From Frigidibacter oleivorans (GTDB lineage Bacteria; Pseudomonadota; Alphaproteobacteria; Rhodobacterales; Rhodobacteraceae): DNA of 64,000 bases. Below are positions 1-64,000 of the stretch, piece by piece. Where the stretch lies: positions 186,001 to 250,000 of the forward strand of contig NZ_RJRZ01000002.1 in assembly GCF_003993775.1 (NCBI RefSeq). The letters are read 5' to 3'. Each line of letters starts with the position of its first letter. Within the stretch, counting starts at the first letter, position 1. The position numbers and the translations under genes were made by a program. The notes below the pieces were generated by a model. It was not told the DNA's origin, made no database searches, and worked only from the letters and a program-made list of their open reading frames with translations.

Positions 1-2
1 CC

Positions 3-1361
3 TCGGTGATCGGGTCGGTGATCTTCCTCGTGGCCATCGACGCCTGGATCGCGGTGGCGCTGGCGGCGTGGCTCGTCGTCTATCTGGGGATGATCCGCTG
101 GTTCCTGCCCCGGGTGCGCGGCCGGTCGGCCGCCCGCGCCTCGGCCCGGGCGATGGTGACGGGGCAGGTGGTGGACACGATCACCAACATCAAGACCGTC
201 AAGCTGTTCGCCCATGCCGATCACGAGGATCGCGCCGCCCTGTCGGCGATGGCGGGGTTCCGCGACCGGGCGCTGGATTTCGGCTATGTCTCGGCCTCGT
301 TCCGCTTCTCGCTGATGACGCTGTCGGGGCTGCTGCCGATCATCCTGATCGGTGGCGCGATCCTGCTGTGGCAACAGGGCGGGGCGACGGCGGGCGACAT
401 CGCCGCCTCGGGCGCCATCTCGCTGCGGATCGCGCAGATGTCGGGCTGGGTCAGCATGACGCTGATGTCGATCTATGGCAGCGTCGGCGAGGTCGAGGAC
501 GGGATGCGCACCCTGTCGCCGCCCCACAGCCTGACCGACGCGCCGGATGCCGAGGTGCTGGGCCGCGTCACCGGCGCGGTGGCCTTCGACCGGATCACCT
601 TCACCTATGGCCGGGGCGGCGGCGGCGGGGTGCAGGGCATCGACCTGACCATCCACCCGGGCGAACGCGTGGGCATCGTCGGCGCCTCGGGCGCGGGCAA
701 GTCCACGCTCGTGGCGCTGTTGCTGCGGCTCTACGATGTCGAGGCCGGGGCGATCCGCATCGACGGGCACGACATCCGCCGCGTGACGCAGGAAAGCCTG
801 CGCCGGCAGATCGGCATGGTCACGCAGGAAACCGCGATGTTCAACCGCTCGGCCCGCGAGAACATCCTCTACGGCGATCCCGGCGCCAGCGAAGAGGCGA
901 TGATCGCCGCCGCCAGGGCCGCCGAGGCGCATGAGTTCATCCTCGGGCTGCGCGACCATGCGGGGCGGACCGGCTATGACGCCCATCTGGGCGAGCGCGG
1001 GGTAAAGCTGTCGGGCGGCCAGCGGCAGCGGATCGCGCTGGCCCGTGCCTTCCTGAAGAACGCGCCGATCCTGGTGCTGGACGAGGCGACCTCGGCCCTG
1101 GACAGCGAGGTCGAGGCCTCGATCCAGACCGCGCTGACGCAGGTGATGCAGGGCAAGACGGTGCTGGCCATCGCGCACCGGCTGTCCACCATCGCGGCGA
1201 TGGACCGGATCGTGGTGATGGATGCCGGCCGGATCGTCGAACAGGGCAGCCATGACGAGCTGCTGGCGCGGGGCGGGCTGTATGCCCGCTACTGGAACCG
1301 GCAGTCCGGCGGCTTCATCGGCACCGACGAGGACGAGACCGGGGCGGAGGCCGCCGAGTGA
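3..1361 (+). CDS. ABC exporter, fused membrane and ATPase domains (5' partial)
   Basis: This is the C-terminal part of a half-size exporter that couples ATP hydrolysis to movement of an unknown substrate across the inner membrane. The reading frame is open to the window edge, so the true start lies upstream; full-length relatives have about 600 residues and about 450 are visible. The first 150 or so residues contain the last transmembrane helices. The nucleotide-binding domain follows, with Walker A GASGAGKST near visible residue 226, the signature LSGGQRQR near 335, Walker B ILVLDEATS near 355 and the H-loop AHRLST. The stop codon overlaps the next start (GTGA), so the methyltransferase downstream is probably co-transcribed. 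MsbA/HlyB-type family assignment is firm; the substrate cannot be told from sequence. Confidence 0.92.
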   Translation, partial: SVIGSVIFLVAIDAWIAVALAAWLVVYLGMIRWFLPRVRGRSAARASARAMVTGQVVDTITNIKTVKLFAHADHEDRAALSAMAGFRDRALDFGYVSASFRFSLMTLSGLLPIILIGGAILLWQQGGATAGDIAASGAISLRIAQMSGWVSMTLMSIYGSVGEVEDGMRTLSPPHSLTDAPDAEVLGRVTGAVAFDRITFTYGRGGGGGVQGIDLTIHPGERVGIVGASGAGKSTLVALLLRLYDVEAGAIRIDGHDIRRVTQESLRRQIGMVTQETAMFNRSARENILYGDPGASEEAMIAAARAAEAHEFILGLRDHAGRTGYDAHLGERGVKLSGGQRQRIALARAFLKNAPILVLDEATSALDSEVEASIQTALTQVMQGKTVLAIAHRLSTIAAMDRIVVMDAGRIVEQGSHDELLARGGLYARYWNRQSGGFIGTDEDETGAEAAE

Positions 1362-2578
1362 TCCTGACGGTCGAGCGGCTGGGGCACCGGGGCGATGGCA
1401 TCGCCCAGGGACCGGACGGGCCGGTGCGGGTGGCGATGGCGCTGCCCGGCGAGGTGGTGGAGGGCGAGCCCGAGGCGGGCCGCATCGCCGCGCCGCGCAT
1501 CCTGACGCCCTCGCCCGACCGGGTGCGCGCGCCCTGCGCCCATTTCCGCGCCTGCGGCGGCTGTTCGCTGCAACATGCCTCGGATCCCTTCGTCGCCGGC
1601 TGGAAGGCACAGGCGGTGCTGTCGGCCCTGTCCGCGCGCGGCATCGCGGCCGAGGTGGCGGCGGTCCGGACCTCGCCCCCCCGGTCGCGGCGGCGGGCGG
1701 TGCTGGCCGGGCGGCGGACGAAGAAGGGCGTGACCCTGGGCTTTCACGCCCGAGCCTCCGACACGGTGGTCGAGATCGCGGATTGCCACCTGCTGCACCC
1801 GGCGCTGATGGCGGCGCTGCCGGTGCTGCGCGCCGTGGTGGCGGCGGGGGCCAGCCGCAAGGGCGGGCTGGACCTGACCGTGACGCACAGCAGCGGGGGC
1901 ATCGACCTTGCGGTGGCGGGCGGCAAGCCGATGGACGCGGGCCTGTTCCAGACGCTCGCCGCGCTGGCCGAGGGCGCCGACCTTGCCCGCCTGACCTGGG
2001 AGGGCGAGCCGGTGGCGACCCGCCGCCCGCCCGCGCAGGAGTTCGGGCGGGCGCGGGTGGTGCCGCCGCCCGGCGGCTTCCTGCAGGCGACGCAGGCGGG
2101 CGAGGCGGCCCTGGTCGCCGCGGTGCGCGCCCATATCGGCGCGGCGCGGCAGGTGGCGGACCTGTTCGCGGGGGCGGGCACCTTCGCACTGCCCCTGGCC
2201 GAAACGGCCGAGGTGCATGCGGTCGAGGGTGAGGCGGCGCCGCTGGCCGCGCTGCAGGCTGGGTGGCGGCAGGCACCGGGCCTGCGGCGGGTGACGGTCG
2301 AGGCGCGCGACCTGTTCCGCCGGCCGCTGCTGCCGGACGAACTGGCGGGGTTCGATGCGGTGGTGATCGACCCGCCGCGCGCGGGCTGCGAGGCGCAGGC
2401 GGCGGAGCTGGCGCGGTCGAGCGTGCCGGTGATCGCCGCGGTGTCCTGCAACCCCGTCACCTTCGCCCGCGACGCCCAGACGCTGATCGCCGGCGGCTAT
2501 CGCATGGGTCCGGTGACGGTGGTGGACCAGTTCCGCTGGTCGCCGCATGTCGAGCTGGTCGCGCCCTTCCGGCGCTGA
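1358..2578 (+). CDS. 23S rRNA/tRNA uracil-C5 methyltransferase (RlmD/TrmA family)
   Basis: The enzyme transfers a methyl group from S-adenosylmethionine to C5 of a uracil in RNA. Its 406 residues begin with a short TRAM-like segment. Four cysteines (C60, C66, C69 and C143) match the [4Fe-4S] cluster ligands of RlmD-like enzymes. The SAM loop DLFAGAGTF is at 269-277, the IDPPRAGC motif near 338-344, and the nucleophile is C364 in VSCNP. E399 near the end fits the general base. It starts with GTG overlapping the ABC exporter stop by 4 bp. Which RNA position it modifies (23S U1939-like or another) cannot be read from the sequence. Confidence 0.93.
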   Translation: MILTVERLGHRGDGIAQGPDGPVRVAMALPGEVVEGEPEAGRIAAPRILTPSPDRVRAPCAHFRACGGCSLQHASDPFVAGWKAQAVLSALSARGIAAEVAAVRTSPPRSRRRAVLAGRRTKKGVTLGFHARASDTVVEIADCHLLHPALMAALPVLRAVVAAGASRKGGLDLTVTHSSGGIDLAVAGGKPMDAGLFQTLAALAEGADLARLTWEGEPVATRRPPAQEFGRARVVPPPGGFLQATQAGEAALVAAVRAHIGAARQVADLFAGAGTFALPLAETAEVHAVEGEAAPLAALQAGWRQAPGLRRVTVEARDLFRRPLLPDELAGFDAVVIDPPRAGCEAQAAELARSSVPVIAAVSCNPVTFARDAQTLIAGGYRMGPVTVVDQFRWSPHVELVAPFRR

Positions 2579-2662
2579 CGCTTTCGTGAGCGGCTTCCCG
2601 CCGTCTAGGCGCTGCGGCGAAATCGGTGTATGACCGCGGAAAACGGGACAGGCACCGCTTCC

Positions 2663-3157
2663 ATGCGTTTCTTCAAGGTATTCCTGCTGCTTGCCGGGCT
2701 GGCCATGCTCGCCGCCTGCGGCGATTCCAAGTTCAAAACCTATCACGGGCCCGAGGTCACGCAGGTCTATGTCAGCAAGACCGACCGCAAGATGTACCTG
2801 CTGCACGGCAACCGCGTGCTGGAGGCCTATGACATCTACCTCGGCAATGCGCCGCAGGGACCGAAGCAGTTCGAGGGCGACGGCAAGACGCCGGAAGGGG
2901 TCTATTACATCGACCGCCGCAACCCGAACAGCCGCTATCACCTGTCGCTGGGCATTTCCTACCCGAATCCCAACGACGTGGCCTTCGCCCAAGAGGCCGG
3001 CAAGCGCCCCGGCGGCGACATCTTCATCCATGGCGAGGGCGACCTGCGGCGGGGCAAGGCGGACTGGACCGCCGGCTGCATCGCGGTGCGCAACAAGGAA
3101 ATCGAGGACATCTACGCGATGGTCCGCGACGGCACGCCGATCATCATCTATCCGTGA
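2663..3157 (+). CDS. L,D-transpeptidase (YkuD fold), lipoprotein
   Basis: A predicted periplasmic lipoprotein that cross-links or modifies peptidoglycan through 3-3 bonds or anchors proteins to it. I chose the ATG at 2663 because it gives a clean lipoprotein signal (basic start, hydrophobic core, lipobox LAAC with C19); an in-frame ATG at 2630 would add 11 polar residues ahead of it. The YkuD domain spans about residues 30-164, with the catalytic C139 in TAGCIAV and H123 in FIHGEG. At 164 residues it is a minimal enzyme with no binding module. A CAP-domain lipoprotein and a second L,D-transpeptidase lie next to it, which points to a small envelope-remodelling neighbourhood. Confidence 0.9.
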   Translation: MRFFKVFLLLAGLAMLAACGDSKFKTYHGPEVTQVYVSKTDRKMYLLHGNRVLEAYDIYLGNAPQGPKQFEGDGKTPEGVYYIDRRNPNSRYHLSLGISYPNPNDVAFAQEAGKRPGGDIFIHGEGDLRRGKADWTAGCIAVRNKEIEDIYAMVRDGTPIIIYP

Positions 3158-3165
3158 GCGCCTCG

Positions 3166-3195
3166 GGGCGCCTCAGCCGCGGGCGCCTCAGCCGC
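3166..3195. repeat. Perfect 15-bp tandem duplication
   Basis: The unit GGGCGCCTCAGCCGC occurs twice head to tail (3166-3180 and 3181-3195), with a third partial copy just before. The right copy contains the TGA stop of the minus-strand CAP gene, so the duplication repeats the stop codon in the same frame. It sits in the short gap between two convergent genes and looks like a slippage product. Confidence 0.85.
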
Positions 3196-3700
3196 CGGTG
3201 ACCATGGTCCACCAGATCTTGCCGGCGGGTTCCTGATACCAGGCAAAGCCCATGTCGCGGGCCATCGGGTCCACCACCACCTGCGCGGTGGTCGGGTCCG
3301 CCATCCAGGCCGACAGCGTTTCCAGCTCGGTCTCGAAGCTTTCCGAGATGTTCTCGCCCAGCATGGTGCCGGGATAGCCCGCGCGGCGCACCCGGTCGAT
3401 CGGCGAGGATCCGTCCGAGCCGAAATGCCAGGGCCGGTTTTGCACATGCATGTCGCGGGCATGGGTGGCAGCGGCGGCGTTCAGCTGCGCGTTCAGCTGC
3501 AGGGGCGTCAGCCCGCGGGCCTGGCGCAGCGCGTTCACGGCATCCAGCATCCGGTACTGGATCTGGCCCTCGCTGCCCGGCCGGATCGCATAGACCCGCG
3601 GCAGCGGCTTGCCATCGGCCCCCAGCCGGGGCGGCTCGCCGACGCTGCAGGCGGCGAGGACGAGGGCTGCGGAAAGCAGGAGGCCGGTGGTGCGGGTCAT
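3188..3700 (-). CDS. CAP-domain (SCP/PR-1-like) lipoprotein
   Basis: A 170-residue exported protein. It has a lipoprotein signal with lipobox LAAC (C18), then a CAP domain from about residue 50 to the end. The CAP core is recognisable from the NAxRxxxGL helix (NALRQARGLTPL), the His-rich stretch THARDMH, and the GENI motif followed by the SAWMAD segment. Bacterial CAP proteins are envelope proteins of poorly known activity, some linked to cell wall or lipid binding. It is transcribed towards the first L,D-transpeptidase and divergently from the second. Family call is firm and molecular role unknown. Confidence 0.88.
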   Translation of the reverse strand: MTRTTGLLLSAALVLAACSVGEPPRLGADGKPLPRVYAIRPGSEGQIQYRMLDAVNALRQARGLTPLQLNAQLNAAAATHARDMHVQNRPWHFGSDGSSPIDRVRRAGYPGTMLGENISESFETELETLSAWMADPTTAQVVVDPMARDMGFAWYQEPAGKIWWTMVTGG

Positions 3701-3797
3701 GTCTGGTCCTGAGCGGGGTGCATCATGCGGCTTGCAGCTGTAGCGCCTTCACCGCGGCGGTTCAAACGCAACGTGCTGCCGCTGACGGCGGTTTGAA

Positions 3798-3826
3798 TTG
3801 CGGAATTTCGCGGCCGCGCCTATCTT
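3798..3826 (+). promoter_or_regulatory. Candidate sigma-70-type promoter for the Tat L,D-transpeptidase
   Basis: TTGCGG at 3798-3803, a 17-bp spacer, and TATCTT at 3821-3826. It lies about 100 bp ahead of the chosen start at 3924 and inside an unlikely N-terminal extension of that frame. A short hairpin (GCCGGTT/AACCGGC) follows in the predicted leader. This is read by eye only. Confidence 0.4.
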
Positions 3827-3923
3827 CCGGCCGGTTTTCGCAACCGGCGGCGGACCTTCGCCGGCCGGTCGAGGGGCAGGGTCCGGGAACAGGGCCATGG
3901 CAGCGGTGCAAGGAGAGAAACGG

Positions 3924-4562
3924 ATGCAGAACCAGCGGACAGGCGGTCGGCCGGGCGGGCTGGGCCGCCGGGCCTTTCTCGGGACGGCGGCGGCGTTGGC
4001 GGCGACGCCCGCGCTGACCCAGTCGGCGCTGGCCCAGTCGGGCGGGCAGCTGATGAACGGCAGCACCCAGATGGAAACCGCCGTCACCTCGGTCTCGCGC
4101 CGCAATGCGTCAAGCTTCCGGTCGCTGCAGTGGCAGCCCTATTTCGGCAGCCTGAAGAACGGCGCCATCCTCGTCGACATCACGTCCCGCGCGCTGCACT
4201 ACTGGTCCGAGGATGAATCGGTCTACAAGCTGTATCCGACCTCGGTTCCCGTCTCGGACGAACTGACCCGGCTGGGCGAGACCGAGGTGATCCAGAAGGT
4301 GGTGGCGCCGACATGGCGGCCGACGCCCTCGATGAAGGAGCGCAACCCCGAATGGCCGGATGTGGTGGAAGGCGGCGCGCCCGAAAACCCGCTCGGTCCC
4401 TATGCGCTGTACCTGTCGTGGCAGTACTACCGGATCCACGGCACACATGACACGCGCAAGATCGGTCGGCGGTCGTCGAACGGCTGCATCGGGCTCTATA
4501 ATGAGCATATCACGGAACTTTTTTCGCTGGCGAAAGTAGGCACGCAGGTGTTGCTAATTTGA
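3924..4562 (+). CDS. Tat-exported L,D-transpeptidase (YkuD fold)
   Basis: A second L,D-transpeptidase of 212 residues. The start at 3924 follows a clear AGGAGAG site; the open frame extends 42 codons further upstream but that part covers a likely promoter. The N-terminus has a twin-arginine signal (GRRAFLG, R15-R16, then an Ala-rich core and a likely ALA-Q cleavage), so export in folded form is predicted. The YkuD domain follows, with H172 in IHGTHD and catalytic C188 in SSNGCIGL. It should act on peptidoglycan stem peptides in the periplasm. It is divergent from the CAP lipoprotein gene. The family call is strong; its difference in role from the lipoprotein paralogue is unknown. Confidence 0.92.
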   Translation: MQNQRTGGRPGGLGRRAFLGTAAALAATPALTQSALAQSGGQLMNGSTQMETAVTSVSRRNASSFRSLQWQPYFGSLKNGAILVDITSRALHYWSEDESVYKLYPTSVPVSDELTRLGETEVIQKVVAPTWRPTPSMKERNPEWPDVVEGGAPENPLGPYALYLSWQYYRIHGTHDTRKIGRRSSNGCIGLYNEHITELFSLAKVGTQVLLI

Positions 4563-4604
4563 CGACATCGAAAGGCCGTCTTCTGCGGCTGCGCGAGGTG
4601 CCCG

Positions 4605-4633
4605 TTGCAAATCACTTCGGTAGCTGCTTAGAC
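4605..4633 (+). promoter_or_regulatory. Candidate promoter of the 60-residue membrane peptide gene
   Basis: TTGCAA at 4605-4610, a 17-bp spacer, and TTAGAC at 4628-4633. This predicts a start of transcription near 4640 and a leader of about 70 nt before the ATG at 4710. The downstream gene has its own strong ribosome site and terminator, which fits a single-gene transcription unit. Confidence 0.45.
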
Positions 4634-4709
4634 GGAGACACGAGGTACAGACTTGAGCCTTCTTGCCGTCCTCACAAAGAATCGGCACGGGGCGTAACTG
4701 GAGGTTACT

Positions 4710-4892
4710 ATGAAGAAAATCGCGCTCGCCGCTGCTCTGTCGGTCGCCGCTTCCACCGCTTTCGCCGGCGGCTATGTTGAGCCGATCATCGAGCCGGAAG
4801 TCATCGTCGAGGACACCTCGTCCTCGTCGGCCGGCATCGTTGTTCCGCTGCTGCTGCTGGTTCTGGTCGCTGCCGCCGTGGCCGCCGACTGA
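4710..4892 (+). CDS. Small exported membrane peptide, unknown function
   Basis: A 60-residue protein that I recognise only as a Rhodobacterales-type hypothetical. It starts with a classical signal peptide (MKKIALAAAL, cleavage likely after AFA), followed by an acidic linker rich in Pro, Ile and Glu, a serine run (TSSSS), and a C-terminal hydrophobic helix of about 18 residues ending AVAAD. The mature form would be a very small inner-membrane peptide with an acidic periplasmic head. A strong Shine-Dalgarno (GGAGG) precedes the ATG and a textbook terminator follows, so it is a monocistronic and probably well expressed unit. No catalytic residues are apparent. Confidence 0.85.
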   Translation: MKKIALAAALSVAASTAFAGGYVEPIIEPEVIVEDTSSSSAGIVVPLLLLVLVAAAVAAD

Positions 4893-4919
4893 TCGAACCG
4901 CAAGGTTTCAGACGACTGG

Positions 4920-4952
4920 AAAGGCGGTGGCATGTCCACCGCCTTTTCGTTT
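4920..4952 (+). terminator. Rho-independent terminator of the small membrane peptide gene
   Basis: An 11-bp perfect stem (AAAGGCGGTGG with CCACCGCCTTT, loop CATGT) followed by a T-rich tract (TTTTCGTTT). It starts 27 bp after the stop codon. Confidence 0.85.
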
Positions 4953-5012
4953 GCCCCGACGGGTTCTCTGACAGGCGCCGGAACCGGGCGGGCCCGGTCC
5001 GGGCGGGCCAGG

Positions 5013-6083
5013 TCAGACCCAGCCCGCGAGGTTCTCCCCGATCACCGCCATCAGCGCCGTCACATGCGCCGGATCGGCGTTGAGGCAGGGGATATAGGTG
5101 AAGGTCTCGCCCCCGGCATGGAGGAAGCTTTCGCGGATCTCGCCGTTGATCTCTTCCAGCGTCTCGATGCAGTCGGCGCTGAAGGCGGGCGAGACGACGG
5201 CGATGTGGCGCCTGCCCTGCCGCGCCAGCTCGGCCACGTGTTCCACCGTATAGGGCCGCAGCCATTCCTCCGGGCCGAAGACCGACTGGAAGGTGGTGTC
5301 GATCGCGCCCCTGTCCCAGCCCAGCCGTTCGCGCAGCAGGCGCGAGGTCTTTTGGCACTGGCAATGGTAGGGGTCGCCCTGCATCAGATAGCGCTTCGGC
5401 ATCCCGTGATAGGAGGCCACCAGCACATCCGGCCGCGCCGGCAGCGTGGCATAGACCCGCTCCACCGATTGCGCCAGCGCCTCGATATACAGCGGATGCG
5501 CGCAATATTCGGGCACGGTGCGGCTGGCGGGCTGACGTTTCTGCCGCATCAGCGCGCGGAAGAACTGGTCGTTCGCGGTGGCCGAGGTCGCGCCCGCGTA
5601 TTGCGGATAGAGCGGGAAGAACAGGATGCGGGTGCAGCCCGCCTTCACCATCCGGTCTACCACCGAGGCCGTGGACGGGTTGCCATAGCGCATGCAGAAA
5701 TCGACCAGAACCTTGTCGCCCCAACGGGATAGGGCCGCGGCGGCGATGGCGGCGGTCTGGTCGCGGGTGATGGTCATCAACGGGCTTTCGCCGCGCTCCT
5801 CGTTCCAGATCGACTTGTAGTTCGCGCCCGAGGTGAAGGGGCGCTTGGCCAGGATCACCGTCTGCAGCAGCGGCTGCCATTTCCAGGACGGGTAGTCGAT
5901 CACCCGCTTGTCCGACAGGAACTCGTTCAGGTACCGTCTCATCGACCAGTAGTCATAGCCGTCCGGCGTCCCGAGATTGGCAAGAAGGATGCCGATCCGT
6001 TCCGCCGGCAGGGCCGGATGGTCTGCGGGGGCATGGGCGGGTCGCTGGGCAGGCGGCAGGACGCGCGGCTGCGGCTCGGTCAT
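5013..6083 (-). CDS. hemH: Ferrochelatase
   Basis: Inserts ferrous iron into protoporphyrin IX, the last step of protoheme synthesis. The 356-residue product matches the usual length plus a Pro-rich N-terminal extension of about 28 residues. Family landmarks are LLANLGTPD near 33-41, the metal-ligand region ASYHGMPKRY with H226, and SADCIETLEE with E307. The start at 6083 is divergent from otsB. The regulatory gap between them holds several GGAACCG repeats. An alternative shorter start inside the Pro-rich leader cannot be excluded. Confidence 0.95.
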   Translation of the reverse strand: MTEPQPRVLPPAQRPAHAPADHPALPAERIGILLANLGTPDGYDYWSMRRYLNEFLSDKRVIDYPSWKWQPLLQTVILAKRPFTSGANYKSIWNEERGESPLMTITRDQTAAIAAAALSRWGDKVLVDFCMRYGNPSTASVVDRMVKAGCTRILFFPLYPQYAGATSATANDQFFRALMRQKRQPASRTVPEYCAHPLYIEALAQSVERVYATLPARPDVLVASYHGMPKRYLMQGDPYHCQCQKTSRLLRERLGWDRGAIDTTFQSVFGPEEWLRPYTVEHVAELARQGRRHIAVVSPAFSADCIETLEEINGEIRESFLHAGGETFTYIPCLNADPAHVTALMAVIGENLAGWV

Positions 6084-6113
6084 CTGGATCGTCCTCGGAC
6101 TTGGCTTCTGGTC

Positions 6114-6138
6114 GGAACCGAACCGCAGATAACCTGTT
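6114..6138 (+). promoter_or_regulatory. EcfG-like promoter ahead of otsBA (one mismatch)
   Basis: GGAAC at 6114-6118, a 16-bp spacer, then TGTT at 6135-6138, against the EcfG consensus GGAAC-N16/17-CGTT; read with a 17-bp spacer the -10 core is GTT. It lies about 100 bp upstream of otsB. Trehalose genes are known members of EcfG (general stress) regulons in other alphaproteobacteria, and an EcfG-like sigma gene is present at 27078-27581. Confidence 0.4.
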
Positions 6139-6242
6139 TTGGCTATGGGTCAATCGGAACCGCCCCCGGCAGATTGCCGCAAGTCCGAACCGCCAGGGGC
6201 GACTTCGGAACCATGACGATGACAGGAAGGACGACCGACAGG

Positions 6243-6971
6243 ATGACATTTCAGGAACCGCCGGGACTGGACCCGCGCGGCGATGCCATTTTTCTGGATT
6301 TCGACGGCACACTGGTCGAGATCGCCCCCACACCCGATGCGGTAGAGATCCCGCAGGGCATGGCGGACCTGCTGAACCGCCTGCACGACGCCTCCGAAGG
6401 CGCGCTGGCGCTGGTCTCGGGCCGCGCCATCGCCGATCTGGCAGGCTTCCTGCCCGGCTATCGCGGGCCGATCATCGGCAGCCACGGGGCCGAGGCGCGG
6501 GGCCTGCCCACGCTGGCCGCTGCGGATGGCGCGGCGCAGGACCTTGCGCCGCTGCATGCGCGCTTTGCCGACTTCGCCGCGCCGCGCGGCCTGCTGGCGG
6601 AACCGAAGCCGCATGGCGCGGCGATCCATTTCCGCGGCAATCCCGAGGCCGAGGACGAGGCGCGCGCCTTTGTGGAAGAGGTGCTGGCCGACTGGCCGGA
6701 CCTGAAGATCCAGCCCGCGAAGATGGCCTTCGAGCTGAAGCCGAAATCCGCGTCCAAGGACATCGCCCTGCGCCGGATCGCGGACGAGCCGCCCTTCGCC
6801 GGCCGCCGCCCGGTCTATGCCGGCGACGACGCCACCGACGAGCCCGCCATCGGCTGGGCGCAGCAGGCCGGCGGGCTCGGCGTCAAGATCGGCGACGGCG
6901 CATCGCAGGCGCGGCACCGGCTGGCGGGGCCGGCCGAGGTGCTGGTCTGGCTGCGCGCGGCGGATATGTAG
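6243..6971 (+). CDS. otsB: Trehalose-6-phosphate phosphatase
   Basis: Removes phosphate from trehalose 6-phosphate to give trehalose, the second step of the OtsAB pathway. The HAD phosphatase motif FLDFDGTLVE places the nucleophile and acid at D19 and D21; the last HAD motif is YAGDDATDEPA near residue 197. The length of 242 residues is normal. I took the ATG at 6243 as start; an ATG at 6213 would add ten residues (MTMTGRTTDR) and is possible. otsA starts 11 bp downstream, so the two form an operon in the order otsB-otsA. Confidence 0.93.
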   Translation: MTFQEPPGLDPRGDAIFLDFDGTLVEIAPTPDAVEIPQGMADLLNRLHDASEGALALVSGRAIADLAGFLPGYRGPIIGSHGAEARGLPTLAAADGAAQDLAPLHARFADFAAPRGLLAEPKPHGAAIHFRGNPEAEDEARAFVEEVLADWPDLKIQPAKMAFELKPKSASKDIALRRIADEPPFAGRRPVYAGDDATDEPAIGWAQQAGGLGVKIGDGASQARHRLAGPAEVLVWLRAADM

Positions 6972-6982
6972 GGGGCAGGGGC

Positions 6983-8410
6983 ATGGGACGACTGATCTGC
7001 ATTTCCAACCGGATCCCGCTGGGGCCGAACCCCTCGGGCGGGCTGGTGGTGGCGCTGCAGGACGTGCTGGAGCGTACCGGCGGCATCTGGATCGGCTCTG
7101 CCGCCGAGACGGTCGAGGAACCGGCAGAGACGCTGACCGAGGTGGAGGGCGGACCCTTCCGCCGCCTGTCCTTCGACCTGTCGGCGGACGAGAAGGAAAA
7201 CTACTACGCCGGCCATTCCAATTCGATGCTGTGGCCGCTGTTCCACGACCGCGCCGACCTGATCGAGATCCGCAGCGAATATTACGATGCCTATCGCACG
7301 GTGAACCGGCGCATCGCCCGGCTGGTGGCCACGATCCTGAAGCCCGACGACCGGATCTGGGTGCATGACTTCCACCTGCTGCCGCTGGCGCACGAGCTGC
7401 GGGCACTGGGGGCGAAGAACCCCGTGGGCTTCTTCCTGCACACGCCCTTCCCGACCCCGCTGGGCCTGCAGGCGATGCCCTACGGGGCCGAGCTGTGCCA
7501 CTGGCTGATGGAATACGACCTTGTCGGCCTGCAGGCGGAACGCGACGTGGTTCATGCGGTGGGCGGGATGCAACTGCTGGGCGGGGCCGAGCTGCAGGAC
7601 GACGGCCGGATGCGCATGGGGGCGCTGTCGACGCGGATCGCGGCCTTCCCCATCGGCATCGACACGGACGATTTCGCCCGTCTGGCGGCGACGCAGTTCG
7701 ACCTCTTGCCGCAGGGGATCGTGAAGCCGACGCGGCAGATGATGATCGGCGTGGACCGGCTGGACTATTCCAAGGGCCTGCCGCAACGCTTCCGCGCTTT
7801 CGGAACCTTCCTCGAACGCAACGAGGAATGGCACCGCCACGTCTCGCTGCTGCAGATCTCGCCGCCCACCCGCGAGGGGGTGAAGGCCTATGATGCGATC
7901 CGGGACGAGCTGGAATCGCTGTCGGGCCGGGTCAACGGCCGCTTCGCCGACATCACCTGGCAGCCGATCCGCTATATCCACCGGCCGATCCCGCGCGACA
8001 CGCTGGCGGGCCTGTACCGCGCCGCGCATGTGGGGCTGGTGACGCCGCTGATGGACGGGATGAACCTCGTGGCGAAGGAATTCGTCGCGGCGCAGAACCC
8101 CGACGATCCGGGCGTGCTGATTCTCAGCCGCTTTGCCGGCGCGGCCGAACAGATGGAGGCGGCGCTGCTGGTCAATCCCCATGACGAACAGGGCGTGTCC
8201 GACACGATCCTGACCGCGCTGACCATGCCGCGTCACGAACGGCAGGAACGCTGGGAGCTGCTGATGGCCGGTGTGCAGGCGCAGGACGTGCACTGGTGGT
8301 CAGAGGCCTTCCTGTCGGCGCTGGACGGGGCGGTAGAGGGGGCGGTAGATCGCGCAACACAGGCCGAGGAGCCGCCGCAGGAGGCCGAGGCGCCGACCGG
8401 GGCCGCCTGA
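6983..8410 (+). CDS. otsA: Trehalose-6-phosphate synthase (GT20)
   Basis: Joins glucose from UDP-glucose to glucose 6-phosphate, forming trehalose 6-phosphate in the cytoplasm. The ATG at 6983 follows a GGGGGCAGGGG site. The 475-residue product has the GT20 N-terminal loop ISNRIPLGPNPSGGL, the substrate segment WVHDFHLLPL, GVDRLDYSKGL, and the C-terminal nucleotide-sugar region DGMNLVAKEF. The tail after about residue 450 is rich in Glu, Ala and Pro and is probably disordered. GalU, which supplies UDP-glucose, is encoded at 37758-38651. The gene ends against a convergent methyltransferase-like gene. Confidence 0.95.
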   Translation: MGRLICISNRIPLGPNPSGGLVVALQDVLERTGGIWIGSAAETVEEPAETLTEVEGGPFRRLSFDLSADEKENYYAGHSNSMLWPLFHDRADLIEIRSEYYDAYRTVNRRIARLVATILKPDDRIWVHDFHLLPLAHELRALGAKNPVGFFLHTPFPTPLGLQAMPYGAELCHWLMEYDLVGLQAERDVVHAVGGMQLLGGAELQDDGRMRMGALSTRIAAFPIGIDTDDFARLAATQFDLLPQGIVKPTRQMMIGVDRLDYSKGLPQRFRAFGTFLERNEEWHRHVSLLQISPPTREGVKAYDAIRDELESLSGRVNGRFADITWQPIRYIHRPIPRDTLAGLYRAAHVGLVTPLMDGMNLVAKEFVAAQNPDDPGVLILSRFAGAAEQMEAALLVNPHDEQGVSDTILTALTMPRHERQERWELLMAGVQAQDVHWWSEAFLSALDGAVEGAVDRATQAEEPPQEAEAPTGAA

Positions 8411-8435
8411 TCCCGGCCCGCCTGAACCCGGCCCG

Positions 8436-9257
8436 TCAGTCGCGCGGCCGCAGCGCATCGGCCAGCCGGGTGGCGGCGGAACCGGGGCGCAGGGGCTGCT
8501 GCTGGCTGTCATGCGGGGCCCATCCGGTCAGGAAGATCGTCTCGACCGTGGCGCGGATGCGGCCTTCGGGCGCGGGGTAGCCGGCAGCATAGCGCCGCCC
8601 CGCCTCCGCCAGCATCGCGGCGGGCATCGGCGCCGGGTGGCGGGCGGCCAGCGCATTCGTCTCGCCCATCGCCCGCAGGTCGCGCACCAGATGCGGCAGG
8701 CCCCGATATTCCACCTGCCGCGTCACCGCGTCGGCCACCGGCAGCGCGAAGCCCGCGCGCTGCAAGAGCCCGCCCAGATCGCGGATCTCCGCCATCGGCA
8801 GCACCCGGGGCGACAGCCCGCCGGTCACCGCCGACTCGGCCTCTGCCAGCACGGCGCGCAATTCCTGCAGGCTGCGCCCGCCGAACAGCACGCCGAGGAA
8901 CAGCCCGTCGGGCCGCAGCGCGCGGCGGCACTGCACCAGCTGCCCCACCGGGTCATCGGCCCAGTGCAGCGCCAGCGCGTGGATCACCAGATCATGCGCG
9001 CCGGGGCCTAGCCCCAGATCCTCGGCATCCGGCAGGATCAGCGCATCGGGAAAGGCCTGCCATGCCTCGGGGAAGGGCGTCACGATGGCGGGGGCCGTAA
9101 ACGCCCTGTTAACCTCGGCCAGCCTTTCCTGAACCTCGTCCGCTGCCTCCTGGTGCAGGAACAGCGCCGGCCCCTGCCGCCGGGCGCGGGCGCGGTGGCG
9201 GGCAAGCGCGGCGCGGTCGGTCAGGCGCGGGGCGGCGGGGGAATTCGACTGGGTCAT
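8436..9257 (-). CDS. NDUFAF5/BioC-like methyltransferase-fold protein
   Basis: A 273-residue protein of the class I methyltransferase fold, closest in pattern to the NDUFAF5/BioC-like group (FLHQEAADEVQERL near the start, then LVIHALALHWADDPVGQLVQ, here split by eye). I chose the ATG at 9257; the frame stays open upstream but that part overlaps the divergent comF start. The usual glycine-rich SAM loop is not visible where it should be: the segment reads AFTAPAIVTPFPEAW, with no GxGxG. That suggests weakened or altered cofactor binding. NDUFAF5 relatives assist complex I assembly as hydroxylases, so a non-methyltransferase role is possible. Exact reaction unknown. Confidence 0.8.
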   Translation of the reverse strand: MTQSNSPAAPRLTDRAALARHRARARRQGPALFLHQEAADEVQERLAEVNRAFTAPAIVTPFPEAWQAFPDALILPDAEDLGLGPGAHDLVIHALALHWADDPVGQLVQCRRALRPDGLFLGVLFGGRSLQELRAVLAEAESAVTGGLSPRVLPMAEIRDLGGLLQRAGFALPVADAVTRQVEYRGLPHLVRDLRAMGETNALAARHPAPMPAAMLAEAGRRYAAGYPAPEGRIRATVETIFLTGWAPHDSQQQPLRPGSAATRLADALRPRD

Positions 9258-9288
9258 GATGGATGCATCTAGGGGCGGTCCCGATGGA

Positions 9289-10062
9289 ATGCAAAGCCCG
9301 GCAAGGCCGGCGGCGGCCCTGCGCCGGATCGCGCGGCGCGGCTGGCGGGGCGGGATCGACCTGATCTTTCCGCCGCAATGCGTCGCCTGCGACGCCCCGG
9401 TCGCCGAACCCTTCGGCCTGTGCCCGGCCTGCTGGGGCAATGCGGGTTTCATCCGGGGGCTGGCCTGCGACCTCTGCGGCGCGCCCCTGCCGGGCGAGGC
9501 CGAACCGGGCCGGGCCGAACATTGCGACGACTGCCTGCGCGTGGCGCGGCCCTGGGTGCAGGGGCGGGCGGCGATGGTCTATGAGGGCACGGGGCGGCAG
9601 CTGGTGCTGGCGCTGAAACATGGCGACCGGCTGGACCTGGTGCCGGCGCTCGCGCGCTGGCTGGCGCAGGCGGCGGCGCCGCTGATCCGGCCGGGCACGC
9701 TGATCGCGCCGGTGCCGCTGCACTGGCGGCGGCTGCTGGCGCGGCGGGCGAACCAGTCGGCGCTGCTGTCGGGGGCGCTGGCGCGGGCGGTGAATTGCGA
9801 CCATTGCCCCGACCTGTTCCGCCGCCGCCGCGCTACGCCCAGCCAGGACGGGCGCAGCCGCGACGACCGGTTCCGCAACCTCGCGGGCGCGATCCGAGTC
9901 GCCCCCGCCCGCGCGGCGCGGCTGAGGGACCGCGACCTGCTGATCGTCGATGACGTGATGACATCCGGCGCCACCTTCGCCGCCGCGGCCGAGGCGGCGC
10001 TGGCGGCCGGCGCAGGCTCGGTGCGTGTTCTGTCGCTGGCGCGCGTTGCGAAGGACGGCTGA
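9289..10062 (+). CDS. comF: ComF family phosphoribosyltransferase-like protein
   Basis: A 257-residue ComF protein, in other bacteria tied to natural transformation or DNA processing. Four zinc-binding CxxC pairs lie near the N-terminus (CVAC, CPAC, CDLC, CDDC), followed by a PRT domain with the signature LLIVDDVMTSGATF near residue 222. The start at 9289 fits the family; an ATG at 9256 would overlap the divergent neighbouring start. Only about 30 bp separate the two divergent starts, so each promoter must overlap the other gene. No other competence gene is in the window. Confidence 0.88.
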   Translation: MQSPARPAAALRRIARRGWRGGIDLIFPPQCVACDAPVAEPFGLCPACWGNAGFIRGLACDLCGAPLPGEAEPGRAEHCDDCLRVARPWVQGRAAMVYEGTGRQLVLALKHGDRLDLVPALARWLAQAAAPLIRPGTLIAPVPLHWRRLLARRANQSALLSGALARAVNCDHCPDLFRRRRATPSQDGRSRDDRFRNLAGAIRVAPARAARLRDRDLLIVDDVMTSGATFAAAAEAALAAGAGSVRVLSLARVAKDG

Positions 10063-10097
10063 AGTCCTATAGTCCTTGCCAACCGGAAAGGACCACC

Positions 10098-10355
10098 ATG
10101 CAGCCCGTCGAGATCTACACCACCCCCACCTGCCCCTATTGCCATGCGGCCAAGCGCCTGCTGGCCCGGAAGGGCGCCGCCTATACCGAAATCGACGTCA
10201 GCCGCGATTTTGCGCTGCGCGAGACAATGATGGAGCGGGCCGGCGGGCGGCGCACCGTGCCGCAGATCTTCATCGGCGGCCAGCATGTCGGCGGGTCCGA
10301 TGACCTGCACGCGCTGGACCATGCCGGCCGGCTCGACCCGCTGCTGAAGGGGTGA
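10098..10355 (+). CDS. grxC: Glutaredoxin 3
   Basis: An 85-residue cytoplasmic thiol-disulfide oxidoreductase that uses glutathione to reduce disulfides or glutathionylated proteins. The dithiol active site CPYC is at about residues 12-15, and the TVPQIFIGG cis-proline segment and the GG-S-DDL glutathione-binding end are intact. A GGAAAGG site precedes the ATG. It is followed after 4 bp by the nitrilase-family gene and then by a MarR regulator, so these three look like one operon. Confidence 0.95.
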   Translation: MQPVEIYTTPTCPYCHAAKRLLARKGAAYTEIDVSRDFALRETMMERAGGRRTVPQIFIGGQHVGGSDDLHALDHAGRLDPLLKG

Positions 10356-10359
10356 GGCG

Positions 10360-11190
10360 ATGCGCGTCGCGCTGCTGCAGATCACCTCGACCGACCAGCC
10401 CGCCGAAAACCTCGACATGGTGCGCCGGATGCTGCGCGAGGCGGCAGCGCGCAGCGTCGACTTCGTGCTGACGCCCGAGGTGACGAACTGCATTTCGTCG
10501 GACCGGACCCATCAGCAGGCGGTGCTGCGCACCGAGGAGGAGGACGAGACGCTGCCCGCGCTGCGGGCCGAGGCGGCGCAGGCCGGCATCTGGCTGCTGA
10601 TCGGCTCGCTGGCGCTGAAGACCGGCGACGCGGATGGCCGCTTTGCCAATCGCAGCTTCCTGATCGGCCCGGATGGCAGCGTGGTGGCGCGCTACGACAA
10701 GATCCACATGTTCGACGTGACGGTGTCCGAGACCGAGCAATATCGCGAATCCGCCGGCTACTGCCCCGGCGATCACGCCGTGCTGGCGGAAACGCCCTTC
10801 GCACGGATCGGGATGACCGTCTGCTACGACGTGCGCTTCCCGCATCTGTATCGCCGGCTGGCGCAGGCGGGGGCGCAGGTGCTGACTGTGCCCGCCGCCT
10901 TCAACGACACCACCGGCGCCGCGCATTGGGAGGTGCTGCTGCGCGCCCGCGCGATCGAGACGGGGTGCTGGGTGCTGGCGCCCGCGCAATGCGGCAGCCA
11001 TGCCGACCACGGCGGACGCCCGCGCCGCACCCATGGCCACAGCCTGGTCGTCGCGCCCTGGGGCGAGGTGGTCGCCGATGGCGGCGCCGCCCCCGGCATC
11101 GTCGAGGCGGTCATCGACCTTGCGCAGGTAGACCGGGCGCGGGCGCGGGTTCCGTCGCTGTCCCACGACCGGCCCTTCGACAATCCCTGA
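10360..11190 (+). CDS. Nitrilase-family amidase (deaminated glutathione amidase-like)
   Basis: A carbon-nitrogen hydrolase of 276 residues. The catalytic triad is complete: E40 in TPEVTN, K114 in RYDKIHMFD and C155 in VCYDVRF. The MFDV and YDVRFP contexts resemble the Nit1/NIT family, whose members hydrolyse deaminated glutathione or related omega-amides and so repair side products of metabolism. Placement right after glutaredoxin 3 supports a glutathione-related role, although this is inference. Its stop overlaps the ATG of the MarR gene by one base (TGATG), so translation is likely coupled. Confidence 0.88.
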   Translation: MRVALLQITSTDQPAENLDMVRRMLREAAARSVDFVLTPEVTNCISSDRTHQQAVLRTEEEDETLPALRAEAAQAGIWLLIGSLALKTGDADGRFANRSFLIGPDGSVVARYDKIHMFDVTVSETEQYRESAGYCPGDHAVLAETPFARIGMTVCYDVRFPHLYRRLAQAGAQVLTVPAAFNDTTGAAHWEVLLRARAIETGCWVLAPAQCGSHADHGGRPRRTHGHSLVVAPWGEVVADGGAAPGIVEAVIDLAQVDRARARVPSLSHDRPFDNP

Positions 11191-11636
11191 TGAGCGATGG
11201 CGTCGAATCCCTTGCCGCGGCGCTGTTCGCCGAAGTGTTCATGGCTGACCAGCTGGCCCGCGGCGTCGTGTCGAAGGCGCTGCCGAAAGGCATGGAGATC
11301 TCGCATTTCTCGGTGCTGAACCATCTGGCTCGCTCGGCCGAGGAACGCACCCCGGCGCAACTGGCGCAGACCTTCCACGTCACCCGGGGCGCGATGACCA
11401 ACACCCTGTCCAAGCTGGAATGGGCGGGTCATGTCCATATCCGCCCCGACTGGGACGACGCGCGACGCAAGTTCGTGTCGATCAGCCCGGCGGGGCGTGC
11501 GGCGCGGGACGCGGCGCTGGCGGCACTGACCCCGGTCATCGCCGAGGTGGTGAAGGCCATCGGCGCCGACAAGGTGCGTGCCGCGCTGCCGGTGCTGCGC
11601 GAATTGCGCGCGCGGCTGGACGTCAGCGGCGGATGA
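11190..11636 (+). CDS. MarR family transcriptional regulator
   Basis: A 148-residue winged-helix DNA-binding protein. The start at 11190 overlaps the upstream amidase stop; a longer open frame upstream is only read-through of that gene in another frame. The MarR core runs from about residue 35 (SHFSVLNHLARS) through the recognition helix (PAQLAQTFHVTRGAMTNTLS) to the wing with the DWDDARRKFVSIS beta-hairpin. The charged hairpin is typical. Ligand unknown; the setting with glutaredoxin and amidase suggests a redox or toxic-metabolite signal. Confidence 0.88.
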   Translation: MSDGVESLAAALFAEVFMADQLARGVVSKALPKGMEISHFSVLNHLARSAEERTPAQLAQTFHVTRGAMTNTLSKLEWAGHVHIRPDWDDARRKFVSISPAGRAARDAALAALTPVIAEVVKAIGADKVRAALPVLRELRARLDVSGG

Positions 11637-11681
11637 ACAATCCGCGGCGGTGGGTGTTTCCTGTCTAAAAGGAGAGCCACC

Positions 11682-11846
11682 ATGCCCAATTCACCCAAGT
11701 CGCGCGACAAGGCCGATCCGCCCGACCGGCGCAACGACCAGGACGATCACGAGGGCTCGAAGCACCGGCCCGAGGAGTTCGACGTGCAGAACCCGGCGAA
11801 ACAGGTCGAGCGTCCGACCGAGGAGCCGCCCGTCCGCCGGCGATGA
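11682..11846 (+). CDS. Small hydrophilic protein, unknown function
   Basis: A 54-residue open frame (MPNSPKSRDK at the start, EEPPVRRR at the end) too short for a standard length cut-off. Support comes from an AGGAGAG ribosome site 7 bp ahead of the ATG and from strong GC bias at third codon positions, like its neighbours. The product is almost entirely charged or Pro-rich (Asp, Glu, Lys, Arg, Pro), has no hydrophobic core, and should be disordered. It follows the MarR gene by 45 bp and may be in that operon. Its TGA directly abuts the ubiG stop (TGATCA, no gap). Confidence 0.6.
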   Translation: MPNSPKSRDKADPPDRRNDQDDHEGSKHRPEEFDVQNPAKQVERPTEEPPVRRR

Positions 11847-12605
11847 TCAGCGGCGGACGCTGGCGGTGACGTAGTTCACGCTCAGGTCGCGGTCGGACAG
11901 GGACCAGCTCCACGCGATCGGATTGAAAACCATTCCCCTGCGGTCCGCCGGGTCCAGTCCGGCGGCGCGGATCATCGCGAACAGCTCGTCCGGGGTGATG
12001 AACTTCGCCCAGTCATGGGTGCCCTTCGGCAGCCAGCGCATCACCCATTCCGCGCCGACGATCGCCATCATGAAGGACTTGGCGTTGCGGTTGAGGGTCG
12101 AGCAGATCATCAGCCCGCCGGGGCGCAACAGGTCGTGGCAGGTGCGCAGGAAGGCGGGCGGGTCCGCCACATGTTCCACCACTTCCATGTTCAGCACCAC
12201 GTCATAGGCCTCGCCCGCCCCGGCCAGCGCCTCGGCCGTGGTATGGCGATAGTCGATGGCCAGCCCCGACTGTTCGGCATGCAGCCGCGCCACCGGAATG
12301 TTGCGCGCGGCAGCGTCGGCACCTGTCACCGCGGCCCCCAGCCGCGCCATCGGTTCCGACAGCAGCCCGCCGCCGCAGCCGATGTCGAGGATCCGCAGCC
12401 CGGCGAAGGGCAGGGGCGCGGTCAGGTCGCGGTCGAACTGGGCCGCGATCTGCCGGGTGATATAGTCCAGCCGGCAGGGGTTCATCAGGTGCAGCGGCTT
12501 GAACTTGCCCTCGGGGTCCCACCATTCGGCGGCCATCGCCTCGAATTTCGCGACCTCGGCCGGGTCGATGGAGCCGGTCGCGGCGCTGGCGGTCTCTGCT
12601 GTCAT
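11847..12605 (-). CDS. ubiG: Ubiquinone biosynthesis O-methyltransferase
   Basis: Carries out both O-methylations in ubiquinone synthesis, using S-adenosylmethionine. The start at 12605 is backed by a GGAAGGAG site. The 252-residue product has the UbiG N-terminus ([19 protein letters not shown]), the SAM loop [14 protein letters not shown] near residue 80, [11 protein letters not shown] near 145 and the [11 protein letters not shown] region near 205. All family landmarks are intact. It is divergent from the proline iminopeptidase gene and convergent with the 54-residue protein gene. Confidence 0.95.
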
Positions 12606-12657
12606 GGCGGCAACTCCTTCCGGGTGCAACGCCCGGTGGCGGGCGAATATTTTGCGT

Positions 12658-12665
12658 TATATAGT
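12658..12665 (+). promoter_or_regulatory. Candidate -10 element placing pip transcription start at its ATG
   Basis: TATATAGT at 12658-12665. With normal -10 to start spacing, RNA would begin at about 12669-12672, that is at or just before the pip start codon. No clear -35 is seen upstream. This explains the missing ribosome site but is inference. Confidence 0.3.
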
Positions 12666-12671
12666 CCGATC

Positions 12672-13655
12672 ATGGACAGAACCGCAGGTCAAAAGCGCGC
12701 GCCCGGCGCCTTGCTCTATCCCCCGTGCGATCCCTACGACCAGCGGCTGCTGGACGTGGGCGAGGGGCATCGCCTGTATGTCGAACAATGCGGCCATCCG
12801 AACGGGCTGCCGGTCGTCATCCTGCATGGCGGGCCGGGCGGCGGTTGTTCGCCGGCGATGCGGCGCTATTTCGACCCGTCGGTCTATCGCATCGTGCTGT
12901 TCGACCAGCGCGGCTGCGGCCGGTCGCGGCCCCATGCCAGCGTCGAGGCGAACACGACATGGCATCTGGTCGCGGATATCGAGCGCATCCGCAAGGCGCT
13001 TGGCATCGACCGCTGGATCGTCTTCGGCGGCAGCTGGGGCGCGACGCTGGGGCTGATCTATGCGCAGGCGCATCCCGACCGCGTGGCGCATCTGGTGCTG
13101 CGCGGGGTGTTCCTCGCCACCCGGGCAGAGCTCGACTGGTTCTATGGCGGCGGGGCGGGGAAGTTCTGGCCCGATCTCTGGGCGGGGTTCTGCCAGCCGA
13201 TCCCCGAGGCGGAACGCGGCGACCTGATCGGCGCCTATCACCGGCGGCTGTTCAGCGGCGACTACGCGACCGAGGCGCGGCATGGCCGGATCTGGGCGCA
13301 TTGGGAAAATGCACTGGCCTCGGTCGACCATGACCTGCCGCTGGGCGAGGCGGCGCCGGACTATGCCCGTGCCTTCGCCCGGCTGGAGAACCATTATTTC
13401 CACCATGACGCCTTCCTGCGCGAGGACGGGCAGATCCTGAAGGACCGCCACTTGATCGACCATGTGCCCGCCACCATCGTGCAGGGGCGCTATGACATGA
13501 TCTGCCCGCCGGTTTCCGCCTGGCGGCTGGCGCAGGGCTGGACGCGGGCCGATCTGCGGCTGATCCCGGTCGCGGGCCACGCGCTGTCGGAACCGGGGAT
13601 CAGCGCCGAACTTGTCCGGGTGATGAATGCCCTGCGCGACGGCCCCGCGCGCTGA
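12672..13655 (+). CDS. pip: Proline iminopeptidase (S33)
   Basis: Releases N-terminal proline from peptides. The 327-residue alpha/beta hydrolase has the oxyanion motif LHGGPGGGC near 51-59, DQRGCGRS near 78-85, and the nucleophile S121 in GGSWGATL; the Asp and His of the triad fit QGRYDMICP and VAGHALSEPG. The start at 12672 gives the exact family N-terminus. No Shine-Dalgarno is visible, and a -10-like TATATAG lies only 8-14 bp ahead of the ATG, so the mRNA may be leaderless. Confidence 0.93.
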   Translation: MDRTAGQKRAPGALLYPPCDPYDQRLLDVGEGHRLYVEQCGHPNGLPVVILHGGPGGGCSPAMRRYFDPSVYRIVLFDQRGCGRSRPHASVEANTTWHLVADIERIRKALGIDRWIVFGGSWGATLGLIYAQAHPDRVAHLVLRGVFLATRAELDWFYGGGAGKFWPDLWAGFCQPIPEAERGDLIGAYHRRLFSGDYATEARHGRIWAHWENALASVDHDLPLGEAAPDYARAFARLENHYFHHDAFLREDGQILKDRHLIDHVPATIVQGRYDMICPPVSAWRLAQGWTRADLRLIPVAGHALSEPGISAELVRVMNALRDGPAR

Positions 13656-13671
13656 ACCGCCGGAGAGCGCG

Positions 13672-14130
13672 ATGACGACCCTGCCCCTGTTCCTGACTTT
13701 CCTTGCCGCCTGCGTCGCTGCCGGCGCCACCGGGTTCCTGTTCAAGCCGGGCCCCTGGTACGATGGCCTGCGCAAGCCCTCCTGGACACCGCCGAACTGG
13801 GCCTTCCCGGTGGTGTGGACGGTGCTGTACCTGCTGATGGCCTGGGCCGCGGCCCGGGTCGCCGTGCTGCCCGGCAACGGCCAGGCGCTGGCCTTCTGGG
13901 CGATGCAGATCGCGCTGAACACGCTGTGGACGCCGGTGTTTTTCGGCCTGCACCGGATGCTGACGGGGCTGCTGGTGATGGGGGCGCTGCTGGTGGCGGT
14001 GGTGGGCACGCTGGTCACCTTCTGGACGCTCGACACGCTGGCGGGGCTGATGATCCTGCCCTACCTCGCCTGGCTGGCGGTGGCGGCCGCGCTGAACCTG
14101 TGGATCTGGCGCTTCAATCCGAAGGTCTGA
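13672..14130 (+). CDS. tspO: TspO/MBR family protein
   Basis: A 152-residue five-helix membrane protein of the tryptophan-rich sensory protein family, which binds tetrapyrroles; in Rhodobacter the homologue lowers expression of photosynthesis and tetrapyrrole genes in oxygen. The family marks are FKPGPWYDGLRKPSWTPPNW near residues 23-42 (20 residues) and the Trp-rich ends of the helices. The start at 13672 follows a CGGAGAG site 17 bp after the pip stop, so the two are probably co-transcribed. Ferrochelatase in the same window is in keeping with tetrapyrrole metabolism but is not adjacent. Confidence 0.93.
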   Translation: MTTLPLFLTFLAACVAAGATGFLFKPGPWYDGLRKPSWTPPNWAFPVVWTVLYLLMAWAAARVAVLPGNGQALAFWAMQIALNTLWTPVFFGLHRMLTGLLVMGALLVAVVGTLVTFWTLDTLAGLMILPYLAWLAVAAALNLWIWRFNPKV

Positions 14131-14169
14131 CCCGGCCGGCCCCGGCCGCGGGGCCGCCGAAGACTCCGC

Positions 14170-14198
14170 TTGCAGACTCTGCGGCCTTTGCCTATATC
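14170..14198 (+). promoter_or_regulatory. Promoter of the rimP-nusA-infB operon, heat-shock-like
   Basis: TTGCAG at 14170-14175 and CCTATAT at 14191-14197. Read as sigma-70 it is TTGCAG-N17-TATATC; read as the alphaproteobacterial RpoH consensus (CTTG-N17/18-CYTATNTNNG) it matches throughout. The dnaK promoter at 31940-31968 has the same CGCTTGCAG box and the same 15-bp spacing to CTTATAT. Predicted transcription start is near 14205, giving a leader of about 87 nt. Confidence 0.55.
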
Positions 14199-14251
14199 CG
14201 CGTCAACAGCGGCGCTGCGGGGTCCAAACTCGCAGCCCAACCGGAAGATGT

Positions 14252-14280
14252 GCGGGCCGCTTCGGCCCGTTTTTCGTTTT
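14252..14280 (+). terminator. Terminator-like hairpin in the rimP leader (possible attenuator)
   Basis: A perfect 7-bp stem CGGGCCG/CGGCCCG (loop CTT) followed by TTTTTCGTTTT. It ends 11 bp before the rimP ATG and lies downstream of the predicted promoter at 14170-14198. It could terminate tspO transcripts, attenuate the rimP operon, or do both. Confidence 0.7.
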
Positions 14281-14291
14281 GAGGCACCGGA

Positions 14292-14906
14292 ATGACCGAC
14301 CTTATCGCCAAGACCGCGATCGACCGTCGCCTGGCCGAGATCGTGCAGCCCGCCATCGAGGGGCTGGGGTTCGAACTGGTGCGCATCCGGCTGATGGGCG
14401 GGCAGACCAAGACACTGCAGATCATGGCGGACCGGCCCGAGGGCGGGATCGACGTCGAGGATTGCGCGAAGATTTCCACCGCCGTGTCGGCCGTCCTCGA
14501 TGTCGAGGACCCGATCGAGGACAACTACAACCTAGAAGTTTCCTCGCCGGGCATCGACCGGCCGCTGACCCGGCTGAAGGATTTCGACGCCTGGGCCGAT
14601 TACGAGGTGCGGCTGGAGACGACCGAGCAGATCGACGGGCGCAAGCGGTTCAAGGGCATGCTGCGCGGCACCGAGGGCGACGAGGTGCTGATCGAGATCG
14701 AGAACGGCGGCGAGTCGGTGGTGATCGGGCTGGAATTCGACTGGCTGGCCGATGCCAAGCTGGTGCTGACCGACGAGCTGATCGCCGAGATGCTGCGCCA
14801 GCGCAAGGATGCCGGGATCATCGACGAAAGCCAGTTCGACGAGATTGACGAGACGGACGATACGGAAGGCGCCGAGGATGACGACGCCCCCGCGGTGAAA
14901 CACTAA
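14292..14906 (+). CDS. rimP: Ribosome maturation factor RimP
   Basis: Assists late assembly of the 30S ribosomal subunit. At 204 residues it is longer than the usual 150-180: the two RimP domains run to about residue 180 (SPGIDRPL near 80), and then comes a very acidic tail ([16 protein letters not shown], shown as 16 residues) that is likely disordered. It is the first gene of the rimP-nusA-ylxR-infB operon, the order found across many bacteria, and is preceded by a leader with a terminator-like hairpin. Confidence 0.95.
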
Positions 14907-14938
14907 GACCAAGAACCCCAGACCGGGAGTGACGACAG

Positions 14939-16549
14939 ATGGCGATTACCTCTGCCAACCAGCTTGAACTTCTCCAGACGGCCGAGGCCGTCGCGCGCGA
15001 GAAGATGATCGACCCGGAACTGGTGATCCAGGCGATGGAGGAAAGCCTCGCCCGCGCCGCGAAGTCGCGTTACGGCGCCGAGATGGACATCCGCGTGTCG
15101 ATCGACCGCAAGACCGGCCGCGCCACCTTCACCCGGGTGCGCACTGTGGTCGAGGACGAGGCGGTCGAGAACTATCACGCCCAGCTGACCGCCAAGCAGG
15201 CCAAGCAGTATCTGGCCGACCCGCAGATCGGCGACGAGATCGTGGACGAGGTGCCCCCCGTCGATCTGGGCCGCATCGCCGCGCAGTCGGCCAAGCAGGT
15301 GATCCTTCAGAAGGTGCGCGAGGCCGAGCGCGACCGCCAGTTCGACGAGTTCAAGGACCGCAAGGGCTCGATCATCAACGGCATGGTCAAGCGCGAGGAA
15401 TACGGCAACATCATCGTCGATATCGGCCGGGGCGAGGCAATCCTGCGCCGGAACGAGAAGATCGGCCGCGAAAGCTATCGCCCCAACGACCGCATCCGCG
15501 CCTATATCAAGGACGTGCGGCGCGAGGCGCGGGGCCCGCAGGTCTTCCTCAGCCGGACCGACCCGCAGTTCATGGCCGAGCTGTTCAAGATGGAAGTGCC
15601 GGAAATCTACGACGGCGTCATCGAGATCAAGGCCGTGGCCCGCGATCCGGGCAGCCGGGCGAAGATCGCCGTGATCAGCTATGACAACTCCATCGACCCG
15701 GTCGGCGCCTGCGTCGGCATGCGGGGCAGCCGCGTGCAGGCGGTGGTGAACGAGTTGCAGGGCGAGAAGATCGACATCATTCCGTGGAACGAGGATCAGG
15801 CCACCTTCCTCGTGAACGCGCTGCAGCCCGCCGAGGTGTCGAAGGTCGTCATCGACGAGGAAGCCGGCAAGATCGAGGTCGTGGTGCCCGACGAACAGCT
15901 GAGCCTCGCCATCGGCCGGCGCGGCCAGAACGTGCGGCTGGCCAGCCAGCTGACCGGGCTCGACATCGACATCATGACCGAGGCGCAGGAAAGCGAACGC
16001 CGTCAGGCCGAATTCACCGAACGCACGCAGATGTTCATGGATGCGCTGGATCTGGACGAGACTTTCGCCCAGCTTCTGGTGGCGGAAGGCTTCACCAATC
16101 TGGAAGAGGTCGCCTATGTCGATCTCGACGAGCTGCTGGTGATCGACGGGGTGGACGAGGGCACGGCCGAGGAATTGCAGGCCCGCGCCCGCGACCGGAT
16201 CGAGGAACAGAACCGCAAGGCGCTGGAAGCGGCCCGCGAGCTGGGAGTCGAGGACAGCCTTATTGAATTCGAGGGCCTCACTCCCCAGATGGTGGAGGCG
16301 CTGGCGAAGGATGGCGTGAAGACGCTGGAAGATTTCGCCACCTGCGCCGACTGGGAACTGGCCGGCGGCTGGACGACGGTCAATGGCGAGCGCGTCAAGG
16401 ACGACGGCATCCTCGAGAAGTTCGACGTCAGCCTCGAAGAGGCGCAGAACCTGGTGATGACCGCCCGCATCCAGCTGGGCTGGGTCGATCCGGCGGAACT
16501 GTCCGGCGTCGAGGAGGACGCGACCGAAACCGAGGAGGACGAGGCCTGA
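14939..16549 (+). CDS. nusA: Transcription termination/antitermination factor NusA
   Basis: Binds RNA polymerase and nascent RNA, and tunes pausing, intrinsic termination and antitermination. The 536-residue protein has the N-terminal polymerase-binding domain (to about 125), S1 domain, KH1 and KH2 ([14 protein letters not shown] near 260 and [12 protein letters not shown] near 323), and two C-terminal acidic HhH-type repeats. The start at 14939 has a GGGAG site. The alphaproteobacterial pattern of two C-terminal repeats is present and the end is strongly acidic. In other bacteria NusA regulates its own operon, which matters for the hairpin in this leader. Confidence 0.96.
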
Positions 16550-16571
16550 CCGGCCTCGGGACGCAGCGGGC

Positions 16572-17222
16572 ATGACGCGCGGGGGCCGCAGGGACGAAAC
16601 GGACGGGCCGGAACGGAAGTGCATCGCCACGGGCGAGGCGCAGCCGAAGACGGGGCTGATCCGCTTCGTCGTCGGCCCCGACGCGGTGGTGGTGCCCGAT
16701 CTGGCGGAAAAGCTGCCCGGCCGGGGCATCTGGGTTTCGGCCGACCGCGCCGCGCTGGACCGCGCGGCGAAGAAGGGACTGTTCTCGCGCGCCGCGAAGG
16801 CGCCGGTGACGGTGCCGCCCGATCTGGCCGACCGCGTCGAGGCGCTGCTGGTCGACCGGGTGGTGCATCTGGTGTCGCTGGCCCGCAAGGCGGGCGAGGC
16901 GGTCACCGGATTCGAGAAGGTGAAGGAGTGGCTGGCCCAGGGACGGGCGCGGGTGCTGCTTCAGGCTTCGGACGGATCGGAGCGCGGCAAGGCCAAGCTC
17001 TGGACCCCGCCCGGAGGACGATATTTCGGCTGTCTGACCGCCGGGGAATTGGGTTTGGCATTCGGTCGGGACTATGCGATACACGGCGCGCTTGCGGCTG
17101 GCGGACTCGCATCGCGTGTTGTAGAGGAAGCGGCAAAGCTGTCCGGGTTGCGCTTGGCGCAGACCGCTGACGGACAGCAGGACGGCGGCGAGTCCGCCGG
17201 GAAGGATACGAAATCGGAATGA
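16572..17222 (+). CDS. YlxR-type RNA-binding protein with L7Ae-like domain
   Basis: A 216-residue protein joining two RNA-binding units. The N-terminal YlxR (DUF448) domain, about residues 10-85, shows ERKCIATGE and LPGRGIWVS. The C-terminal part, about 90-200, resembles the L7Ae/L30e fold ([19 protein letters not shown], 19 residues). Such fused proteins lie between nusA and infB in alphaproteobacteria and their role is thought to be in RNA or ribosome biology; YlxR has been linked to RNase P and to transcription in other species. The stop overlaps the infB ATG (ATGA). Confidence 0.9.
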
Positions 17223-19738
17223 GCGATACGGACGGCAAAAAACCCCTTGGGCTCGGCGGCGGGCGTCCCGGTCAGGTGAAGCAGAGCTTCAGCCACGGCC
17301 GGACCAAGACCGTTCAGGTCGAGACCAAGCGCAAGCGCGTGGTGGTGCCGAAGCCCGGCACCCCGTCCGGCAAGCCGGCGGGGTCCGGCGGTTCGGGCGA
17401 CCCCTCGCGCCGGCCTGCCGGGATTTCCGACGCCGAGATGGAACGCCGTCTTGCGGCGCTGCGCGCGGCCAAGGCCCGCGAGGTCGAGGAGGCCGCGCAG
17501 CGCGCCGCCGACGAGGCCGAGCGCGAGCGCGAGCGCGAAGAGCGCCGCCGCGAGATCGAGCAGAAAGAGCGCGACGAGCGCGAGCATCAGGAAGCCCTGC
17601 GCCTGAAGGCCGAGGAAGAGGCCCGCAAGCTGCGCGAGGCCGAGATCCGCGCCCAGAAGAAGGAAGAGGTGCGCAAGCCCGCCCCGGCCCGTCCGGCGGC
17701 GGTGGATCCGGCTGCCGCGCAGGCCGCCGAGGCGCGCGCCGCGACCAAGGGCGTCGCCGCCGCCGGCCCGCGCAAGACGGACCGCGAGCGCGAGGCGCAG
17801 GACCGGGACAGCCGCGGCAAGGGCAAGGGCGACGACAACCGCCGCTCGGGCAAGCTGAGCCTGAACGAGGCGCTGAACAGCGAGGGCGGCCGCACCCGGT
17901 CGCTGGCCGCGATGAAGCGCAAGCAGGACAAGGCCCGGCAAAAGGCGATGGGCTATGGCGCCAGCGCCGAAAAGCAGGTCCGCGACGTGCAGCTGCCTGA
18001 AACCATCGTGGTGCAGGAACTGGCGAACCGGATGAAGGAACGCGCCGCCGACGTGGTCAAGGCGCTGATGAAGATGGGCATGATGGTTTCGATGAACCAG
18101 CCCATCGACGCCGATACCGCCGAACTGGTGATCGAGGAATTCGGCCACCGCGCCGTGCGCGTGTCGGATGCCGACGTGGAACAGGTGATCGACACGGTGC
18201 AGGATGCCGCGTCCGACCTGCGGCCGCGCCCGCCGATCGTCACGATCATGGGCCATGTCGACCACGGCAAGACCTCGCTGCTGGACGCGATCCGCAAGAC
18301 CAGCGTCGTGTCGGGCGAAGCCGGCGGCATCACCCAGCATATCGGCGCCTATCAGGTGACGACGGAACGCGGCTCGGTGCTGACCTTCCTCGACACGCCC
18401 GGCCACGCGGCCTTCACCTCGATGCGGGCCCGTGGCGCGCAGGTGACGGATATCGTGGTGCTGGTGGTCGCGGCGGACGACGCGGTGATGCCGCAGACGG
18501 TGGAGGCGATCAACCACGCCAAAGCCGCCGGCGTGCCGATGATCGTGGCGATCAACAAGGTCGACAAGCCGGATGCCAACGCGCAGAAGGTGCGGACCGA
18601 CCTGCTGCAGCACGAGGTCGTCGTCGAACAGATGGGCGGCGAGGTGCTGGACGTCGAGGTGTCGGCCAAGACCGGCAAGGGCCTGGACGACCTGCTGGAA
18701 AACATCGCGCTGCAGTCCGAGATCCTCGACCTGAAGGCCAACCCGGACCGCGCGGCCATGGGCGCGGTGATCGAGGCCAAGCTGGATGTGGGCCGGGGTC
18801 CGGTCGCGACGGTTCTGGTGCAGCACGGCACGCTGAAGCGCGGTGACATCTTCGTCGTCGGCGAACAGTGGGGCAAGGTGCGGGCCCTGATCAACGACAA
18901 GGGCGACCGCGTCGACGAGGCCGGTCCCTCGGTGCCGGTCGAGGTGCTGGGCCTGAACGGTACGCCCGAGGCGGGCGACGTGCTGAACGTCGTCGAGACC
19001 GAGGCGCAGGCGCGCGAGATCGCTGCCTATCGCGAACAGGCCGCCAAGGACAAGCGCGCCGCCGCCGGGGCCGCCACCACGCTGGAACAGCTGATGGCGC
19101 GGGCCAAGGCCGACAAGGACGTGTCGGAACTGCCGATCCTGGTGAAGGCCGACGTTCAGGGTTCGGCCGAGGCGATCGTGCAGGCGATGGAGAAGATCGG
19201 CAACGACGAGGTGCGCGTGCGCGTGCTGCATTCGGGTGTCGGCGCCATCACCGAAAGCGATATCGGCCTTGCCGAGGCGTCGGGCGCGCCGGTCATCGGC
19301 TTCAACGTCCGGGCGAACGCCCCGGCGCGGGCCGCGGCGAACCAGAAGGGTGTCGAGATCCGCTATTACTCGATCATCTACGATCTGGTGAACGATATCC
19401 GCGATGCCGCCTCGGGCCTGCTGAAGAAGGAAGTGCGCGAGAACTTCATCGGCTATGCCGAGATCAAGGAGGTCTTCAAGGTCTCCAACGTCGGCAAGGT
19501 CGCGGGCTGTCTGGTCACCGAAGGCATCGCGCGCCGTTCGGCGGGCGTGCGCCTGCTGCGCGACAACGTGGTGATCCACGAGGGCACGCTGAAGACGCTG
19601 AAGCGCTTCAAGGACGAGGTCAAGGAAGTGCAGTCCGGCCAGGAATGCGGCATGGCCTTCGAGGCCTATGACGACATCCGCCCGGGCGACGTGATCGAGA
19701 TCTTCGAACGCGAAGAGGTCGAACGCAAGCTGGCCTGA
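17219..19738 (+). CDS. infB: Translation initiation factor IF-2
   Basis: A GTPase that brings initiator fMet-tRNA to the 30S subunit and promotes subunit joining. The 839-residue product has a highly charged, repetitive N-terminal region (residues about 60-240, many Arg/Glu/Lys and Ala), the IF2 N-terminal fold, and the G domain with GHVDHGKTS near 344, DTPGHAAF near 391 and NKVD near 445, followed by domains II-IV. The ATG overlaps the YlxR stop. It is the last gene of its operon and is followed 21 bp later by a strong terminator. Confidence 0.97.
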
Positions 19739-19759
19739 CCCGGCCTGCCGGAAATGACG

Positions 19760-19785
19760 AAGGGCGCCCGGTGGGCGCCCTTTTT
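19760..19785 (+). terminator. Rho-independent terminator of the rimP-infB operon
   Basis: A 10-bp perfect stem AAGGGCGCCC/GGGCGCCCTT with loop GGT, overlapping a T5 tract. It begins 22 bp after the infB stop. Confidence 0.9.
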
Positions 19786-19824
19786 GCATGGCCGTTGCCG
19801 GCCCGGAAACGGGTGGAAAAGGCA

Positions 19825-19848
19825 AAGGGGGGCCGCGAAGCCCCCCTT
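19825..19848 (-). terminator. Terminator of the 45-residue protein gene
   Basis: An 8-bp stem (AAGGGGGG/CCCCCCTT) which on the minus strand is followed by TTTGCCTTTTCC. It lies about 26 bp beyond the minus-strand stop codon at 19875. Confidence 0.6.
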
Positions 19849-19856
19849 CCGAGGTG

Positions 19857-19886
19857 AAGACCGACCTTCCTCCCTCAGTCGGTCTT
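19857..19886 (-). repeat. 9-bp inverted repeat spanning the stop of the 45-residue gene
   Basis: AAGACCGAC and GTCGGTCTT pair perfectly around a 12-nt loop. One arm is formed by the last three sense codons of the minus-strand gene, and the TGA stop sits in the loop. It could act as an mRNA-stabilising or terminating hairpin in tandem with the G/C hairpin downstream. Confidence 0.75.
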
Positions 19887-20012
19887 CCTGTTCACCGGGT
19901 TCCCGACATAAAGCCGTTCCCCGACGCGCACCTGAATCTTGCCGTTGTCAAGCTGTGCCTCGAACGTCCCCTGGACGGAAACGCAGCTGCCGACGGTGAT
20001 AGTCCTGATCAT
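19875..20012 (-). CDS. Small conserved-type hypothetical protein (45 residues)
   Basis: A short open frame starting MIRTITVGSCVSVQG and ending VNRKTD. It is not a shadow of another gene, since no other gene covers this stretch. The product looks like a compact beta-rich fold: alternating hydrophobic residues, GSCVSVQGTF, then GKIQVRVGERLYVGNPV. I recall similar short hypotheticals in Rhodobacterales but cannot name a function. A G-rich stretch (CTGGGGGTTGGGG) precedes the ATG instead of a standard Shine-Dalgarno. Two hairpins follow the end, and the upstream 150 bp (20013-20185) are AT-richer than the surroundings and probably hold its promoter. Confidence 0.7.
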   Translation of the reverse strand: MIRTITVGSCVSVQGTFEAQLDNGKIQVRVGERLYVGNPVNRKTD

Positions 20013-20185
20013 GGCCCCAACCCCCAGTTATTGAAGCGATTCGCACGCTGATCAATTTCGCGCCGCTTCTCGCCACCCCATGTCTTAATCTGACACAAAT
20101 TCGACATCATCGACAAGACAGAAAATTGCGCTGTCGTTAATATCTCCGCAAGATCGCTGCGCTGCGGCGAAGGCGCCGCCCTGGG

Positions 20186-20584
20186 TCACAGCCAGTCGCG
20201 CAGGATCGGGATCAGCGGAATGTCGGCGGGCGGCATCGGGTAGTTCGTCAGATCCCGCGCCCGCACCCAGGCCAGCGCCTGCCCCTCGCGCCCTGTCACC
20301 GTGCCCTGCCAGCGCCGGCAGGCGAAGAGCGGCATCAACAGGTGAAACGTCTCGTAACTGTGGCTGGCGAAGGTCAGGGGCGCGAGGCAGGAGGACCAGG
20401 TCTCGATCCCCAGTTCCTCGTGCAGCTCGCGGATCAGCGCGGCCTCGGGCGTCTCGCCGGGCTCGACCTTGCCGCCCGGAAATTCCCACAGGCCCGCCAG
20501 CGCCTTGCCCTCGGGGCGCTGCGCCAGCAGCACGCGGCCGTCCGCGTCGATCAGCGCGACGGCCGCCACCAGCACGATCTTCAT
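20186..20584 (-). CDS. mutT: Nudix hydrolase, MutT-type (8-oxo-dGTP diphosphatase-like)
   Basis: A 132-residue Nudix enzyme. The Nudix box is complete: GGKVEPGETPEAALIRELHEELG (in two pieces, GGKVEPGETPEAAL and IRELHEELGIE), and the MutT-like GLWEFPGGK lead is present near residue 32. MutT cleans oxidised guanine nucleotides so that they are not built into DNA. It starts 4 bp after the argJ stop, so it is the third gene of the ppi-argJ-mutT operon. The substrate is by family only. Confidence 0.9.
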   Translation of the reverse strand: MKIVLVAAVALIDADGRVLLAQRPEGKALAGLWEFPGGKVEPGETPEAALIRELHEELGIETWSSCLAPLTFASHSYETFHLLMPLFACRRWQGTVTGREGQALAWVRARDLTNYPMPPADIPLIPILRDWL

Positions 20585-20588
20585 CGCG

Positions 20589-21959
20589 TCAGGACCGGTA
20601 GTCGGCGTTGATGTCGATATAGCCGTGGGTCAGGTCGCAGGTCCAGGCGGTGAAGCGGCCGCGGCCCAGCCCCAGATCGACCCCGATCACCAGCGCGTCG
20701 TTCTTCATGTAGGCCGAGGTTTCGGCCTCGTCGTAGCCGGGCGCGCGCCAGCCCTTCTCTGCCACAAGGATGTCGCCGAAACGGATGGCGAGCCGGTCAC
20801 GGTCGGCCTGCGCGCCGGACTTGCCGACGGCGGCGACGATGCGGCCCCAGTTGGCGTCCTGCCCGGCGATGGCGGTCTTGACCAGCGGCGAATTGGCGAT
20901 GGACATGGCGACGCGGCGCGCATCGGCGGCATCGGCGGCGCCGGTCACGCGGATTTCCACGAACTTCGTGGCGCCTTCGCCGTCGCGCACCACCTGCTGC
21001 GCCAGATCGGTCATCACCGCCTTCAGCGCCGCCTCGAAATCGCGGGCGACCTTGCTGCGCAGGTCGGTGATCGGCGCGGCGGGCGAGGTGCCGGTCGCGG
21101 CGAGGATCAGCGCGTCGGAGGTCGAGGTGTCGCTGTCCACGGTGATCGCGTTGAAGGTCGTGTCCACCTGCCGCGACAGCATCTTCTGCAGCGCCTTGCG
21201 GTCGATCCGGGCATCGGTGAACAGATAGACCAGCATCGTCGCCATGTCGGGCGCGATCATCCCCGACCCCTTGGCGATGCCGGCGATGCGGATCGGTCCG
21301 CCCTCGCCCTCGATCTCGGCTGCGGCGCCCTTGGGGAAGGTGTCGGTGGTCATGATCGCCCGTGCCGCATCCTCGATCGCGGCATCGTCCAGCGCGCCCT
21401 TCAGCTCGTCGATGCGCGCGGCGATCCGTTCCCAGGGCAGCGGCTCGCCGATCACCCCGGTGGAGGAGGAGAAGACCCGCGACGCCGGCACGTCCAGCGC
21501 CGCCGCGACCGCGCCCGTCAGCCGGTCCACCGCCTCTTGCCCGCCCGCGCCGGTGAAGGCGTTAGCATTGCCGGAGTTGACGATGATCGCCGCGCCGGCC
21601 GTGTCATCGACGCGGCCCGCCAGCTTCGCCTGACAGTCGAGCACGCAGGCGGCGCGGGTGGAGGACCGGGTGAACGCCCCGGCGATGGCCGCGCCCGGCG
21701 CGATGCGCACCAGCATCACGTCGGTGCGGCCGGCATAGCGGACGCCGGCGGCGGCGGCGGCGAATTCCACCCCGCCGATCACCGGCAGGGCAGGGAAGGC
21801 GGCGGGGGCCAGCGGCGACACCGCCAGCGCCTTCTTCTTCGCCGGGGCCGCCGGGGCCTCGGCCGCGGCCGGCGGGGCCAGCTGCGACTTCAGCTTCTCG
21901 ACCTTCGCCTTCAGCTTCCGGACCTTGTCCTTCGCCTTGCCGTCCTTGTCCTTCGCCAT
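20589..21959 (-). CDS. argJ: Glutamate N-acetyltransferase / amino-acid acetyltransferase ArgJ
   Basis: Moves the acetyl group from N-acetylornithine to glutamate in the cyclic arginine pathway. The precursor self-cleaves before a conserved threonine, here T167 in SSSTGVIGEPL, giving alpha and beta chains. The start at 21959 yields 456 residues, about 50 more than the common 400-410. The extra N-terminus is Lys-rich and has a heptad look (DKVRKLKAKVEKLKSQL), then an Ala/Pro linker, before the family start at SPLAP. It lies 32 bp after the parvulin gene and 4 bp before mutT. Confidence 0.94.
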   Translation of the reverse strand: MAKDKDGKAKDKVRKLKAKVEKLKSQLAPPAAAEAPAAPAKKKALAVSPLAPAAFPALPVIGGVEFAAAAAGVRYAGRTDVMLVRIAPGAAIAGAFTRSSTRAACVLDCQAKLAGRVDDTAGAAIIVNSGNANAFTGAGGQEAVDRLTGAVAAALDVPASRVFSSSTGVIGEPLPWERIAARIDELKGALDDAAIEDAARAIMTTDTFPKGAAAEIEGEGGPIRIAGIAKGSGMIAPDMATMLVYLFTDARIDRKALQKMLSRQVDTTFNAITVDSDTSTSDALILAATGTSPAAPITDLRSKVARDFEAALKAVMTDLAQQVVRDGEGATKFVEIRVTGAADAADARRVAMSIANSPLVKTAIAGQDANWGRIVAAVGKSGAQADRDRLAIRFGDILVAEKGWRAPGYDEAETSAYMKNDALVIGVDLGLGRGRFTAWTCDLTHGYIDINADYRS

Positions 21960-21991
21960 CCGCGCCGTTCCCCGTTCAGGCTGCCTTGCCG

Positions 21992-22972
21992 TCACTCGGC
22001 AAGGATCGTGTCGTCTTTCAGCACTGCCGGGTCGATCCCGTCAACCATCCGTTCGACGCTGGCCGAGGCGGTGACCTCGGTGATGCGGTCGGCGACGGCC
22101 TGCTGCTGGATCTGCGCGGCCAGTTCGTCGCGCACCTGATCCAGCGGCGGCGCCTCGGACTGGCGGGTCTCGTTCAGGCGGATGATGTGCCAGCCGAACT
22201 GCGTCTGCACCGGGTCGGACAGCTCGCCCGGCTCCAGCGCCACCACGGCGGTCTCGAAGGGCTCGACCATCATCCCCAGCCCGAACCAGCCGAGTTCGCC
22301 GCCATTCGGGCCCGAGGGGCCGGTCGAATGTTCGGCGGCGACGGCGGCGAAATCCTTGCCGCCCTCGATCTCGGTCTTCACGGTCTGCGCCTCTTCCTCG
22401 GTTTCCACCAGGATATGCGAGGCGTTGTATTCCGTCTGCGGTTCGGCATTGGCATAGGCCGCGTCATAGGCCGCCTGCAGCGCCTCGTCCGTCACCGCGT
22501 CCACCGCCACGTCGTCCAGCGCCACGCCCGCCAGATAGCCCAGCCGTTGCGTTTCAAGGATCAGCTCGTCACGGCGGGTCAGCCCGGCCTCGCCGGCCTC
22601 GGCCAGCGCGGTCTGCTGCACCAGCTGGTCGAGGATGCCCTGGAACAGGATGTCGTCCGGCAGGGCGAGGTATTCCGCCGGCAGGGTGGCGCGCAGGGCG
22701 ATCATGTGGCCCAGCGTGATGTCGCGGCCGTTGACCGTGGCCACGACCGTATCCGCCGTGGGGGCCGGGGCGTCGGGGTCGGCCGCCGTTTCGGTCCCGG
22801 CCGTCGCCGGAGCCTCGGATGCCGTCCCGGGTGCCGCAGTTCCCGGCGCCGCCGTCTCGGGCGCCGCGGTCTCGGGTGCCGGGGCGGGGGCGGCATCCTG
22901 CGCGGCGGCGGGCAGCGCGGCCGCGACCGACAGCAGGATCGCCGTGGTGCCGAGGAGTCGGGCAAGGGTCAT
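21992..22972 (-). CDS. Parvulin-type peptidyl-prolyl isomerase, exported
   Basis: A periplasmic folding helper of the SurA/PpiC type, 326 residues from the ATG at 22972. A signal peptide (ending PAAAQ) is followed by a low-complexity linker of Ala, Pro, Thr and Glu repeats (APETAAPETAAPGTAAPGT, 19 residues), then an N-terminal helical domain and the parvulin domain at about 190-280 with ASHILVETEEEA and GGELGWFG. A longer open frame to 23017 would overlap the secA promoter and is not favoured. First gene of the argJ-mutT operon, divergent from secA, which fits a shared export theme. Confidence 0.92.
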   Translation of the reverse strand: MTLARLLGTTAILLSVAAALPAAAQDAAPAPAPETAAPETAAPGTAAPGTASEAPATAGTETAADPDAPAPTADTVVATVNGRDITLGHMIALRATLPAEYLALPDDILFQGILDQLVQQTALAEAGEAGLTRRDELILETQRLGYLAGVALDDVAVDAVTDEALQAAYDAAYANAEPQTEYNASHILVETEEEAQTVKTEIEGGKDFAAVAAEHSTGPSGPNGGELGWFGLGMMVEPFETAVVALEPGELSDPVQTQFGWHIIRLNETRQSEAPPLDQVRDELAAQIQQQAVADRITEVTASASVERMVDGIDPAVLKDDTILAE

Positions 22973-23010
22973 AGAGGAAGCTCCGCGATAGGCCGCGGTT
23001 TCCCGCGGCG

Positions 23011-23039
23011 TTGACACTCTGACGGCAGCCCCTTACATC
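23011..23039 (+). promoter_or_regulatory. Strong sigma-70-type promoter of secA
   Basis: TTGACA at 23011-23016 (full consensus), a 17-bp spacer, and TACATC at 23034-23039. RNA would start near 23046, giving a leader of about 113 nt with a small hairpin (CGCCTT/AAGGCG near 23076-23096) before the secA ATG. Confidence 0.6.
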
Positions 23040-23158
23040 GCGACTGGTCCTGTGGAGGCCGATCCGCCCATCGTTAGCCGCCTTACTAGGCAAGGCGCCG
23101 CAGGCGGGCAAGGCCGCATCCCACACGATCCTGTCACTCGAACCCGGGCGGAGAACAC

Positions 23159-25993
23159 ATGCTGGGCATCGGAAGTCTCGCGCGGAAGGTCTTCGGCACC
23201 CCGAACGACCGGCTGGTCAAGTCCGTCCGCCCGCTGATCGGCAAGATCAACGCCCTGGAGCCGGACTTTCAGGCCCTGTCCGACGAGGGGCTGATCGCCA
23301 AGACCGCCGAGTTCCGCGACCGCGTCGCCAAGGGCGAAAGCCTCGACAGCCTGCTGCCCGAGGCCTTTGCCAATTGCCGCGAGGGCGCGCGCCGGGCGCT
23401 CGGCCTGCGGGCCTTCGACGTGCAGCTGATGGCGGGCATCTTCCTGCATCAGGGCAATATCGCCGAGATGAAGACTGGCGAGGGCAAGACACTGATGGCG
23501 ACCTTCCCCGTCTATCTGAACGCGCTGGCGGGCAAGGGCGTGCATGTCGTCACCGTCAACGACTACCTGGCGAAGCGCGACGCGGAATGGATGAGCAAGG
23601 TCTATGCGGCGCTCGGCCTGACCACCGGCGTCGTCTATCCCTTCCAGCCCGAGGCGGAAAAGCGCGCCGCCTATCGCGCCGACGTGACCTATGCCACGAA
23701 CAACGAGCTGGGCTTCGACTATCTGCGCGACAACATGAAGACCTCGGTCGAGGAGATGGCGCAGCGCGGGCATTTCTTCGCCATCGTCGACGAGGTGGAC
23801 TCGATCCTCGTGGACGAGGCGCGGACGCCGCTGATCATCTCGGGCCCCTCGCAGGACCGGTCGGAGCTGTATCGCACGCTGGACGCCTATATCCCCGAGC
23901 TGACGGACGAGCACTTCACGCTGGACGAAAAGGCCCGCAACGCCACCTATACCGAGGAAGGCAACGAATACCTCGAACAGCGGCTGCACGAGGCCGGTGT
24001 CCTGCCCGAGGGGCAGACGCTGTACGACCCGGAATCCACGACCATCGTCCACCACGTCACGCAGGCCCTGCGGGCGCACAAGCTGTTCCAGAAGGACCAG
24101 CACTATATCGTCCGCGACGGCGAGGTGGTGCTGATCGACGAATTCACCGGCCGGATGATGAAGGGCCGCCGCCTGTCCGACGGGCTGCATCAGGCCATCG
24201 AGGCCAAGGAAGGCGTGACCATCCAGCCGGAAAACGTGACGCTGGCCAGCGTCACCTTCCAGAACTACTTCCGGCTTTACGAAAAACTGGCCGGGATGAC
24301 CGGCACCGCGGCCACCGAGGCCGAGGAGTTCATGGAAATCTACAAGCTGGGCGTGGTCGAGGTGCCGACGAACCGGCCTATCGCCCGGGTGGACGAACAC
24401 GATCAGGTCTATCGCACCGCGCGCGAGAAATACGAGGCCATCGTCCGCGCCATCAAGGAGGCGAATGCCAAGGGCCAGCCCCTGCTGGTCGGCACCACCT
24501 CGATCGAGAAGTCCGAGATGCTGTCGGCCATGCTGTCCAAAGAGGGCATCCCGCATAACGTGCTGAACGCCCGCCAGCACGAACAGGAAGCCAAGATCGT
24601 CGCCGATGCCGGCAAGCTGGGCGCGGTGACTATCGCCACCAACATGGCGGGCCGCGGCACCGACATCCAGCTGGGCGGCAATGTCGAGATGAAGGTGATG
24701 GAGGCGCTTGCCGCCGATCCCGAGACGCATCCCGACGAGCTGCGCGCCCGGATCGAGGCGGAACATTCCGCCGAAAAGCAGCAGGTGCTGGACGCGGGCG
24801 GGCTCTATGTCCTCGCCACCGAGCGGCATGAAAGCCGCCGCATCGACAACCAGCTGCGCGGCCGGTCGGGCCGTCAGGGCGACCCGGGCCGGTCGTCCTT
24901 CTTCCTGTCGCTGGAAGACGACCTGATGCGGATCTTCGGGTCGGACCGGCTGGAAAAGGTGCTGTCGACGCTGGGGATGAAGGAAGGCGAGGCGATCATC
25001 CATCCTTGGGTGAACAAGTCGCTGGAACGCGCGCAGGCCAAGGTCGAGGGCCGCAACTTCGACATCCGCAAGCAGCTGCTGAAATTCGACGACGTGATGA
25101 ACGACCAGCGCAAGGCGATCTTCAGCCAGCGCCGCGAGATCATGGAAGCCGAGGATCTGTCGGACATCGTGCGCGACATGCGTCATCAGGTGATCGACGA
25201 TCTGGTGGACGGGCACATGCCGGCGCGCAGCTATTCCGACCAGTGGGATACCGAGGGCCTGACCGAGGCCTGCCGGCAGAAGCTGGCGCTGGACATGCCG
25301 CTGGCCGAATGGGCCGCCGAGGATGGCGTCGATCAGGAAACGATGCGCGAGCGCATCGCTGCCGAGACGGACCGTTTCATGGCCGACAAGGCCGAACGCT
25401 TTGGCCCCGAAACGATGCGCAACATCGAGAAGCAGATCCTGCTGCAGACCATCGACACCCGCTGGCGCGAACATCTGGTGACGCTGGAACATCTGCGGTC
25501 GGTCGTGGGCTTCCGGGGCTATGCGCAGCGCGACCCGCTGTCGGAATACAAGACCGAGGCGTTCCAGCTGTTCGAGACGCTGCTGGACGGGCTGCGCAGC
25601 GACGTGACGCAGAAGCTGGGCCAGATCCGGCCGCTGACCGAGGAAGAGCAGCAGGCGATGCTGCGCCAGTACATGGCGCAGCAGGGCGGGCGTGCCCCGG
25701 TCGCGGCCAAGGCCGATGCGGCCGAGGCGCCTGCCGAACCCGCAGCGGCGGAACCGGCGCCTGCGGAGCCCGCACCCGCCCCGGCCGCGCCGTCCCGCCC
25801 GGCCCAGCCTGCCGCCGAGCCGGCGGCTGCGGACACGCTTGAGGCGCTGAGGGCGCCGCTGCCGCCGGCGCCCGCGGCCCGGCCGGGCTTCGACGCGGCG
25901 GATCCCGCGACCTGGGGCAACCCGTCGCGCAACGATCCCTGCCCCTGCGGATCGGGCCTGAAGTTCAAGCACTGCCACGGCAAGCTGGGCTGA
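23159..25993 (+). CDS. secA: Preprotein translocase ATPase SecA
   Basis: Drives unfolded preproteins through SecYEG with ATP. The 944-residue product has the DEAD motor with MKTGEGKT near 101-108, [13 protein letters not shown] near 210, the preprotein cross-linking domain, [13 protein letters not shown] near 497, the helical wing and scaffold regions, an Ala/Pro/Glu-rich linker (about 845-915), and an intact C-terminal zinc module ([14 protein letters not shown]) for SecB and lipid binding. The ATG at 23159 has a CGGAGA site. Two hairpins follow the stop. Confidence 0.97.
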
Positions 25994-26000
25994 GACCCCC

Positions 26001-26085
26001 CGCCGGGCGGCGCCCGGCGCCGTTTGCGACAGTTCCGTTTCCCTAGGGGTGACAAAGGGGCCGCATCGGGGCGAATGCCCCGTTT
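26001..26085 (+). terminator. Two hairpins after secA, the second terminator-like
   Basis: CGCCGGGC/GCCCGGCG (26001-26019, loop GGC) is followed by CCGTTT; CGGGGC/GCCCCG (26067-26082, loop GAAT) is followed by TTT. The T-tracts are short, so termination may be partial. Confidence 0.5.
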
Positions 26086-26151
26086 GCGCCCCGTCTTCGC
26101 CATGTTCAAACGTTAACGATTTCCTCAAGACGGGGAATCGGTGCGTTTGTC

Positions 26152-27081
26152 ATGGCTGTAACACGACTGAACGGTCTTGCGCTGGCGGCAGCCGTCATCA
26201 CGGCGGCGGCGAGCGGGCATCTGGTGCAGCAGCGGTCGCAAAAGGGCCAGCAGGTCGAGGTTGCGGCGATCACCCCCACCTCCATCGTCCCCGTCGCGGC
26301 GACCCTCGTCGCCGGGATGGCCGAGCCGGACCTCGCCCCCGGGACGCTGGCCTTGCCGCCGCTGCACTTCCTGCCCGACGATCCGCCGCTGCCCGCCCTG
26401 CCGGACAGCGCCGCCGCCTGCACCCCCGGTCTCGATGTCGCGGCGGTTCCCGGGGCGCTGATCGCGCTGAGGGTCAGCGACCGCTGCCGCCCCGGCGCGC
26501 GGATCGAGCTGACGCAGCCGGGCCTGCGCGTCACCCAGGTGCTGTCGGCCGAGGGGCTGTGGCAGGGGGAGCTGCCGGCCCTGACGCCCGACGTGGCGCT
26601 GTCGGTGCGCTTTGTCGAGGGCGACGAACTGCTGGCCCGTGTCGCGGTGCCGGATTTCACCACCACCCGCCGGGTGACGCTGGCCTGGCAGGGCGACCTG
26701 CCGCTGGAACTGGGCGCGCATGTCGCCGGGGCGGTGCCGGGGCAGCCCGGCCATGTCTCGGCAAGCCGGCCCGTCGATGCCATCGGCCGGCTGATGCGGC
26801 TTGGCGATTCCTCGGCTCCCATGCCGGCGCTGGCACAAGTCTTCACCGCCGCGGCGGATGCCGGCGTGATCGGGCTGGAACTGGTCGCCGCGGTCACTGC
26901 CGCCAGCTGCGGGCGCGAGATCCGGGCGGATCTGCTGCGCGACGGCACGATGCAGCAGATCGCGCTCGCGATGCCGGAGTGCGGCGATATGGTCGCGGAT
27001 GCGGGCGAGTTCGTGTTGCTGCCGCTGCCGGGCCTGCCGGCCGCCGGGGCCGCACAACTGGCGCTGGCGGGCGACCGCTAG
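26152..27081 (+). CDS. Hypothetical exported protein downstream of secA
   Basis: A 309-residue protein. It starts with a hydrophobic segment (LNGLALAAAVITAAASG) that fits a signal peptide or membrane anchor, followed by a Pro/Ala-rich stretch and a beta-rich body (repeated short hydrophobic strands, GARIELTQPGLRV, VALSVRFVEG). Two Cys pairs with spacing are seen (CTPG...CRPG and SCGRE...PECGD), which could form disulfides in the periplasm. I recall that relatives next to secA in Rhodobacterales are sometimes labelled translocase by position only. No catalytic motif is visible. Its TAG stop is shared on the opposite strand with the sigma-factor stop (CTAG). Confidence 0.75.
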   Translation: MAVTRLNGLALAAAVITAAASGHLVQQRSQKGQQVEVAAITPTSIVPVAATLVAGMAEPDLAPGTLALPPLHFLPDDPPLPALPDSAAACTPGLDVAAVPGALIALRVSDRCRPGARIELTQPGLRVTQVLSAEGLWQGELPALTPDVALSVRFVEGDELLARVAVPDFTTTRRVTLAWQGDLPLELGAHVAGAVPGQPGHVSASRPVDAIGRLMRLGDSSAPMPALAQVFTAAADAGVIGLELVAAVTAASCGREIRADLLRDGTMQQIALAMPECGDMVADAGEFVLLPLPGLPAAGAAQLALAGDR

Positions 27082-27581
27082 ACCTGCTGGTCGCCCAGAT
27101 CGGCCATCACCATCTGCCGGGCGCGGTTGACGCGGCTTTTCACCGTGCCGACCGCCACACCGCAGATCGCGGCCGCGGATTCATAGCTTTCGCCCAGCAT
27201 CACCACGAGGATCAGCATTTCCCGGTAATGTTCCGGCAGCCGGCCCACGACCTCCATCAGCTCCTTGCCGCGCAGCGTCCATTCCTGCGTCGGCGCCACC
27301 GGCTGCGGGATCGAGGCGGCGTCGATGACGCCCGGCGCTTCCCGCCGCGACCGCTTGGCGCGTGAATAGAAGGCGTTGCGCATGATGGTGAACAGCCAGG
27401 CGCGCAGGCGGGTGCCGGGTTCGAACTTGTCGAGGTTCGACAGCGCCTTCAGCAGGGTTTCCTGCACCAGATCGTCCATCTCGATCGGGTCGCGCGTCAG
27501 TGTCCAGGCAAAGGCGCGCAGGGCCGGAATCAGCGCGACGACATCATCGGTAATCCGCGTCGTCGTCTCGTCATCCCGCAT
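27078..27581 (-). CDS. ECF RNA polymerase sigma factor, EcfG (ECF15)-like
   Basis: A 167-residue alternative sigma factor with region 2 (about 20-90: LRAFAWTLTRDPIEMDDLVQ, then RLRAWLFTIMRNAFYS) and region 4 (about 110-160: LPEHYREMLILVVMLGESYE, AAICGVAVGTVKSRVNRAR). The sequence pattern is that of EcfG, the general stress sigma of alphaproteobacteria, which is normally held by NepR and released by PhyR. Neither nepR nor phyR is adjacent. A perfect EcfG consensus promoter lies about 55 bp upstream, which suggests autoregulation. Ribosome site GGAGG. Tail-to-tail 4-bp overlap with the hypothetical gene. Confidence 0.88.
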   Translation of the reverse strand: MRDDETTTRITDDVVALIPALRAFAWTLTRDPIEMDDLVQETLLKALSNLDKFEPGTRLRAWLFTIMRNAFYSRAKRSRREAPGVIDAASIPQPVAPTQEWTLRGKELMEVVGRLPEHYREMLILVVMLGESYESAAAICGVAVGTVKSRVNRARQMVMADLGDQQV

Positions 27582-27638
27582 CCCCGGCCTCCACGACTGA
27601 TGACGACAGGCGCTGGGCCTGCCGTTGACTCGAACGTG

Positions 27639-27663
27639 AACGCATGGATTTTGAACCGGTTCC
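27639..27663 (-). promoter_or_regulatory. Consensus EcfG-type promoter of the ECF sigma gene
   Basis: On the minus strand GGAAC (27663-27659), a 16-bp spacer, then CGTT (27642-27639). This is an exact match to GGAAC-N16/17-CGTT, known for EcfG sigma factors. RNA would start near 27632, about 50 nt ahead of the ATG at 27581. Confidence 0.7.
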
Positions 27664-27713
27664 GCCCGGCGCCCGTAATGCAGGACTCGGAATGCTGCAC
27701 GGCGGCCGGACCC

Positions 27714-28475
27714 TTAGAGGTAACCTTCGGAACGAAAACTGATCTCGCGGCTGCGGCCGATGATCAGGTGATCGTGCAGCGTAATGCCCATCACCGCCCC
27801 CGCGTCGCGGATGCGTTCGGTCATCTCGATATCCTGCGGCGAGGGGCTGGGATCGCCGCTGGGATGGTTGTGCACGAGGATCAGCGCCGAGGCGTTCAGT
27901 TCCAGCGCCCGGCGGATCACCTCGCGCGGGTAGATCGGCACATGGTCCACCGTGCCCTGCGCCTGCGCCTCGTCCGCGATCAGCATGTTCTTGCGGTCGA
28001 GATACAGCACGCGCACCTGTTCGGTGTCCCGATGCGCCATCGCCGTGTGGCAATAGTCGATCAGCGCCGCCCAGGAGGACAGCACATGCCGGTTCAGCAC
28101 GCGGGCGCGGGCCATTCGCTGCGCTACCGCCTCCACCACCTTCAGGGTCTGCACCACGGCCTCGCCCGCGCCCTGCACCTCGCTCAGGCGGGCGGGCGGG
28201 GCGGTGACGACGGCATTGACGTCGCCGAAGCGGTCCAGCAGGCGGCGGGCGAGCGGCTTCACGTCCTGCCGGGGGATGGCGAGGAACAGCACCAGTTCCA
28301 GCAGTTCGTAATCGGGCACCGCCGCAGCGCCGCCCTCCATCAGCCGCTGTCGCAACCGGCGGCGATGATCGCGGATATAGCTGGGCAGACGGTCCGGCAG
28401 CGGCGCCGCCACGGCCTCGTCCGGGTCGAGGTCGAACATCGTCTGGAAATCGTGCAGGGCGGACGGGCGGGACAT
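27714..28475 (-). CDS. radC: RadC family JAB-domain protein
   Basis: A 253-residue RadC/MPN protein. The N-terminal helix-hairpin-helix part (about 30-120) is followed by the JAB metal-binding motif HNHPSGDPSPSPQD near 207-220, with the upstream Glu in place. Despite its old name the role in DNA repair is doubtful, and metalloprotease- or nuclease-like activity has been proposed for the family. It ends 51 bp before the promoter of the ECF sigma gene. Upstream it is separated from dnaJ by a highly structured 170-bp palindrome cluster. Confidence 0.9.
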   Translation of the reverse strand: MSRPSALHDFQTMFDLDPDEAVAAPLPDRLPSYIRDHRRRLRQRLMEGGAAAVPDYELLELVLFLAIPRQDVKPLARRLLDRFGDVNAVVTAPPARLSEVQGAGEAVVQTLKVVEAVAQRMARARVLNRHVLSSWAALIDYCHTAMAHRDTEQVRVLYLDRKNMLIADEAQAQGTVDHVPIYPREVIRRALELNASALILVHNHPSGDPSPSPQDIEMTERIRDAGAVMGITLHDHLIIGRSREISFRSEGYL

Positions 28476-28528
28476 GGCGCCAGACTGCCCGGCGAGAGTT
28501 TCGGGAAGGTTAACGCGGGCCGTGGCCC

Positions 28529-28695
28529 TTGACCGGCCGTGTCAGACTTTCCTCCAGCCTTCGGCGTGGCTTCGCGCGTTCGGCGGGGAAACGCTCCACC
28601 GGAGCGTCTCCCTATCCGGTCAATCCGGGGCACGGACAGGGCCGTGCCCGTGAAACCGGACGGACTTCCACTGGAAGTCCGCGCATTCCGGTTTC
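28529..28695. repeat. Cluster of nested palindromes between dnaJ and radC
   Basis: At least five perfect or near-perfect inverted repeats fill this gap: TTGACCGG/CCGGTCAA (28529-28536 with 28616-28623); GGGAAACGCTCC/GGAGCGTCTCCC (28586-28612, one mismatch); GGGCACGG/CCGTGCCC (28628-28649); an outer GAAACCGGA/TCCGGTTTC (28652-28660 with 28687-28695) enclosing CGGACTTCCA/TGGAAGTCCG (28661-28681). The outer arm reaches into the dnaJ stop codon. It may be a REP-like element, a structured 3' end of the dnaKJ mRNA, or a small RNA. No open frame with support is present. Confidence 0.7.
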
Positions 28696-29848
28696 ACCCC
28701 TTCATGCCGTCCCAGAAGGTCTTCACCTTCGAGAAGAAGCTGTTGCTTTCCGGGTTGTTGTCCTCGGACAGCTTCTCGAATTCGCGCAGCAGGTCCTTCT
28801 GCCGGCTGGTCAGGTTGACCGGCGTTTCGACCGCCAGCTCGATCAGCATGTCGCCGCTGCCGCCGCCGCGCAGGGCCGGCATCCCCTTGCCGCGCAGCCG
28901 CATCTGCCGGCCGGTCTGGCTGCCGGCGGGGATCTTCACCCGGCTGCGGCCGCCGTCGATCGTCGGCACCTCGACCTCGCCGCCGAGCGCGGCGGTGGTA
29001 ATCCCGACCGGCACCCGGCAGTAGAGGTTCACGCCCTCGCGCTGGAACAGCGGATGCTCCCGCACCTCGAGGAAGATGTAGAGGTCGCCCGACGGACCGC
29101 CGCGCAGGCCCGCCTCGCCCTCGCCGGCCAGACGGATGCGGGTGCCGGTTTCCACCCCGGGCGGGATGTTGACGGACAGCTGCCGTTCCTTTTCGACCCG
29201 ACCGGCGCCGTGGCAGACCTTGCAGGGGTTCTTGATCGTCTGGCCGAGGCCGCCGCAGGTGGGGCAGGTGCGTTCGACGGTGAAAAAGCCCTGCTGCGCC
29301 CGGACCTTGCCCATGCCCGAACAGGTGGGGCAGACGGTGGGTTCGGCTCCGCCCTCGGCCCCGGTGCCGGAACAGGCGCCGCAGGCGACCGAGGTCGGCA
29401 CCGAGATGGTCTTCTGCGACCCGAGGAAGGCCTCTTCCAGCGTGACGCGCATGTTGTAGCGCAGGTCCGACCCGCGCTGCGCCCGCTGCCGGCCGCCCGG
29501 GGCGCCGCCGCGCCCGCCCATGAAATCGCCGAACAGATCCTCGAACACGTCCGAGAAGGCGCTGGCGAAATCGCCCTGCCCGCCAGCCCCCGGCCCGCCG
29601 CCCCGCGGCCCGCCCATTCCGCCGTCGAAGGCGGCATGGCCGAAGCGGTCATAGGCGGCCTTGCGGGTGTCGTCCTTCAGGACATCATAGGCCTCGTTCA
29701 CCTCCTTGAACCGCGACTCCGCCTCGGGATTGTCCTGGTTGCGGTCGGGATGGAGTTCCTTGGCCTTCTGCCGGTAGGCCTTCTTGATCTCGTCGGGCGA
29801 AGCGCCACGGGACAGGCCCAGCACTTCGTAAAAATCCCTCTTAGCCAT
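28694..29848 (-). CDS. dnaJ: Chaperone DnaJ (Hsp40)
   Basis: Co-chaperone that delivers unfolded proteins to DnaK and triggers its ATPase. The 384-residue product has the J domain with the HPD motif (ELHPDRNQ near 32-39), the Gly/Phe-rich linker ([15 protein letters not shown]), four zinc-finger repeats CxxCxGxG (from about residue 150), and the C-terminal substrate domains. All are intact. It follows dnaK by 74 bp with a hairpin in the gap and is probably transcribed from the dnaK heat-shock promoter. Confidence 0.97.
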
Positions 29849-29870
29849 CTTGCACCCCTATCCGGAACGC

Positions 29871-29904
29871 GCATGACCGGCCCGCGGGCGCGGACCGGTC
29901 ATGC
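29871..29904 (-). repeat. Intergenic hairpin between dnaK and dnaJ
   Basis: A perfect 10-bp stem GCATGACCGG/CCGGTCATGC with a 14-nt GC-rich loop, in the 74-bp gap. There is no T-tract, so it is more likely an RNA-processing or stability element giving different DnaK and DnaJ levels than a full terminator. Confidence 0.65.
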
Positions 29905-29922
29905 CTGTTCCTCGCCGCGCGA

Positions 29923-31833
<1,911 letters not shown>

Positions 31834-31939
31834 GATATGTACCTCTTCTTGCGGCGATGTTGTGGATGACAGGCCCGAGCGCGGCCCCTGCCTTCCGATC
31901 CCAAATTCGTGTCCGGGCATGCCCCCGGGTTCTGGCGAC

Positions 31940-31968
31940 ATATAAGGAGGGGCAATTTCTGCTGCAAG
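31940..31968 (-). promoter_or_regulatory. Heat-shock (RpoH-type) promoter of dnaK
   Basis: On the minus strand CTTGCAG (31968-31962), a 15-bp spacer, then CTTATAT (31946-31940). It fits the alphaproteobacterial RpoH pattern CTTG-N17/18-CYTATNT. The start of RNA would be near 31932, about 100 nt ahead of the dnaK ATG. Confidence 0.65.
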
Positions 31969-32137
31969 CGCCGCACCCCGGCGAAACGCAGAGAATTGCC
32001 GCAGATGCGACCGCCCGGCGTGCCGGTTCCGCAGGCTTGATCGCGGCCCCGCCGGATGCTAGCGCGAGGGCGTCCGAGGCAGCGGCGCGGCAGGGTCCGA
32101 AGGCGCAACCCAAGGCCTTGCCAGAGGAGATGCCCCC

Positions 32138-33124
32138 ATGGATGCCCCCGTGCCGCGACCGACCCCGTCCCGTCCCGCGTCCCCGCAACCCGCCCTCGGC
32201 CGCCGCGCGCTGATCGGGTCGGCCCTCGCGGCGGCGGCGATGCCCGCGCTGCTGCCCCGTGCGCTGCGGGCGCAGCCGGCGCGGGGCAACGACGCGCCGG
32301 CGGAACGGATCGACGACCCCCGCGCCATCGCCTTCGATCTGGGCCCGGCCGAGGCGCCGTGGCGCATCTTCGTCGGGCTGCCGGCGGTCGCCGCGCCGGC
32401 CGGCGGCCATTCGCTGCTGCTGGCGGTGGACGGGAACGCGACCTTCCCGCTGCTGTGGCATGCGCGCGAGCGGCTGGCCCCCGACGCGCCCGTCCTGATC
32501 GCCGGCATCGGCTATCCGACCGACCAGCGTTTCGACCTGGAACGGCGGTTCCTCGACCTGACACCGGCGACGGCGGCGGACTATCTGGGCCGCCGGCAGG
32601 GCACCCCCACCGGCGGGCGCGACGCCTTGCTGGCGATGATCGAGGACCGGCTGCTGCCCCGGCTGGCGGCGGATCACGGGATCGACCCCGCCGCCCGCAG
32701 CTTCTATGGCCATTCGCTGGGCGGGCTGTTCGCGCTGCATGTGCTGTTCCGCCGTCCGGCGCTGTTCGGCGCGATCGCGGCGGCGGACCCCTCGCTGTGG
32801 TGGAACGGCGGGTCGGTGCTGCAGGAAGAGGCGGCGTTCCGCACCGGGGTGGCGGCGGCGGGCGGGAGCTTTGCGCGGCCGCTGCAGCTGCTGGTGCAGA
32901 ACTCGGGCCAGCGCCCGCCCCGCGCCGATGGCCAGCCCGATCCGCGCGGAGAGGGACAGCTTGAAGCGCGCGAGATGGCGGCACGGCTGGCGGGCATCGG
33001 CGGGCTGTCGGTGCGCTATCGCCGCCTTGCCGAAACCAGCCACGGGTCGCTGATCGCGCCCAGCCTCGCCGATGCGCTGGCGCTGCATCTGGGTCGGCCG
33101 CTGCCGGACAGCGAGGCGCTGTGA
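32138..33124 (+). CDS. Tat-exported alpha/beta hydrolase, siderophore-esterase-like (IroE/Fes type)
   Basis: A 328-residue serine hydrolase of the esterase D/Fes group. The start has an AGAGGAGA site. A twin-arginine signal is present (GRRALIGSALAAAAMPALL, R22-R23). The nucleophile is S193 in FYGHSLGGLFAL, and a likely catalytic His lies in ETSHGSL near the end. The pattern around LLLAVDGNATFP and GIGYPTD fits periplasmic IroE-like enzymes that cut triscatecholate siderophores. No siderophore synthesis or uptake gene lies nearby, so the true ester is uncertain. Its stop overlaps the alkB start (GTGA). Confidence 0.82.
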   Translation: MDAPVPRPTPSRPASPQPALGRRALIGSALAAAAMPALLPRALRAQPARGNDAPAERIDDPRAIAFDLGPAEAPWRIFVGLPAVAAPAGGHSLLLAVDGNATFPLLWHARERLAPDAPVLIAGIGYPTDQRFDLERRFLDLTPATAADYLGRRQGTPTGGRDALLAMIEDRLLPRLAADHGIDPAARSFYGHSLGGLFALHVLFRRPALFGAIAAADPSLWWNGGSVLQEEAAFRTGVAAAGGSFARPLQLLVQNSGQRPPRADGQPDPRGEGQLEAREMAARLAGIGGLSVRYRRLAETSHGSLIAPSLADALALHLGRPLPDSEAL

Positions 33125-33744
33125 CAGGCCCCGCGCCCCTCGCACCCGATGCGGTGATCCGGGGCGCGGCGCTCTATTCCGGGCTGCTCGACCGGCCCGC
33201 GCAGGAGGCGCTGCTGGCCGACCTGCGCGGCGTCGTCGCGGCGGCGCCGCTGTTTTCGCCCGTCACCCGCTGGGGCAAGCCGATGAGCGTGCGCATGACC
33301 TCGGCCGGGCGCTATGGCTGGGTGTCGGACCGGCGCGGCTATCGCTATGACCGGCAGCACCCCTCGGGGGTGGACTGGCCGCCGATCCCGGACCGGGTGC
33401 TGGACCTGTGGCACCGGGTCACGGGGCTGGCGCGAGAGCCGGACTGCTGCCTGGTCAACTTCTACGAAGGCACCGCGCGGATGGGGCTGCATCAGGACCG
33501 GGACGAGGCGGATTTCAGCTGGCCGGTGCTGTCGGTCAGCCTGGGCGACGACGCGCTGTTCCGCATCGGCAATCTCGACCGCGGCGGCCCGACCGAAAGC
33601 CTGTGGCTGCGATCCGGCGACGTGCTGGTGCTGGGGGGCGCCGCCCGGCTGCTGCATCACGGCGTCGACCGGGTGGCGGCCGGCACCTCGACCCTGCTGC
33701 CGAAGGGCGGGCGCATCAACCTGACGCTGCGGGTGGTGGACTGA
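33121..33744 (+). CDS. alkB: AlkB-type 2-oxoglutarate/Fe(II) dioxygenase
   Basis: Repairs alkylated bases (1-methyladenine, 3-methylcytosine) by oxidative demethylation. The iron ligands H124, D126 (MGLHQDRDE) and H180 (LLHHGVDR) and the 2-oxoglutarate-binding RINLTLR (R198, R204) are all present in 207 residues. The GTG start overlaps the upstream esterase stop by 4 bp, so translation is coupled, an unexpected pairing of a periplasmic esterase and a DNA repair enzyme. It converges with the polysaccharide permease gene, leaving one base between the stops. Confidence 0.94.
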   Translation: MTGPAPLAPDAVIRGAALYSGLLDRPAQEALLADLRGVVAAAPLFSPVTRWGKPMSVRMTSAGRYGWVSDRRGYRYDRQHPSGVDWPPIPDRVLDLWHRVTGLAREPDCCLVNFYEGTARMGLHQDRDEADFSWPVLSVSLGDDALFRIGNLDRGGPTESLWLRSGDVLVLGGAARLLHHGVDRVAAGTSTLLPKGGRINLTLRVVD

Positions 33745-33745
33745 G

Positions 33746-34561
33746 CTACTTATTCCAGCTCGCCGAGGCGCGGCGGCGGGTGTAGAATTCGCCCATCAGC
33801 CCGATGGTCAGCACCACCAGCGTCACCCAGACCGGATAAGGGATGTTGGTGTGATGCGGGTTGTAGTTGATGAAGACGAAGCCCCGCACCTGGTCGATGA
33901 TGTGGAACAGCGGGTTCCAGTCGAAGAACTGCAGCATGGTGAAGGACAGCGAGTTGGCGACGAACATCTTGCCGGACGCGAACATGCTGGCCCGCATGTA
34001 GATCGCCTGCAGGATCGCCACCCCCCGCGGCGCCCAGGGCCGCAGCGCCAGCAGCACGAGCCCGAGCGCCAGCCCGTAGAACCATCCCAACAGCACCAGC
34101 CCCAGCGCCGGAATCGGGCGGTCGATCGTCACCCGTTCGAACATGACGTCATAGCCGTAGATCAGCACCACCAGCGTCACGATCTGCAGGTAGAGCGCGC
34201 CGAGCGCCGCCGAGGCGATGGCGACCGCCGTGGTCATCGGCCCGTGCAGCTGCATCGCCGAGGTCGAGGCGCCGGCCCCCGCCACCGCGGCCATGGTCTT
34301 GGTATGGGCCATGAACACCGCGATGCCGGACAGCATGTACAGGAAATAGCTGCCCCGGATCGCGGTGCCGCGCATCCCGATCAGCGTCATCACGAAGTAG
34401 AAGACCAGCAGCAGCAGCGCCGTCTGGAACACGTTCAGCAACAGCCCGTAGACGGCGTTGCCATGGCCCTGCCGGACGTTGCGGACGGTGGAATGGTAGA
34501 TCAGCTCGAGGATTTCGAGCGCGGCCATGACCGGCGTCTTGCGCGTCTGGCGGTAGAACAT
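33746..34561 (-). CDS. ABC-2 type polysaccharide export permease (KpsM-like)
   Basis: An inner-membrane permease with six predicted helices and about 271 residues. The start is uncertain: 34561 (MFYRQTRKTP) fits the family best, whereas the open frame reaches 34633. Landmarks include YFLYMLSGIAVFMAHTKTMA and the C-terminal MFVANSLS...FDWNPLFHIIDQVRGFVFINYNPHH pattern of capsule and O-antigen exporters. The partner ATPase (KpsT-like) and the KpsE/KpsD proteins are not in this window. It is divergent from cysQ and kdsB and sits at one end of the glycan gene region, so a role in exporting that glycan is likely. Confidence 0.85.
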   Translation of the reverse strand: MFYRQTRKTPVMAALEILELIYHSTVRNVRQGHGNAVYGLLLNVFQTALLLLVFYFVMTLIGMRGTAIRGSYFLYMLSGIAVFMAHTKTMAAVAGAGASTSAMQLHGPMTTAVAIASAALGALYLQIVTLVVLIYGYDVMFERVTIDRPIPALGLVLLGWFYGLALGLVLLALRPWAPRGVAILQAIYMRASMFASGKMFVANSLSFTMLQFFDWNPLFHIIDQVRGFVFINYNPHHTNIPYPVWVTLVVLTIGLMGEFYTRRRASASWNK

Positions 34562-34715
34562 GCCTGCCCGGTCCATCCCGTGTTGCCGCGCCGCCGGCGG
34601 GACTGCGGGCGGGTTTCGGCGGGGAAATGCCATGCAATCCTTGCCGTTCCCCTTGCGTCACAGCATAAGTGCAACCGTGGCATCAGGCAACAGACCCTAC
34701 CCCAGGAGGCGCGAC

Positions 34716-35510
34716 GTGGATTTCGGGAAACTGACAGCGGTGATGCGGCGGCTCGCCCTCGAAGCGGGCGACAGGATCATGGAGATCTATGACGCGCCGG
34801 ATTTCGAGGTGCGGTCCAAATCCGACGACAGCCCGGTGACCGCGGCCGACGAGGCGGCGGATGCGCTGATCGCCGAGGGCCTGCGCGCGGCCTTCCCCGA
34901 CGTGGCGCTGGTGACCGAGGAACAGGCGGCGAGCCACGGCCAGTCCGTCAGCACCTTCCTGATCGTCGATCCGCTGGACGGCACCAAGGAATTCGTGCAG
35001 CGCCGCGGCGATTTCACCGTGAACATCGCCTATGTCGAAAACGGCGTGCCGCTGCGCGGGGTGGTCTATGCGCCCGCCAAGGGCCGGCTGTTCTACACGC
35101 TGGCCGATGGCCGCGCGGTCGAGGAACATGGCGCCTTCGCCAAGGATGCGCCGGGCGAACAGGCGCCCATCGCCGTGTCCACCCCTGACAACCGCGGCCT
35201 GATGGTCGTGGCGTCGAAATCGCATCGCGATCAGGCGACCGACGACTACATCGCCCAATACGCGGTGCGCGACATGACCTCGGCCGGGTCGTCGCTGAAG
35301 TTCTGCCTGGTGGCGACGGGCGAGGCGGATCTGTATCCGCGCCTCGGCCGGACGATGGAATGGGACACGGCGGCGGGCGACGCGGTGCTGCGCGGCGCCG
35401 GCGGCGAGGTGGTGCGTTTCGACGATCACAAGCCGCTGACCTATGGCAAGGACGGCTTCGCCAACCCGTTCTTCATTGCCTATGCGCCCGGCGTGCTGCT
35501 GGTGAAGTGA
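34716..35510 (+). CDS. cysQ: 3'(2'),5'-bisphosphate nucleotidase (PAP phosphatase)
   Basis: Converts PAP, the by-product of PAPS-using sulfotransferases, to AMP. The GTG start at 34716 is set by a perfect AGGAGG with 7-bp spacing. The 264-residue product has the lithium-sensitive phosphatase metal site: VTEEQ (E68-E69), DPLDGTKEF (D85, D88, G89, T90) and WDTAAGDAVL near the end. It is the first gene of a run cysQ-kdsB-glycosyltransferase whose genes overlap by one to four bases. A PAPS-type sulfotransferase lies at 43627-45039 in the same region, so here CysQ may support glycan sulfation as well as sulfate assimilation. Confidence 0.93.
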   Translation: MDFGKLTAVMRRLALEAGDRIMEIYDAPDFEVRSKSDDSPVTAADEAADALIAEGLRAAFPDVALVTEEQAASHGQSVSTFLIVDPLDGTKEFVQRRGDFTVNIAYVENGVPLRGVVYAPAKGRLFYTLADGRAVEEHGAFAKDAPGEQAPIAVSTPDNRGLMVVASKSHRDQATDDYIAQYAVRDMTSAGSSLKFCLVATGEADLYPRLGRTMEWDTAAGDAVLRGAGGEVVRFDDHKPLTYGKDGFANPFFIAYAPGVLLVK

Positions 35511-36331
35511 TGGCCAGCCCCGCGCCCGGCGGCGGCGTGCTGATCGTGATCCCGGCCCGCCACGCCTCGACCCGCTATCCGGGCAAGCCGCTGGTGGAAC
35601 TGCGCGGCGCGGGCGGCGCGGCGAAAAGCCTGATCCGCCGCAGCTGGGATGCGGCGCGGGCGGTGCGGGGCGCCGACCGGGTGGTGGTGGCCACCGATGA
35701 CGACCGCATCCGCGACCATGCCCGCGATTTCGGCGCCGAGGTGGTGATGACCTCGCCCGACTGGCGCAACGGCACCGAACGCTGCGCCGAGGCGCATGCG
35801 GTGCTGGGCGGCGGCTATGACATCGTGGTGAACCTGCAGGGCGACGCGCCGCTGACCCCCGCCTGGTTCGTCGAGGATCTGGTGGCGGGCCTGGCCGCCG
35901 ATCCGGGGGCCGAGATCGCGACCCCGGTGCTGCGCTGCGAAGGCGCGATGCGCGACAGCCTGCTGGAGGATCGCCGCAACGGCCGGGTCGGCGGCACCAC
36001 CGCCGTCTTCGGCGCGGGGGGGCGGGCGCTCTATTTCTCCAAGGAGGTGATTCCCTTCTGCGGGCGGGACTATGCGCCGGAGGAGCCGACGCCGGTCTTC
36101 CATCATGTCGGCGTCTATGCCTATCGCCCGGCGGCGCTGGCCGCCTATCCCGACTGGCAGACGGGGCCCCTGGAAACGCTGGAAGGGCTGGAACAGCTGC
36201 GCTTCCTCGAAAACGGCCGGGCGGTGCTGTGCGTCGAGGTCGAGGCGCGCGGGCGGCAATTCTGGGAACTGAACAACCCCTCCGACGTGCCCCGGCTGGA
36301 GGCGATGATGGCCGGCATGGGGATGGAATGA
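35510..36331 (+). CDS. kdsB: CMP-3-deoxy-manno-octulosonate synthetase (KdsB-like)
   Basis: Activates Kdo with CTP for transfer to lipid A or to capsule linkers. The ATG overlaps the cysQ stop (TGATG). The 273-residue product has the nucleotide-sugar fold with VIPARHASTRYPGKPL at the N-terminus, NLQGDAPL near 107 and FHHVGVYAYR near 200. The family usually has QGDEP; here the acidic residue after QGD is Ala (QGDAPL), a variant found in some capsule-type relatives, so a related sugar is possible. Tightly linked to the glycosyltransferase gene that follows (ATGA overlap). Confidence 0.88.
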   Translation: MASPAPGGGVLIVIPARHASTRYPGKPLVELRGAGGAAKSLIRRSWDAARAVRGADRVVVATDDDRIRDHARDFGAEVVMTSPDWRNGTERCAEAHAVLGGGYDIVVNLQGDAPLTPAWFVEDLVAGLAADPGAEIATPVLRCEGAMRDSLLEDRRNGRVGGTTAVFGAGGRALYFSKEVIPFCGRDYAPEEPTPVFHHVGVYAYRPAALAAYPDWQTGPLETLEGLEQLRFLENGRAVLCVEVEARGRQFWELNNPSDVPRLEAMMAGMGME

Positions 36332-37641
36332 CCGCAGCGGGCGGGGCCGCGCCGCCGCCCACCAGCCTGATCGTCGTCTCGCGCCACCGGCCCGACACGC
36401 TGCTGCGCTGCCTGACGGCGGTGCGGCAGATGGCGCATCCGGCGATGGAACTGGTGGTGGTGGCCGATCCCGCCAGCGCCGCGCGGGTGCGGGCGCTCGG
36501 CTGGCCGCTGAAGCTGGCGGAATTCGACGAACCCAATATCTCGGCCGCGCGGAACGCCGGCATCGCGCTGGCCGCGGGCGATGTCCTGGCCTTTACCGAT
36601 GACGATGCGGTGCCGGAACCGACATGGCTGGCCCGGCTGTCGGCGCCCTTCGCCGATCCGGCGGTGGCGGCGGCGGGGGGCTGGGTCCGGGGGCGGAACG
36701 GCATCAGCTGGCAGTGGCGGTCGGGCACGGTGGACCGGCTGATGCGCACCGGGCCGCTGGAGGCGGCCGCGGACCGCACCAGCCTGCACCGTTCGGCCCC
36801 GGGCCGCGCGGTCGAGGTCAAGGGCGTGAACTGCGCCTATCGCCGCGACCTGCTGGCCGGGATGGGCGGCTTCGACCCCGAGTTGCGCTATTACCTCGAC
36901 GAGACAGAGGTGAACCTGCGTCTGGCCGGCCTGTCGGCGCTGGTGGCGGTGGTGCCGGGCGCGCAGGTCGCGCATTACAAGGCCGGCAGCCGGCAGCGCA
37001 GCCCGGCACGGGCGCCGCTGTCGCTGTGGGACGTGGGGGCCAGCAGCGCCGTCTTCCTGCGGCGCCACGGCGCGGACCCGGCCGAGCGGGAGGCGGCGCT
37101 GGCCGTCCTGCGCCGGGAGGAACGGGCCAAGGCGCTGCGCCACATGGTCGCCGGTGAGATCGAGCCGCGCGATGTCGGCCGCTTGCTGCAGGGCCTCGAC
37201 GACGGGATCGCGGACGGCCTGTCGCGCCGGCTGGGGCCGCTGGTGCCGCTGGCGGAGGCGCCGCCGCCCTTCATGCCCTTTCCCGCGCCGGACCGGGACG
37301 GGGTGCTGATCGCGGGCCGGCCGCATCAGGCGCGCCACTTGCGCCGCACCGCCGCGACACAGGCGGCAGAGGGGCGGATCGTGACCCTGTTCCTGTTCGG
37401 GCGCGGCTGGCGGCGGCACTGGCAGCGCTACGATGCCCGGGGATACTGGGAGCAAACGGGTGGGCAATGGGGCCTTTCGGATCGCGCCGCGCAGCCGAAA
37501 GACTGGAGTTTCGGAAACCGATGCAAGGAAGAGACCGTGCAGGTGCAGAATCGCCGGCCGGTCCATGCGATGATCGTGCCGATGAATCATGGTGCTTTCG
37601 GCAAAGTTTCGCTGGAACCGGGGCCCCCGCGCGGCGATTGA
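36328..37641 (+). CDS. Glycosyltransferase family 2 protein
   Basis: A 437-residue inverting GT-A enzyme. The nucleotide-binding start is TSLIVVSRHRPDTLLRCL; the metal motif is FTDDDAVPEPTWLARL near residues 91-106; a later acidic YYLDETEVNLRLAG fits the catalytic base region. The last 150 or so residues are specific to this type and end RGYWEQTGGQWG and a variable tail. No membrane segment is clear, so it probably acts on the cytoplasmic face. Donor and acceptor are unknown. It ends the cysQ-kdsB-GT run; a 116-bp gap and galU follow. Confidence 0.88.
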   Translation: MTAAGGAAPPPTSLIVVSRHRPDTLLRCLTAVRQMAHPAMELVVVADPASAARVRALGWPLKLAEFDEPNISAARNAGIALAAGDVLAFTDDDAVPEPTWLARLSAPFADPAVAAAGGWVRGRNGISWQWRSGTVDRLMRTGPLEAAADRTSLHRSAPGRAVEVKGVNCAYRRDLLAGMGGFDPELRYYLDETEVNLRLAGLSALVAVVPGAQVAHYKAGSRQRSPARAPLSLWDVGASSAVFLRRHGADPAEREAALAVLRREERAKALRHMVAGEIEPRDVGRLLQGLDDGIADGLSRRLGPLVPLAEAPPPFMPFPAPDRDGVLIAGRPHQARHLRRTAATQAAEGRIVTLFLFGRGWRRHWQRYDARGYWEQTGGQWGLSDRAAQPKDWSFGNRCKEETVQVQNRRPVHAMIVPMNHGAFGKVSLEPGPPRGD

Positions 37642-37757
37642 ACCGAATATCGGATTTGCCCCAAGCCGAACCTTGTGTTGCCATGATCGAGGGTCATTAT
37701 GCCGCGGCGTGATGCGTGGGGCATGCATCGCGACAACAAAGGAAGAGATGAAGAGAT

Positions 37758-38651
37758 ATGGTACGCGACGTCAAGAAGGCGATCTTTCCGGTGGCGGGTC
37801 TGGGAACGCGGTTCCTGCCGGCGACGAAGTCGATCCCGAAAGAAATCATGACGCTGGTGGACCGACCGTTGATCCAATACGCGATCGACGAGGCACGCGC
37901 GGCCGGGATCGAGGAATTCATCTTTGTCACCTCGCGCGGCAAGTCGGCGCTCGAGGACTATTTCGACGCGGCTCCGGTGATCGAGCAGGAGCTGCGCGCC
38001 AAGAACAAGACGGACCTGCTGGACGTGCTGAAGGCCACCGATATGGATTCGGGGGCCATCGCCTATGTGCGCCAGCAAAAGGCGATGGGCCTGGGCCATG
38101 CAGTCTGGTGCGCGCGGCGCCTGCTGGGGGACGAGCCCTTTGCAGTGGTGCTGCCCGATGACGTCATCGCCGCGGAAACGCCCTGCCTGCAGCAGATGAT
38201 GGAAGCCTATCACAACACCGGCGGCAACGTCGTGGCCACGATGGAAGTGACGATGGACAAGGTGTCGTCCTACGGCGTGCTCGACGTGGCCGAGGACATG
38301 GGCGCGATGGTCAGGGCGAAGGGCATGGTCGAGAAGCCGAAGCGCGACGAGGCGCCCTCGAACCTCGCCGTGATCGGTCGCTATATCCTGCAGCCGAAGG
38401 TGATGGAAAACCTGAACGAGAAGAAGATCGGCTCGGGCGGAGAGATCCAGCTGACCGACGCCATCGCCCGCGAAATTACGGAAACCGGCAATGTCTTCGG
38501 CTTCCGCTTCCGCGGCCAGCGCTATGACTGCGGGTCGAAGGCCGGGTTCCTGCAGGCGACCGTGGCCTTCGGTCTGGCCCGCGACGATCTGAGCGCCGAG
38601 TTCTCGCAGTTCCTGGCCGAGATCGTGGCGATGCGGCAGGCGGCCGAGTAA
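37758..38651 (+). CDS. galU: UTP-glucose-1-phosphate uridylyltransferase
   Basis: Makes UDP-glucose from UTP and glucose 1-phosphate. The 297-residue protein has the pyrophosphorylase signature GLGTRFLPATKSIPKEIM near 13-30, the VEKPKRDEAPSNLAVIGRY segment and the Lys/Asp active-site residues. UDP-glucose feeds galE next door, trehalose synthesis (otsA) and glycan assembly. The ribosome site is AGGAAGAG a little upstream. A weak promoter may lie in the gap ahead (TTGTGT near 37673), but it is not convincing. Confidence 0.96.
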   Translation: MVRDVKKAIFPVAGLGTRFLPATKSIPKEIMTLVDRPLIQYAIDEARAAGIEEFIFVTSRGKSALEDYFDAAPVIEQELRAKNKTDLLDVLKATDMDSGAIAYVRQQKAMGLGHAVWCARRLLGDEPFAVVLPDDVIAAETPCLQQMMEAYHNTGGNVVATMEVTMDKVSSYGVLDVAEDMGAMVRAKGMVEKPKRDEAPSNLAVIGRYILQPKVMENLNEKKIGSGGEIQLTDAIAREITETGNVFGFRFRGQRYDCGSKAGFLQATVAFGLARDDLSAEFSQFLAEIVAMRQAAE

Positions 38652-38658
38652 CGCGACG

Positions 38659-39660
38659 ATGCCGCAGAACATTCTGGTCACGGGCGGTGCGGGCTATATC
38701 GGCTCGCATGCCTGCAAGGCCCTGCGGTCGGCGGGCTACGTCCCCGTCACCTTCGATTCGCTGACCACCGGCTGGGAAGAGGCGGTGAAGTTCGGGCCGT
38801 TCGAGAAGGGCGACCTGATGGACCGCGCCCGGCTGGACGAGGTCTTCGCCCGCTGGAAACCGGCGGCGGTGATGCATTTCGCCGCACTGAGCCAGGTGGG
38901 CGAGGCGATGCGCGAACCCGGCAAGTACTGGCGCGGCAATGTCTGCGCCTCGCTGAACCTGATCGAGGCGGCGGTGGCGGCCGGATGCCTCGACTTCGTC
39001 TTCTCCTCGACCTGCGCCACCTATGGCGACCATGACGGGGTGATGCTGGACGAAGACACGCCGCAGATGCCGCTGAACAGCTATGGCGCCAGCAAGCGCG
39101 CCATCGAGGACATGCTGCGGGATTTCGGCGCCGCGCACGGGTTGCGGTCGGTGATCTTCCGATATTTCAACGTGGCGGGCGCCGACCCGGACGGCGAGGT
39201 GGGCGAGTTCCACCAGCCGGAAACCCACCTGATCCCGCTGATGCTGGACGCGATCGAGGGCAAGCGCGCGGCGCTGACCGTCTTCGGCACCGACTATCCG
39301 ACCGAGGACGGCACCTGCATCCGCGACTATGTGCATGTCATGGATCTGGTCGAGGCGCATGTGCTGGGCCTGAAATGGCTGGAGGCCGGGCATCTGGCGG
39401 GCGCGGGCGGCAGCCGGGTATTCTGCCTTGGCACCGGGCGCGGCTTTTCGGTGCGCGAGGTGATCGAGCAGTCGCGCGCCGTCACCAACCGCGAGGTGCC
39501 GATCGTGATCGGCGGGCGGCGCGCGGGCGATGCGGTCAAGCTGGTGTCCGGTTCCGAACGGGCGATGGCCGAACTGGGCTGGGAGCCGCGGCGATCCACC
39601 ATGGCGCAGATGGTCGGCGATGCCTGGCGCTGGCACCAGACCGGCAGCTACGCCAAGTGA
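38659..39660 (+). CDS. galE: UDP-glucose 4-epimerase
   Basis: Interconverts UDP-glucose and UDP-galactose. The 333-residue short-chain dehydrogenase-type enzyme has GGAGYIGSHA at the NAD site (residues 8-17), the catalytic FSSTCATYGD and YGASKRA (YxxxK), and FRYFNVAGADPDGE. It begins 7 bp after galU, so the two form an operon. It supplies galactose units, probably for the surface glycan of this region. Some relatives use N-acetylated sugars; the sequence does not settle that. Confidence 0.95.
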   Translation: MPQNILVTGGAGYIGSHACKALRSAGYVPVTFDSLTTGWEEAVKFGPFEKGDLMDRARLDEVFARWKPAAVMHFAALSQVGEAMREPGKYWRGNVCASLNLIEAAVAAGCLDFVFSSTCATYGDHDGVMLDEDTPQMPLNSYGASKRAIEDMLRDFGAAHGLRSVIFRYFNVAGADPDGEVGEFHQPETHLIPLMLDAIEGKRAALTVFGTDYPTEDGTCIRDYVHVMDLVEAHVLGLKWLEAGHLAGAGGSRVFCLGTGRGFSVREVIEQSRAVTNREVPIVIGGRRAGDAVKLVSGSERAMAELGWEPRRSTMAQMVGDAWRWHQTGSYAK

Positions 39661-39673
39661 CCGGCCGGCCGCG

Positions 39674-40864
39674 ATGACCGCGACGGGGTGGGTGCTGGAT
39701 GTCACCCGCCTCGTGCTGCGGGTCGGGCGGCCGGTGCTGACCGGCATCGACCGGGTCGAACGCGCCTGGCTGCGGCGGCTGGCGCAGCGGGACGAACCGT
39801 TCCACCTGCTGCTGCAGGGCAAAGGCGGGCCCTGGCTGTTGCCGGGCGCGGCGGCAACGCGGCTCGACCGCTGGCTCGATGCGCCCCCTGTGGCGCAGGG
39901 CTGGCGCGAGGCGGTGACGGTCCGGCGCGGGCCGGGGGACCGCCGCGCGGCGCGCGTGGCGGCGCTGCGGCTGCGGGCGGGGGCGCTGCCGCTGCGCGCT
40001 GCCGGCGGGGCAGTGGCGGGGGCGTGGTATCTGAACCTCGGCCATGCCTTCGCCGATCCCGCGCTGGTCGCCGTGTTGCGCGGCGCGGGGCTGAAGGTGG
40101 CGGTGATGGTGCATGACACGATCCCGCTGGATTTCCCCCAGTTCTCCCGCCCGCATGCCGTCGAGGAGATGCGCCGCCTGCTGGCCACGGCCGCGGCGGC
40201 GGACCTGATCCTGACCAATTCGCGCGCGACCGCCGGTGACGTGGCCCGGCACATGCCCGGGCCGGTCCCGCCCCTGGCCGTTTCGCATCTGGGGGTGGCG
40301 CCCGCGCCGCCCGATCCCGCGCGGCTGCCCCCCGGGCCGGACTGGGACCGGCCGCTGTTCCTGTCGCTGGGCACGATCGAGCCGCGCAAGGACCATGCGC
40401 TGCTGATCGACCTGTGGGACGGCCTGATCGCGGCGCCGCCCGAAGGCGGGGTGCCGCAGCTGGTGATCGCCGGGCGCGAGGGCTGGATGGTGGCCGAACT
40501 GATGCGCCGGATCGCGGCGCATCCCGCGCACGGGCGGCTGATCCACCACCTGCCCGCGCTGCCCGATGCGGCGGTATCGGCGGCGCTGCTGCGGGCGCGG
40601 GCGCTGTTGATGCCCAGCCATGCCGAAGGCTTCGGCCTGCCGGTGGCCGAGGCGGCGGTGCTGGGGGTGCCGTCGCTGGTGCGGCCGCTGCCGGTCTATA
40701 CGGAAATCCTCGGCGACAACCCGGTTTACGCGCCGGTCCACGATCTATATTCTTGGCGGAAAGGGATTGAGGGGCATCTGGGGGCAAACGGCAGGCGGTA
40801 CGTCCCGCCCGTTCTGCCGGGCTGGGACGAGCATGTTGACCGTGCGCTGACGGCAATGTGCTAG
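39674..40864 (+). CDS. Glycosyltransferase family 1/GT4-type protein
   Basis: A 396-residue retaining GT-B enzyme. The C-terminal domain carries the usual GTIEPRKDHALLID, the phosphate and sugar-contacting MPSHAEGFGLPVAEA (an E-x7-E motif) and PVYTEILGDN. The N-terminal domain starts with VLDVTRLVLRVGRPVLTGIDR, common in GT4 enzymes of surface glycan clusters. It lies 13 bp after galE and may be in the same transcript. It is extremely rich in Ala, Arg and Leu. Substrates unknown. Confidence 0.88.
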   Translation: MTATGWVLDVTRLVLRVGRPVLTGIDRVERAWLRRLAQRDEPFHLLLQGKGGPWLLPGAAATRLDRWLDAPPVAQGWREAVTVRRGPGDRRAARVAALRLRAGALPLRAAGGAVAGAWYLNLGHAFADPALVAVLRGAGLKVAVMVHDTIPLDFPQFSRPHAVEEMRRLLATAAAADLILTNSRATAGDVARHMPGPVPPLAVSHLGVAPAPPDPARLPPGPDWDRPLFLSLGTIEPRKDHALLIDLWDGLIAAPPEGGVPQLVIAGREGWMVAELMRRIAAHPAHGRLIHHLPALPDAAVSAALLRARALLMPSHAEGFGLPVAEAAVLGVPSLVRPLPVYTEILGDNPVYAPVHDLYSWRKGIEGHLGANGRRYVPPVLPGWDEHVDRALTAMC

Positions 40865-40891
40865 CGGTCCCGGCACGGGTCCCGCTGAGGA

Positions 40892-41908
40892 ATGGTCTTG
40901 GGCGTCTGGCAGAACTACAGGCTGCGGCTGGAACGGAAGCGGCGGCTTTGGCGTGCCTTCCGCCGTCGCCGCGAGCTGACCCCGCTGGCCCGCCGCACCG
41001 ACGCGATCCGCCCCGAGGACATCCTCGTCTTTTCGACCCTGCGCAACGAACGGCTGCGCCTGCCCTTCTTCCTGCGCTATTACCGCGATCTGGGCGTCGG
41101 GCATTTCCTGATCGTCGACAACGGCTCGACCGATGGCAGCGCGGAATATCTGGCCGAACAGAAGGATGTCTCGGTCTGGCGGACCACGGCCAGCTATCGC
41201 CGCTCGCGCTTCGGCGTCGACTGGCTGAACTGGCTGAAGATGCGCCATGCCCATGGCCACTGGGTGCTGGTGGTCGATCCGGACGAATTCTTCGTCTATC
41301 CGTTCTGCGACACGCGGCCCCTGCCGGCGCTGACCGACTGGCTGGACACGATGCAGATCCGCTCGTTCCCGGCGATGCTGCTCGACATGTATCCGAAGGG
41401 GCCGATCGACGCGCAGCCCTATCGCGAGGGGCAGAACCCGTTCGAGATCGCCTGCTGGTTCGACAGCGGCAACTACATGATCTCGCGCAACCCGCTCTAC
41501 GGCAACCTGTGGATCCAGGGCGGGCCGCGGGCGCGCACGATGTTCGCGGAGGATCCGCTGCACAGCGCGACGCTGAACAAGATCCCGCTGGTGAAGTGGC
41601 ATCGCTCCTATTGCTATGTCAGTTCGACCCATATGCTGCTGCCGCGCGGGCTGAACCTCGTCTATGACGAATGGGGCGGCGAAAAGGCCAGCGGCTGCCT
41701 GCTGCATGCCAAGTTCCTGTCGACCCTGCCCGCCAAGGTCGAGGAAGAGCTCACGCGCGGCGAACATTATGCCGGCAGCCGGGAATACCGCGCCTATCAG
41801 CAGGGGCTGAAGGACAGCCCCGACCTGTGGTGCAAGTGGAGCGAGAAGTACATCAACTGGCGCCAGCTGGAAATCCTCGGCCTGATGTCGAAGGGCAACT
41901 GGGCATGA
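40892..41908 (+). CDS. Glycosyltransferase family 2-like protein (Glyco_tranf_2_4 type)
   Basis: A 338-residue protein of the group that moves sugars in surface glycan synthesis. Landmarks are FSTLRNERLRLPFFLRYY near 48-65, FLIVDNGSTDGS and the metal motif VVDPDEFFVYP near 129-139. The ATG at 40892 has GAGGA only one base away; a TTG at 40898 would have better spacing, so the start may be 2 codons later. The gene begins 27 bp after the GT4 gene and is followed 13 bp later by the GT14 gene, which suggests one transcription unit. Confidence 0.87.
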   Translation: MVLGVWQNYRLRLERKRRLWRAFRRRRELTPLARRTDAIRPEDILVFSTLRNERLRLPFFLRYYRDLGVGHFLIVDNGSTDGSAEYLAEQKDVSVWRTTASYRRSRFGVDWLNWLKMRHAHGHWVLVVDPDEFFVYPFCDTRPLPALTDWLDTMQIRSFPAMLLDMYPKGPIDAQPYREGQNPFEIACWFDSGNYMISRNPLYGNLWIQGGPRARTMFAEDPLHSATLNKIPLVKWHRSYCYVSSTHMLLPRGLNLVYDEWGGEKASGCLLHAKFLSTLPAKVEEELTRGEHYAGSREYRAYQQGLKDSPDLWCKWSEKYINWRQLEILGLMSKGNWA

Positions 41909-41921
41909 GGGGGCGGCACGG

Positions 41922-43622
41922 ATGACGGTCGGCTTCGTCATGCTGTGCCACACGGCGCTGGACCGGGCCGCGCAGGTCGCGCGCTTCTGGTCGGTCGCCG
42001 GCTGCCCGGTGGTGATCCATGTCGATGCGCGGGTGCCGCCGCAGGAATTCGGCGCCTTCCGCCGGATGCTGTCCGACCTTGCCAATGTCAGCTTCTGCCG
42101 CCGGTATCCCTGCGAATGGGGAACATGGTCGCTGGTGGCGGCGACGCAGGCGGGGGCGGAACAGATGCTGGAGCGTCACGCCGATGTCCGCCATGTCTGC
42201 CTCGCCTCGGGGTCCTGCCTGCCGCTGCGGCCGGTCGAGGAGCTGGTGGCCTATCTCGACGCTCGCCCCACCACCGACTTCATCGAAAGCGTCACCACCG
42301 CGGATGTGGGCTGGACCGTCGGCGGGCTGAACATCGAACGCTTCACCCTGCGCTTTCCCTTTTCGTGGAAGCGTCACCGCTGGGCCTTCGACCGCTATGT
42401 CGACCTGCAGCGCAAGCTGAAGTTCCGCCGCCGCATCCCGCCGGGCGTCGTCCCGCATCTGGGAAGCCAGTGGTGGTGCCTGACCCGGCGCACGCTGACC
42501 TCGATCCTGCAGGATCCCGAGCGCGAGGCGCATGACCGCTATTTCCGCCGGGTCTGGATCCCCGACGAAAGCTATTTCCAGACGCTGACGCGGATGTATT
42601 CGACCCATGTCGAAAGCCGGTCGCTGACGCTGTCGAAGTTCGACTATCAGGGCAAGCCGCACATTTTCTACGACGACCATCTGCAGCTTCTGCGCCGGTC
42701 GGACTGTTTCATGGCCCGCAAGATCTGGCCGCAGGCGGACCGGCTGTACCGCACCTTCCTGGAGGGCGGGGCCACGCCGGAACAGCGGGCCGAACCGCAG
42801 CCGGCCAAGATCGACCGGCTGTTTTCCCGCGCGGTCGAACGGCGGACGCGCGGGCGGCCCGGGCTTTACATGCAGGCGCGGTTTCCCCGGCAGGACCACG
42901 AGAACGGCAAGACCGGCGCCGCCTATTCGGTGTTTCAGGGCTTCACCGACCTGTTCGAGGAGTTCGAGCCCTGGCTGGCGCGGGCCGTCGGCACCGGACG
43001 GGTGCACGGCCATCTGTTCGCGCCCGCCCGGGCCGAATTCGCGGGCGGCGAGACCGTGTTCAACGGCTGCCTGACCGACAGCGCGGCCCTGCGCGACTAC
43101 AACCCGAAGGCCTTTCTCACCAGCCTGATCTGGAACAGCCGGGGCGAGCGGCAGTGCTTCATGTTCAGCCCGCGCGACAACCAGGCGATCAACTGGTTCA
43201 CCGCCACCGACCCGAACGCCCAGATCAGCGTCATCACCGGCGCCTGGTCGGTGCCGCTGTTCCGCTCGCGCGCCGATTTCGCCGAGGTGCGGGCCGAGGC
43301 CGCGCGCCTGCAGCGGCTGGAAACCGAACATCTGGCGATCCTGCGGTCGATGTATGTGAAGGCGCGGGTGCGGATCTGGACGATGTCGGATTTCATCGAG
43401 AACCCGATGGAGCCCCTGCAGACCATCATCGACGAGATCAGCCCCCGCATGCAGCGCCGCCTGACCGAGGTGCCGCGCATCGTCGACCTGACGGGCTATG
43501 GCCGCTTCCTGCAGAACCTGAAGAACCAGGGGATGCAGCCGATCCTGATGGGCGACTTCCCGGTGGAAGGCGACCCGCGCACGGCCAGCCCGCAGGGCCG
43601 GCGCCCCTATCTGGTGCAATAG
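41922..43622 (+). CDS. GT14-type (core-2/I-branching-like) glycosyltransferase with large C-terminal domain
   Basis: A 566-residue two-part protein. The N-terminal half resembles the GT14 family of beta-N-acetylglucosaminyl- and xylosyltransferases: VMLCHTALDRAAQ at the start, CLASGSCLPLRP, LGSQWWCLTRRTL and WIPDESYFQTL are the family marks. The C-terminal half, from about residue 300, is a separate domain that I recall only as a domain of unknown function on such proteins in Rhodobacterales (DUF5928-like); it contains FEEFEPWLARAVGTGRVHG and SPRDNQAINWF. The ribosome site is GAGGGGGCGG. Its position between a GT2 and a sulfotransferase points to a branched, decorated surface glycan. Confidence 0.85.
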   Translation: MTVGFVMLCHTALDRAAQVARFWSVAGCPVVIHVDARVPPQEFGAFRRMLSDLANVSFCRRYPCEWGTWSLVAATQAGAEQMLERHADVRHVCLASGSCLPLRPVEELVAYLDARPTTDFIESVTTADVGWTVGGLNIERFTLRFPFSWKRHRWAFDRYVDLQRKLKFRRRIPPGVVPHLGSQWWCLTRRTLTSILQDPEREAHDRYFRRVWIPDESYFQTLTRMYSTHVESRSLTLSKFDYQGKPHIFYDDHLQLLRRSDCFMARKIWPQADRLYRTFLEGGATPEQRAEPQPAKIDRLFSRAVERRTRGRPGLYMQARFPRQDHENGKTGAAYSVFQGFTDLFEEFEPWLARAVGTGRVHGHLFAPARAEFAGGETVFNGCLTDSAALRDYNPKAFLTSLIWNSRGERQCFMFSPRDNQAINWFTATDPNAQISVITGAWSVPLFRSRADFAEVRAEAARLQRLETEHLAILRSMYVKARVRIWTMSDFIENPMEPLQTIIDEISPRMQRRLTEVPRIVDLTGYGRFLQNLKNQGMQPILMGDFPVEGDPRTASPQGRRPYLVQ

Positions 43623-43626
43623 GCCG

Positions 43627-45039
43627 ATGGTCCCGCGCTTCGACCTGTTCGTGATCTTCGCAGAAATGCGCACCGGCTCCAACCTGCTGGAGGCGAACCT
43701 CAATTCCATCCCCGGCGTGACCTGCCATGGCGAGGCGTTCAATCCCCGTTTTCCCGGCTATCCCGACCTGACCGAACTGCTCGGGACCAGCCTGCGCGCG
43801 CGCGAGGCGGACCCGATGGCGCTGCTCGCCAGGATCCGGGCGCGGCCGGGACTGAACGGCTTTCGCTATTTCCACGACCACGACCCGCGGATCCTCGACG
43901 CGCTGATCGGGGATCCGCGCTGCGCCAAGGTGGTGCTGACCCGCAACCCGATGGAAAGCTATGTCTCGCTGAAGATCGCGCGGCAGACCGGGCAGTGGAA
44001 GCTGGGCGATGCCCGGCACCAGCGGCGCGGGCAGGTGATCTTCGACGCCGACGAGTTCCGCGACCATCTGCAGGGCCTGCAGGACTTCCAGCTGCGGCTG
44101 TTGCGCGGGCTGCAGGCGGCGGGACAGACGGCTTTCTATCTGGATTACGAGGATCTGCAGGACCTGTCGGTGCTGAACGGTCTTGCCGCCTTTCTGGGCG
44201 TCGAGGGCCGCGTCGAGGATCAGCCGGCGGGGCTGGTGAAGCAGAACCCCGAACCGCTGGAGGAAAAGGTGGCGAACCTGCCGGCGATGGAGGCGGCGCT
44301 GGCCACGCTCGACCGGTTCAACCTGGCGCGCACCCCGAATTTCGAGCCGCGGCGCGGCCCGGCGGTGCCCGGCTTCCTGGCGGCGCGCGGCGCGCCGGCG
44401 CTGTTCATGCCGGTGAAGGCGGGGCCGGTGGAACGGGTGGCGGACTGGCTGGGGCGGCTGGGCGGCGCGGAGGGCGGGGTGGACGAGGGCTTCACCCAGA
44501 AGACGCTGCGCCAGTGGCTGCGCGACCGGCCCGGCCATCGCGGGTTCACCGTCCTGTCGCATCCGGCGGTGCGGGCGCATCGGGCCTTCTGCGACTATGT
44601 GCTGAACGGCCGCTATGCCGAAATCCGCGACCAGCTGCGCCGGACCTACAAGCTGCCGCTGCCTGCGCCGGCGAAGGTGGCGGCGATGGACCTGACCGCG
44701 CATCGGGCGGCCTTCCTCGGCTTTGCGCGGTTCCTGAAGGGCAATCTGGCCGGGCAGACGGCGGTGCGGATCGACGGGGCCTGGGCCAGCCAGTCGGCGG
44801 TGCTGCACGGCTTCGCGCAATTCGCCGCGCCCGACCTGATCGCCCGCGAGGAAACGCTGGAACGCGACCTCGGCCATCTGGCGGCGATGCTGGGCCGCGA
44901 CAGCCCGCCGCTGGCGCCGCCCGGGTCGACGGGACCCTTCCCGCTGGCCGAGGTGATGACGGACGAGATCGCGGCGGCGCTGCGCGAGGCCTATGCCCGC
45001 GACCATGCGGCCTTCGGCTATGGGGAGTGGCGGGGCTGA
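43627..45039 (+). CDS. Sulfotransferase (NodH/Stf0-like) with extra C-terminal domain
   Basis: A predicted PAPS-dependent sulfotransferase of 470 residues. The 5'-phosphosulfate loop is EMRTGSNLLEANL (R15-T16-G17-S18-N19), and the 3'-phosphate site is VVLTRNPMESYVSLKIA near 106-122. These match the NodH/Stf0 group that sulfates glycans and glycolipids. The sulfotransferase domain ends near residue 240; the rest (FTVLSHPAVRAHRAFCDYVL and further) is a second domain of unknown role. It starts 5 bp after the GT14 gene. The PAP by-product could be removed by CysQ from the same region. It converges with ptsN. Confidence 0.82.
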   Translation: MVPRFDLFVIFAEMRTGSNLLEANLNSIPGVTCHGEAFNPRFPGYPDLTELLGTSLRAREADPMALLARIRARPGLNGFRYFHDHDPRILDALIGDPRCAKVVLTRNPMESYVSLKIARQTGQWKLGDARHQRRGQVIFDADEFRDHLQGLQDFQLRLLRGLQAAGQTAFYLDYEDLQDLSVLNGLAAFLGVEGRVEDQPAGLVKQNPEPLEEKVANLPAMEAALATLDRFNLARTPNFEPRRGPAVPGFLAARGAPALFMPVKAGPVERVADWLGRLGGAEGGVDEGFTQKTLRQWLRDRPGHRGFTVLSHPAVRAHRAFCDYVLNGRYAEIRDQLRRTYKLPLPAPAKVAAMDLTAHRAAFLGFARFLKGNLAGQTAVRIDGAWASQSAVLHGFAQFAAPDLIAREETLERDLGHLAAMLGRDSPPLAPPGSTGPFPLAEVMTDEIAAALREAYARDHAAFGYGEWRG

Positions 45040-45043
45040 CGCC

Positions 45044-45508
45044 CTATGCCGCCTGCGTGCCCCGCGCCTCGGTCAGCACGGCATGCAGCGTCGCGGGGTC
45101 GGAATTGGCGCGCAGTTTCGCGCAGGTGGCGGCGTCGCGCATGGTCCGCGACACCAGCGCCAGCGCCTTCAGATGATCGACGCCCGAGCTTTTCGGCGCG
45201 AAGAGGGCGAAGACCAGATCGACGGGCTGGCGGTCCACCGCGTCGAAATCCATCGGCTTGTCCAGCCGCACGAATACGCCCACCACCCGGTCCAGCCCGT
45301 GCAGCCGCGCATGGGGCAGGGCCACGCCATGGCCCACGCCGGTGGGGCCCAGGCTTTCGCGTTCCTGCAGCGCATCCACCGTATCGGCCGCGTTCAGCCC
45401 GTAGACGGACTGGGCGATCTCGCCCAGGTCCTGAAACAGGCGCTTCTTCGAAGTGGCGTGGCCGAATGCCTTGACGGCATTCGGTTTCAGCAGCTGAGAA
45501 AGTTCCAT
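45044..45508 (-). CDS. ptsN: Nitrogen-regulatory PTS protein IIA (EIIA-Ntr)
   Basis: Last phosphocarrier of the nitrogen PTS, which controls potassium and other functions according to its phosphorylation. The start at 45508 (MELSQLLKP) has an AGGTCAG site; the open frame extends 6 codons upstream. The 154-residue product carries the active-site histidine H66 in VALPHARLHG. It ends the conserved block lptC-lptA-lptB-rpoN-hpf-ptsN, 37 bp after hpf. Confidence 0.94.
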   Translation of the reverse strand: MELSQLLKPNAVKAFGHATSKKRLFQDLGEIAQSVYGLNAADTVDALQERESLGPTGVGHGVALPHARLHGLDRVVGVFVRLDKPMDFDAVDRQPVDLVFALFAPKSSGVDHLKALALVSRTMRDAATCAKLRANSDPATLHAVLTEARGTQAA

Positions 45509-45545
45509 CTGACCTGACTGTTCCACGCCCCGGATCCGTGGCGCC

Positions 45546-46121
45546 CTATCTGCTCTGGGCCGGGTCGATCCAGCCGATATTGCCGTCGTCGCGGCGATGG
45601 ACGATGTTGACGCCGCCGCTTTTCTCGTTGCGGAAGACCAGCATCGCGGCCTGCGACAGCTCCATCTGCATCACCGCCTCGCCGACGGAGAGGGTGGGCA
45701 CCTTCGTCTCCATCTCGGCGATGATCATCGGTTGCAGGCTGTCGGGCTCTGCGTCGTCGGCTTCCCCGTTCGCGGCGAGGATATACGAGGGCGCGCCCGC
45801 GAATTCAACCGGCTCCAGACGCTCCTTGTGGTGGTCCTTCAGGCGGCGCTTGTAGCGGCGCAGCTGCTTGTCCATCTTCTCGCGGCAGGCCTCGAAGGCG
45901 GGGTAGATGTCGCCCGCCTTGCCGGTCGAGGCGGCGGTCAGGCCGGTGGACAGGTGCACCGTCGCCTCGCAGACATATTCATACGCATTCTTCGAGAACA
46001 CGACGGTCGCATCCGTCGGGCGGCCGGCATATTTTTCCAGCGTCTCGCCCAGTTCGGATTTGACGTGGGTCTGCAGGGCATCGCCCACTTCCATCCCCTT
46101 GCCGCTGATCTGATAGCGCAT
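45546..46121 (-). CDS. hpf: Ribosome hibernation promoting factor, long form
   Basis: Binds 30S subunits and makes inactive ribosome dimers in stationary phase. The start at 46121 follows a strong AGGAGGAG. The 191-residue product has the N-terminal S30AE domain (MRYQISGKGMEVGD, then VCEATVHLSTG) and the C-terminal dimerisation domain (VGEAVMQMELSQAAMLVFRN, 20 residues), so it is the long form that dimerises ribosomes alone. It lies between rpoN and ptsN as in many proteobacteria. Confidence 0.95.
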   Translation of the reverse strand: MRYQISGKGMEVGDALQTHVKSELGETLEKYAGRPTDATVVFSKNAYEYVCEATVHLSTGLTAASTGKAGDIYPAFEACREKMDKQLRRYKRRLKDHHKERLEPVEFAGAPSYILAANGEADDAEPDSLQPMIIAEMETKVPTLSVGEAVMQMELSQAAMLVFRNEKSGGVNIVHRRDDGNIGWIDPAQSR

Positions 46122-46187
46122 GGCTCCTCCTTCAGGTGATTGCCCCGTTGCGCCGGGAAGCATCGGTCGTCACGGCTTTCGGGACGG

Positions 46188-47477
46188 TTAGTATCCGGCC
46201 GGGCCATCGGCCGAACCGCTTGGCGGGCGATCCTGCGGGACCGTCCTGCGCCGACGCTCGTACGATGAGGCGATACGCATGCATTTGCGATATTTGGCGA
46301 CAGTCCTGCGCGCGATGTCAACGCCCTCCTTCCGAAGCTGGGCCTGAAGCGCGGCATCGGCAAGGGGGGAGCCGGGCGGTTCGGCGGCAATCAGCGCGCG
46401 GAGGCGCCGCTGCACCGCATGGGCCGACACCGCGCCCTCCGGCCCCTGCAGCGCGCGGGGGAACAGCTCGTCCAGCGGCACCGGCCGGCCGAAGGCGAGG
46501 ATCGCCTTGCCCGCGATCGCCCGTCCCAGCGTCGAGGGATGCATCGCCAGGGCCGCCGCGGCGGTGCCGCGGGTCAGCGGGCGCAGCGGTTCGCTGAGTG
46601 CGCTGGTGAAATGGCCGCGATGTTCGCCGACCAGCCAGACGCCGATGCGCAAGAGGGTGGCGACCCGCGCCCGCAGCGCCGCGACGATCAGCCCCGCCTC
46701 GGCCCGGGCGGCCGTCAGGTCGGGGCCCGCCCCGGCCATCGCCGGCGCCAGCGTCACCACCGGCAGCGCATCGGGATTGGGCAGCACCCGCGGGCTGCCA
46801 TCCGGCGCGAAGGACAGGATGAGGTCGGGGATCCGCGGCACCGTCGGCGCGGGTTCGGGTTCTGCCGGCCGGCCCTTCAGCCCGGGCAGCAGCGCGGCGA
46901 TGCGCTGCAATTCCGCCTGCGGCAGGCCCAGCAGGCGCTGCAGCTGCGGCCAGCGGCCTTCGGCGAAGGCGTCGAGGCGGGAACAGATGGCGCGGGCCAG
47001 ATCGGGCGGATGGCCCCGGGCCACCAGTTGCAGCGCAAGACATTCGGGCAGGTCGCGGGCGCCGACGCCCGGCGGCTCGCAGCGCTGCAGCGCGGTCAGC
47101 GCCGCCTCCAGCACCGGCAGCGGCAGGTCCGTCTCTGCCGCGATCTCGGCCAGCGTCGCGTCGAGATAGCCGTCCTCGCGCAGTTCCGCGATCAGCACCC
47201 GGGCGGCGTCCCGCACCGCATCGGGCAGCCGTTGGGCGGCGATCTGCCGCGCCAGCGCGACATAGAGCGAGGGGGGCCCGTCGGCCTGTTCGGGCAGCAC
47301 CGTTCCCCGGCCCAAGGCGGTGCGGACGATCAGGAACGGGTTGTCCGCCGCCAGCCGCGCCACCTCGTCCGACAGGTCCAGCGCCGGCAGCCGCAGGATC
47401 GCCAGCGACTGCCGCATCCCCGGCGTCAGCGCCAGCCGTTGGCTGGCCGACAGCCGCAGCCGCCCGGTCAGGGCCAT
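46188..47477 (-). CDS. rpoN: RNA polymerase sigma-54 factor
   Basis: Alternative sigma that reads -24/-12 promoters with an AAA+ activator. The 429-residue product has region I (ASQRLALTPGMRQSLAILRL), a very short stretch where the acidic region II would be, the core-binding and DNA-binding regions, and the RpoN box ARRTVAKYRK near residue 392. Beyond the box a basic tail of about 30 residues follows (SSYERRRRTV). Its place between lptB and hpf matches other proteobacteria; many Rhodobacterales rpoN copies are in nif or flagellar loci instead, so this is the housekeeping position. Nitrogen-PTS genes flank it. Confidence 0.93.
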   Translation of the reverse strand: MALTGRLRLSASQRLALTPGMRQSLAILRLPALDLSDEVARLAADNPFLIVRTALGRGTVLPEQADGPPSLYVALARQIAAQRLPDAVRDAARVLIAELREDGYLDATLAEIAAETDLPLPVLEAALTALQRCEPPGVGARDLPECLALQLVARGHPPDLARAICSRLDAFAEGRWPQLQRLLGLPQAELQRIAALLPGLKGRPAEPEPAPTVPRIPDLILSFAPDGSPRVLPNPDALPVVTLAPAMAGAGPDLTAARAEAGLIVAALRARVATLLRIGVWLVGEHRGHFTSALSEPLRPLTRGTAAAALAMHPSTLGRAIAGKAILAFGRPVPLDELFPRALQGPEGAVSAHAVQRRLRALIAAEPPGSPLADAALQAQLRKEGVDIARRTVAKYRKCMRIASSYERRRRTVPQDRPPSGSADGPAGY

Positions 47478-47489
47478 GACGGCCCCCGG

Positions 47490-48251
47490 TCAGGAGATGC
47501 GGAAGCTCTGCCCCAGATAGACCCGGCGCACGTTTTCATCGCGGACGACTTCCTCGGTGGTGCCGCTCATCAGCACCTTGCCGTCATGCAGGATATAGGC
47601 CCTGTCGACGATCTCCAGCGTCTCGCGCACGTTGTGGTCGGTGATCAGCACGCCGATCCCGCGCGACTTGAGGTCATGCACCAGCGTCCGGATCTCGCCC
47701 ACCGCGATCGGGTCGACCCCGGCGAAGGGTTCGTCCAGCAGCAGGTATTTCGGATCGGCGGCCAAACAGCGCGCGATTTCCACCCGCCGCCGCTCGCCGC
47801 CCGACAGGGCCAGCGCCGGCGCGCGTCGCAGATGCGCGATGGAAAATTCCGCCAGCAGTTCCTGCAGCCGTTCGCGCCGCTTGTGGCCGTCGGACACGGT
47901 GATTTCCAGCACGGCGAGGATGTTGTCCTCGACCGACAGGCCGCGGAAGATCGACACTTCCTGCGGCAGATAGCCGATGCCGAGGCGGGCACGGCGATAC
48001 ATCGGCAGGCCGGTGACGTCGCGCCCGTCGATGGTGACCTGCCCGCCCTCGGGGGTGATCAGCCCGGCGATGTTGTAAAAGCAGGTGGTCTTGCCCGATC
48101 CGTTCGGGCCGAGCAGCGCCACCACCTCGCCCCGGCGCAGGTCCAGCGACACGTCGCGGATCACCGGGCGGCGCTTGTAGCTCTTGCGCAGGTTGACGAC
48201 GCGCAGACCCGGGCTGCCATCGGCGACGGTCAGGTCGGGGGGCGGGGTCAT
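47490..48251 (-). CDS. lptB: LPS export ABC transporter ATPase LptB
   Basis: Cytoplasmic ATPase that powers extraction of lipopolysaccharide from the inner membrane with LptFG. The 253-residue product has Walker A LLGPNGSGKTTCFY near 48, the signature ALSGGERRRVEIAR, Walker B YLLLDEPFAGVDP and the ITDHNVRETL switch. It overlaps lptA by 4 bp (ATGA) and precedes rpoN by 12 bp. Confidence 0.97.
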   Translation of the reverse strand: MTPPPDLTVADGSPGLRVVNLRKSYKRRPVIRDVSLDLRRGEVVALLGPNGSGKTTCFYNIAGLITPEGGQVTIDGRDVTGLPMYRRARLGIGYLPQEVSIFRGLSVEDNILAVLEITVSDGHKRRERLQELLAEFSIAHLRRAPALALSGGERRRVEIARCLAADPKYLLLDEPFAGVDPIAVGEIRTLVHDLKSRGIGVLITDHNVRETLEIVDRAYILHDGKVLMSGTTEEVVRDENVRRVYLGQSFRIS

Positions 48252-48796
48252 GGCGCGGACCCGGCGGGCTGCCCCTGCCGGCCCTCGGTCTGCAGCAGCG
48301 TGCGCACCCGCCCGTCCATCCGCCCGGCCCCGGTGTCGAGGTCGACGGTCAGCCGCTGGCCCGAGACGGAATTGCCCCCCTGCGTCAGCAGCACGTCGCC
48401 CGTCATCACCAGATCGCCGGGACCCGGCGAATAGACCGCCTCCTGCGATTCCGCCGCCTCGGCCGGGGTAGCCAGCGTCACGCCGCCGGTCGCGGTCATC
48501 CGGTCGATGGTCGAGGTGTCGATGCTGCCATCCGCGGCCTTCGCATAGGTCACCGTCACCTCGGCCGCGGCCAGCCGCATGCCGCCCTGCACGATCAGCA
48601 CGTTGCCGGTGAAGACCGCGGTGCCCTGCGCCTGATCCACGGCCAGGCTGTCCGCCGTCACCTCGACCGGGGCCGAGGTATCCTGCTGCAGGCCCGACAC
48701 CGTCAGGTCGGTGCCCTGGGCAGAGGCCAGGCCGGGCAGCAGCGCGGCGACGGCGGCAGCCAGCAGGACGGGAGTCAGGCGAAAGGGGCGCGGCAT
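48248..48796 (-). CDS. lptA: LPS transport periplasmic protein LptA
   Basis: Periplasmic bridge protein that passes LPS from LptC to LptD. The 182-residue product begins with a signal peptide (cleavage after SASAQ-like LASAQ) followed by the OstA beta-jellyroll (VEVTADSLAVDQAQGTAVFT, 20 residues, and MTGDVLLTQGGNSVSGQRL). It lies 10 bp after lptC and overlaps lptB. Confidence 0.94.
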   Translation of the reverse strand: MPRPFRLTPVLLAAAVAALLPGLASAQGTDLTVSGLQQDTSAPVEVTADSLAVDQAQGTAVFTGNVLIVQGGMRLAAAEVTVTYAKAADGSIDTSTIDRMTATGGVTLATPAEAAESQEAVYSPGPGDLVMTGDVLLTQGGNSVSGQRLTVDLDTGAGRMDGRVRTLLQTEGRQGQPAGSAP

Positions 48797-48806
48797 GTTC
48801 TGTCCA

Positions 48807-49436
48807 TCACGGGCTGGGGGCGGGATCGGGCGTATCCGGCTGGCGCGGCCGATATACCAGCTTCACGCCATCCTTGAAAACCACGACATAGTGGGCGCCC
48901 TCGGCGGTCATCAGCATCGACCCCGCCTCGATCCGGCCCATCGGCGCCGTGGCGCTGACCGTGCCGGGCGATTCGAGCCGGGTCCGGTCCAGCGCCGCAT
49001 CGAGCCGTTCCGAGGTCATGCGGTAGCCGGCCGAGGTTTCCACCCGCACATCGCCCTGCAGCGTCACCAGATCGGCCCCGGCATCGAGCCGCCCGCTGAC
49101 CGAGGCGAGCGTGGTCACGATCCCGTCCGGCGTTTCCAGCCGCCCCGCCAGCCCCTCGGCGCTGGCGTCGCCGGGGCGGGCGAGGTCGGGTCGCGCGGCG
49201 ACCGCCGTCACCGACAGCGCCGCGCCATCGGCGGTGACACCGGAAAAGCGCGGCGCGTTCAGCCGGGATTCGCGCGCGATCTCCTGCACCTCGACCTCGC
49301 TATAGGGCAGGTCCATGTCGGGCGACATCCGCCGCGACACCAGGAACAGCGTCGACAGCAGCGCCAGCGCCGCCAGCGGCAGCAACACCTTCAGCCAGGC
49401 GACGATGCGGGAATGGGCATTGTCGAAGGCTGCCAT
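48807..49436 (-). CDS. lptC: LPS export component LptC
   Basis: Bitopic inner-membrane protein that takes LPS from LptBFG and hands it to LptA. The 209-residue product has one N-terminal membrane helix (WLKVLLPLAALALLSTLFLV) and a periplasmic domain with low sequence conservation (SGVTADGAALSVTA, LQGDVRVETSAGYRM). Identity is supported mostly by the operon: kdsD 3 bp upstream and lptA 10 bp downstream. Confidence 0.92.
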   Translation of the reverse strand: MAAFDNAHSRIVAWLKVLLPLAALALLSTLFLVSRRMSPDMDLPYSEVEVQEIARESRLNAPRFSGVTADGAALSVTAVAARPDLARPGDASAEGLAGRLETPDGIVTTLASVSGRLDAGADLVTLQGDVRVETSAGYRMTSERLDAALDRTRLESPGTVSATAPMGRIEAGSMLMTAEGAHYVVVFKDGVKLVYRPRQPDTPDPAPSP

Positions 49437-49439
49437 CGG

Positions 49440-50432
49440 TCAGACGACCCCGGCGCGCAGACAGTCGTGGATATGGAGGATCCCGCGCGGCCGGCCGTCG
49501 CCTTCGGGGTCCAGCGCGAAGAGGCAGGTGATCTTGCGCTCCTGCATCAGGGCCACCGCCGCCTCGGCCAGCGCGCCCGGGTCGATGGTGCGGGGGTTGC
49601 GGGTCATCACCTCGGCGGCGCTATGGGACAAGAGCCCCTCCATGTGCCGCCGCAGGTCGCCATCGGTGATGATCCCGACCAGACGCCCGGCACCGTCGGT
49701 CACGCCCACCACGCCGAAGCCCTTGCGGCTGATCGCCAGCAGCGCCTCGGGCATCGGGGTGCCTTCGTCGATCAGCGGCATGTCGGCATGCATCAGGTCC
49801 GACACGCGGCTCAGCCGCGCGCCCAGCTTGCCGCCCGGGTGATAGGTCCGGAAATCCTCGGGCGTGAACTGCCGGTGCTCCATCAGCGCCACGGCCAGCG
49901 CATCGCCGAGCGCCAGGGTCATCGTGGTCGAGGTCGTGGGCACGACGCCGGTGCCGCAGGCCTCCTCGGCCCGGGGCAGCAGGATCGCCACGTCGGACTG
50001 GCGCAGCAGGGTCGAGCCCTCGCGCGCCGCCACCCCGATCAGCGGGATCGAGAAGCGGCGGGTATGGGCGATGATATCGGCCAGTTCCGGCGTCTCGCCG
50101 GAATTGGACAGGACCAGCGCCACATCCTCGGGCGTCACCATGCCAAGGTCGCCGTGACTCGCCTCGGCCGGATGGACGAAATGCGCGGGCGTCCCGGTCG
50201 AGGCCAGCGTCGCCGCGATCTTGCGCGCGACATGACCCGACTTGCCCATGCCCGACACGATGACCCGCCCGCGCGAGCCGAGGATCAGCGCCACCGCCCG
50301 GGCGAAGCTGTCGTCGAGAGCCGCGCCCAGCAGGTCGAGCGCGCGCGCCTCGATCCCCACCACCCGCCGGCCGGTGGCAAGGAAGGTCCGGGCGTCGTCT
50401 TCGGTGGGCGGGGCGGACAGGCGGGGGGTCAT
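49440..50432 (-). CDS. kdsD: Arabinose-5-phosphate isomerase (KdsD/KpsF)
   Basis: Turns ribulose 5-phosphate into arabinose 5-phosphate, the first step to Kdo. The start at 50432 (MTPRLSAPP) was taken as the first in-frame start with family-type sequence. The 330-residue product has the SIS domain (VIVSGMGKSGHVARKIAATL, 20 residues, and SNSGETPEL) and two C-terminal CBS domains with VGIITDGDLRRH. It heads kdsD-lptCAB, linking Kdo supply to LPS export, and may also supply Kdo for KdsB at 35510. Confidence 0.95.
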   Translation of the reverse strand: MTPRLSAPPTEDDARTFLATGRRVVGIEARALDLLGAALDDSFARAVALILGSRGRVIVSGMGKSGHVARKIAATLASTGTPAHFVHPAEASHGDLGMVTPEDVALVLSNSGETPELADIIAHTRRFSIPLIGVAAREGSTLLRQSDVAILLPRAEEACGTGVVPTTSTTMTLALGDALAVALMEHRQFTPEDFRTYHPGGKLGARLSRVSDLMHADMPLIDEGTPMPEALLAISRKGFGVVGVTDGAGRLVGIITDGDLRRHMEGLLSHSAAEVMTRNPRTIDPGALAEAAVALMQERKITCLFALDPEGDGRPRGILHIHDCLRAGVV

Positions 50433-50439
50433 CGGGACC

Positions 50440-51054
50440 TCAGTGGTTGAAGATGTCGGCGGTGTCGGACCAGCCCAGCAGGTCCAGACGGGCCCGCACC
50501 GGCAGGAAGTCGAAACAGGATTGCGCCAGCTCCAGCCGGCCCTCGCGGACCAGCCGCGCCTCAAGCTCGTCCTTCAGCCGGTGCAGGTAGAGGACGTCCG
50601 AGGCCGCATAGTCGAGCTGCGCCTCAGTCAGCGACAGCGCGCCCCAGTCCGAGGTCTGCTGCTGCTTGGACACGTCGACGCCCACGAGTTCGGCCAGCAG
50701 GTATTTCAGCCCGTGGCGGTCGGTGAAGGTGCGGATCAGCTTCGACGCGATCTTGGTGCACCAGACGGGCGCCGTGACGACGCCGAAGGCATTCTCCAGT
50801 GCGGCGATGTCGAAGCGGCCGAAATGGAACAGCTTCAGCACCGACGGATCGGTCAGCATCCGTTCGAGGTTGGGCGCGCGCGTCTGGCCAAGGGCGATCT
50901 GCACCAGATGCGCGTTGCCGTCGCCAGAGGACATCTGCACCAGGCACAGTCGGTCGCGCCGGGGATCGAGGCCCATCGTCTCGGTGTCGATGGCCACCAC
51001 GGGGCCAAGGTCCAGCCCGTCGGGCAGGTCGTTCTGGTAGAGGTGGATGGTCAC
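50440..51054 (-). CDS. rnd: Ribonuclease D, single-domain type
   Basis: A 3'-5' exoribonuclease of the DEDDy group that matures the 3' ends of tRNA and other stable RNAs. The GTG start at 51054 has AAGGCGG at proper distance; the longer open frame reaches across a terminator and into the tRNA gene and is rejected. The 204-residue product has AIDTETMGL, LFHFGRFDI and DYAASDVLYL as exonuclease motifs, with the second half (HRDC domains) of enterobacterial RNase D missing, as usual in this group. Gene order tRNA-Leu, rnd, kdsD. Confidence 0.93.
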   Translation of the reverse strand: MTIHLYQNDLPDGLDLGPVVAIDTETMGLDPRRDRLCLVQMSSGDGNAHLVQIALGQTRAPNLERMLTDPSVLKLFHFGRFDIAALENAFGVVTAPVWCTKIASKLIRTFTDRHGLKYLLAELVGVDVSKQQQTSDWGALSLTEAQLDYAASDVLYLHRLKDELEARLVREGRLELAQSCFDFLPVRARLDLLGWSDTADIFNH

Positions 51055-51152
51055 TTGGGCCGCCTTCGCTGCTGTCTGTCCGGTCTGGCGCCATATAGGC
51101 ACCCGCCGCCCCGGATGCCAACGCAGGCTGCGATCTGCCGGGCGGGAAACGC

Positions 51153-51181
51153 AAAACGCCCCCGCAGGGCGGAGGCGTTTT
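51153..51181 (-). terminator. Terminator of tRNA-Leu
   Basis: An 8-bp perfect stem AAAACGCC/GGCGTTTT around a GC-rich loop, just 6 bp after the encoded CCA end of the tRNA. The minus-strand arm ends in TTTT. Confidence 0.85.
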
Positions 51182-51186
51182 GAATG

Positions 51187-51271
51187 TGGTGCCCAGGAGA
51201 GGACTCGAACCTCCACGCCTTGCGGCACACGGACCTGAACCGTGCGCGTCTACCAATTCCGCCACCTGGGC
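51187..51271 (-). tRNA. tRNA-Leu (anticodon CAG)
   Basis: An 85-nt class II tRNA. The acceptor arms GCCCAGG and CCTGGGC pair fully; the D-arm has GGCGGAATTGGTAGAC; the anticodon stem CACGG/CCGTG encloses loop TTCAGGT with anticodon CAG at 51235-51237; a long variable arm and the GGTTCGAGTCC T-arm follow. The CCA end is encoded (TGG at 51187-51189 on the plus strand). It reads CUG codons, by far the commonest leucine codon in this window. Confidence 0.97.
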
Positions 51272-51290
51272 CGGTGCCGTGAAGGCGGTG

Positions 51291-51317
51291 TCTATAGCCG
51301 GTTCCGGGGGCTGTCAA
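51291..51317 (-). promoter_or_regulatory. Promoter of tRNA-Leu
   Basis: On the minus strand TTGACA (51317-51312), a 15-bp GC-rich spacer, then TATAGA (51296-51291). It lies about 20 bp ahead of the mature tRNA 5' end. The short spacer is unusual but the two boxes are near-consensus. Confidence 0.55.
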
Positions 51318-51499
51318 CGGCGGGGAACGGGTCGGCCTAGCGGGGACCGGTGCGGGCGTTGTCCTCGAGGTTCAACAGGCGGCAGCGGCGGGGGGTGCCG
51401 GCGGCGAGAGGTATTGGTGTTCAACAAAAATGGCACGTTTCTGCCTATTCGCACCAAAACTTACTATAGTATCCGCAGTGCCCGCACTTGACCCACAGA

Positions 51500-51514
51500 T
51501 ATTGTTGGACAATA
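51500..51514 (+). promoter_or_regulatory. Perfect GntR/FadR-type operator
   Basis: TATTGTTGGACAATA, a palindrome with 6-bp arms and a 3-bp centre. It fits the known FadR-subfamily consensus TNGTNNNACNA without mismatch. It sits 70-84 bp ahead of the kinase ATG and overlaps the spacer or -10 of a possible TTGACC promoter (51488). The operon encodes its own FCD-type GntR regulator (54066-54731), the natural candidate to bind here. Confidence 0.65.
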
Positions 51515-51583
51515 AAGGGTCGGCACGGTGCTCCCGCCTGCAACGCCGCGCGTTATCTCGACGCGCAAGATCCCGGGTGGAAG

Positions 51584-52657
51584 ATGGCCCACGATCGTCA
51601 GCTGAAGCCGGCCCGCGCCTCGGAGCTTTCGCAGGCGTGCCAGCGGGTGGGTGCGGCCGAAGCCGAGGACATCGCCGGACGCCTTTACGGCATGAGCGGT
51701 TCTGCTACCCGGTTCGAGACCGAGAAGGACGACACGTTCCTTCTCGACTGTGCGAATCGGGGCAAGTTCGTCCTGAAGATCGCCCATCCGTCCGAGCGGA
51801 TGGACGAACTCGATTTTCAGGTGGCGCTGTTGCGCCATGTCGAGAAGCGCGATCCCGGCCTTCCCGTCCCGCGCGCCCATGCCGACCTGGACGGGGTGGA
51901 TCTGCCCGTCGTCATGACCGGGGCCGGCGAGCGGCGCGCGGTCCGGCTCATCAGCTTTCTGTCCGGCACGCCGCTGGACCGGACGACCTCCACCGCGCCG
52001 CAGCGCGAACGGATCGGCGAGGTTCTGGCAGGGCTGCGTCATTCGATGGCGGACTTCTCTCATCCCGCCGACGGCCGGAGGCTGGCTTGGGATGTCACGC
52101 ATCTGCTCGATCTGTCGGACCTTCTGGACTTCGTTCCGGAGGGCAGCAAGCGGGCGTGGACGCTCCATGCGCTCGACCAGTTTGCCGGCATCAAGCCGCG
52201 GCTGGACCGGTGCCGGCGGCAGGTGCTTCACAACGATTTCAATACCTCCAACCTCGTCGTGGATCCCGCCGATCCCCGGTTCCTGACCGGCGTCATCGAC
52301 TTCGGCGATGCGGTCCGGACGGCCATCGCCGTCGATGTCTCGACGGCATTGATGAACCAGATGCCCAGGACTCTCGACGCCGGGAACCGGTCGGACCCGT
52401 TCGACGGGCCGCGCGACGTTCTGCGCGGCTATCTCCGCCATGCCGACCTGACCGCAGAGGAACTGCGCCTCATCCCCTTCCTCGCCCTCGGCAGGCTGGC
52501 GGTCCGCGCGCTGCTGACCTGCTGGCGCGCCACGCTGTTTCCGGAAAACAGCCGTTACATCCTGCGCCATACCGAAGCGGGCTGGGTGAATCTCGAATGG
52601 TTCAGCACGATGTCCACCGCCCAGATCGCCGACCTTCTGACCCGAGAGGAAACCTGA
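51584..52657 (+). CDS. APH-fold small-molecule kinase (hydroxylysine kinase-like)
   Basis: A 357-residue phosphotransferase of the aminoglycoside/choline kinase fold. The start at 51584 has GGTGGAAG before it. K65 in FVLKIAHPS fits the ATP lysine; the catalytic loop is VLHNDFNTSN (H216-N220) and the metal motif is IDFGDAV (D239, D242). The gene overlaps the next (PLP enzyme) by one base. This kinase plus AGXT2L-type lyase pairing is the known arrangement of hydroxylysine kinase (HYKK) with phosphohydroxylysine phospho-lyase in animals, and a fused or paired form in bacteria. I infer phosphorylation of a hydroxy-amine such as 5-hydroxylysine; an antibiotic substrate is less likely. Confidence 0.8.
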   Translation: MAHDRQLKPARASELSQACQRVGAAEAEDIAGRLYGMSGSATRFETEKDDTFLLDCANRGKFVLKIAHPSERMDELDFQVALLRHVEKRDPGLPVPRAHADLDGVDLPVVMTGAGERRAVRLISFLSGTPLDRTTSTAPQRERIGEVLAGLRHSMADFSHPADGRRLAWDVTHLLDLSDLLDFVPEGSKRAWTLHALDQFAGIKPRLDRCRRQVLHNDFNTSNLVVDPADPRFLTGVIDFGDAVRTAIAVDVSTALMNQMPRTLDAGNRSDPFDGPRDVLRGYLRHADLTAEELRLIPFLALGRLAVRALLTCWRATLFPENSRYILRHTEAGWVNLEWFSTMSTAQIADLLTREET

Positions 52658-54027
52658 TGTCCAAAGAGGCGACGACCCTGCCCAGGGGCTACCGCGGCGA
52701 CATGGCGAACGGCTTCAACCCGCAGGACGCGGCCCATCTTTCAGGCGAGGATGCGGCGCATGTGGAACGGCGGCAAAGGCTGCTCGGCCCCGCCTACCGG
52801 CTTTTCTACAAAACGCCGGTCGAGGTATCCCGCGCCAAAGGCGTCTACCTCTATGACAGGCACGGCACCGAATATCTCGATGCCTACAACAACGTGGTGT
52901 CGGTCGGTCACTCTCATCCGCGGGTCGTCGCGGCCATCCAGAAACAGCTGGAAGTTCTCTGCACCCATACCCGCTACATGCAGGAACCCCTGCTGGACTA
53001 TGCCGAGGCGCTGATCGGCACGTTCGGCGGCGAACTGGGCCGGACCGGATGCGCGATGTTCACCTGCACCGGGTCGGAAGCCAACGATCTGGCCCTGCGG
53101 ATCGCGCGATATCACACCGGCAAGACCGGCGTCATCGTCACCGCCGAGGCCTATCACGGCAACAGCGGCGCGGTGGCGGCGATCTCGCCCTCGCTGGGCA
53201 GGAAGTCGGCGCTCGATCCCTTTGTCCGGACGGTTGCCGCGCCCGATTCCTATCGGCTGCCGGTCGAGGAAATCGGCCGGAGGATGGCCGAGGATGTCGC
53301 CCGCCAGATCGCCGACATCGAACGGCATGGCGGCGGACTGGCGGCCTTCGTCGCCGACTCGGTCTTCTCGTCGGACGGGCTCTATGTCGATCCGACCGAC
53401 GTGCTGGGGCCCGTGGCGGACGTGGTGCGCAAGGCGGGGGGGCTGTTCATCGCCGACGAGGTGCAATCCGGCTTCGGACGGACCGGCACGCATCTGTGGG
53501 GACATGCCCGTCACGGGGTCGATCCCGATATCGTCACCCTCGGCAAGCCGATGGGCAACGGATACCCCGTCGCGGGTCTGGTGGTGCGGTCCGATCTCGT
53601 TGCCGAATTTGGCGCCAGCATGCGCTATTTCAACACGTTCGGGGGCAATTCCGTCGCCATTGCCGCGGCTCGGGCCGTGCTCGACACCATCCGCGACGAG
53701 GGCCTGATGGACAATGCCGTCACAGTCGGCGGCGACATCCTCTCCGGCCTGCGCGACCTTCAGGACAAGTACGACTTCGTGGGCGATGTGCGCGGCACCG
53801 GCCTTTATTTCGCGGTGGAGCTCGTCAAGGATCGCGACCGCAAGGTTCCCGACATGGACCGGGCGCTGGCGGCGGTGAACGCCCTGCGCGACCGGCGCAT
53901 CCTGATTTCCGCGACGGGGGCAGATGCCCATATCCTGAAGATCAGGCCCCCGCTGGTCTTCACCTCCTCCGACGCGGGCCGCCTGCTGGAAGGTGTGGAC
54001 GCGGCGCTGCGGGCGGTGCAGGGGTAG
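52657..54027 (+). CDS. PLP-dependent class III enzyme, phospho-lyase-like (AGXT2L type)
   Basis: A 456-residue fold-type I PLP enzyme. The cofactor lysine is K297 in TLGKPMGNGYP, D267 (FIADEVQ) contacts the pyridine nitrogen, and TGSEANDLALRIA is the phosphate cup. GHSHPRVVAAI, EYLDAYNNV and YFNTFGGN follow the ethanolamine-phosphate/5-phosphohydroxylysine phospho-lyase (ETNPPL/PHYKPL) pattern more than classic transaminases. Such enzymes remove ammonia and phosphate to leave an aldehyde. Translationally coupled to the kinase (TGATG), it is likely to act on the kinase product. Ordinary transaminase activity cannot be ruled out. Confidence 0.82.
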   Translation: MSKEATTLPRGYRGDMANGFNPQDAAHLSGEDAAHVERRQRLLGPAYRLFYKTPVEVSRAKGVYLYDRHGTEYLDAYNNVVSVGHSHPRVVAAIQKQLEVLCTHTRYMQEPLLDYAEALIGTFGGELGRTGCAMFTCTGSEANDLALRIARYHTGKTGVIVTAEAYHGNSGAVAAISPSLGRKSALDPFVRTVAAPDSYRLPVEEIGRRMAEDVARQIADIERHGGGLAAFVADSVFSSDGLYVDPTDVLGPVADVVRKAGGLFIADEVQSGFGRTGTHLWGHARHGVDPDIVTLGKPMGNGYPVAGLVVRSDLVAEFGASMRYFNTFGGNSVAIAAARAVLDTIRDEGLMDNAVTVGGDILSGLRDLQDKYDFVGDVRGTGLYFAVELVKDRDRKVPDMDRALAAVNALRDRRILISATGADAHILKIRPPLVFTSSDAGRLLEGVDAALRAVQG

Positions 54028-54065
54028 GCGCGACGCCGCAAGACGCTTCACCCACGGCCAAAGCC

Positions 54066-54731
54066 ATGACGCACGTTCAGGAACTTCCGTCCGGTTCCGG
54101 ACCCATCCCCGCCAGCGCGGTGGAGATCCTGACGCAGGACCTGCGGCGACGCATCCTGTCCGGCGATTTCAGGCCCGGCGAGTTCCTGCGCGACGTCAAG
54201 ATGTGCGAGGAGCATTCGACCTCGCGGCACACGTTCCGGACGGCGGCGCTTGTGCTCGTCACCCAGGGCCTGCTGCGCCAGATTCCGAACCGGGGCTTCA
54301 TGCTGCCCGAGTTCGGGCCTGACGACATCGTCGATATCACCCGCCTGCGCGGCGCCATCGAAGGCGAGGCCGTCCGAATGATCGTGCTGACCGGCGTGAT
54401 CCCGCCCGCCGCGCTGGACGCGGTCGCGGTCATGCGGGATCCGGCGCGGTCGGCCGACCGGTCGGCGCTGGTGACCGCCGACCGCGACTTTCACCGCGCG
54501 ATCATCGCCGCGAGCGGGAGCGCGCGGCTGAAGCGGACCTATTCCGGCCTCGAGGGCGAAATCGAGCTTCTGCTGATCCAGAGGCAGGGCTTCTATGCGG
54601 CGGCCGAGGACATGGCGCTGGAGCATGAGCGGCTGATCGACAGCCTGAAGAGCCGCCACTACGGCACCGCCCGCGATGCCTTTCAGGAGCACTGGGAAGA
54701 CCTTCAGACGCGATTGCTGGATCAGCGCTGA
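54066..54731 (+). CDS. GntR family regulator, FCD (FadR) type
   Basis: A 221-residue regulator. The N-terminal winged helix (about 15-85) shows LRRRILSGDFRPGEFLRDV and the recognition part STSRHTFRTAALVLVTQGLL; the helical FCD ligand domain runs from about 95 to 215 with the metal/ligand histidines in DRDFHRAIIAASGS and ALEHERLIDSL. It is the third gene of the kinase operon, 38 bp after the PLP enzyme. A perfect FadR-type operator precedes the operon, so autoregulation by a pathway substrate is likely. It converges with an FAD oxidoreductase gene. Confidence 0.9.
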   Translation: MTHVQELPSGSGPIPASAVEILTQDLRRRILSGDFRPGEFLRDVKMCEEHSTSRHTFRTAALVLVTQGLLRQIPNRGFMLPEFGPDDIVDITRLRGAIEGEAVRMIVLTGVIPPAALDAVAVMRDPARSADRSALVTADRDFHRAIIAASGSARLKRTYSGLEGEIELLLIQRQGFYAAAEDMALEHERLIDSLKSRHYGTARDAFQEHWEDLQTRLLDQR

Positions 54732-54752
54732 CGGGATGCGGACCCGTCCCGG

Positions 54753-56066
54753 TCACCGCTGATCCCATCTGTCCAGCATGCCATAGTACCAGACCGCCAG
54801 AGGCAGGAACCACGGCTTGCCGTTGTAGAAGGGGCGCGACGGGAAAGCGAGGTCGCCATAGACCGTCCTGCCGTCGTCGTTGCCGAGCATCCGGTTCGCG
54901 ATGCGGCTGCCCAGCCAGCTGGCGCGCGCCACGCCCGTGCCGTTGTAGCCGCCGGCGAAATACACCCCGTCGATAGTATCCACATGCGGGAGATGGTCGA
55001 AGGTGAAGCCGAGCTGGCCGTGCCAGTAATGGCTGATCTTGTAGGCGGCGAGTTCCGGAAAGATCCTCAGCAGAAGGCTGCGGATATAGGTGGCATTGGC
55101 GACGTTGCTTCTGTCCGTCCCGCTCATGTCGAGCACGCGCCCGCCCAGGATGATGCGCTTTCCGTCCGGCGAGGGACGATAGTAGGTCACCACGCGCTGG
55201 CTGCCGGCCAGCATCTGCTGTTTCGGCATCAGCCTGTTCATGAGCTCGGGCGGCAGCTCCTCGGTGGCGACGAGGCCGCTTCCGACCGGGATGATGCGCC
55301 GCTTCAGATAGGGCAGCAGCGCGCCGCTGTATCCGTTGGTCGCGATCAGGACCTGCCGCGCCCTGACGTCGCGGCCCTGCACCTTGAAGGCGAAGGTGCC
55401 GTCCGCCTGACGAAGATCGGTGACCCGTGCCTGGCCGAAGACCCGGGCGCCCAGTCGCCGGGCCGCTTCGGCGAGGCCCCGGACGTATTTCGCCGGGTGG
55501 ATGCCGGCATAGCCGGGCATCGCGACCCCGCCGTGATAGAGATCCGAGCCCACTTCCTTGTGCTGTTCGGACCGGGGGACCATGTAGGCGTCGCAGGGCA
55601 TCACCTTGCTGATGCGGTCGATGTTCCTGCCCAGGCTGTCATAGATGCGCGGGGTCATCGCCCCCTTGAAGTAACCGACAACCTTCAGGTCGCAGTCGAT
55701 CCCTTCCCGTGCAACCACGTCCTTGACGTGTTGCAGGGACTCGAAGCTTTCTTCCACGACGCGGCGCGCCACGTCCTCGCCATGCTGCATGGCCGTATCG
55801 AAGAAGGCCCAGCCGGGCCCAAGGAACCCGCCATTGCGCGACGAGGCGCCCCAGCCCGGCGCATCGGCGTCGAAGACGCTGACCTGCTTGCCGGCCCTTG
55901 CCAGGACAATCGCCGCGTTGAGGCCGGTGAAGCCCCCCCCGATGATCGCCACCTCGGTGGTGGAGGGGATGTCGTCGGCATTGGTCCCGTTCGGGCGGGC
56001 CGCATCCCACCAGAACGGGGTGGCGACGGCATCATCGGCGAAGAAGGGGGCGTTCAGACCGGACAT
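54753..56066 (-). CDS. FAD-dependent amine/amino-acid oxidoreductase (DAO family, PuuB-like)
   Basis: A flavoprotein of about 437 residues that oxidises an amine or amino acid. The dinucleotide-binding motif is VAIIGGGFTGLNAAIVLARAG (in parts, IIGGGFTGLNAA), followed by GWGASSRNGGFLGPG, and the C-terminal FAVGGYNGTGVARA-type end reads FAGGYNGTGVARA. The pattern is that of gamma-glutamylputrescine oxidase relatives. The ATG at 56066 gives the family N-terminus; an ATG at 56129 is possible, and neither has a clear ribosome site. Substrate unknown. A structured gap (56067-56290) separates it from the aldehyde dehydrogenase gene. Confidence 0.85.
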   Translation of the reverse strand: MSGLNAPFFADDAVATPFWWDAARPNGTNADDIPSTTEVAIIGGGFTGLNAAIVLARAGKQVSVFDADAPGWGASSRNGGFLGPGWAFFDTAMQHGEDVARRVVEESFESLQHVKDVVAREGIDCDLKVVGYFKGAMTPRIYDSLGRNIDRISKVMPCDAYMVPRSEQHKEVGSDLYHGGVAMPGYAGIHPAKYVRGLAEAARRLGARVFGQARVTDLRQADGTFAFKVQGRDVRARQVLIATNGYSGALLPYLKRRIIPVGSGLVATEELPPELMNRLMPKQQMLAGSQRVVTYYRPSPDGKRIILGGRVLDMSGTDRSNVANATYIRSLLLRIFPELAAYKISHYWHGQLGFTFDHLPHVDTIDGVYFAGGYNGTGVARASWLGSRIANRMLGNDDGRTVYGDLAFPSRPFYNGKPWFLPLAVWYYGMLDRWDQR

Positions 56067-56290
56067 GGACGTGGCTCGCGTTTGCGGGTTGGAGGTAGGC
56101 GCATCGGGTTTTCCAGCAGGGTTCCCCATCGACTGCCGTCATGCCCTACAGGGGACTGCGGATCGGGAAACGTTTGCTGTCGGATGCCGCGGCTGCGCGA
56201 AACAAAATAGCGTTGTTCGCCGGGCGTGGCGCATAACCTGCGGGCCGCGGCCGGCCTGTCGGCCAGCCGTCCCGCAGGCCGCCCGCACGA
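56067..56290. other. 224-bp structured gap upstream of the DAO gene
   Basis: Holds a stem CCTGCGGG/CCCGCAGG (56237-56244 with 56271-56278) enclosing GGCCG/CGGCC, just after the aldehyde dehydrogenase stop on the minus strand, without a T-tract, and an AT-richer patch near 56195-56220 (CGAAACAAAATAGCGTTG) that may be the promoter or operator of the DAO gene. No gene seen. Confidence 0.4.
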
Positions 56291-57730
56291 CTACAGTCCT
56301 CCGAAATGGAAGGCCTTGGTTTCCAGATACTCCTCGATCCCCTCCTCGGCGCCTTCGCGGCCGAGGCCGGACGCCTTGACGCCGCCGAAGGGGGAGACCT
56401 CGTTGCTGATCAGCCCGGTGTTGAGGCCGACCATTCCGAATTCCAGCGCCTCGCCGAAGCGGAAGGCGCGGGCCATGTCGCGGGTGTAGAAATAGGCCGC
56501 CAGTCCGAAGGGCGTGCCATTCGCCAGTGTCAGCGCCTCATCCTCGGTCTCGAACCGGAAGATCGGTGCGACGGGGCCGAAGGTTTCCTCCGTCGCCAGC
56601 CGCATCGCGCCGCTGGCGCCCGACAGCACCACGGGATCGGCGAAGTTTCCCGGCAGGTTGCGGGTCCGTGTGACCCGGGTCGCGCCCTTGTCCAGCGCAT
56701 CCGCCACATGCGCGCCGATCTTGTCCATGGCGGCCGCGTTGATCATCGGTCCGATGTCCACCCCCGCCTCTGTTCCCGGGCCGACCTTCAACGCATCGAC
56801 ACGCTGCGCCAGCGCGTCGACAAAGGCATCATGGATGCCCGACTGCACCATGATCCGGTTGGCGCAGACGCAGGTCTGCCCGCCGTTGCGGAACTTGGAC
56901 TGCATCGCGCCTTCGACCGCGGCGTCGAGATCGGCGTCGTCGAAGACCACGAAGGGTGCGTTGCCGCCCAGTTCCAGGCTCAGGCGTTTCAGGGTCGGCG
57001 CACATTGTTCGGCCAGAAACGCGCCCACCCGGGTGGAGCCGGTGAAGGACAGCTTGCGCACGACCGGGCTCGCGGTCAGCGTCGCGCCGATCGCCTCGGG
57101 CTTGCCGGTCAGGATGTTCAGCACGCCCGCAGGGATGCCCGCCCTTTCGGCCAGGACGGCCAGCGCCAGCGCCGAATAGGGGGTGAAGTCCGACGGTTTC
57201 ACCACCATCGTGCAGCCCGCCGCCAGCCCCGGCGCGACCTTGCGCGTGATCATGGCGATGGGGAAGTTCCACGGCGTGATGATCGCGCAGACGCCGACCG
57301 GCTCTTTCATGGCAAGGATCTTCTTGCCCGCCACGGGCGAGGGGATGATCTTGCCGTTGATGCGCCGCGCCTCTTCGGCGAACCAGCGCACGAAACTGGC
57401 GCCATAGGCCACTTCGGCGCGCGCTTCCGACATGGGTTTGCCCTGCTCGGCGGTCAGGATGCGCGCCAGATCCTCGGAATTGTCCAGCATCAGCTGATAC
57501 CACCGCATCAGCATGTCGGCGCGCTGCGCATGGGTCCGGGCCCGCCAACCGACCATGGCGCGCGCCGCCGCGTCGATGGCGGTGGCGGTTTCCTCTGCGG
57601 TGCAGTCGGGCAGCATCCCCAGCGTGTCGCCCGTCGCCGGATCGGTGACCGGCATGTCGGCGCGCGCCAGCCACTCGCCGTCGATCAGGGCGGCGTTTCG
57701 GAACAGGTCGGGATCGTGCAGCTTCATCAT
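56291..57730 (-). CDS. NAD(P)-dependent aldehyde dehydrogenase (succinate-semialdehyde type)
   Basis: Oxidises an aldehyde to its acid. The 479-residue product has the cofactor region ITPWNFPIAMITRKVAPGLA, the base E253 in LELGGNAPF and the nucleophile C287 in GGQTCVCAN, and it follows the GabD-like succinate-semialdehyde pattern. Related enzymes take glutarate or aminoadipate semialdehydes too, which would fit amine or hydroxylysine breakdown. It overlaps the dehydrogenase gene upstream by 4 bp (ATGA). Confidence 0.92.
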   Translation of the reverse strand: MMKLHDPDLFRNAALIDGEWLARADMPVTDPATGDTLGMLPDCTAEETATAIDAAARAMVGWRARTHAQRADMLMRWYQLMLDNSEDLARILTAEQGKPMSEARAEVAYGASFVRWFAEEARRINGKIIPSPVAGKKILAMKEPVGVCAIITPWNFPIAMITRKVAPGLAAGCTMVVKPSDFTPYSALALAVLAERAGIPAGVLNILTGKPEAIGATLTASPVVRKLSFTGSTRVGAFLAEQCAPTLKRLSLELGGNAPFVVFDDADLDAAVEGAMQSKFRNGGQTCVCANRIMVQSGIHDAFVDALAQRVDALKVGPGTEAGVDIGPMINAAAMDKIGAHVADALDKGATRVTRTRNLPGNFADPVVLSGASGAMRLATEETFGPVAPIFRFETEDEALTLANGTPFGLAAYFYTRDMARAFRFGEALEFGMVGLNTGLISNEVSPFGGVKASGLGREGAEEGIEEYLETKAFHFGGL

Positions 57731-58776
57731 TGCGCCTCCAGCGCGGCGAGGATCGCCGCCGTGATCTCATCGGTGGTGTTGCGCCCCTGCGAGGTGCCGA
57801 TGCCCCGGGCCGTCGTCGCGTTGACGGCCTCCATGACGGCGCCGGCGGCCGCGGCTTCGCCGAGATGGTCGAGCATCATCGCCGCCGACCAGATGGCGGC
57901 GATCGGATTCGCGACATTGCGCCCGGCGATGTCGGGCGCCGAGCCATGCACCGGTTCGAACATCGAGGGGGCGGACCGGTCCGGGCAGATATTGGCCGAG
58001 GCGGCAAAGCCGAGACCGCCCTGAATCGCGGCGCCGAGGTCGGTGAGAATGTCGCCGAACAGGTTCGAGGCCACGACCACATCGAGGCTGTCGGGCGCCA
58101 TCACCATCCGCGCCGCCATCGCGTCGATATGGATCTGCGAGACGCGGACATCGGGGTAGTCGGCGGCGACAAGGCGGGTCACCTCGTCCCAGAACACCAT
58201 CGAATGTCGCTGGGCGTTGGATTTGGTGACCGAGGTGACGTGCCCCCGGCGCGCCCGTGCCTGATCGAAGGCAAAGCGCAGGATGCGTTCCACCCCGGTA
58301 CGGGTAAAGATCGACGTCTCGATCGCCACTTCGTCGGCGGTGCCCTGATGCACGCGGCCTCCGGCGCCGGAATATTCGCCTTCGGTATTCTCGCGGATGC
58401 AGAGGATGTCGAAGGCAGAGGTTTTCAGCGGCGCGTCGACCCCCGGCAGAGGCCGGTGCGGACGGATATTGGCATATTGGTTGAAGCTCTTGCGGATCGG
58501 CAGCAACAGCCCGTGCAGCGAGACGGAATCCGGCACGGTTTCCGGCCAGCCGACCGCGCCCAGCAGGATGGCGTCGAAGCTGCGCAGGGTGTCGATGCCG
58601 TCCGGGGGCATCATCGCCCCGGTTTCGAGATAGTAGGCGCAGGACCAGGGAAAGCCCTGCGTCGCGACCCCGAAGCCGAAGCGGCCTGCGACCGCGTGCA
58701 GGACCGCCAGCGCGGCGTCCGTGACATCCACGCCGATCCCGTCACCGGGGATCACGGCCAGCTTGTGCGTCCTCAT
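57727..58776 (-). CDS. Tartrate dehydrogenase/isopropylmalate dehydrogenase-family enzyme
   Basis: A 349-residue NAD-dependent beta-decarboxylating dehydrogenase. Landmarks are VIPGDGIGVDVTDAAL, RENTEGEYSGAGGRVHQGT, VTKSNAQRHSM and EPVHGSAPDIAG. The pattern agrees with the tartrate dehydrogenase/decarboxylase (TtuC-like) group, which acts on tartrate, malate and related 2-hydroxy acids. The start at 58776 has AAGGAGA. It is coupled to the aldehyde dehydrogenase gene. The natural substrate in this cluster is uncertain. Confidence 0.87.
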   Translation of the reverse strand: MRTHKLAVIPGDGIGVDVTDAALAVLHAVAGRFGFGVATQGFPWSCAYYLETGAMMPPDGIDTLRSFDAILLGAVGWPETVPDSVSLHGLLLPIRKSFNQYANIRPHRPLPGVDAPLKTSAFDILCIRENTEGEYSGAGGRVHQGTADEVAIETSIFTRTGVERILRFAFDQARARRGHVTSVTKSNAQRHSMVFWDEVTRLVAADYPDVRVSQIHIDAMAARMVMAPDSLDVVVASNLFGDILTDLGAAIQGGLGFAASANICPDRSAPSMFEPVHGSAPDIAGRNVANPIAAIWSAAMMLDHLGEAAAAGAVMEAVNATTARGIGTSQGRNTTDEITAAILAALEAQ

Positions 58777-58915
58777 GGCAGTCTCCTTGGGTAGCGCGTG
58801 CAGAATGCGGGCCGGATCGCGGTCCATGATGCCGGATCGGGCGCGATTGGCGGCAGATCGCGCCGTTCCGGACCCGGCGCGACAGAAGAGCGAGGCGCGC
58901 CCGGACCCGACAGGC

Positions 58916-60241
58916 CTAGAAGTCGGACACCTTGCCCCATTGGCTGAGGCCGAAACGGGCCAGCCGGTAGTGTTTCGTGTCGGCGATGGGGCGGCGGCCC
59001 AGGACCAGGTCGGCGACCAGATGGCCGACGCCCGGACCGATGCCGAAGCCATGGCCCGACAGGCCGGCGGCCAGCACCAGCCCGGGGATCCCGATATCGG
59101 CGTCGATCACCGGAACGCCATCCGGCGTGCTGTCGATATAGCCGGCCCAGGTGGCCTGCACCGGCAGGTGCCGCAGGTCCGGCACCAGAGCCCGCGCCTT
59201 GGCCAGCGTCTCGGCAATGATCCTTGCCGAGGGGCGCGGATCGAGGATGCGCGTCCGCTCCATCGGCGTGGGCCGGTCCAGCGCCCAGCGGGCGCGGGTC
59301 TCGAAGCCGGCGTTCCAGGCCTGCAGGCCGCCGGGCCGCAGCGAGCGCCACCTGCGGGCGAACATCGGCAGGAAATGCCGGATGCCGGCAATCGCGCCCT
59401 GCGTCGGATCGAGGCAGGCCCGGCCCGAGATCGCCAGCATATACCCGCCGTCGCCGCGCCGGGTGACGGCCACGCCGCCCGAGACGAGCGCGGGGGGCAG
59501 GCCCTTCGCCCCCGGCGCGACCGACAGGACCGAGCTGCGGACGGAGGCCTGCGGAAAGGCGATGCCGAGCTGGTTCACGAAACTTCCGGCCCAGGCCCCG
59601 CCCGCGACCACGACGGCGGAGGTCCGGATGGTGCCTCGTTCGGTGATCACGGCGGCGACGCGCCCCGCGGCAAGTTCCACCCCGCGCGCGGCGCAGTTCT
59701 GCACGACATGGCCGCCATGCACCTCGACCCCGCGGGCGATCATCGGCGCGGCGCGGGACGGGTCCGCTGTCCCGTCCGACGGCGACCAGACCCCGCCGGC
59801 CCAGCGTTGGCCCGTCGCGGCGCCCCGTTCCGTGGCCTCGGCGGCGGTCAGCATGTGCGTCTCGACGCCCGCGCCCCGCGCAAAGCGGCCCCAGTTTGCC
59901 CAGCCCTCGATCTCTGCGGGCGAATTCGACAGGTACAGCAGCCCGCAGCGGGAGAAGCCGAGGCTGTCGCCGATATCCTCCGCCATCCGTTCCCACAGAT
60001 CGAGGCTCCGCGTCGCCAGCGCCAGTTCGCGCGCGTCGCGGTTCTGCTGACGGCACCAGCCCCAGTTCCGGCTGGACTGCTCGGCCCCGACCAGGCCCTT
60101 TTCCAGCAGGACCACCTTCTGCCCGGCGGAGGCCAGCCAGTAGGCCGCCGACACGCCCACGATCCCGCCCCCGATCACCACGCAATCTGCCGAGGGGGGA
60201 AGGTGGTTCGAGGTCGCGACCTCTAGCAGTGGGGCCGGCAT
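58916..60241 (-). CDS. FAD-dependent amino-acid oxidase-like protein (DAO family)
   Basis: A second DAO-type flavoenzyme, 441 residues. The start at 60241 has AGGAGATT; a much longer open frame upstream is an artefact that crosses the lrp gene. The FAD motif is CVVIGGGIVGVSAAYWLASAG (seen as VVIGGGIVGVSAAYW), then EKGLVGAEQSSRNWGWCRQQ; the C-terminal end carries GLSGHGFGIGPGVG. The pattern fits D-amino-acid dehydrogenase or sarcosine/imino-acid oxidase relatives. It is divergent from the Lrp gene, which probably controls it, and precedes the ttuC-like gene by 139 bp. Confidence 0.87.
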   Translation of the reverse strand: MPAPLLEVATSNHLPPSADCVVIGGGIVGVSAAYWLASAGQKVVLLEKGLVGAEQSSRNWGWCRQQNRDARELALATRSLDLWERMAEDIGDSLGFSRCGLLYLSNSPAEIEGWANWGRFARGAGVETHMLTAAEATERGAATGQRWAGGVWSPSDGTADPSRAAPMIARGVEVHGGHVVQNCAARGVELAAGRVAAVITERGTIRTSAVVVAGGAWAGSFVNQLGIAFPQASVRSSVLSVAPGAKGLPPALVSGGVAVTRRGDGGYMLAISGRACLDPTQGAIAGIRHFLPMFARRWRSLRPGGLQAWNAGFETRARWALDRPTPMERTRILDPRPSARIIAETLAKARALVPDLRHLPVQATWAGYIDSTPDGVPVIDADIGIPGLVLAAGLSGHGFGIGPGVGHLVADLVLGRRPIADTKHYRLARFGLSQWGKVSDF

Positions 60242-60315
60242 GGCAATCTCCTGTGTCTGCGGGGACGCTAGCAGCCCGATCATGCGGCAATCTTCCGATG
60301 TCCCGGGCGCCCGCG

Positions 60316-60326
60316 GCATTTTATGC
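60316..60326. promoter_or_regulatory. Candidate Lrp operator in the DAO-lrp divergent gap
   Basis: GCATTTTATGC, an 11-bp palindrome (4-bp arms, TTT centre), followed by CTGAATGC. It lies in the 174-bp gap between the two divergent genes, where a local Lrp-type regulator would be expected to bind. Weak evidence by itself. Confidence 0.3.
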
Positions 60327-60415
60327 TGAATGCGGAAGGCTTTCGATTGTTGCGCGGAAGAGGGTTGCGGTACGCTGACAGAGGCACGCGACAGCACGCT
60401 GTGAGGGACATGACC

Positions 60416-60910
60416 ATGACAGGTCACTACAGGCTCGACCGGATTGATGTGAAGATTCTGGCGGTCCTGCAGCGCAACGGCCGCATCACCAATGTCGAGC
60501 TTGCCGACGAGGTGAACCTCTCGCCCTCGCCCTGCCTGATGCGGGTGAAGAAGCTGCAGCAGGCGGGATATATCACCGGCTATTCGGCCCAGATCGACCT
60601 GTCGAAACTGGGCGAGACCCTGACCGTCTTCACCGAGTTCACCCTGAAGAACCATCGCCAGATCGACTTCGCCCGTTTCCAGGAGGCGCTGGAGAAGGTC
60701 GAGAGCTGCGTCGAGTGCCACCTCGTCTCTGGCGGGTACGACTACCTCGCGAAATTCGTGACCTCCGGCATCTCCGCCTATCAGTCGATGGTCGAGGGAC
60801 TGATCGACCGCAATCTCGGGATCGACAAGTATTTCAGCTTCGTGGTGCTGAAGACCCCATTCGTGAAACAGCAGATCCCGCTGGCCCGTCTGTTCGACGA
60901 GCGGGACTAG
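60416..60910 (+). CDS. Lrp/AsnC family transcriptional regulator
   Basis: A 164-residue regulator of amino-acid metabolism. The helix-turn-helix (RLDRIDVKILAVLQRNGRIT, LADEVNLSPSPCLMRVKKL) is followed by the RAM ligand domain (FTEFTLKNHRQ, CHLVSGGYDYLAKF). I chose 60416 because GAGGGA is 7 bp ahead; an ATG at 60410 is in frame but only one base from that site. It is divergent from the DAO gene and convergent with the hydroxyacid dehydrogenase gene. Lrp-type local regulators commonly sense the amino acid broken down by the neighbouring genes. Confidence 0.92.
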   Translation: MTGHYRLDRIDVKILAVLQRNGRITNVELADEVNLSPSPCLMRVKKLQQAGYITGYSAQIDLSKLGETLTVFTEFTLKNHRQIDFARFQEALEKVESCVECHLVSGGYDYLAKFVTSGISAYQSMVEGLIDRNLGIDKYFSFVVLKTPFVKQQIPLARLFDERD

Positions 60911-60993
60911 CACGTTCGGATTCCGCCGCACCCATCCCATGTCCGGGAACCGCAGGTCCAGGGCTTGATCCGGCCGACGGGCCATTCACACCG

Positions 60994-61905
60994 TCAATAG
61001 CCCCGTTCCCGATCCACACGTCCCGGAACCGCGTGGCCGGCGCGCAGGGCCCGGATCACGGCCAGCGCGTGCTGCGCGCCTTCGACCGGGTTGGTCTGGG
61101 CCGCGACATGCGGGGTCACGATGACCCGAGGGTCCGACCAGAGCCAGTGATCCGCCGGCAAGGGTTCGGGGTCGGTGACATCCAGCACCGCGCCGGACAG
61201 CTGGCCGCCGTCCAGCGCCTCGCGCAGGTCCGTCATGCGCAGGTGACCGCCGCGCCCGGCATGGATCAGGCCCGCCCCACGGGGAAGCATCGCGAAGGTC
61301 CGGGCGCCGAGGATGCCCCTGGTTTCCTCGGTAAGGGGCAGGAGGCAGACCAGCAGATCGCTGCGGGCGAGGAAGGCTTCGGTCTCGCTGGCCCGGAAGA
61401 GCGTGCTGCCCGGCCCCCCGGCGCCCGATCGCGACTGGCCCGCGACGTCGAACCCGAGGGTCGTCAGGCTGTCGGCCACCAGCCTGCCGATCCGCCCCAT
61501 CCCCAAAATGCCGATCCGCCGGGACGCCGCCTCGCGCACCGGCCGGGCCTTCCAGAGGCCCTGCCGGGCCTGCTGCAGATAGGCCGGCAGGTCGCGATGC
61601 AGCATCAGCACGGCCATCATCACCCAGTCCCGCACCATCGCGTCGATGCCGGCGGACAGGGTGCGGGACAGCACGACCCCGGGCGGCAGGGGCGGCAGGT
61701 GATCGACCCCCGCGCCGACCGAGATGACGGCACGCAGGTTGGGATAGCGCCCCAGATCGGCCGGCGGGGTCCAGCAGGCAATTTCGGTGATGGCGGCGGG
61801 ATCGGTGACGGCCGCCTCGCCGTCGACCATCTCTTCGCCGGCCTCGGTCAGGATACGATGCCAGACCGGCGCCCGTTCGCGGGTTGACAGAAACAGCAGC
61901 GCCAT
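60994..61905 (-). CDS. D-2-hydroxyacid dehydrogenase (GhrA-like glyoxylate/hydroxypyruvate reductase)
   Basis: A 303-residue NAD(P)-dependent enzyme that reduces glyoxylate, hydroxypyruvate or a similar 2-oxo acid. The nucleotide loop is IGILGMGRIGRLVADSL near 140-155, and the catalytic His lies in VTPHVAAQTNP. The arrangement without the long substrate-domain loops fits GhrA. The ATG at 61905 overlaps the aminotransferase stop by one base (TGATG), so the two are coupled; it may use the oxo acid made by that enzyme. Confidence 0.88.
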   Translation of the reverse strand: MALLFLSTRERAPVWHRILTEAGEEMVDGEAAVTDPAAITEIACWTPPADLGRYPNLRAVISVGAGVDHLPPLPPGVVLSRTLSAGIDAMVRDWVMMAVLMLHRDLPAYLQQARQGLWKARPVREAASRRIGILGMGRIGRLVADSLTTLGFDVAGQSRSGAGGPGSTLFRASETEAFLARSDLLVCLLPLTEETRGILGARTFAMLPRGAGLIHAGRGGHLRMTDLREALDGGQLSGAVLDVTDPEPLPADHWLWSDPRVIVTPHVAAQTNPVEGAQHALAVIRALRAGHAVPGRVDRERGY

Positions 61906-63293
61906 CAGCCCAGTACCGCCCGGATTTCGGGATCCTGCAGGGTCAGGTCCAGGACCTTGGCGGTGCGTTCGACGATGGCGTCGATCTCGTCCGCCGTGCA
62001 GCACAGGGGCGGGGCATAGCCGAACACGCCCTGTGCGAAGGACCGGATGATCAGCCCCTGATCCCAGGCCCGGTCGAACAGCCGGGTTGCCGGATCAAGT
62101 TCCGCGGGCAGCGGTGTCTTCGCCGCCTTGTCGCTGACCAGTTCGACAGCGGCCAGCATGCCGCGCCCCCGGACATCCCCGACCAGCGGATGATCGGCCA
62201 GCCCGCGCAGACCGGCCTGGAGCCGCTCGCCCATGCGGCGGCCGTTGTCCAGAAGGCCGCCTTCGTACAGCGCCAGCACCTCCAGCGCCACGGCGGCCGA
62301 GACGGGATGCGCCGAATAGGTGAAGCCGTGGCCGACGGCCCTGGCACCGGCGCCTTCGGCAATGGTCTCGTAGACCTCGTCCGACATCAGGACGGCGCCC
62401 ATCGGCAGGTAGCCCGAGGTCAGGCCCTTGGCGACCGTCATCAGGTCGGGCACGATCCCCTCGTCCTCGCAGGCGAACAGCGGGCCGGTGCGACCGAAGG
62501 CGGTGATCACCTCGTCGGCGACGAACAGGATGCCCAGCTCGGTGCAGGTGTCGCGCATCGCCTTGACCCAGCCCGGCGGAGGCACCAGCACCCCGCCCGA
62601 TCCTTGGATCGGCTCCAGATAGAAGGCCGCGACGCGGTCGGCGCCGATGGCCGCCACCTTGGCCCGCAGTTCGGCGACCGAGGCGTCGATCACGGCCCGG
62701 GGATCGGTGGCCAGGGGGTTGCGGTACAGCGCATGCGACGAAATCTTGTGCTGCCAGTCATGCGGGATGCCGAACCCCTCATGGAACAGCGGCAGCGCCG
62801 TCAGCCCGGCGCCCATGCTGGTCGAGCCGTGATAGCCCGATGCCACCGAGATGAACTGGTCGCGCGCCGGCTGTCCCCTCGAATGCCAGTAATAGCGGAT
62901 GAAGCGGATCGTGCTGTCCACGGCATCCGATCCGCCCAGGGTGAAATAGACATGGTTCAGGTCGCCCGGCGCCCGCTCGGCCAGGGCCGCGGCAAGGCGA
63001 ATGGGGGCCTCGGCGCCAAGGTCGAAATAGCCCGTCGCATAGGGCAGTTCGCGCATCTGGCGCATGGCGGCCTCGACCACGCTGTCCTGCCCGTATCCCG
63101 CATTGACGCACCAGAGACCCGCGAAGCCGTCGATCAGCTGGCGGCCGGTGGAGTCGGTGACCGTTGCCCCTTGGGCCGAGACGATCAGCCGGACCCCGCG
63201 CGCCTCGTGGCCCCGGAAGGACGAGACGGGATGCACCAGATGCCGGCGATCCAGTTCGACCAGCGAGTTCGCGAGGATCTTCCCGGTAAACAT
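61905..63293 (-). CDS. Class III (omega-amino acid/diamine) aminotransferase
   Basis: A 462-residue PLP enzyme of the group that uses pyruvate as amino acceptor and amines such as putrescine or beta-alanine as donors. The cofactor lysine is K289 in TVAKGLTSGYLP, D260 (LFVADEVITAFGRTG) holds the pyridine nitrogen, and TLGGSDAVDS forms the phosphate cup. The N-terminal HLVHPVSSFRGHEARG and GLWCVNAGYG are typical of diamine/pyruvate transaminases such as SpuC. The ribosome site is GAAGGGAG. The donor cannot be read from sequence. Confidence 0.9.
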   Translation of the reverse strand: MFTGKILANSLVELDRRHLVHPVSSFRGHEARGVRLIVSAQGATVTDSTGRQLIDGFAGLWCVNAGYGQDSVVEAAMRQMRELPYATGYFDLGAEAPIRLAAALAERAPGDLNHVYFTLGGSDAVDSTIRFIRYYWHSRGQPARDQFISVASGYHGSTSMGAGLTALPLFHEGFGIPHDWQHKISSHALYRNPLATDPRAVIDASVAELRAKVAAIGADRVAAFYLEPIQGSGGVLVPPPGWVKAMRDTCTELGILFVADEVITAFGRTGPLFACEDEGIVPDLMTVAKGLTSGYLPMGAVLMSDEVYETIAEGAGARAVGHGFTYSAHPVSAAVALEVLALYEGGLLDNGRRMGERLQAGLRGLADHPLVGDVRGRGMLAAVELVSDKAAKTPLPAELDPATRLFDRAWDQGLIIRSFAQGVFGYAPPLCCTADEIDAIVERTAKVLDLTLQDPEIRAVLG

Positions 63294-63450
63294 GATTGCT
63301 CCCTTCGTGCCGCCTTGCCCGCAGTCGGGCTGACAGGCTGCGGTCTGTTCGCCGCCAGCCTAGACCGGCTTTGGCGGCATCTTTGGCTCCAACACCGGAA
63401 CGGACGGCAGCTTGCGCCTGTCGCCGGACGGGCCACGGCAGGAAGTTTCG
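63294..63450. other. 157-bp gap between the deacetylase and aminotransferase genes
   Basis: Probably holds the promoter of the aminotransferase-GhrA pair. On the minus strand two direct GCCAAAG copies 12 bp apart (about 63371-63391) are the only pattern noted. No gene seen. Confidence 0.35.
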
Positions 63451-64000
63451 TCAGCCAAGCAATCGCTGCCCAAGCCGGCGGATCAGCGCGCAGCAGGAGT
63501 CGAGTTCGCCGGTCGTCAGATATTCCTCGGGCTTGTGGGCGCGGTCGATCGCGCCCGGTCCGCAGATCACCGCAGGAACCCCCGCCGCCTGAAAAAGCCC
63601 GGCCTCGGTGCCGTAGCTGACGGCTGCCAGGGGGGCCTTGCCCGACAGATCCTCGATCAGCGCGGCCAGGGGATGATCGGGGTCCAGCGCCAGCGCCGGA
63701 TAGCTGGACAGGGTCTCGACCGCGACCCCGGCGGTGCGCGCTGCCTCCGTCACCGGTGCCAGAAGGTCCCTCGGCTCGACGCCGGCGATGGCGCGGGCCT
63801 CGAGTTCGGCCTCGGCGCGGTCCGGAATGATGTTCAGCGCCAGACCGCCCGAGATCGTCCCGATCTGCAGGCTGGACCAGGGCGGCGCGAAGCGCGCGTC
63901 CTGCGGCCCGGACCGCAGCACGGCCGCCTGCGCGACGGCCGCGTCGAGAACGGGCACGAGGGCGTGGATCGCATTCGACCCGAGATCGGGACGGGAGGAA
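63451..64000 (-). CDS. ArgE-like M20 deacetylase (5' part beyond the window)
   Basis: The C-terminal 183 or so residues of a zinc-dependent M20 amidohydrolase. The visible frame runs through the window edge (NAIHALVPVLDA before the first internal GTG), so the start lies outside. The dimerisation domain (TISGGLALNIIPDRAEAELE, 20 residues) and the C-terminal catalytic part (VSYGTEAGLFQAAGVPAVICG and the metal-ligand CGPGAIDRAHKPEEY) follow the acetylornithine deacetylase pattern. Since ArgJ already recycles acetyl groups in arginine synthesis here, this enzyme more likely removes an acyl group from a catabolic substrate of the accessory cluster. Confidence 0.87.
   Translation of the reverse strand, partial: SSRPDLGSNAIHALVPVLDAAVAQAAVLRSGPQDARFAPPWSSLQIGTISGGLALNIIPDRAEAELEARAIAGVEPRDLLAPVTEAARTAGVAVETLSSYPALALDPDHPLAALIEDLSGKAPLAAVSYGTEAGLFQAAGVPAVICGPGAIDRAHKPEEYLTTGELDSCCALIRRLGQRLLG

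What the first reader, a model, noticed from the sequence alone, without database searches (positions are those of the whole stretch)
51500..54731. Kinase plus phospho-lyase operon: possible bacterial 5-hydroxylysine (or similar) pathway
An APH-fold kinase and an AGXT2L-type PLP enzyme are translationally coupled. In animals hydroxylysine kinase and phosphohydroxylysine phospho-lyase are partner enzymes of the same two families. The product would be an aldehyde (2-aminoadipate 6-semialdehyde if hydroxylysine), and an aldehyde dehydrogenase, DAO enzymes and another aminotransferase lie in the next 9 kb. This is the best candidate in the window for a poorly described catabolic route.
Basis: partly seen in the sequence, partly recalled or inferred. 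Interest (0 to 1): 0.62.

Follow-up and report, generated by a model that had tools for sequence, protein, structure and literature searches.

The report
Kinase–phospho-lyase pair in azetidine-type catabolic island
A small-molecule kinase and a phosphate-eliminating vitamin-B6 enzyme, made as a coupled pair, open a 31-kb acquired DNA island that probably lets the bacterium eat a plant amino acid with a four-membered ring rather than hydroxylysine; the pathway appears undescribed, but its substrate is unproven.

Summary
Kinase (51584-52657) and PLP enzyme (52657-54027) overlap at TGATG and are followed by their own GntR regulator. The PLP enzyme is an ETNPPL/A1RDF1-type phospho-lyase, not a transaminase. 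Three additions change the interpretation. (1) The pair is the first operon of a 30.8-kb genomic island flanked by 136-bp direct repeats carrying tRNA-Leu(CAG); same-genus relatives have the empty site. (2) In 42 of 43 loci with this lyase subtype (Rhizobiales, Pseudomonas, Paraburkholderia) an HAD gene lies nearby (0 of 36 other kinase-lyase loci); its closest solved relative is L-azetidine-2-carboxylate hydrolase. It also lies on the window's island, just past the window end. (3) A palindrome TTGTNNNACAA lies about 80 bp upstream of the kinase in 40 of 43 loci and occurs once in the 64-kb window. Succinate-semialdehyde-type and tartrate/D-malate dehydrogenases recur too, pointing to a C4 amino-hydroxy acid, best guess 4-amino-2,3-dihydroxybutanoate from a hydroxylated azetidine-2-carboxylate, degraded through malate semialdehyde. 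Human ETNPPL groups elsewhere in the lyase tree; nothing found supports hydroxylysine. Caveat: nine HAD loci found independently lack the pair, so it is an add-on. The chemistry is inferred with good confidence; the substrate is not.

The parts
51187..51322 (.). left 136-bp direct repeat holding tRNA-Leu(CAG) (51187-51271, minus strand); left end of the genomic island
   Evidence: 134/136 identical to the right copy at 82079-82214 (beyond the window); same-genus relatives have one copy and no island
51502..51512 (.). palindromic operator TTGTTGGACAA (TTGTNNNACAA), probable GntR site
   Evidence: only exact site in 64 kb (expected 0.05); same motif 63-91 bp upstream of the kinase in 40 of 43 related loci
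51584..52657 (+). APH-fold small-molecule kinase
   Evidence: Pfam APH; AlphaFold model pLDDT 89, best PDB homoserine kinase 2PPQ Z 27.9, aminopropanol kinase 6EF6 Z 24.6; catalytic residues invariant
52657..54027 (+). ETNPPL/A1RDF1-type PLP phospho-lyase, TGATG overlap with the kinase
   Evidence: best PDB 6TOR (E 3e-96) and 5G4I (7e-96), next 8e-51; model best matches 6TOR Z 36.1 and 5G4I Z 35.6; tree
54066..54731 (+). GntR/FCD transcriptional regulator
   Evidence: Pfam GntR + FCD; homologue in 42 of 43 lyase-clade loci, 0 of 36 others
54753..56129 (-). DAO-type FAD amine oxidase/dehydrogenase (AmaA/aminophosphonate-oxidase-like)
   Evidence: Pfam DAO, NCBIfam partial hits
56291..57730 (-). 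succinate-semialdehyde-dehydrogenase family ALDH
   Evidence: TIGR01780 661.7 bits, above cut-off 646
57727..58776 (-). tartrate/D-malate dehydrogenase (TTC), overlaps the ALDH start by 4 bp
   Evidence: TIGR02089 552.7 bits, above cut-off 470
58916..60241 (-). second DAO-type FAD enzyme (L-amino-acid deaminase/sarcosine oxidase-like)
60323..60910 (+). Lrp/AsnC regulator
   Evidence: recurs in related clusters
60994..61905 (-). GhrA-like D-2-hydroxyacid dehydrogenase
61905..63293 (-). class III terminal-amine aminotransferase (PRK05965)
   Evidence: 810 bits, above cut-off 729; PDB polyamine/omega transaminases
63451..64000 (-). ArgE-like deacylase, continues to 64587 beyond the window; then (window numbering) cupin 64584-64961, HAD hydrolase 65157-65825, DAO 66088-67332, EitA-like FecCD ABC 67383-70230, OCD 70332-71264, GNAT 71478-72344, Opp/NikA-like ABC 72692-77995, DSD1/BhcC-like 78070-79248, ALDH 79308-80762, GNAT 80800-81699, right repeat 82079-82214

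Best explanation
A kinase-activated elimination step. The kinase phosphorylates the hydroxyl of a primary amino alcohol (X-CHOH-CH2-NH2). The lyase removes phosphate and ammonia, giving the aldehyde X-CH2-CHO. The pair is regulated by its own GntR at TTGTNNNACAA and belongs to a horizontally acquired island for breaking down an azetidine-2-carboxylate-type (nicotianamine/mugineic-acid-like) compound. Most likely substrate: 4-amino-2,3-dihydroxybutanoate, formed when the island's HAD enzyme opens a 3-hydroxyazetidine-2-carboxylate ring. The lyase would give 2-hydroxy-4-oxobutanoate (malate semialdehyde), the SSADH-type enzyme malate, and the tartrate/D-malate dehydrogenase pyruvate plus CO2. 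Shown here: gene order, families, coupling, operator, island, and co-occurrence with the HAD. Inferred from family chemistry: kinase and lyase reactions, and that the palindrome is the GntR site. Guessed: the identity of X and the parent compound. The confidence refers to the pair handling a C4 amino-hydroxy acid linked to the HAD; the specific dihydroxy substrate alone is about 0.25.
For: Lyase sequence is closest to phospho-lyases 6TOR and 5G4I, well ahead of transaminases; its model ranks them first too. HAD within 8 kb in 42/43 loci of the lyase clade, 0/12 sister and 0/24 control kinase-lyase loci, in two arrangements: divergent in Rhizobiales, downstream in Pseudomonas. A distant second kinase and lyase also stand beside an HAD of the same family in 6 rhizobial loci. 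HAD profile: AC hydrolase 3SMV/8YWO/9V14 103 bits, dehalogenase 58, epoxide hydrolases 52. AC hydrolase gives 2-hydroxy-4-aminobutyrate (PMC8016842). TTC (16/43) and SSADH (14/43) recur, 0/36 in controls. GNAT recurs (23/43); an acetyltransferase helps detoxify AC in fungi (PMC8016842). The island sits at an empty-site locus between direct repeats; Aminobacter plasmid pAA02 carries similar proteins for 15 of the 19 island proteins compared.
Against: Nine HAD genes found without regard to the kinase have no kinase-lyase nearby, so the HAD product is normally handled otherwise and the pair is an add-on. The island HAD is only distantly similar to AC hydrolase. SSADH and TTC lie within 8 kb in only about a third of loci, and several Pseudomonas loci hold little more than GntR-kinase-lyase-HAD. 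No exact or one-mismatch operator lies near the HAD in this genome. 3-Hydroxyazetidine-2-carboxylate is known to me only from grass hydroxymugineic acids, while many carriers are rhizobia. No paper found describes such a pathway.
Confidence: 0.42

Rival explanations
1. Bacterial 5-hydroxylysine pathway: kinase makes 5-phosphohydroxylysine, lyase makes 2-aminoadipate 6-semialdehyde.
For: Same two protein families as animal HYKK/PHYKPL (family knowledge); an ALDH lies nearby.
Against: Lyase clade is separate from human ETNPPL; ALDH is SSADH-type and linked to TTC; no aminoadipate gene recognised in the annotated neighbourhoods; constant partner is an AC-hydrolase-like HAD.
Confidence: 0.07
2. 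The pair acts on 2,4-diamino-3-hydroxybutanoate (from mugineic acid or hydroxyectoine), giving aspartate semialdehyde.
For: Vicinal terminal amino alcohol; EutB, OCD (BhcD-like), threonine aldolase and BhcC-like genes recur; some rhizobial copies lie near homoserine/aspartate-semialdehyde genes.
Against: Does not explain the constant HAD or TTC; no ectoine hydrolase or deacetylase genes seen nearby; ALDH is SSADH-type.
Confidence: 0.13
3. The pair acts directly on 4-amino-2-hydroxybutyrate, the known AC hydrolase product: kinase phosphorylates the 2-OH and the lyase performs a 1,3-elimination to succinic semialdehyde.
For: Minimal Pseudomonas operons hold only GntR-kinase-lyase-HAD, some with a DAO; SSADH family; kinase fold closest to homoserine kinase, whose substrate is the amino/hydroxyl-swapped isomer.
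Against: Known members of this lyase family eliminate from the neighbouring carbon; a 1,3-elimination would be new chemistry. TTC would be unexplained.
Confidence: 0.12
4. Simple amino-alcohol scavenging (ethanolamine or 1-amino-2-propanol), like A1RDF1 or the microcompartment aminopropanol kinase.
For: Closest solved lyases include human phosphoethanolamine phospho-lyase; 6EF6 aminopropanol kinase is among the best kinase matches.
Against: The genome has a second kinase-lyase pair elsewhere (L104); C4-acid enzymes and HAD recur with this one; no shell genes seen.
Confidence: 0.1
5. The PLP protein is an ordinary class III transaminase and the kinase is unrelated.
For: Database annotation names such as aspartate aminotransferase family protein.
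Against: Tree, PDB ranking, structural ranking, translational coupling and conserved pairing.
Confidence: 0.03

Closest known systems
Human ETNPPL (6TOR) and Paenarthrobacter A1RDF1 (5G4I) phospho-lyases
   Same: class III fold; 38% identity over about 380 aligned residues each; PLP lysine and active-site motifs conserved
   Different: separate branches of the tree; ETNPPL acts on phosphoethanolamine; no HAD or GntR partner known to me
Animal HYKK + PHYKPL hydroxylysine pathway
   Same: same pairing of an APH-fold kinase and an AGXT2L-type phospho-lyase (from family knowledge)
   Different: genomic context points to C4 hydroxy-acids; lyase does not group with the animal branch represented by ETNPPL
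Bacterial microcompartment aminopropanol kinase (6EF6) system
   Same: bacterial APH-fold amino-alcohol kinase, structural Z 24.6
   Different: no shell genes seen; different partners and regulator
L-azetidine-2-carboxylate hydrolase (Pseudomonas A2C; fungal AzhA)
   Same: an HAD type II relative is the near-constant genomic partner of this pair
   Different: kinase-lyase not described with it in the papers found; cluster HAD is a distant homologue
Beta-hydroxyaspartate enzymes BhcC/BhcD and ectoine EutB/EutC
   Same: distant homologues sit on the same island or in related clusters
   Different: island homologues score far below the equivalog cut-offs

Membership tests
ETNPPL/A1RDF1-type phospho-lyase | closer to phospho-lyases than to class III transaminases | tested here: met
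   E 3e-96 and 7e-96 versus 8e-51; 58-row lyase set separated from three aminotransferases with 100 support
ETNPPL/A1RDF1-type phospho-lyase | PLP-binding lysine and aspartate | tested here: met
   K297 and D267 invariant
ETNPPL/A1RDF1-type phospho-lyase | releases phosphate and ammonia from a phosphorylated amino alcohol | not testable with these tools
   needs enzyme assay
Hydroxylysine pathway (HYKK/PHYKPL) | lyase groups with the animal PHYKPL/ETNPPL branch | tested here: not met
   ETNPPL groups with bacterial fusions, the window lyase in another supported clade; PHYKPL itself not available
Hydroxylysine pathway (HYKK/PHYKPL) | kinase orthologous to HYKK | not tested
   no HYKK sequence in the tools
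Hydroxylysine pathway (HYKK/PHYKPL) | aminoadipate-semialdehyde oxidation encoded nearby | tested here: inconclusive
   nearby ALDH is assigned to succinate-semialdehyde dehydrogenase; aldehyde specificity cannot be read from sequence
APH-fold small-molecule kinase | fold and catalytic residues | tested here: met
L-azetidine-2-carboxylate hydrolase (island HAD) | closest to AC hydrolase among solved HAD type II enzymes | tested here: met
   103 bits versus 58 for dehalogenase and 52 for epoxide hydrolase (8HP5, an entry named haloacid dehalogenase and itself close to 3SMV, ties at 106)
L-azetidine-2-carboxylate hydrolase (island HAD) | orthology and ring-opening activity | not testable with these tools
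   distant similarity only; assay needed
Genomic island at a tRNA gene | direct repeats and empty site in relatives | tested here: met
   136-bp repeats with tRNA-Leu; rnd and epimerase genes about 400 bp apart in G001, G002 and G004 versus 31 kb here
Genomic island at a tRNA gene | integrase on the island | tested here: inconclusive
   none recognised by eye among predicted genes; no family search was made for one

The most novel reading that the evidence does not exclude
The island encodes the first recognised bacterial pathway for nicotianamine/mugineic-acid-type plant metallophores. FAD enzymes would cut the secondary amines, the HAD would open (3-hydroxy)azetidine-2-carboxylate, and a dedicated kinase/phospho-lyase would clear the hydroxylated ring product. 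The coupled pair would then be a phospho-lyase of new specificity.
Probability: 0.2. Interest if true: 0.78.

Novelty: new variant of a known kind. Interest (0 to 1): 0.55.

Why it matters
Phospho-lyases of this type have been characterised for very few substrates. This subtype has its own regulator, a conserved operator and a near-constant HAD partner, so a catabolic function can be tested directly in well-studied rhizobia and pseudomonads. If the azetidine/phytosiderophore reading is right, it would explain how soil and leaf bacteria dispose of plant metal chelators and a toxic proline analogue, which bears on iron nutrition of crops. Even if only the kinase-lyase chemistry is right, it extends the known substrates of the family and warns against annotating such proteins as aspartate aminotransferases.

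Tried and rejected
Ectoine/hydroxyectoine cluster: EutB/EutC-like genes occur near some rhizobial copies, but no ectoine hydrolase or deacetylase was seen beside them. Homoserine catabolism: homoserine genes lie further along in some rhizobia, but not in the window island or the Pseudomonas loci. GABOB or hydroxyarginine routes: ureohydrolase and AruI-like genes appear only in other subclades or scattered loci. HAD as true haloacid dehalogenase or cis-epoxysuccinate hydrolase: lower scores than AC hydrolase, not excluded. GNAT as Mpr1 homologue: no PDB match at all, so no support. Literature searches for A1RDF1, aminopropanol phospho-lyase, hydroxyarginine, nicotianamine or mugineic-acid degradation gave nothing on point. 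The 2012 paper that identified HYKK/PHYKPL is not held. The lyase model is of moderate confidence (pLDDT 71), so pocket residues were not interpreted. HYKK itself did not appear in the structural list, but absence there says nothing.
Full report
Observation. The kinase (51584-52657) and the PLP enzyme (52657-54027) are real, adjacent and coupled through TGATG. Pfam gives APH and Aminotran_3. A GntR/FCD regulator follows at 54066-54731.

What the two proteins are. The PLP enzyme matches human ETNPPL (6TOR) and the Arthrobacter phospho-lyase A1RDF1 (5G4I) at E about 1e-95, against about 1e-50 for the next families. Its model ranks the same two structures first at 38% identity, though the Z margin over transaminases is small (36.1 and 35.6 versus 34.7) and model confidence is moderate. 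In the tree it falls in a supported proteobacterial clade; ETNPPL groups with APH-peptidase-aminotransferase fusions. The kinase model is confident (pLDDT 89) and closest to homoserine kinase (Z 27.9), with the microcompartment aminopropanol kinase 6EF6 at Z 24.6. Catalytic residues of both are conserved.

A genomic island. In same-genus genomes G001, G002 and G004 the rnd gene and an epimerase gene are about 400 bp apart with one tRNA-Leu(CAG). Here they are 31 kb apart with two. The two copies sit in 136-bp direct repeats, 134/136 identical (51187-51322 and 82079-82214 in window numbering). The island therefore runs from about 51323 to 82078; the kinase is its first gene and 18 kb lie beyond the window. 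The lyase is 89% identical to Mesorhizobium and Devosia proteins. Among 61 relatives searched, the next best lyase was 65% identical and came from another family. Both facts agree with acquisition. The Aminobacter plasmid pAA02 carries similar proteins for 15 of the 19 compared, some at modest identity.

The HAD partner. Just past the window (65157-65825) lies an HAD type II enzyme. A profile of its family scores 103 bits against L-azetidine-2-carboxylate hydrolase (3SMV and siblings), 106 against 8HP5 (an entry named haloacid dehalogenase that is itself close to 3SMV), 58 against another haloacid dehalogenase and 52 against epoxide hydrolases. This HAD lies within 8 kb of the pair in 42 of 43 loci whose lyase is at least 66% identical to the window's, in none of 12 more distant kinase-lyase loci and in none of 24 control loci. 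The loci were found by kinase similarity and many are related rhizobia, so the p-value (9e-22) overstates independence; but they span Rhizobiales, Pseudomonas and Paraburkholderia, with different gene order. A second, distant kinase-lyase pair in six rhizobial loci also has an HAD of the same family beside it. In the window genome the HAD is 11 kb from the lyase, on the same island.

The operator. TTGTNNNACAA lies 63-91 bp upstream of the kinase in 40 of 43 loci and in the window (51502-51512), where it is the only exact site in 64 kb (0.05 expected). In most Rhizobiales loci a second copy lies between the kinase and the divergent HAD gene; in Pseudomonas it lies between the kinase and divergent gntR. 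No site lies near the HAD in this genome. That GntR binds it is inferred from its position and its absence where gntR is absent.

Pathway logic. The TTC tartrate/D-malate dehydrogenase and the SSADH-type ALDH overlap by 4 bp in the window, pass their NCBIfam cut-offs and recur in 16/43 and 14/43 loci against 0/36. For SSADH to feed TTC the aldehyde should be malate semialdehyde. The amino alcohol that a 1,2-phospho-lyase would turn into it is 4-amino-2,3-dihydroxybutanoate, which is also what AC-hydrolase chemistry would make from 3-hydroxyazetidine-2-carboxylate. The plain AC product, 2-hydroxy-4-aminobutyrate (PMC8016842), could reach the same aldehyde through the class III aminotransferase. 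Importers of EitA and Opp/NikA/CntA type and several FAD amine enzymes would suit nicotianamine or mugineic-acid-like parents. This last part is inference.

What weakens it. An HAD-first survey of 385 alphaproteobacterial genomes found the subfamily in ten. The nine besides this genome have no kinase-lyase nearby; most have a FAD amine enzyme or a GNAT near the HAD, and some have SSADH and TTC. The pair is therefore an add-on to an HAD module, and its substrate need not be the HAD product. No enzyme activity, expression or growth was tested.

Verdict. Real, ETNPPL-type, coupled, probably regulated by its own GntR, and mobile; not ordinary transamination; hydroxylysine is not supported. Most likely a C4 amino-hydroxy acid step in an azetidine-type catabolic island, with the substrate open.

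Noticed in passing
window 51187-51322 and 82079-82214 (beyond window): 136-bp direct repeats holding tRNA-Leu(CAG) bound a 30.8-kb island; relatives show the empty site.
   Followed up: yes
G000:C11 (L104:5276-10460): A second kinase-lyase pair in the same genome, with an ALDH, an HAD-IA protein and an SDR in one apparent operon; substrate unknown.
   Followed up: partly
L010-L019, L115-L124: In several relatives another kinase-lyase pair sits beside an ArfB-like gene and a nudix gene, a conserved context unlike a catabolic cluster.
   Followed up: no
L032, L038, L044, L053, L054, L063: A second HAD-kinase-lyase triple with distant kinase and lyase lies in the same rhizobial clusters.
   Followed up: partly
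L069, L072, L074, L075: Roseobacter-type loci pair the kinase-lyase with an agmatinase-family ureohydrolase, suggesting a guanidino precursor for that subclade.
   Followed up: no
L142-L150: HAD genes of this subfamily without kinase-lyase lie near a FAD amine enzyme or a GNAT: a possible core azetidine module.
   Followed up: partly
(plasmid collection): 39 Klebsiella plasmids carry a distant homologue of this kinase; context not examined.
   Followed up: no
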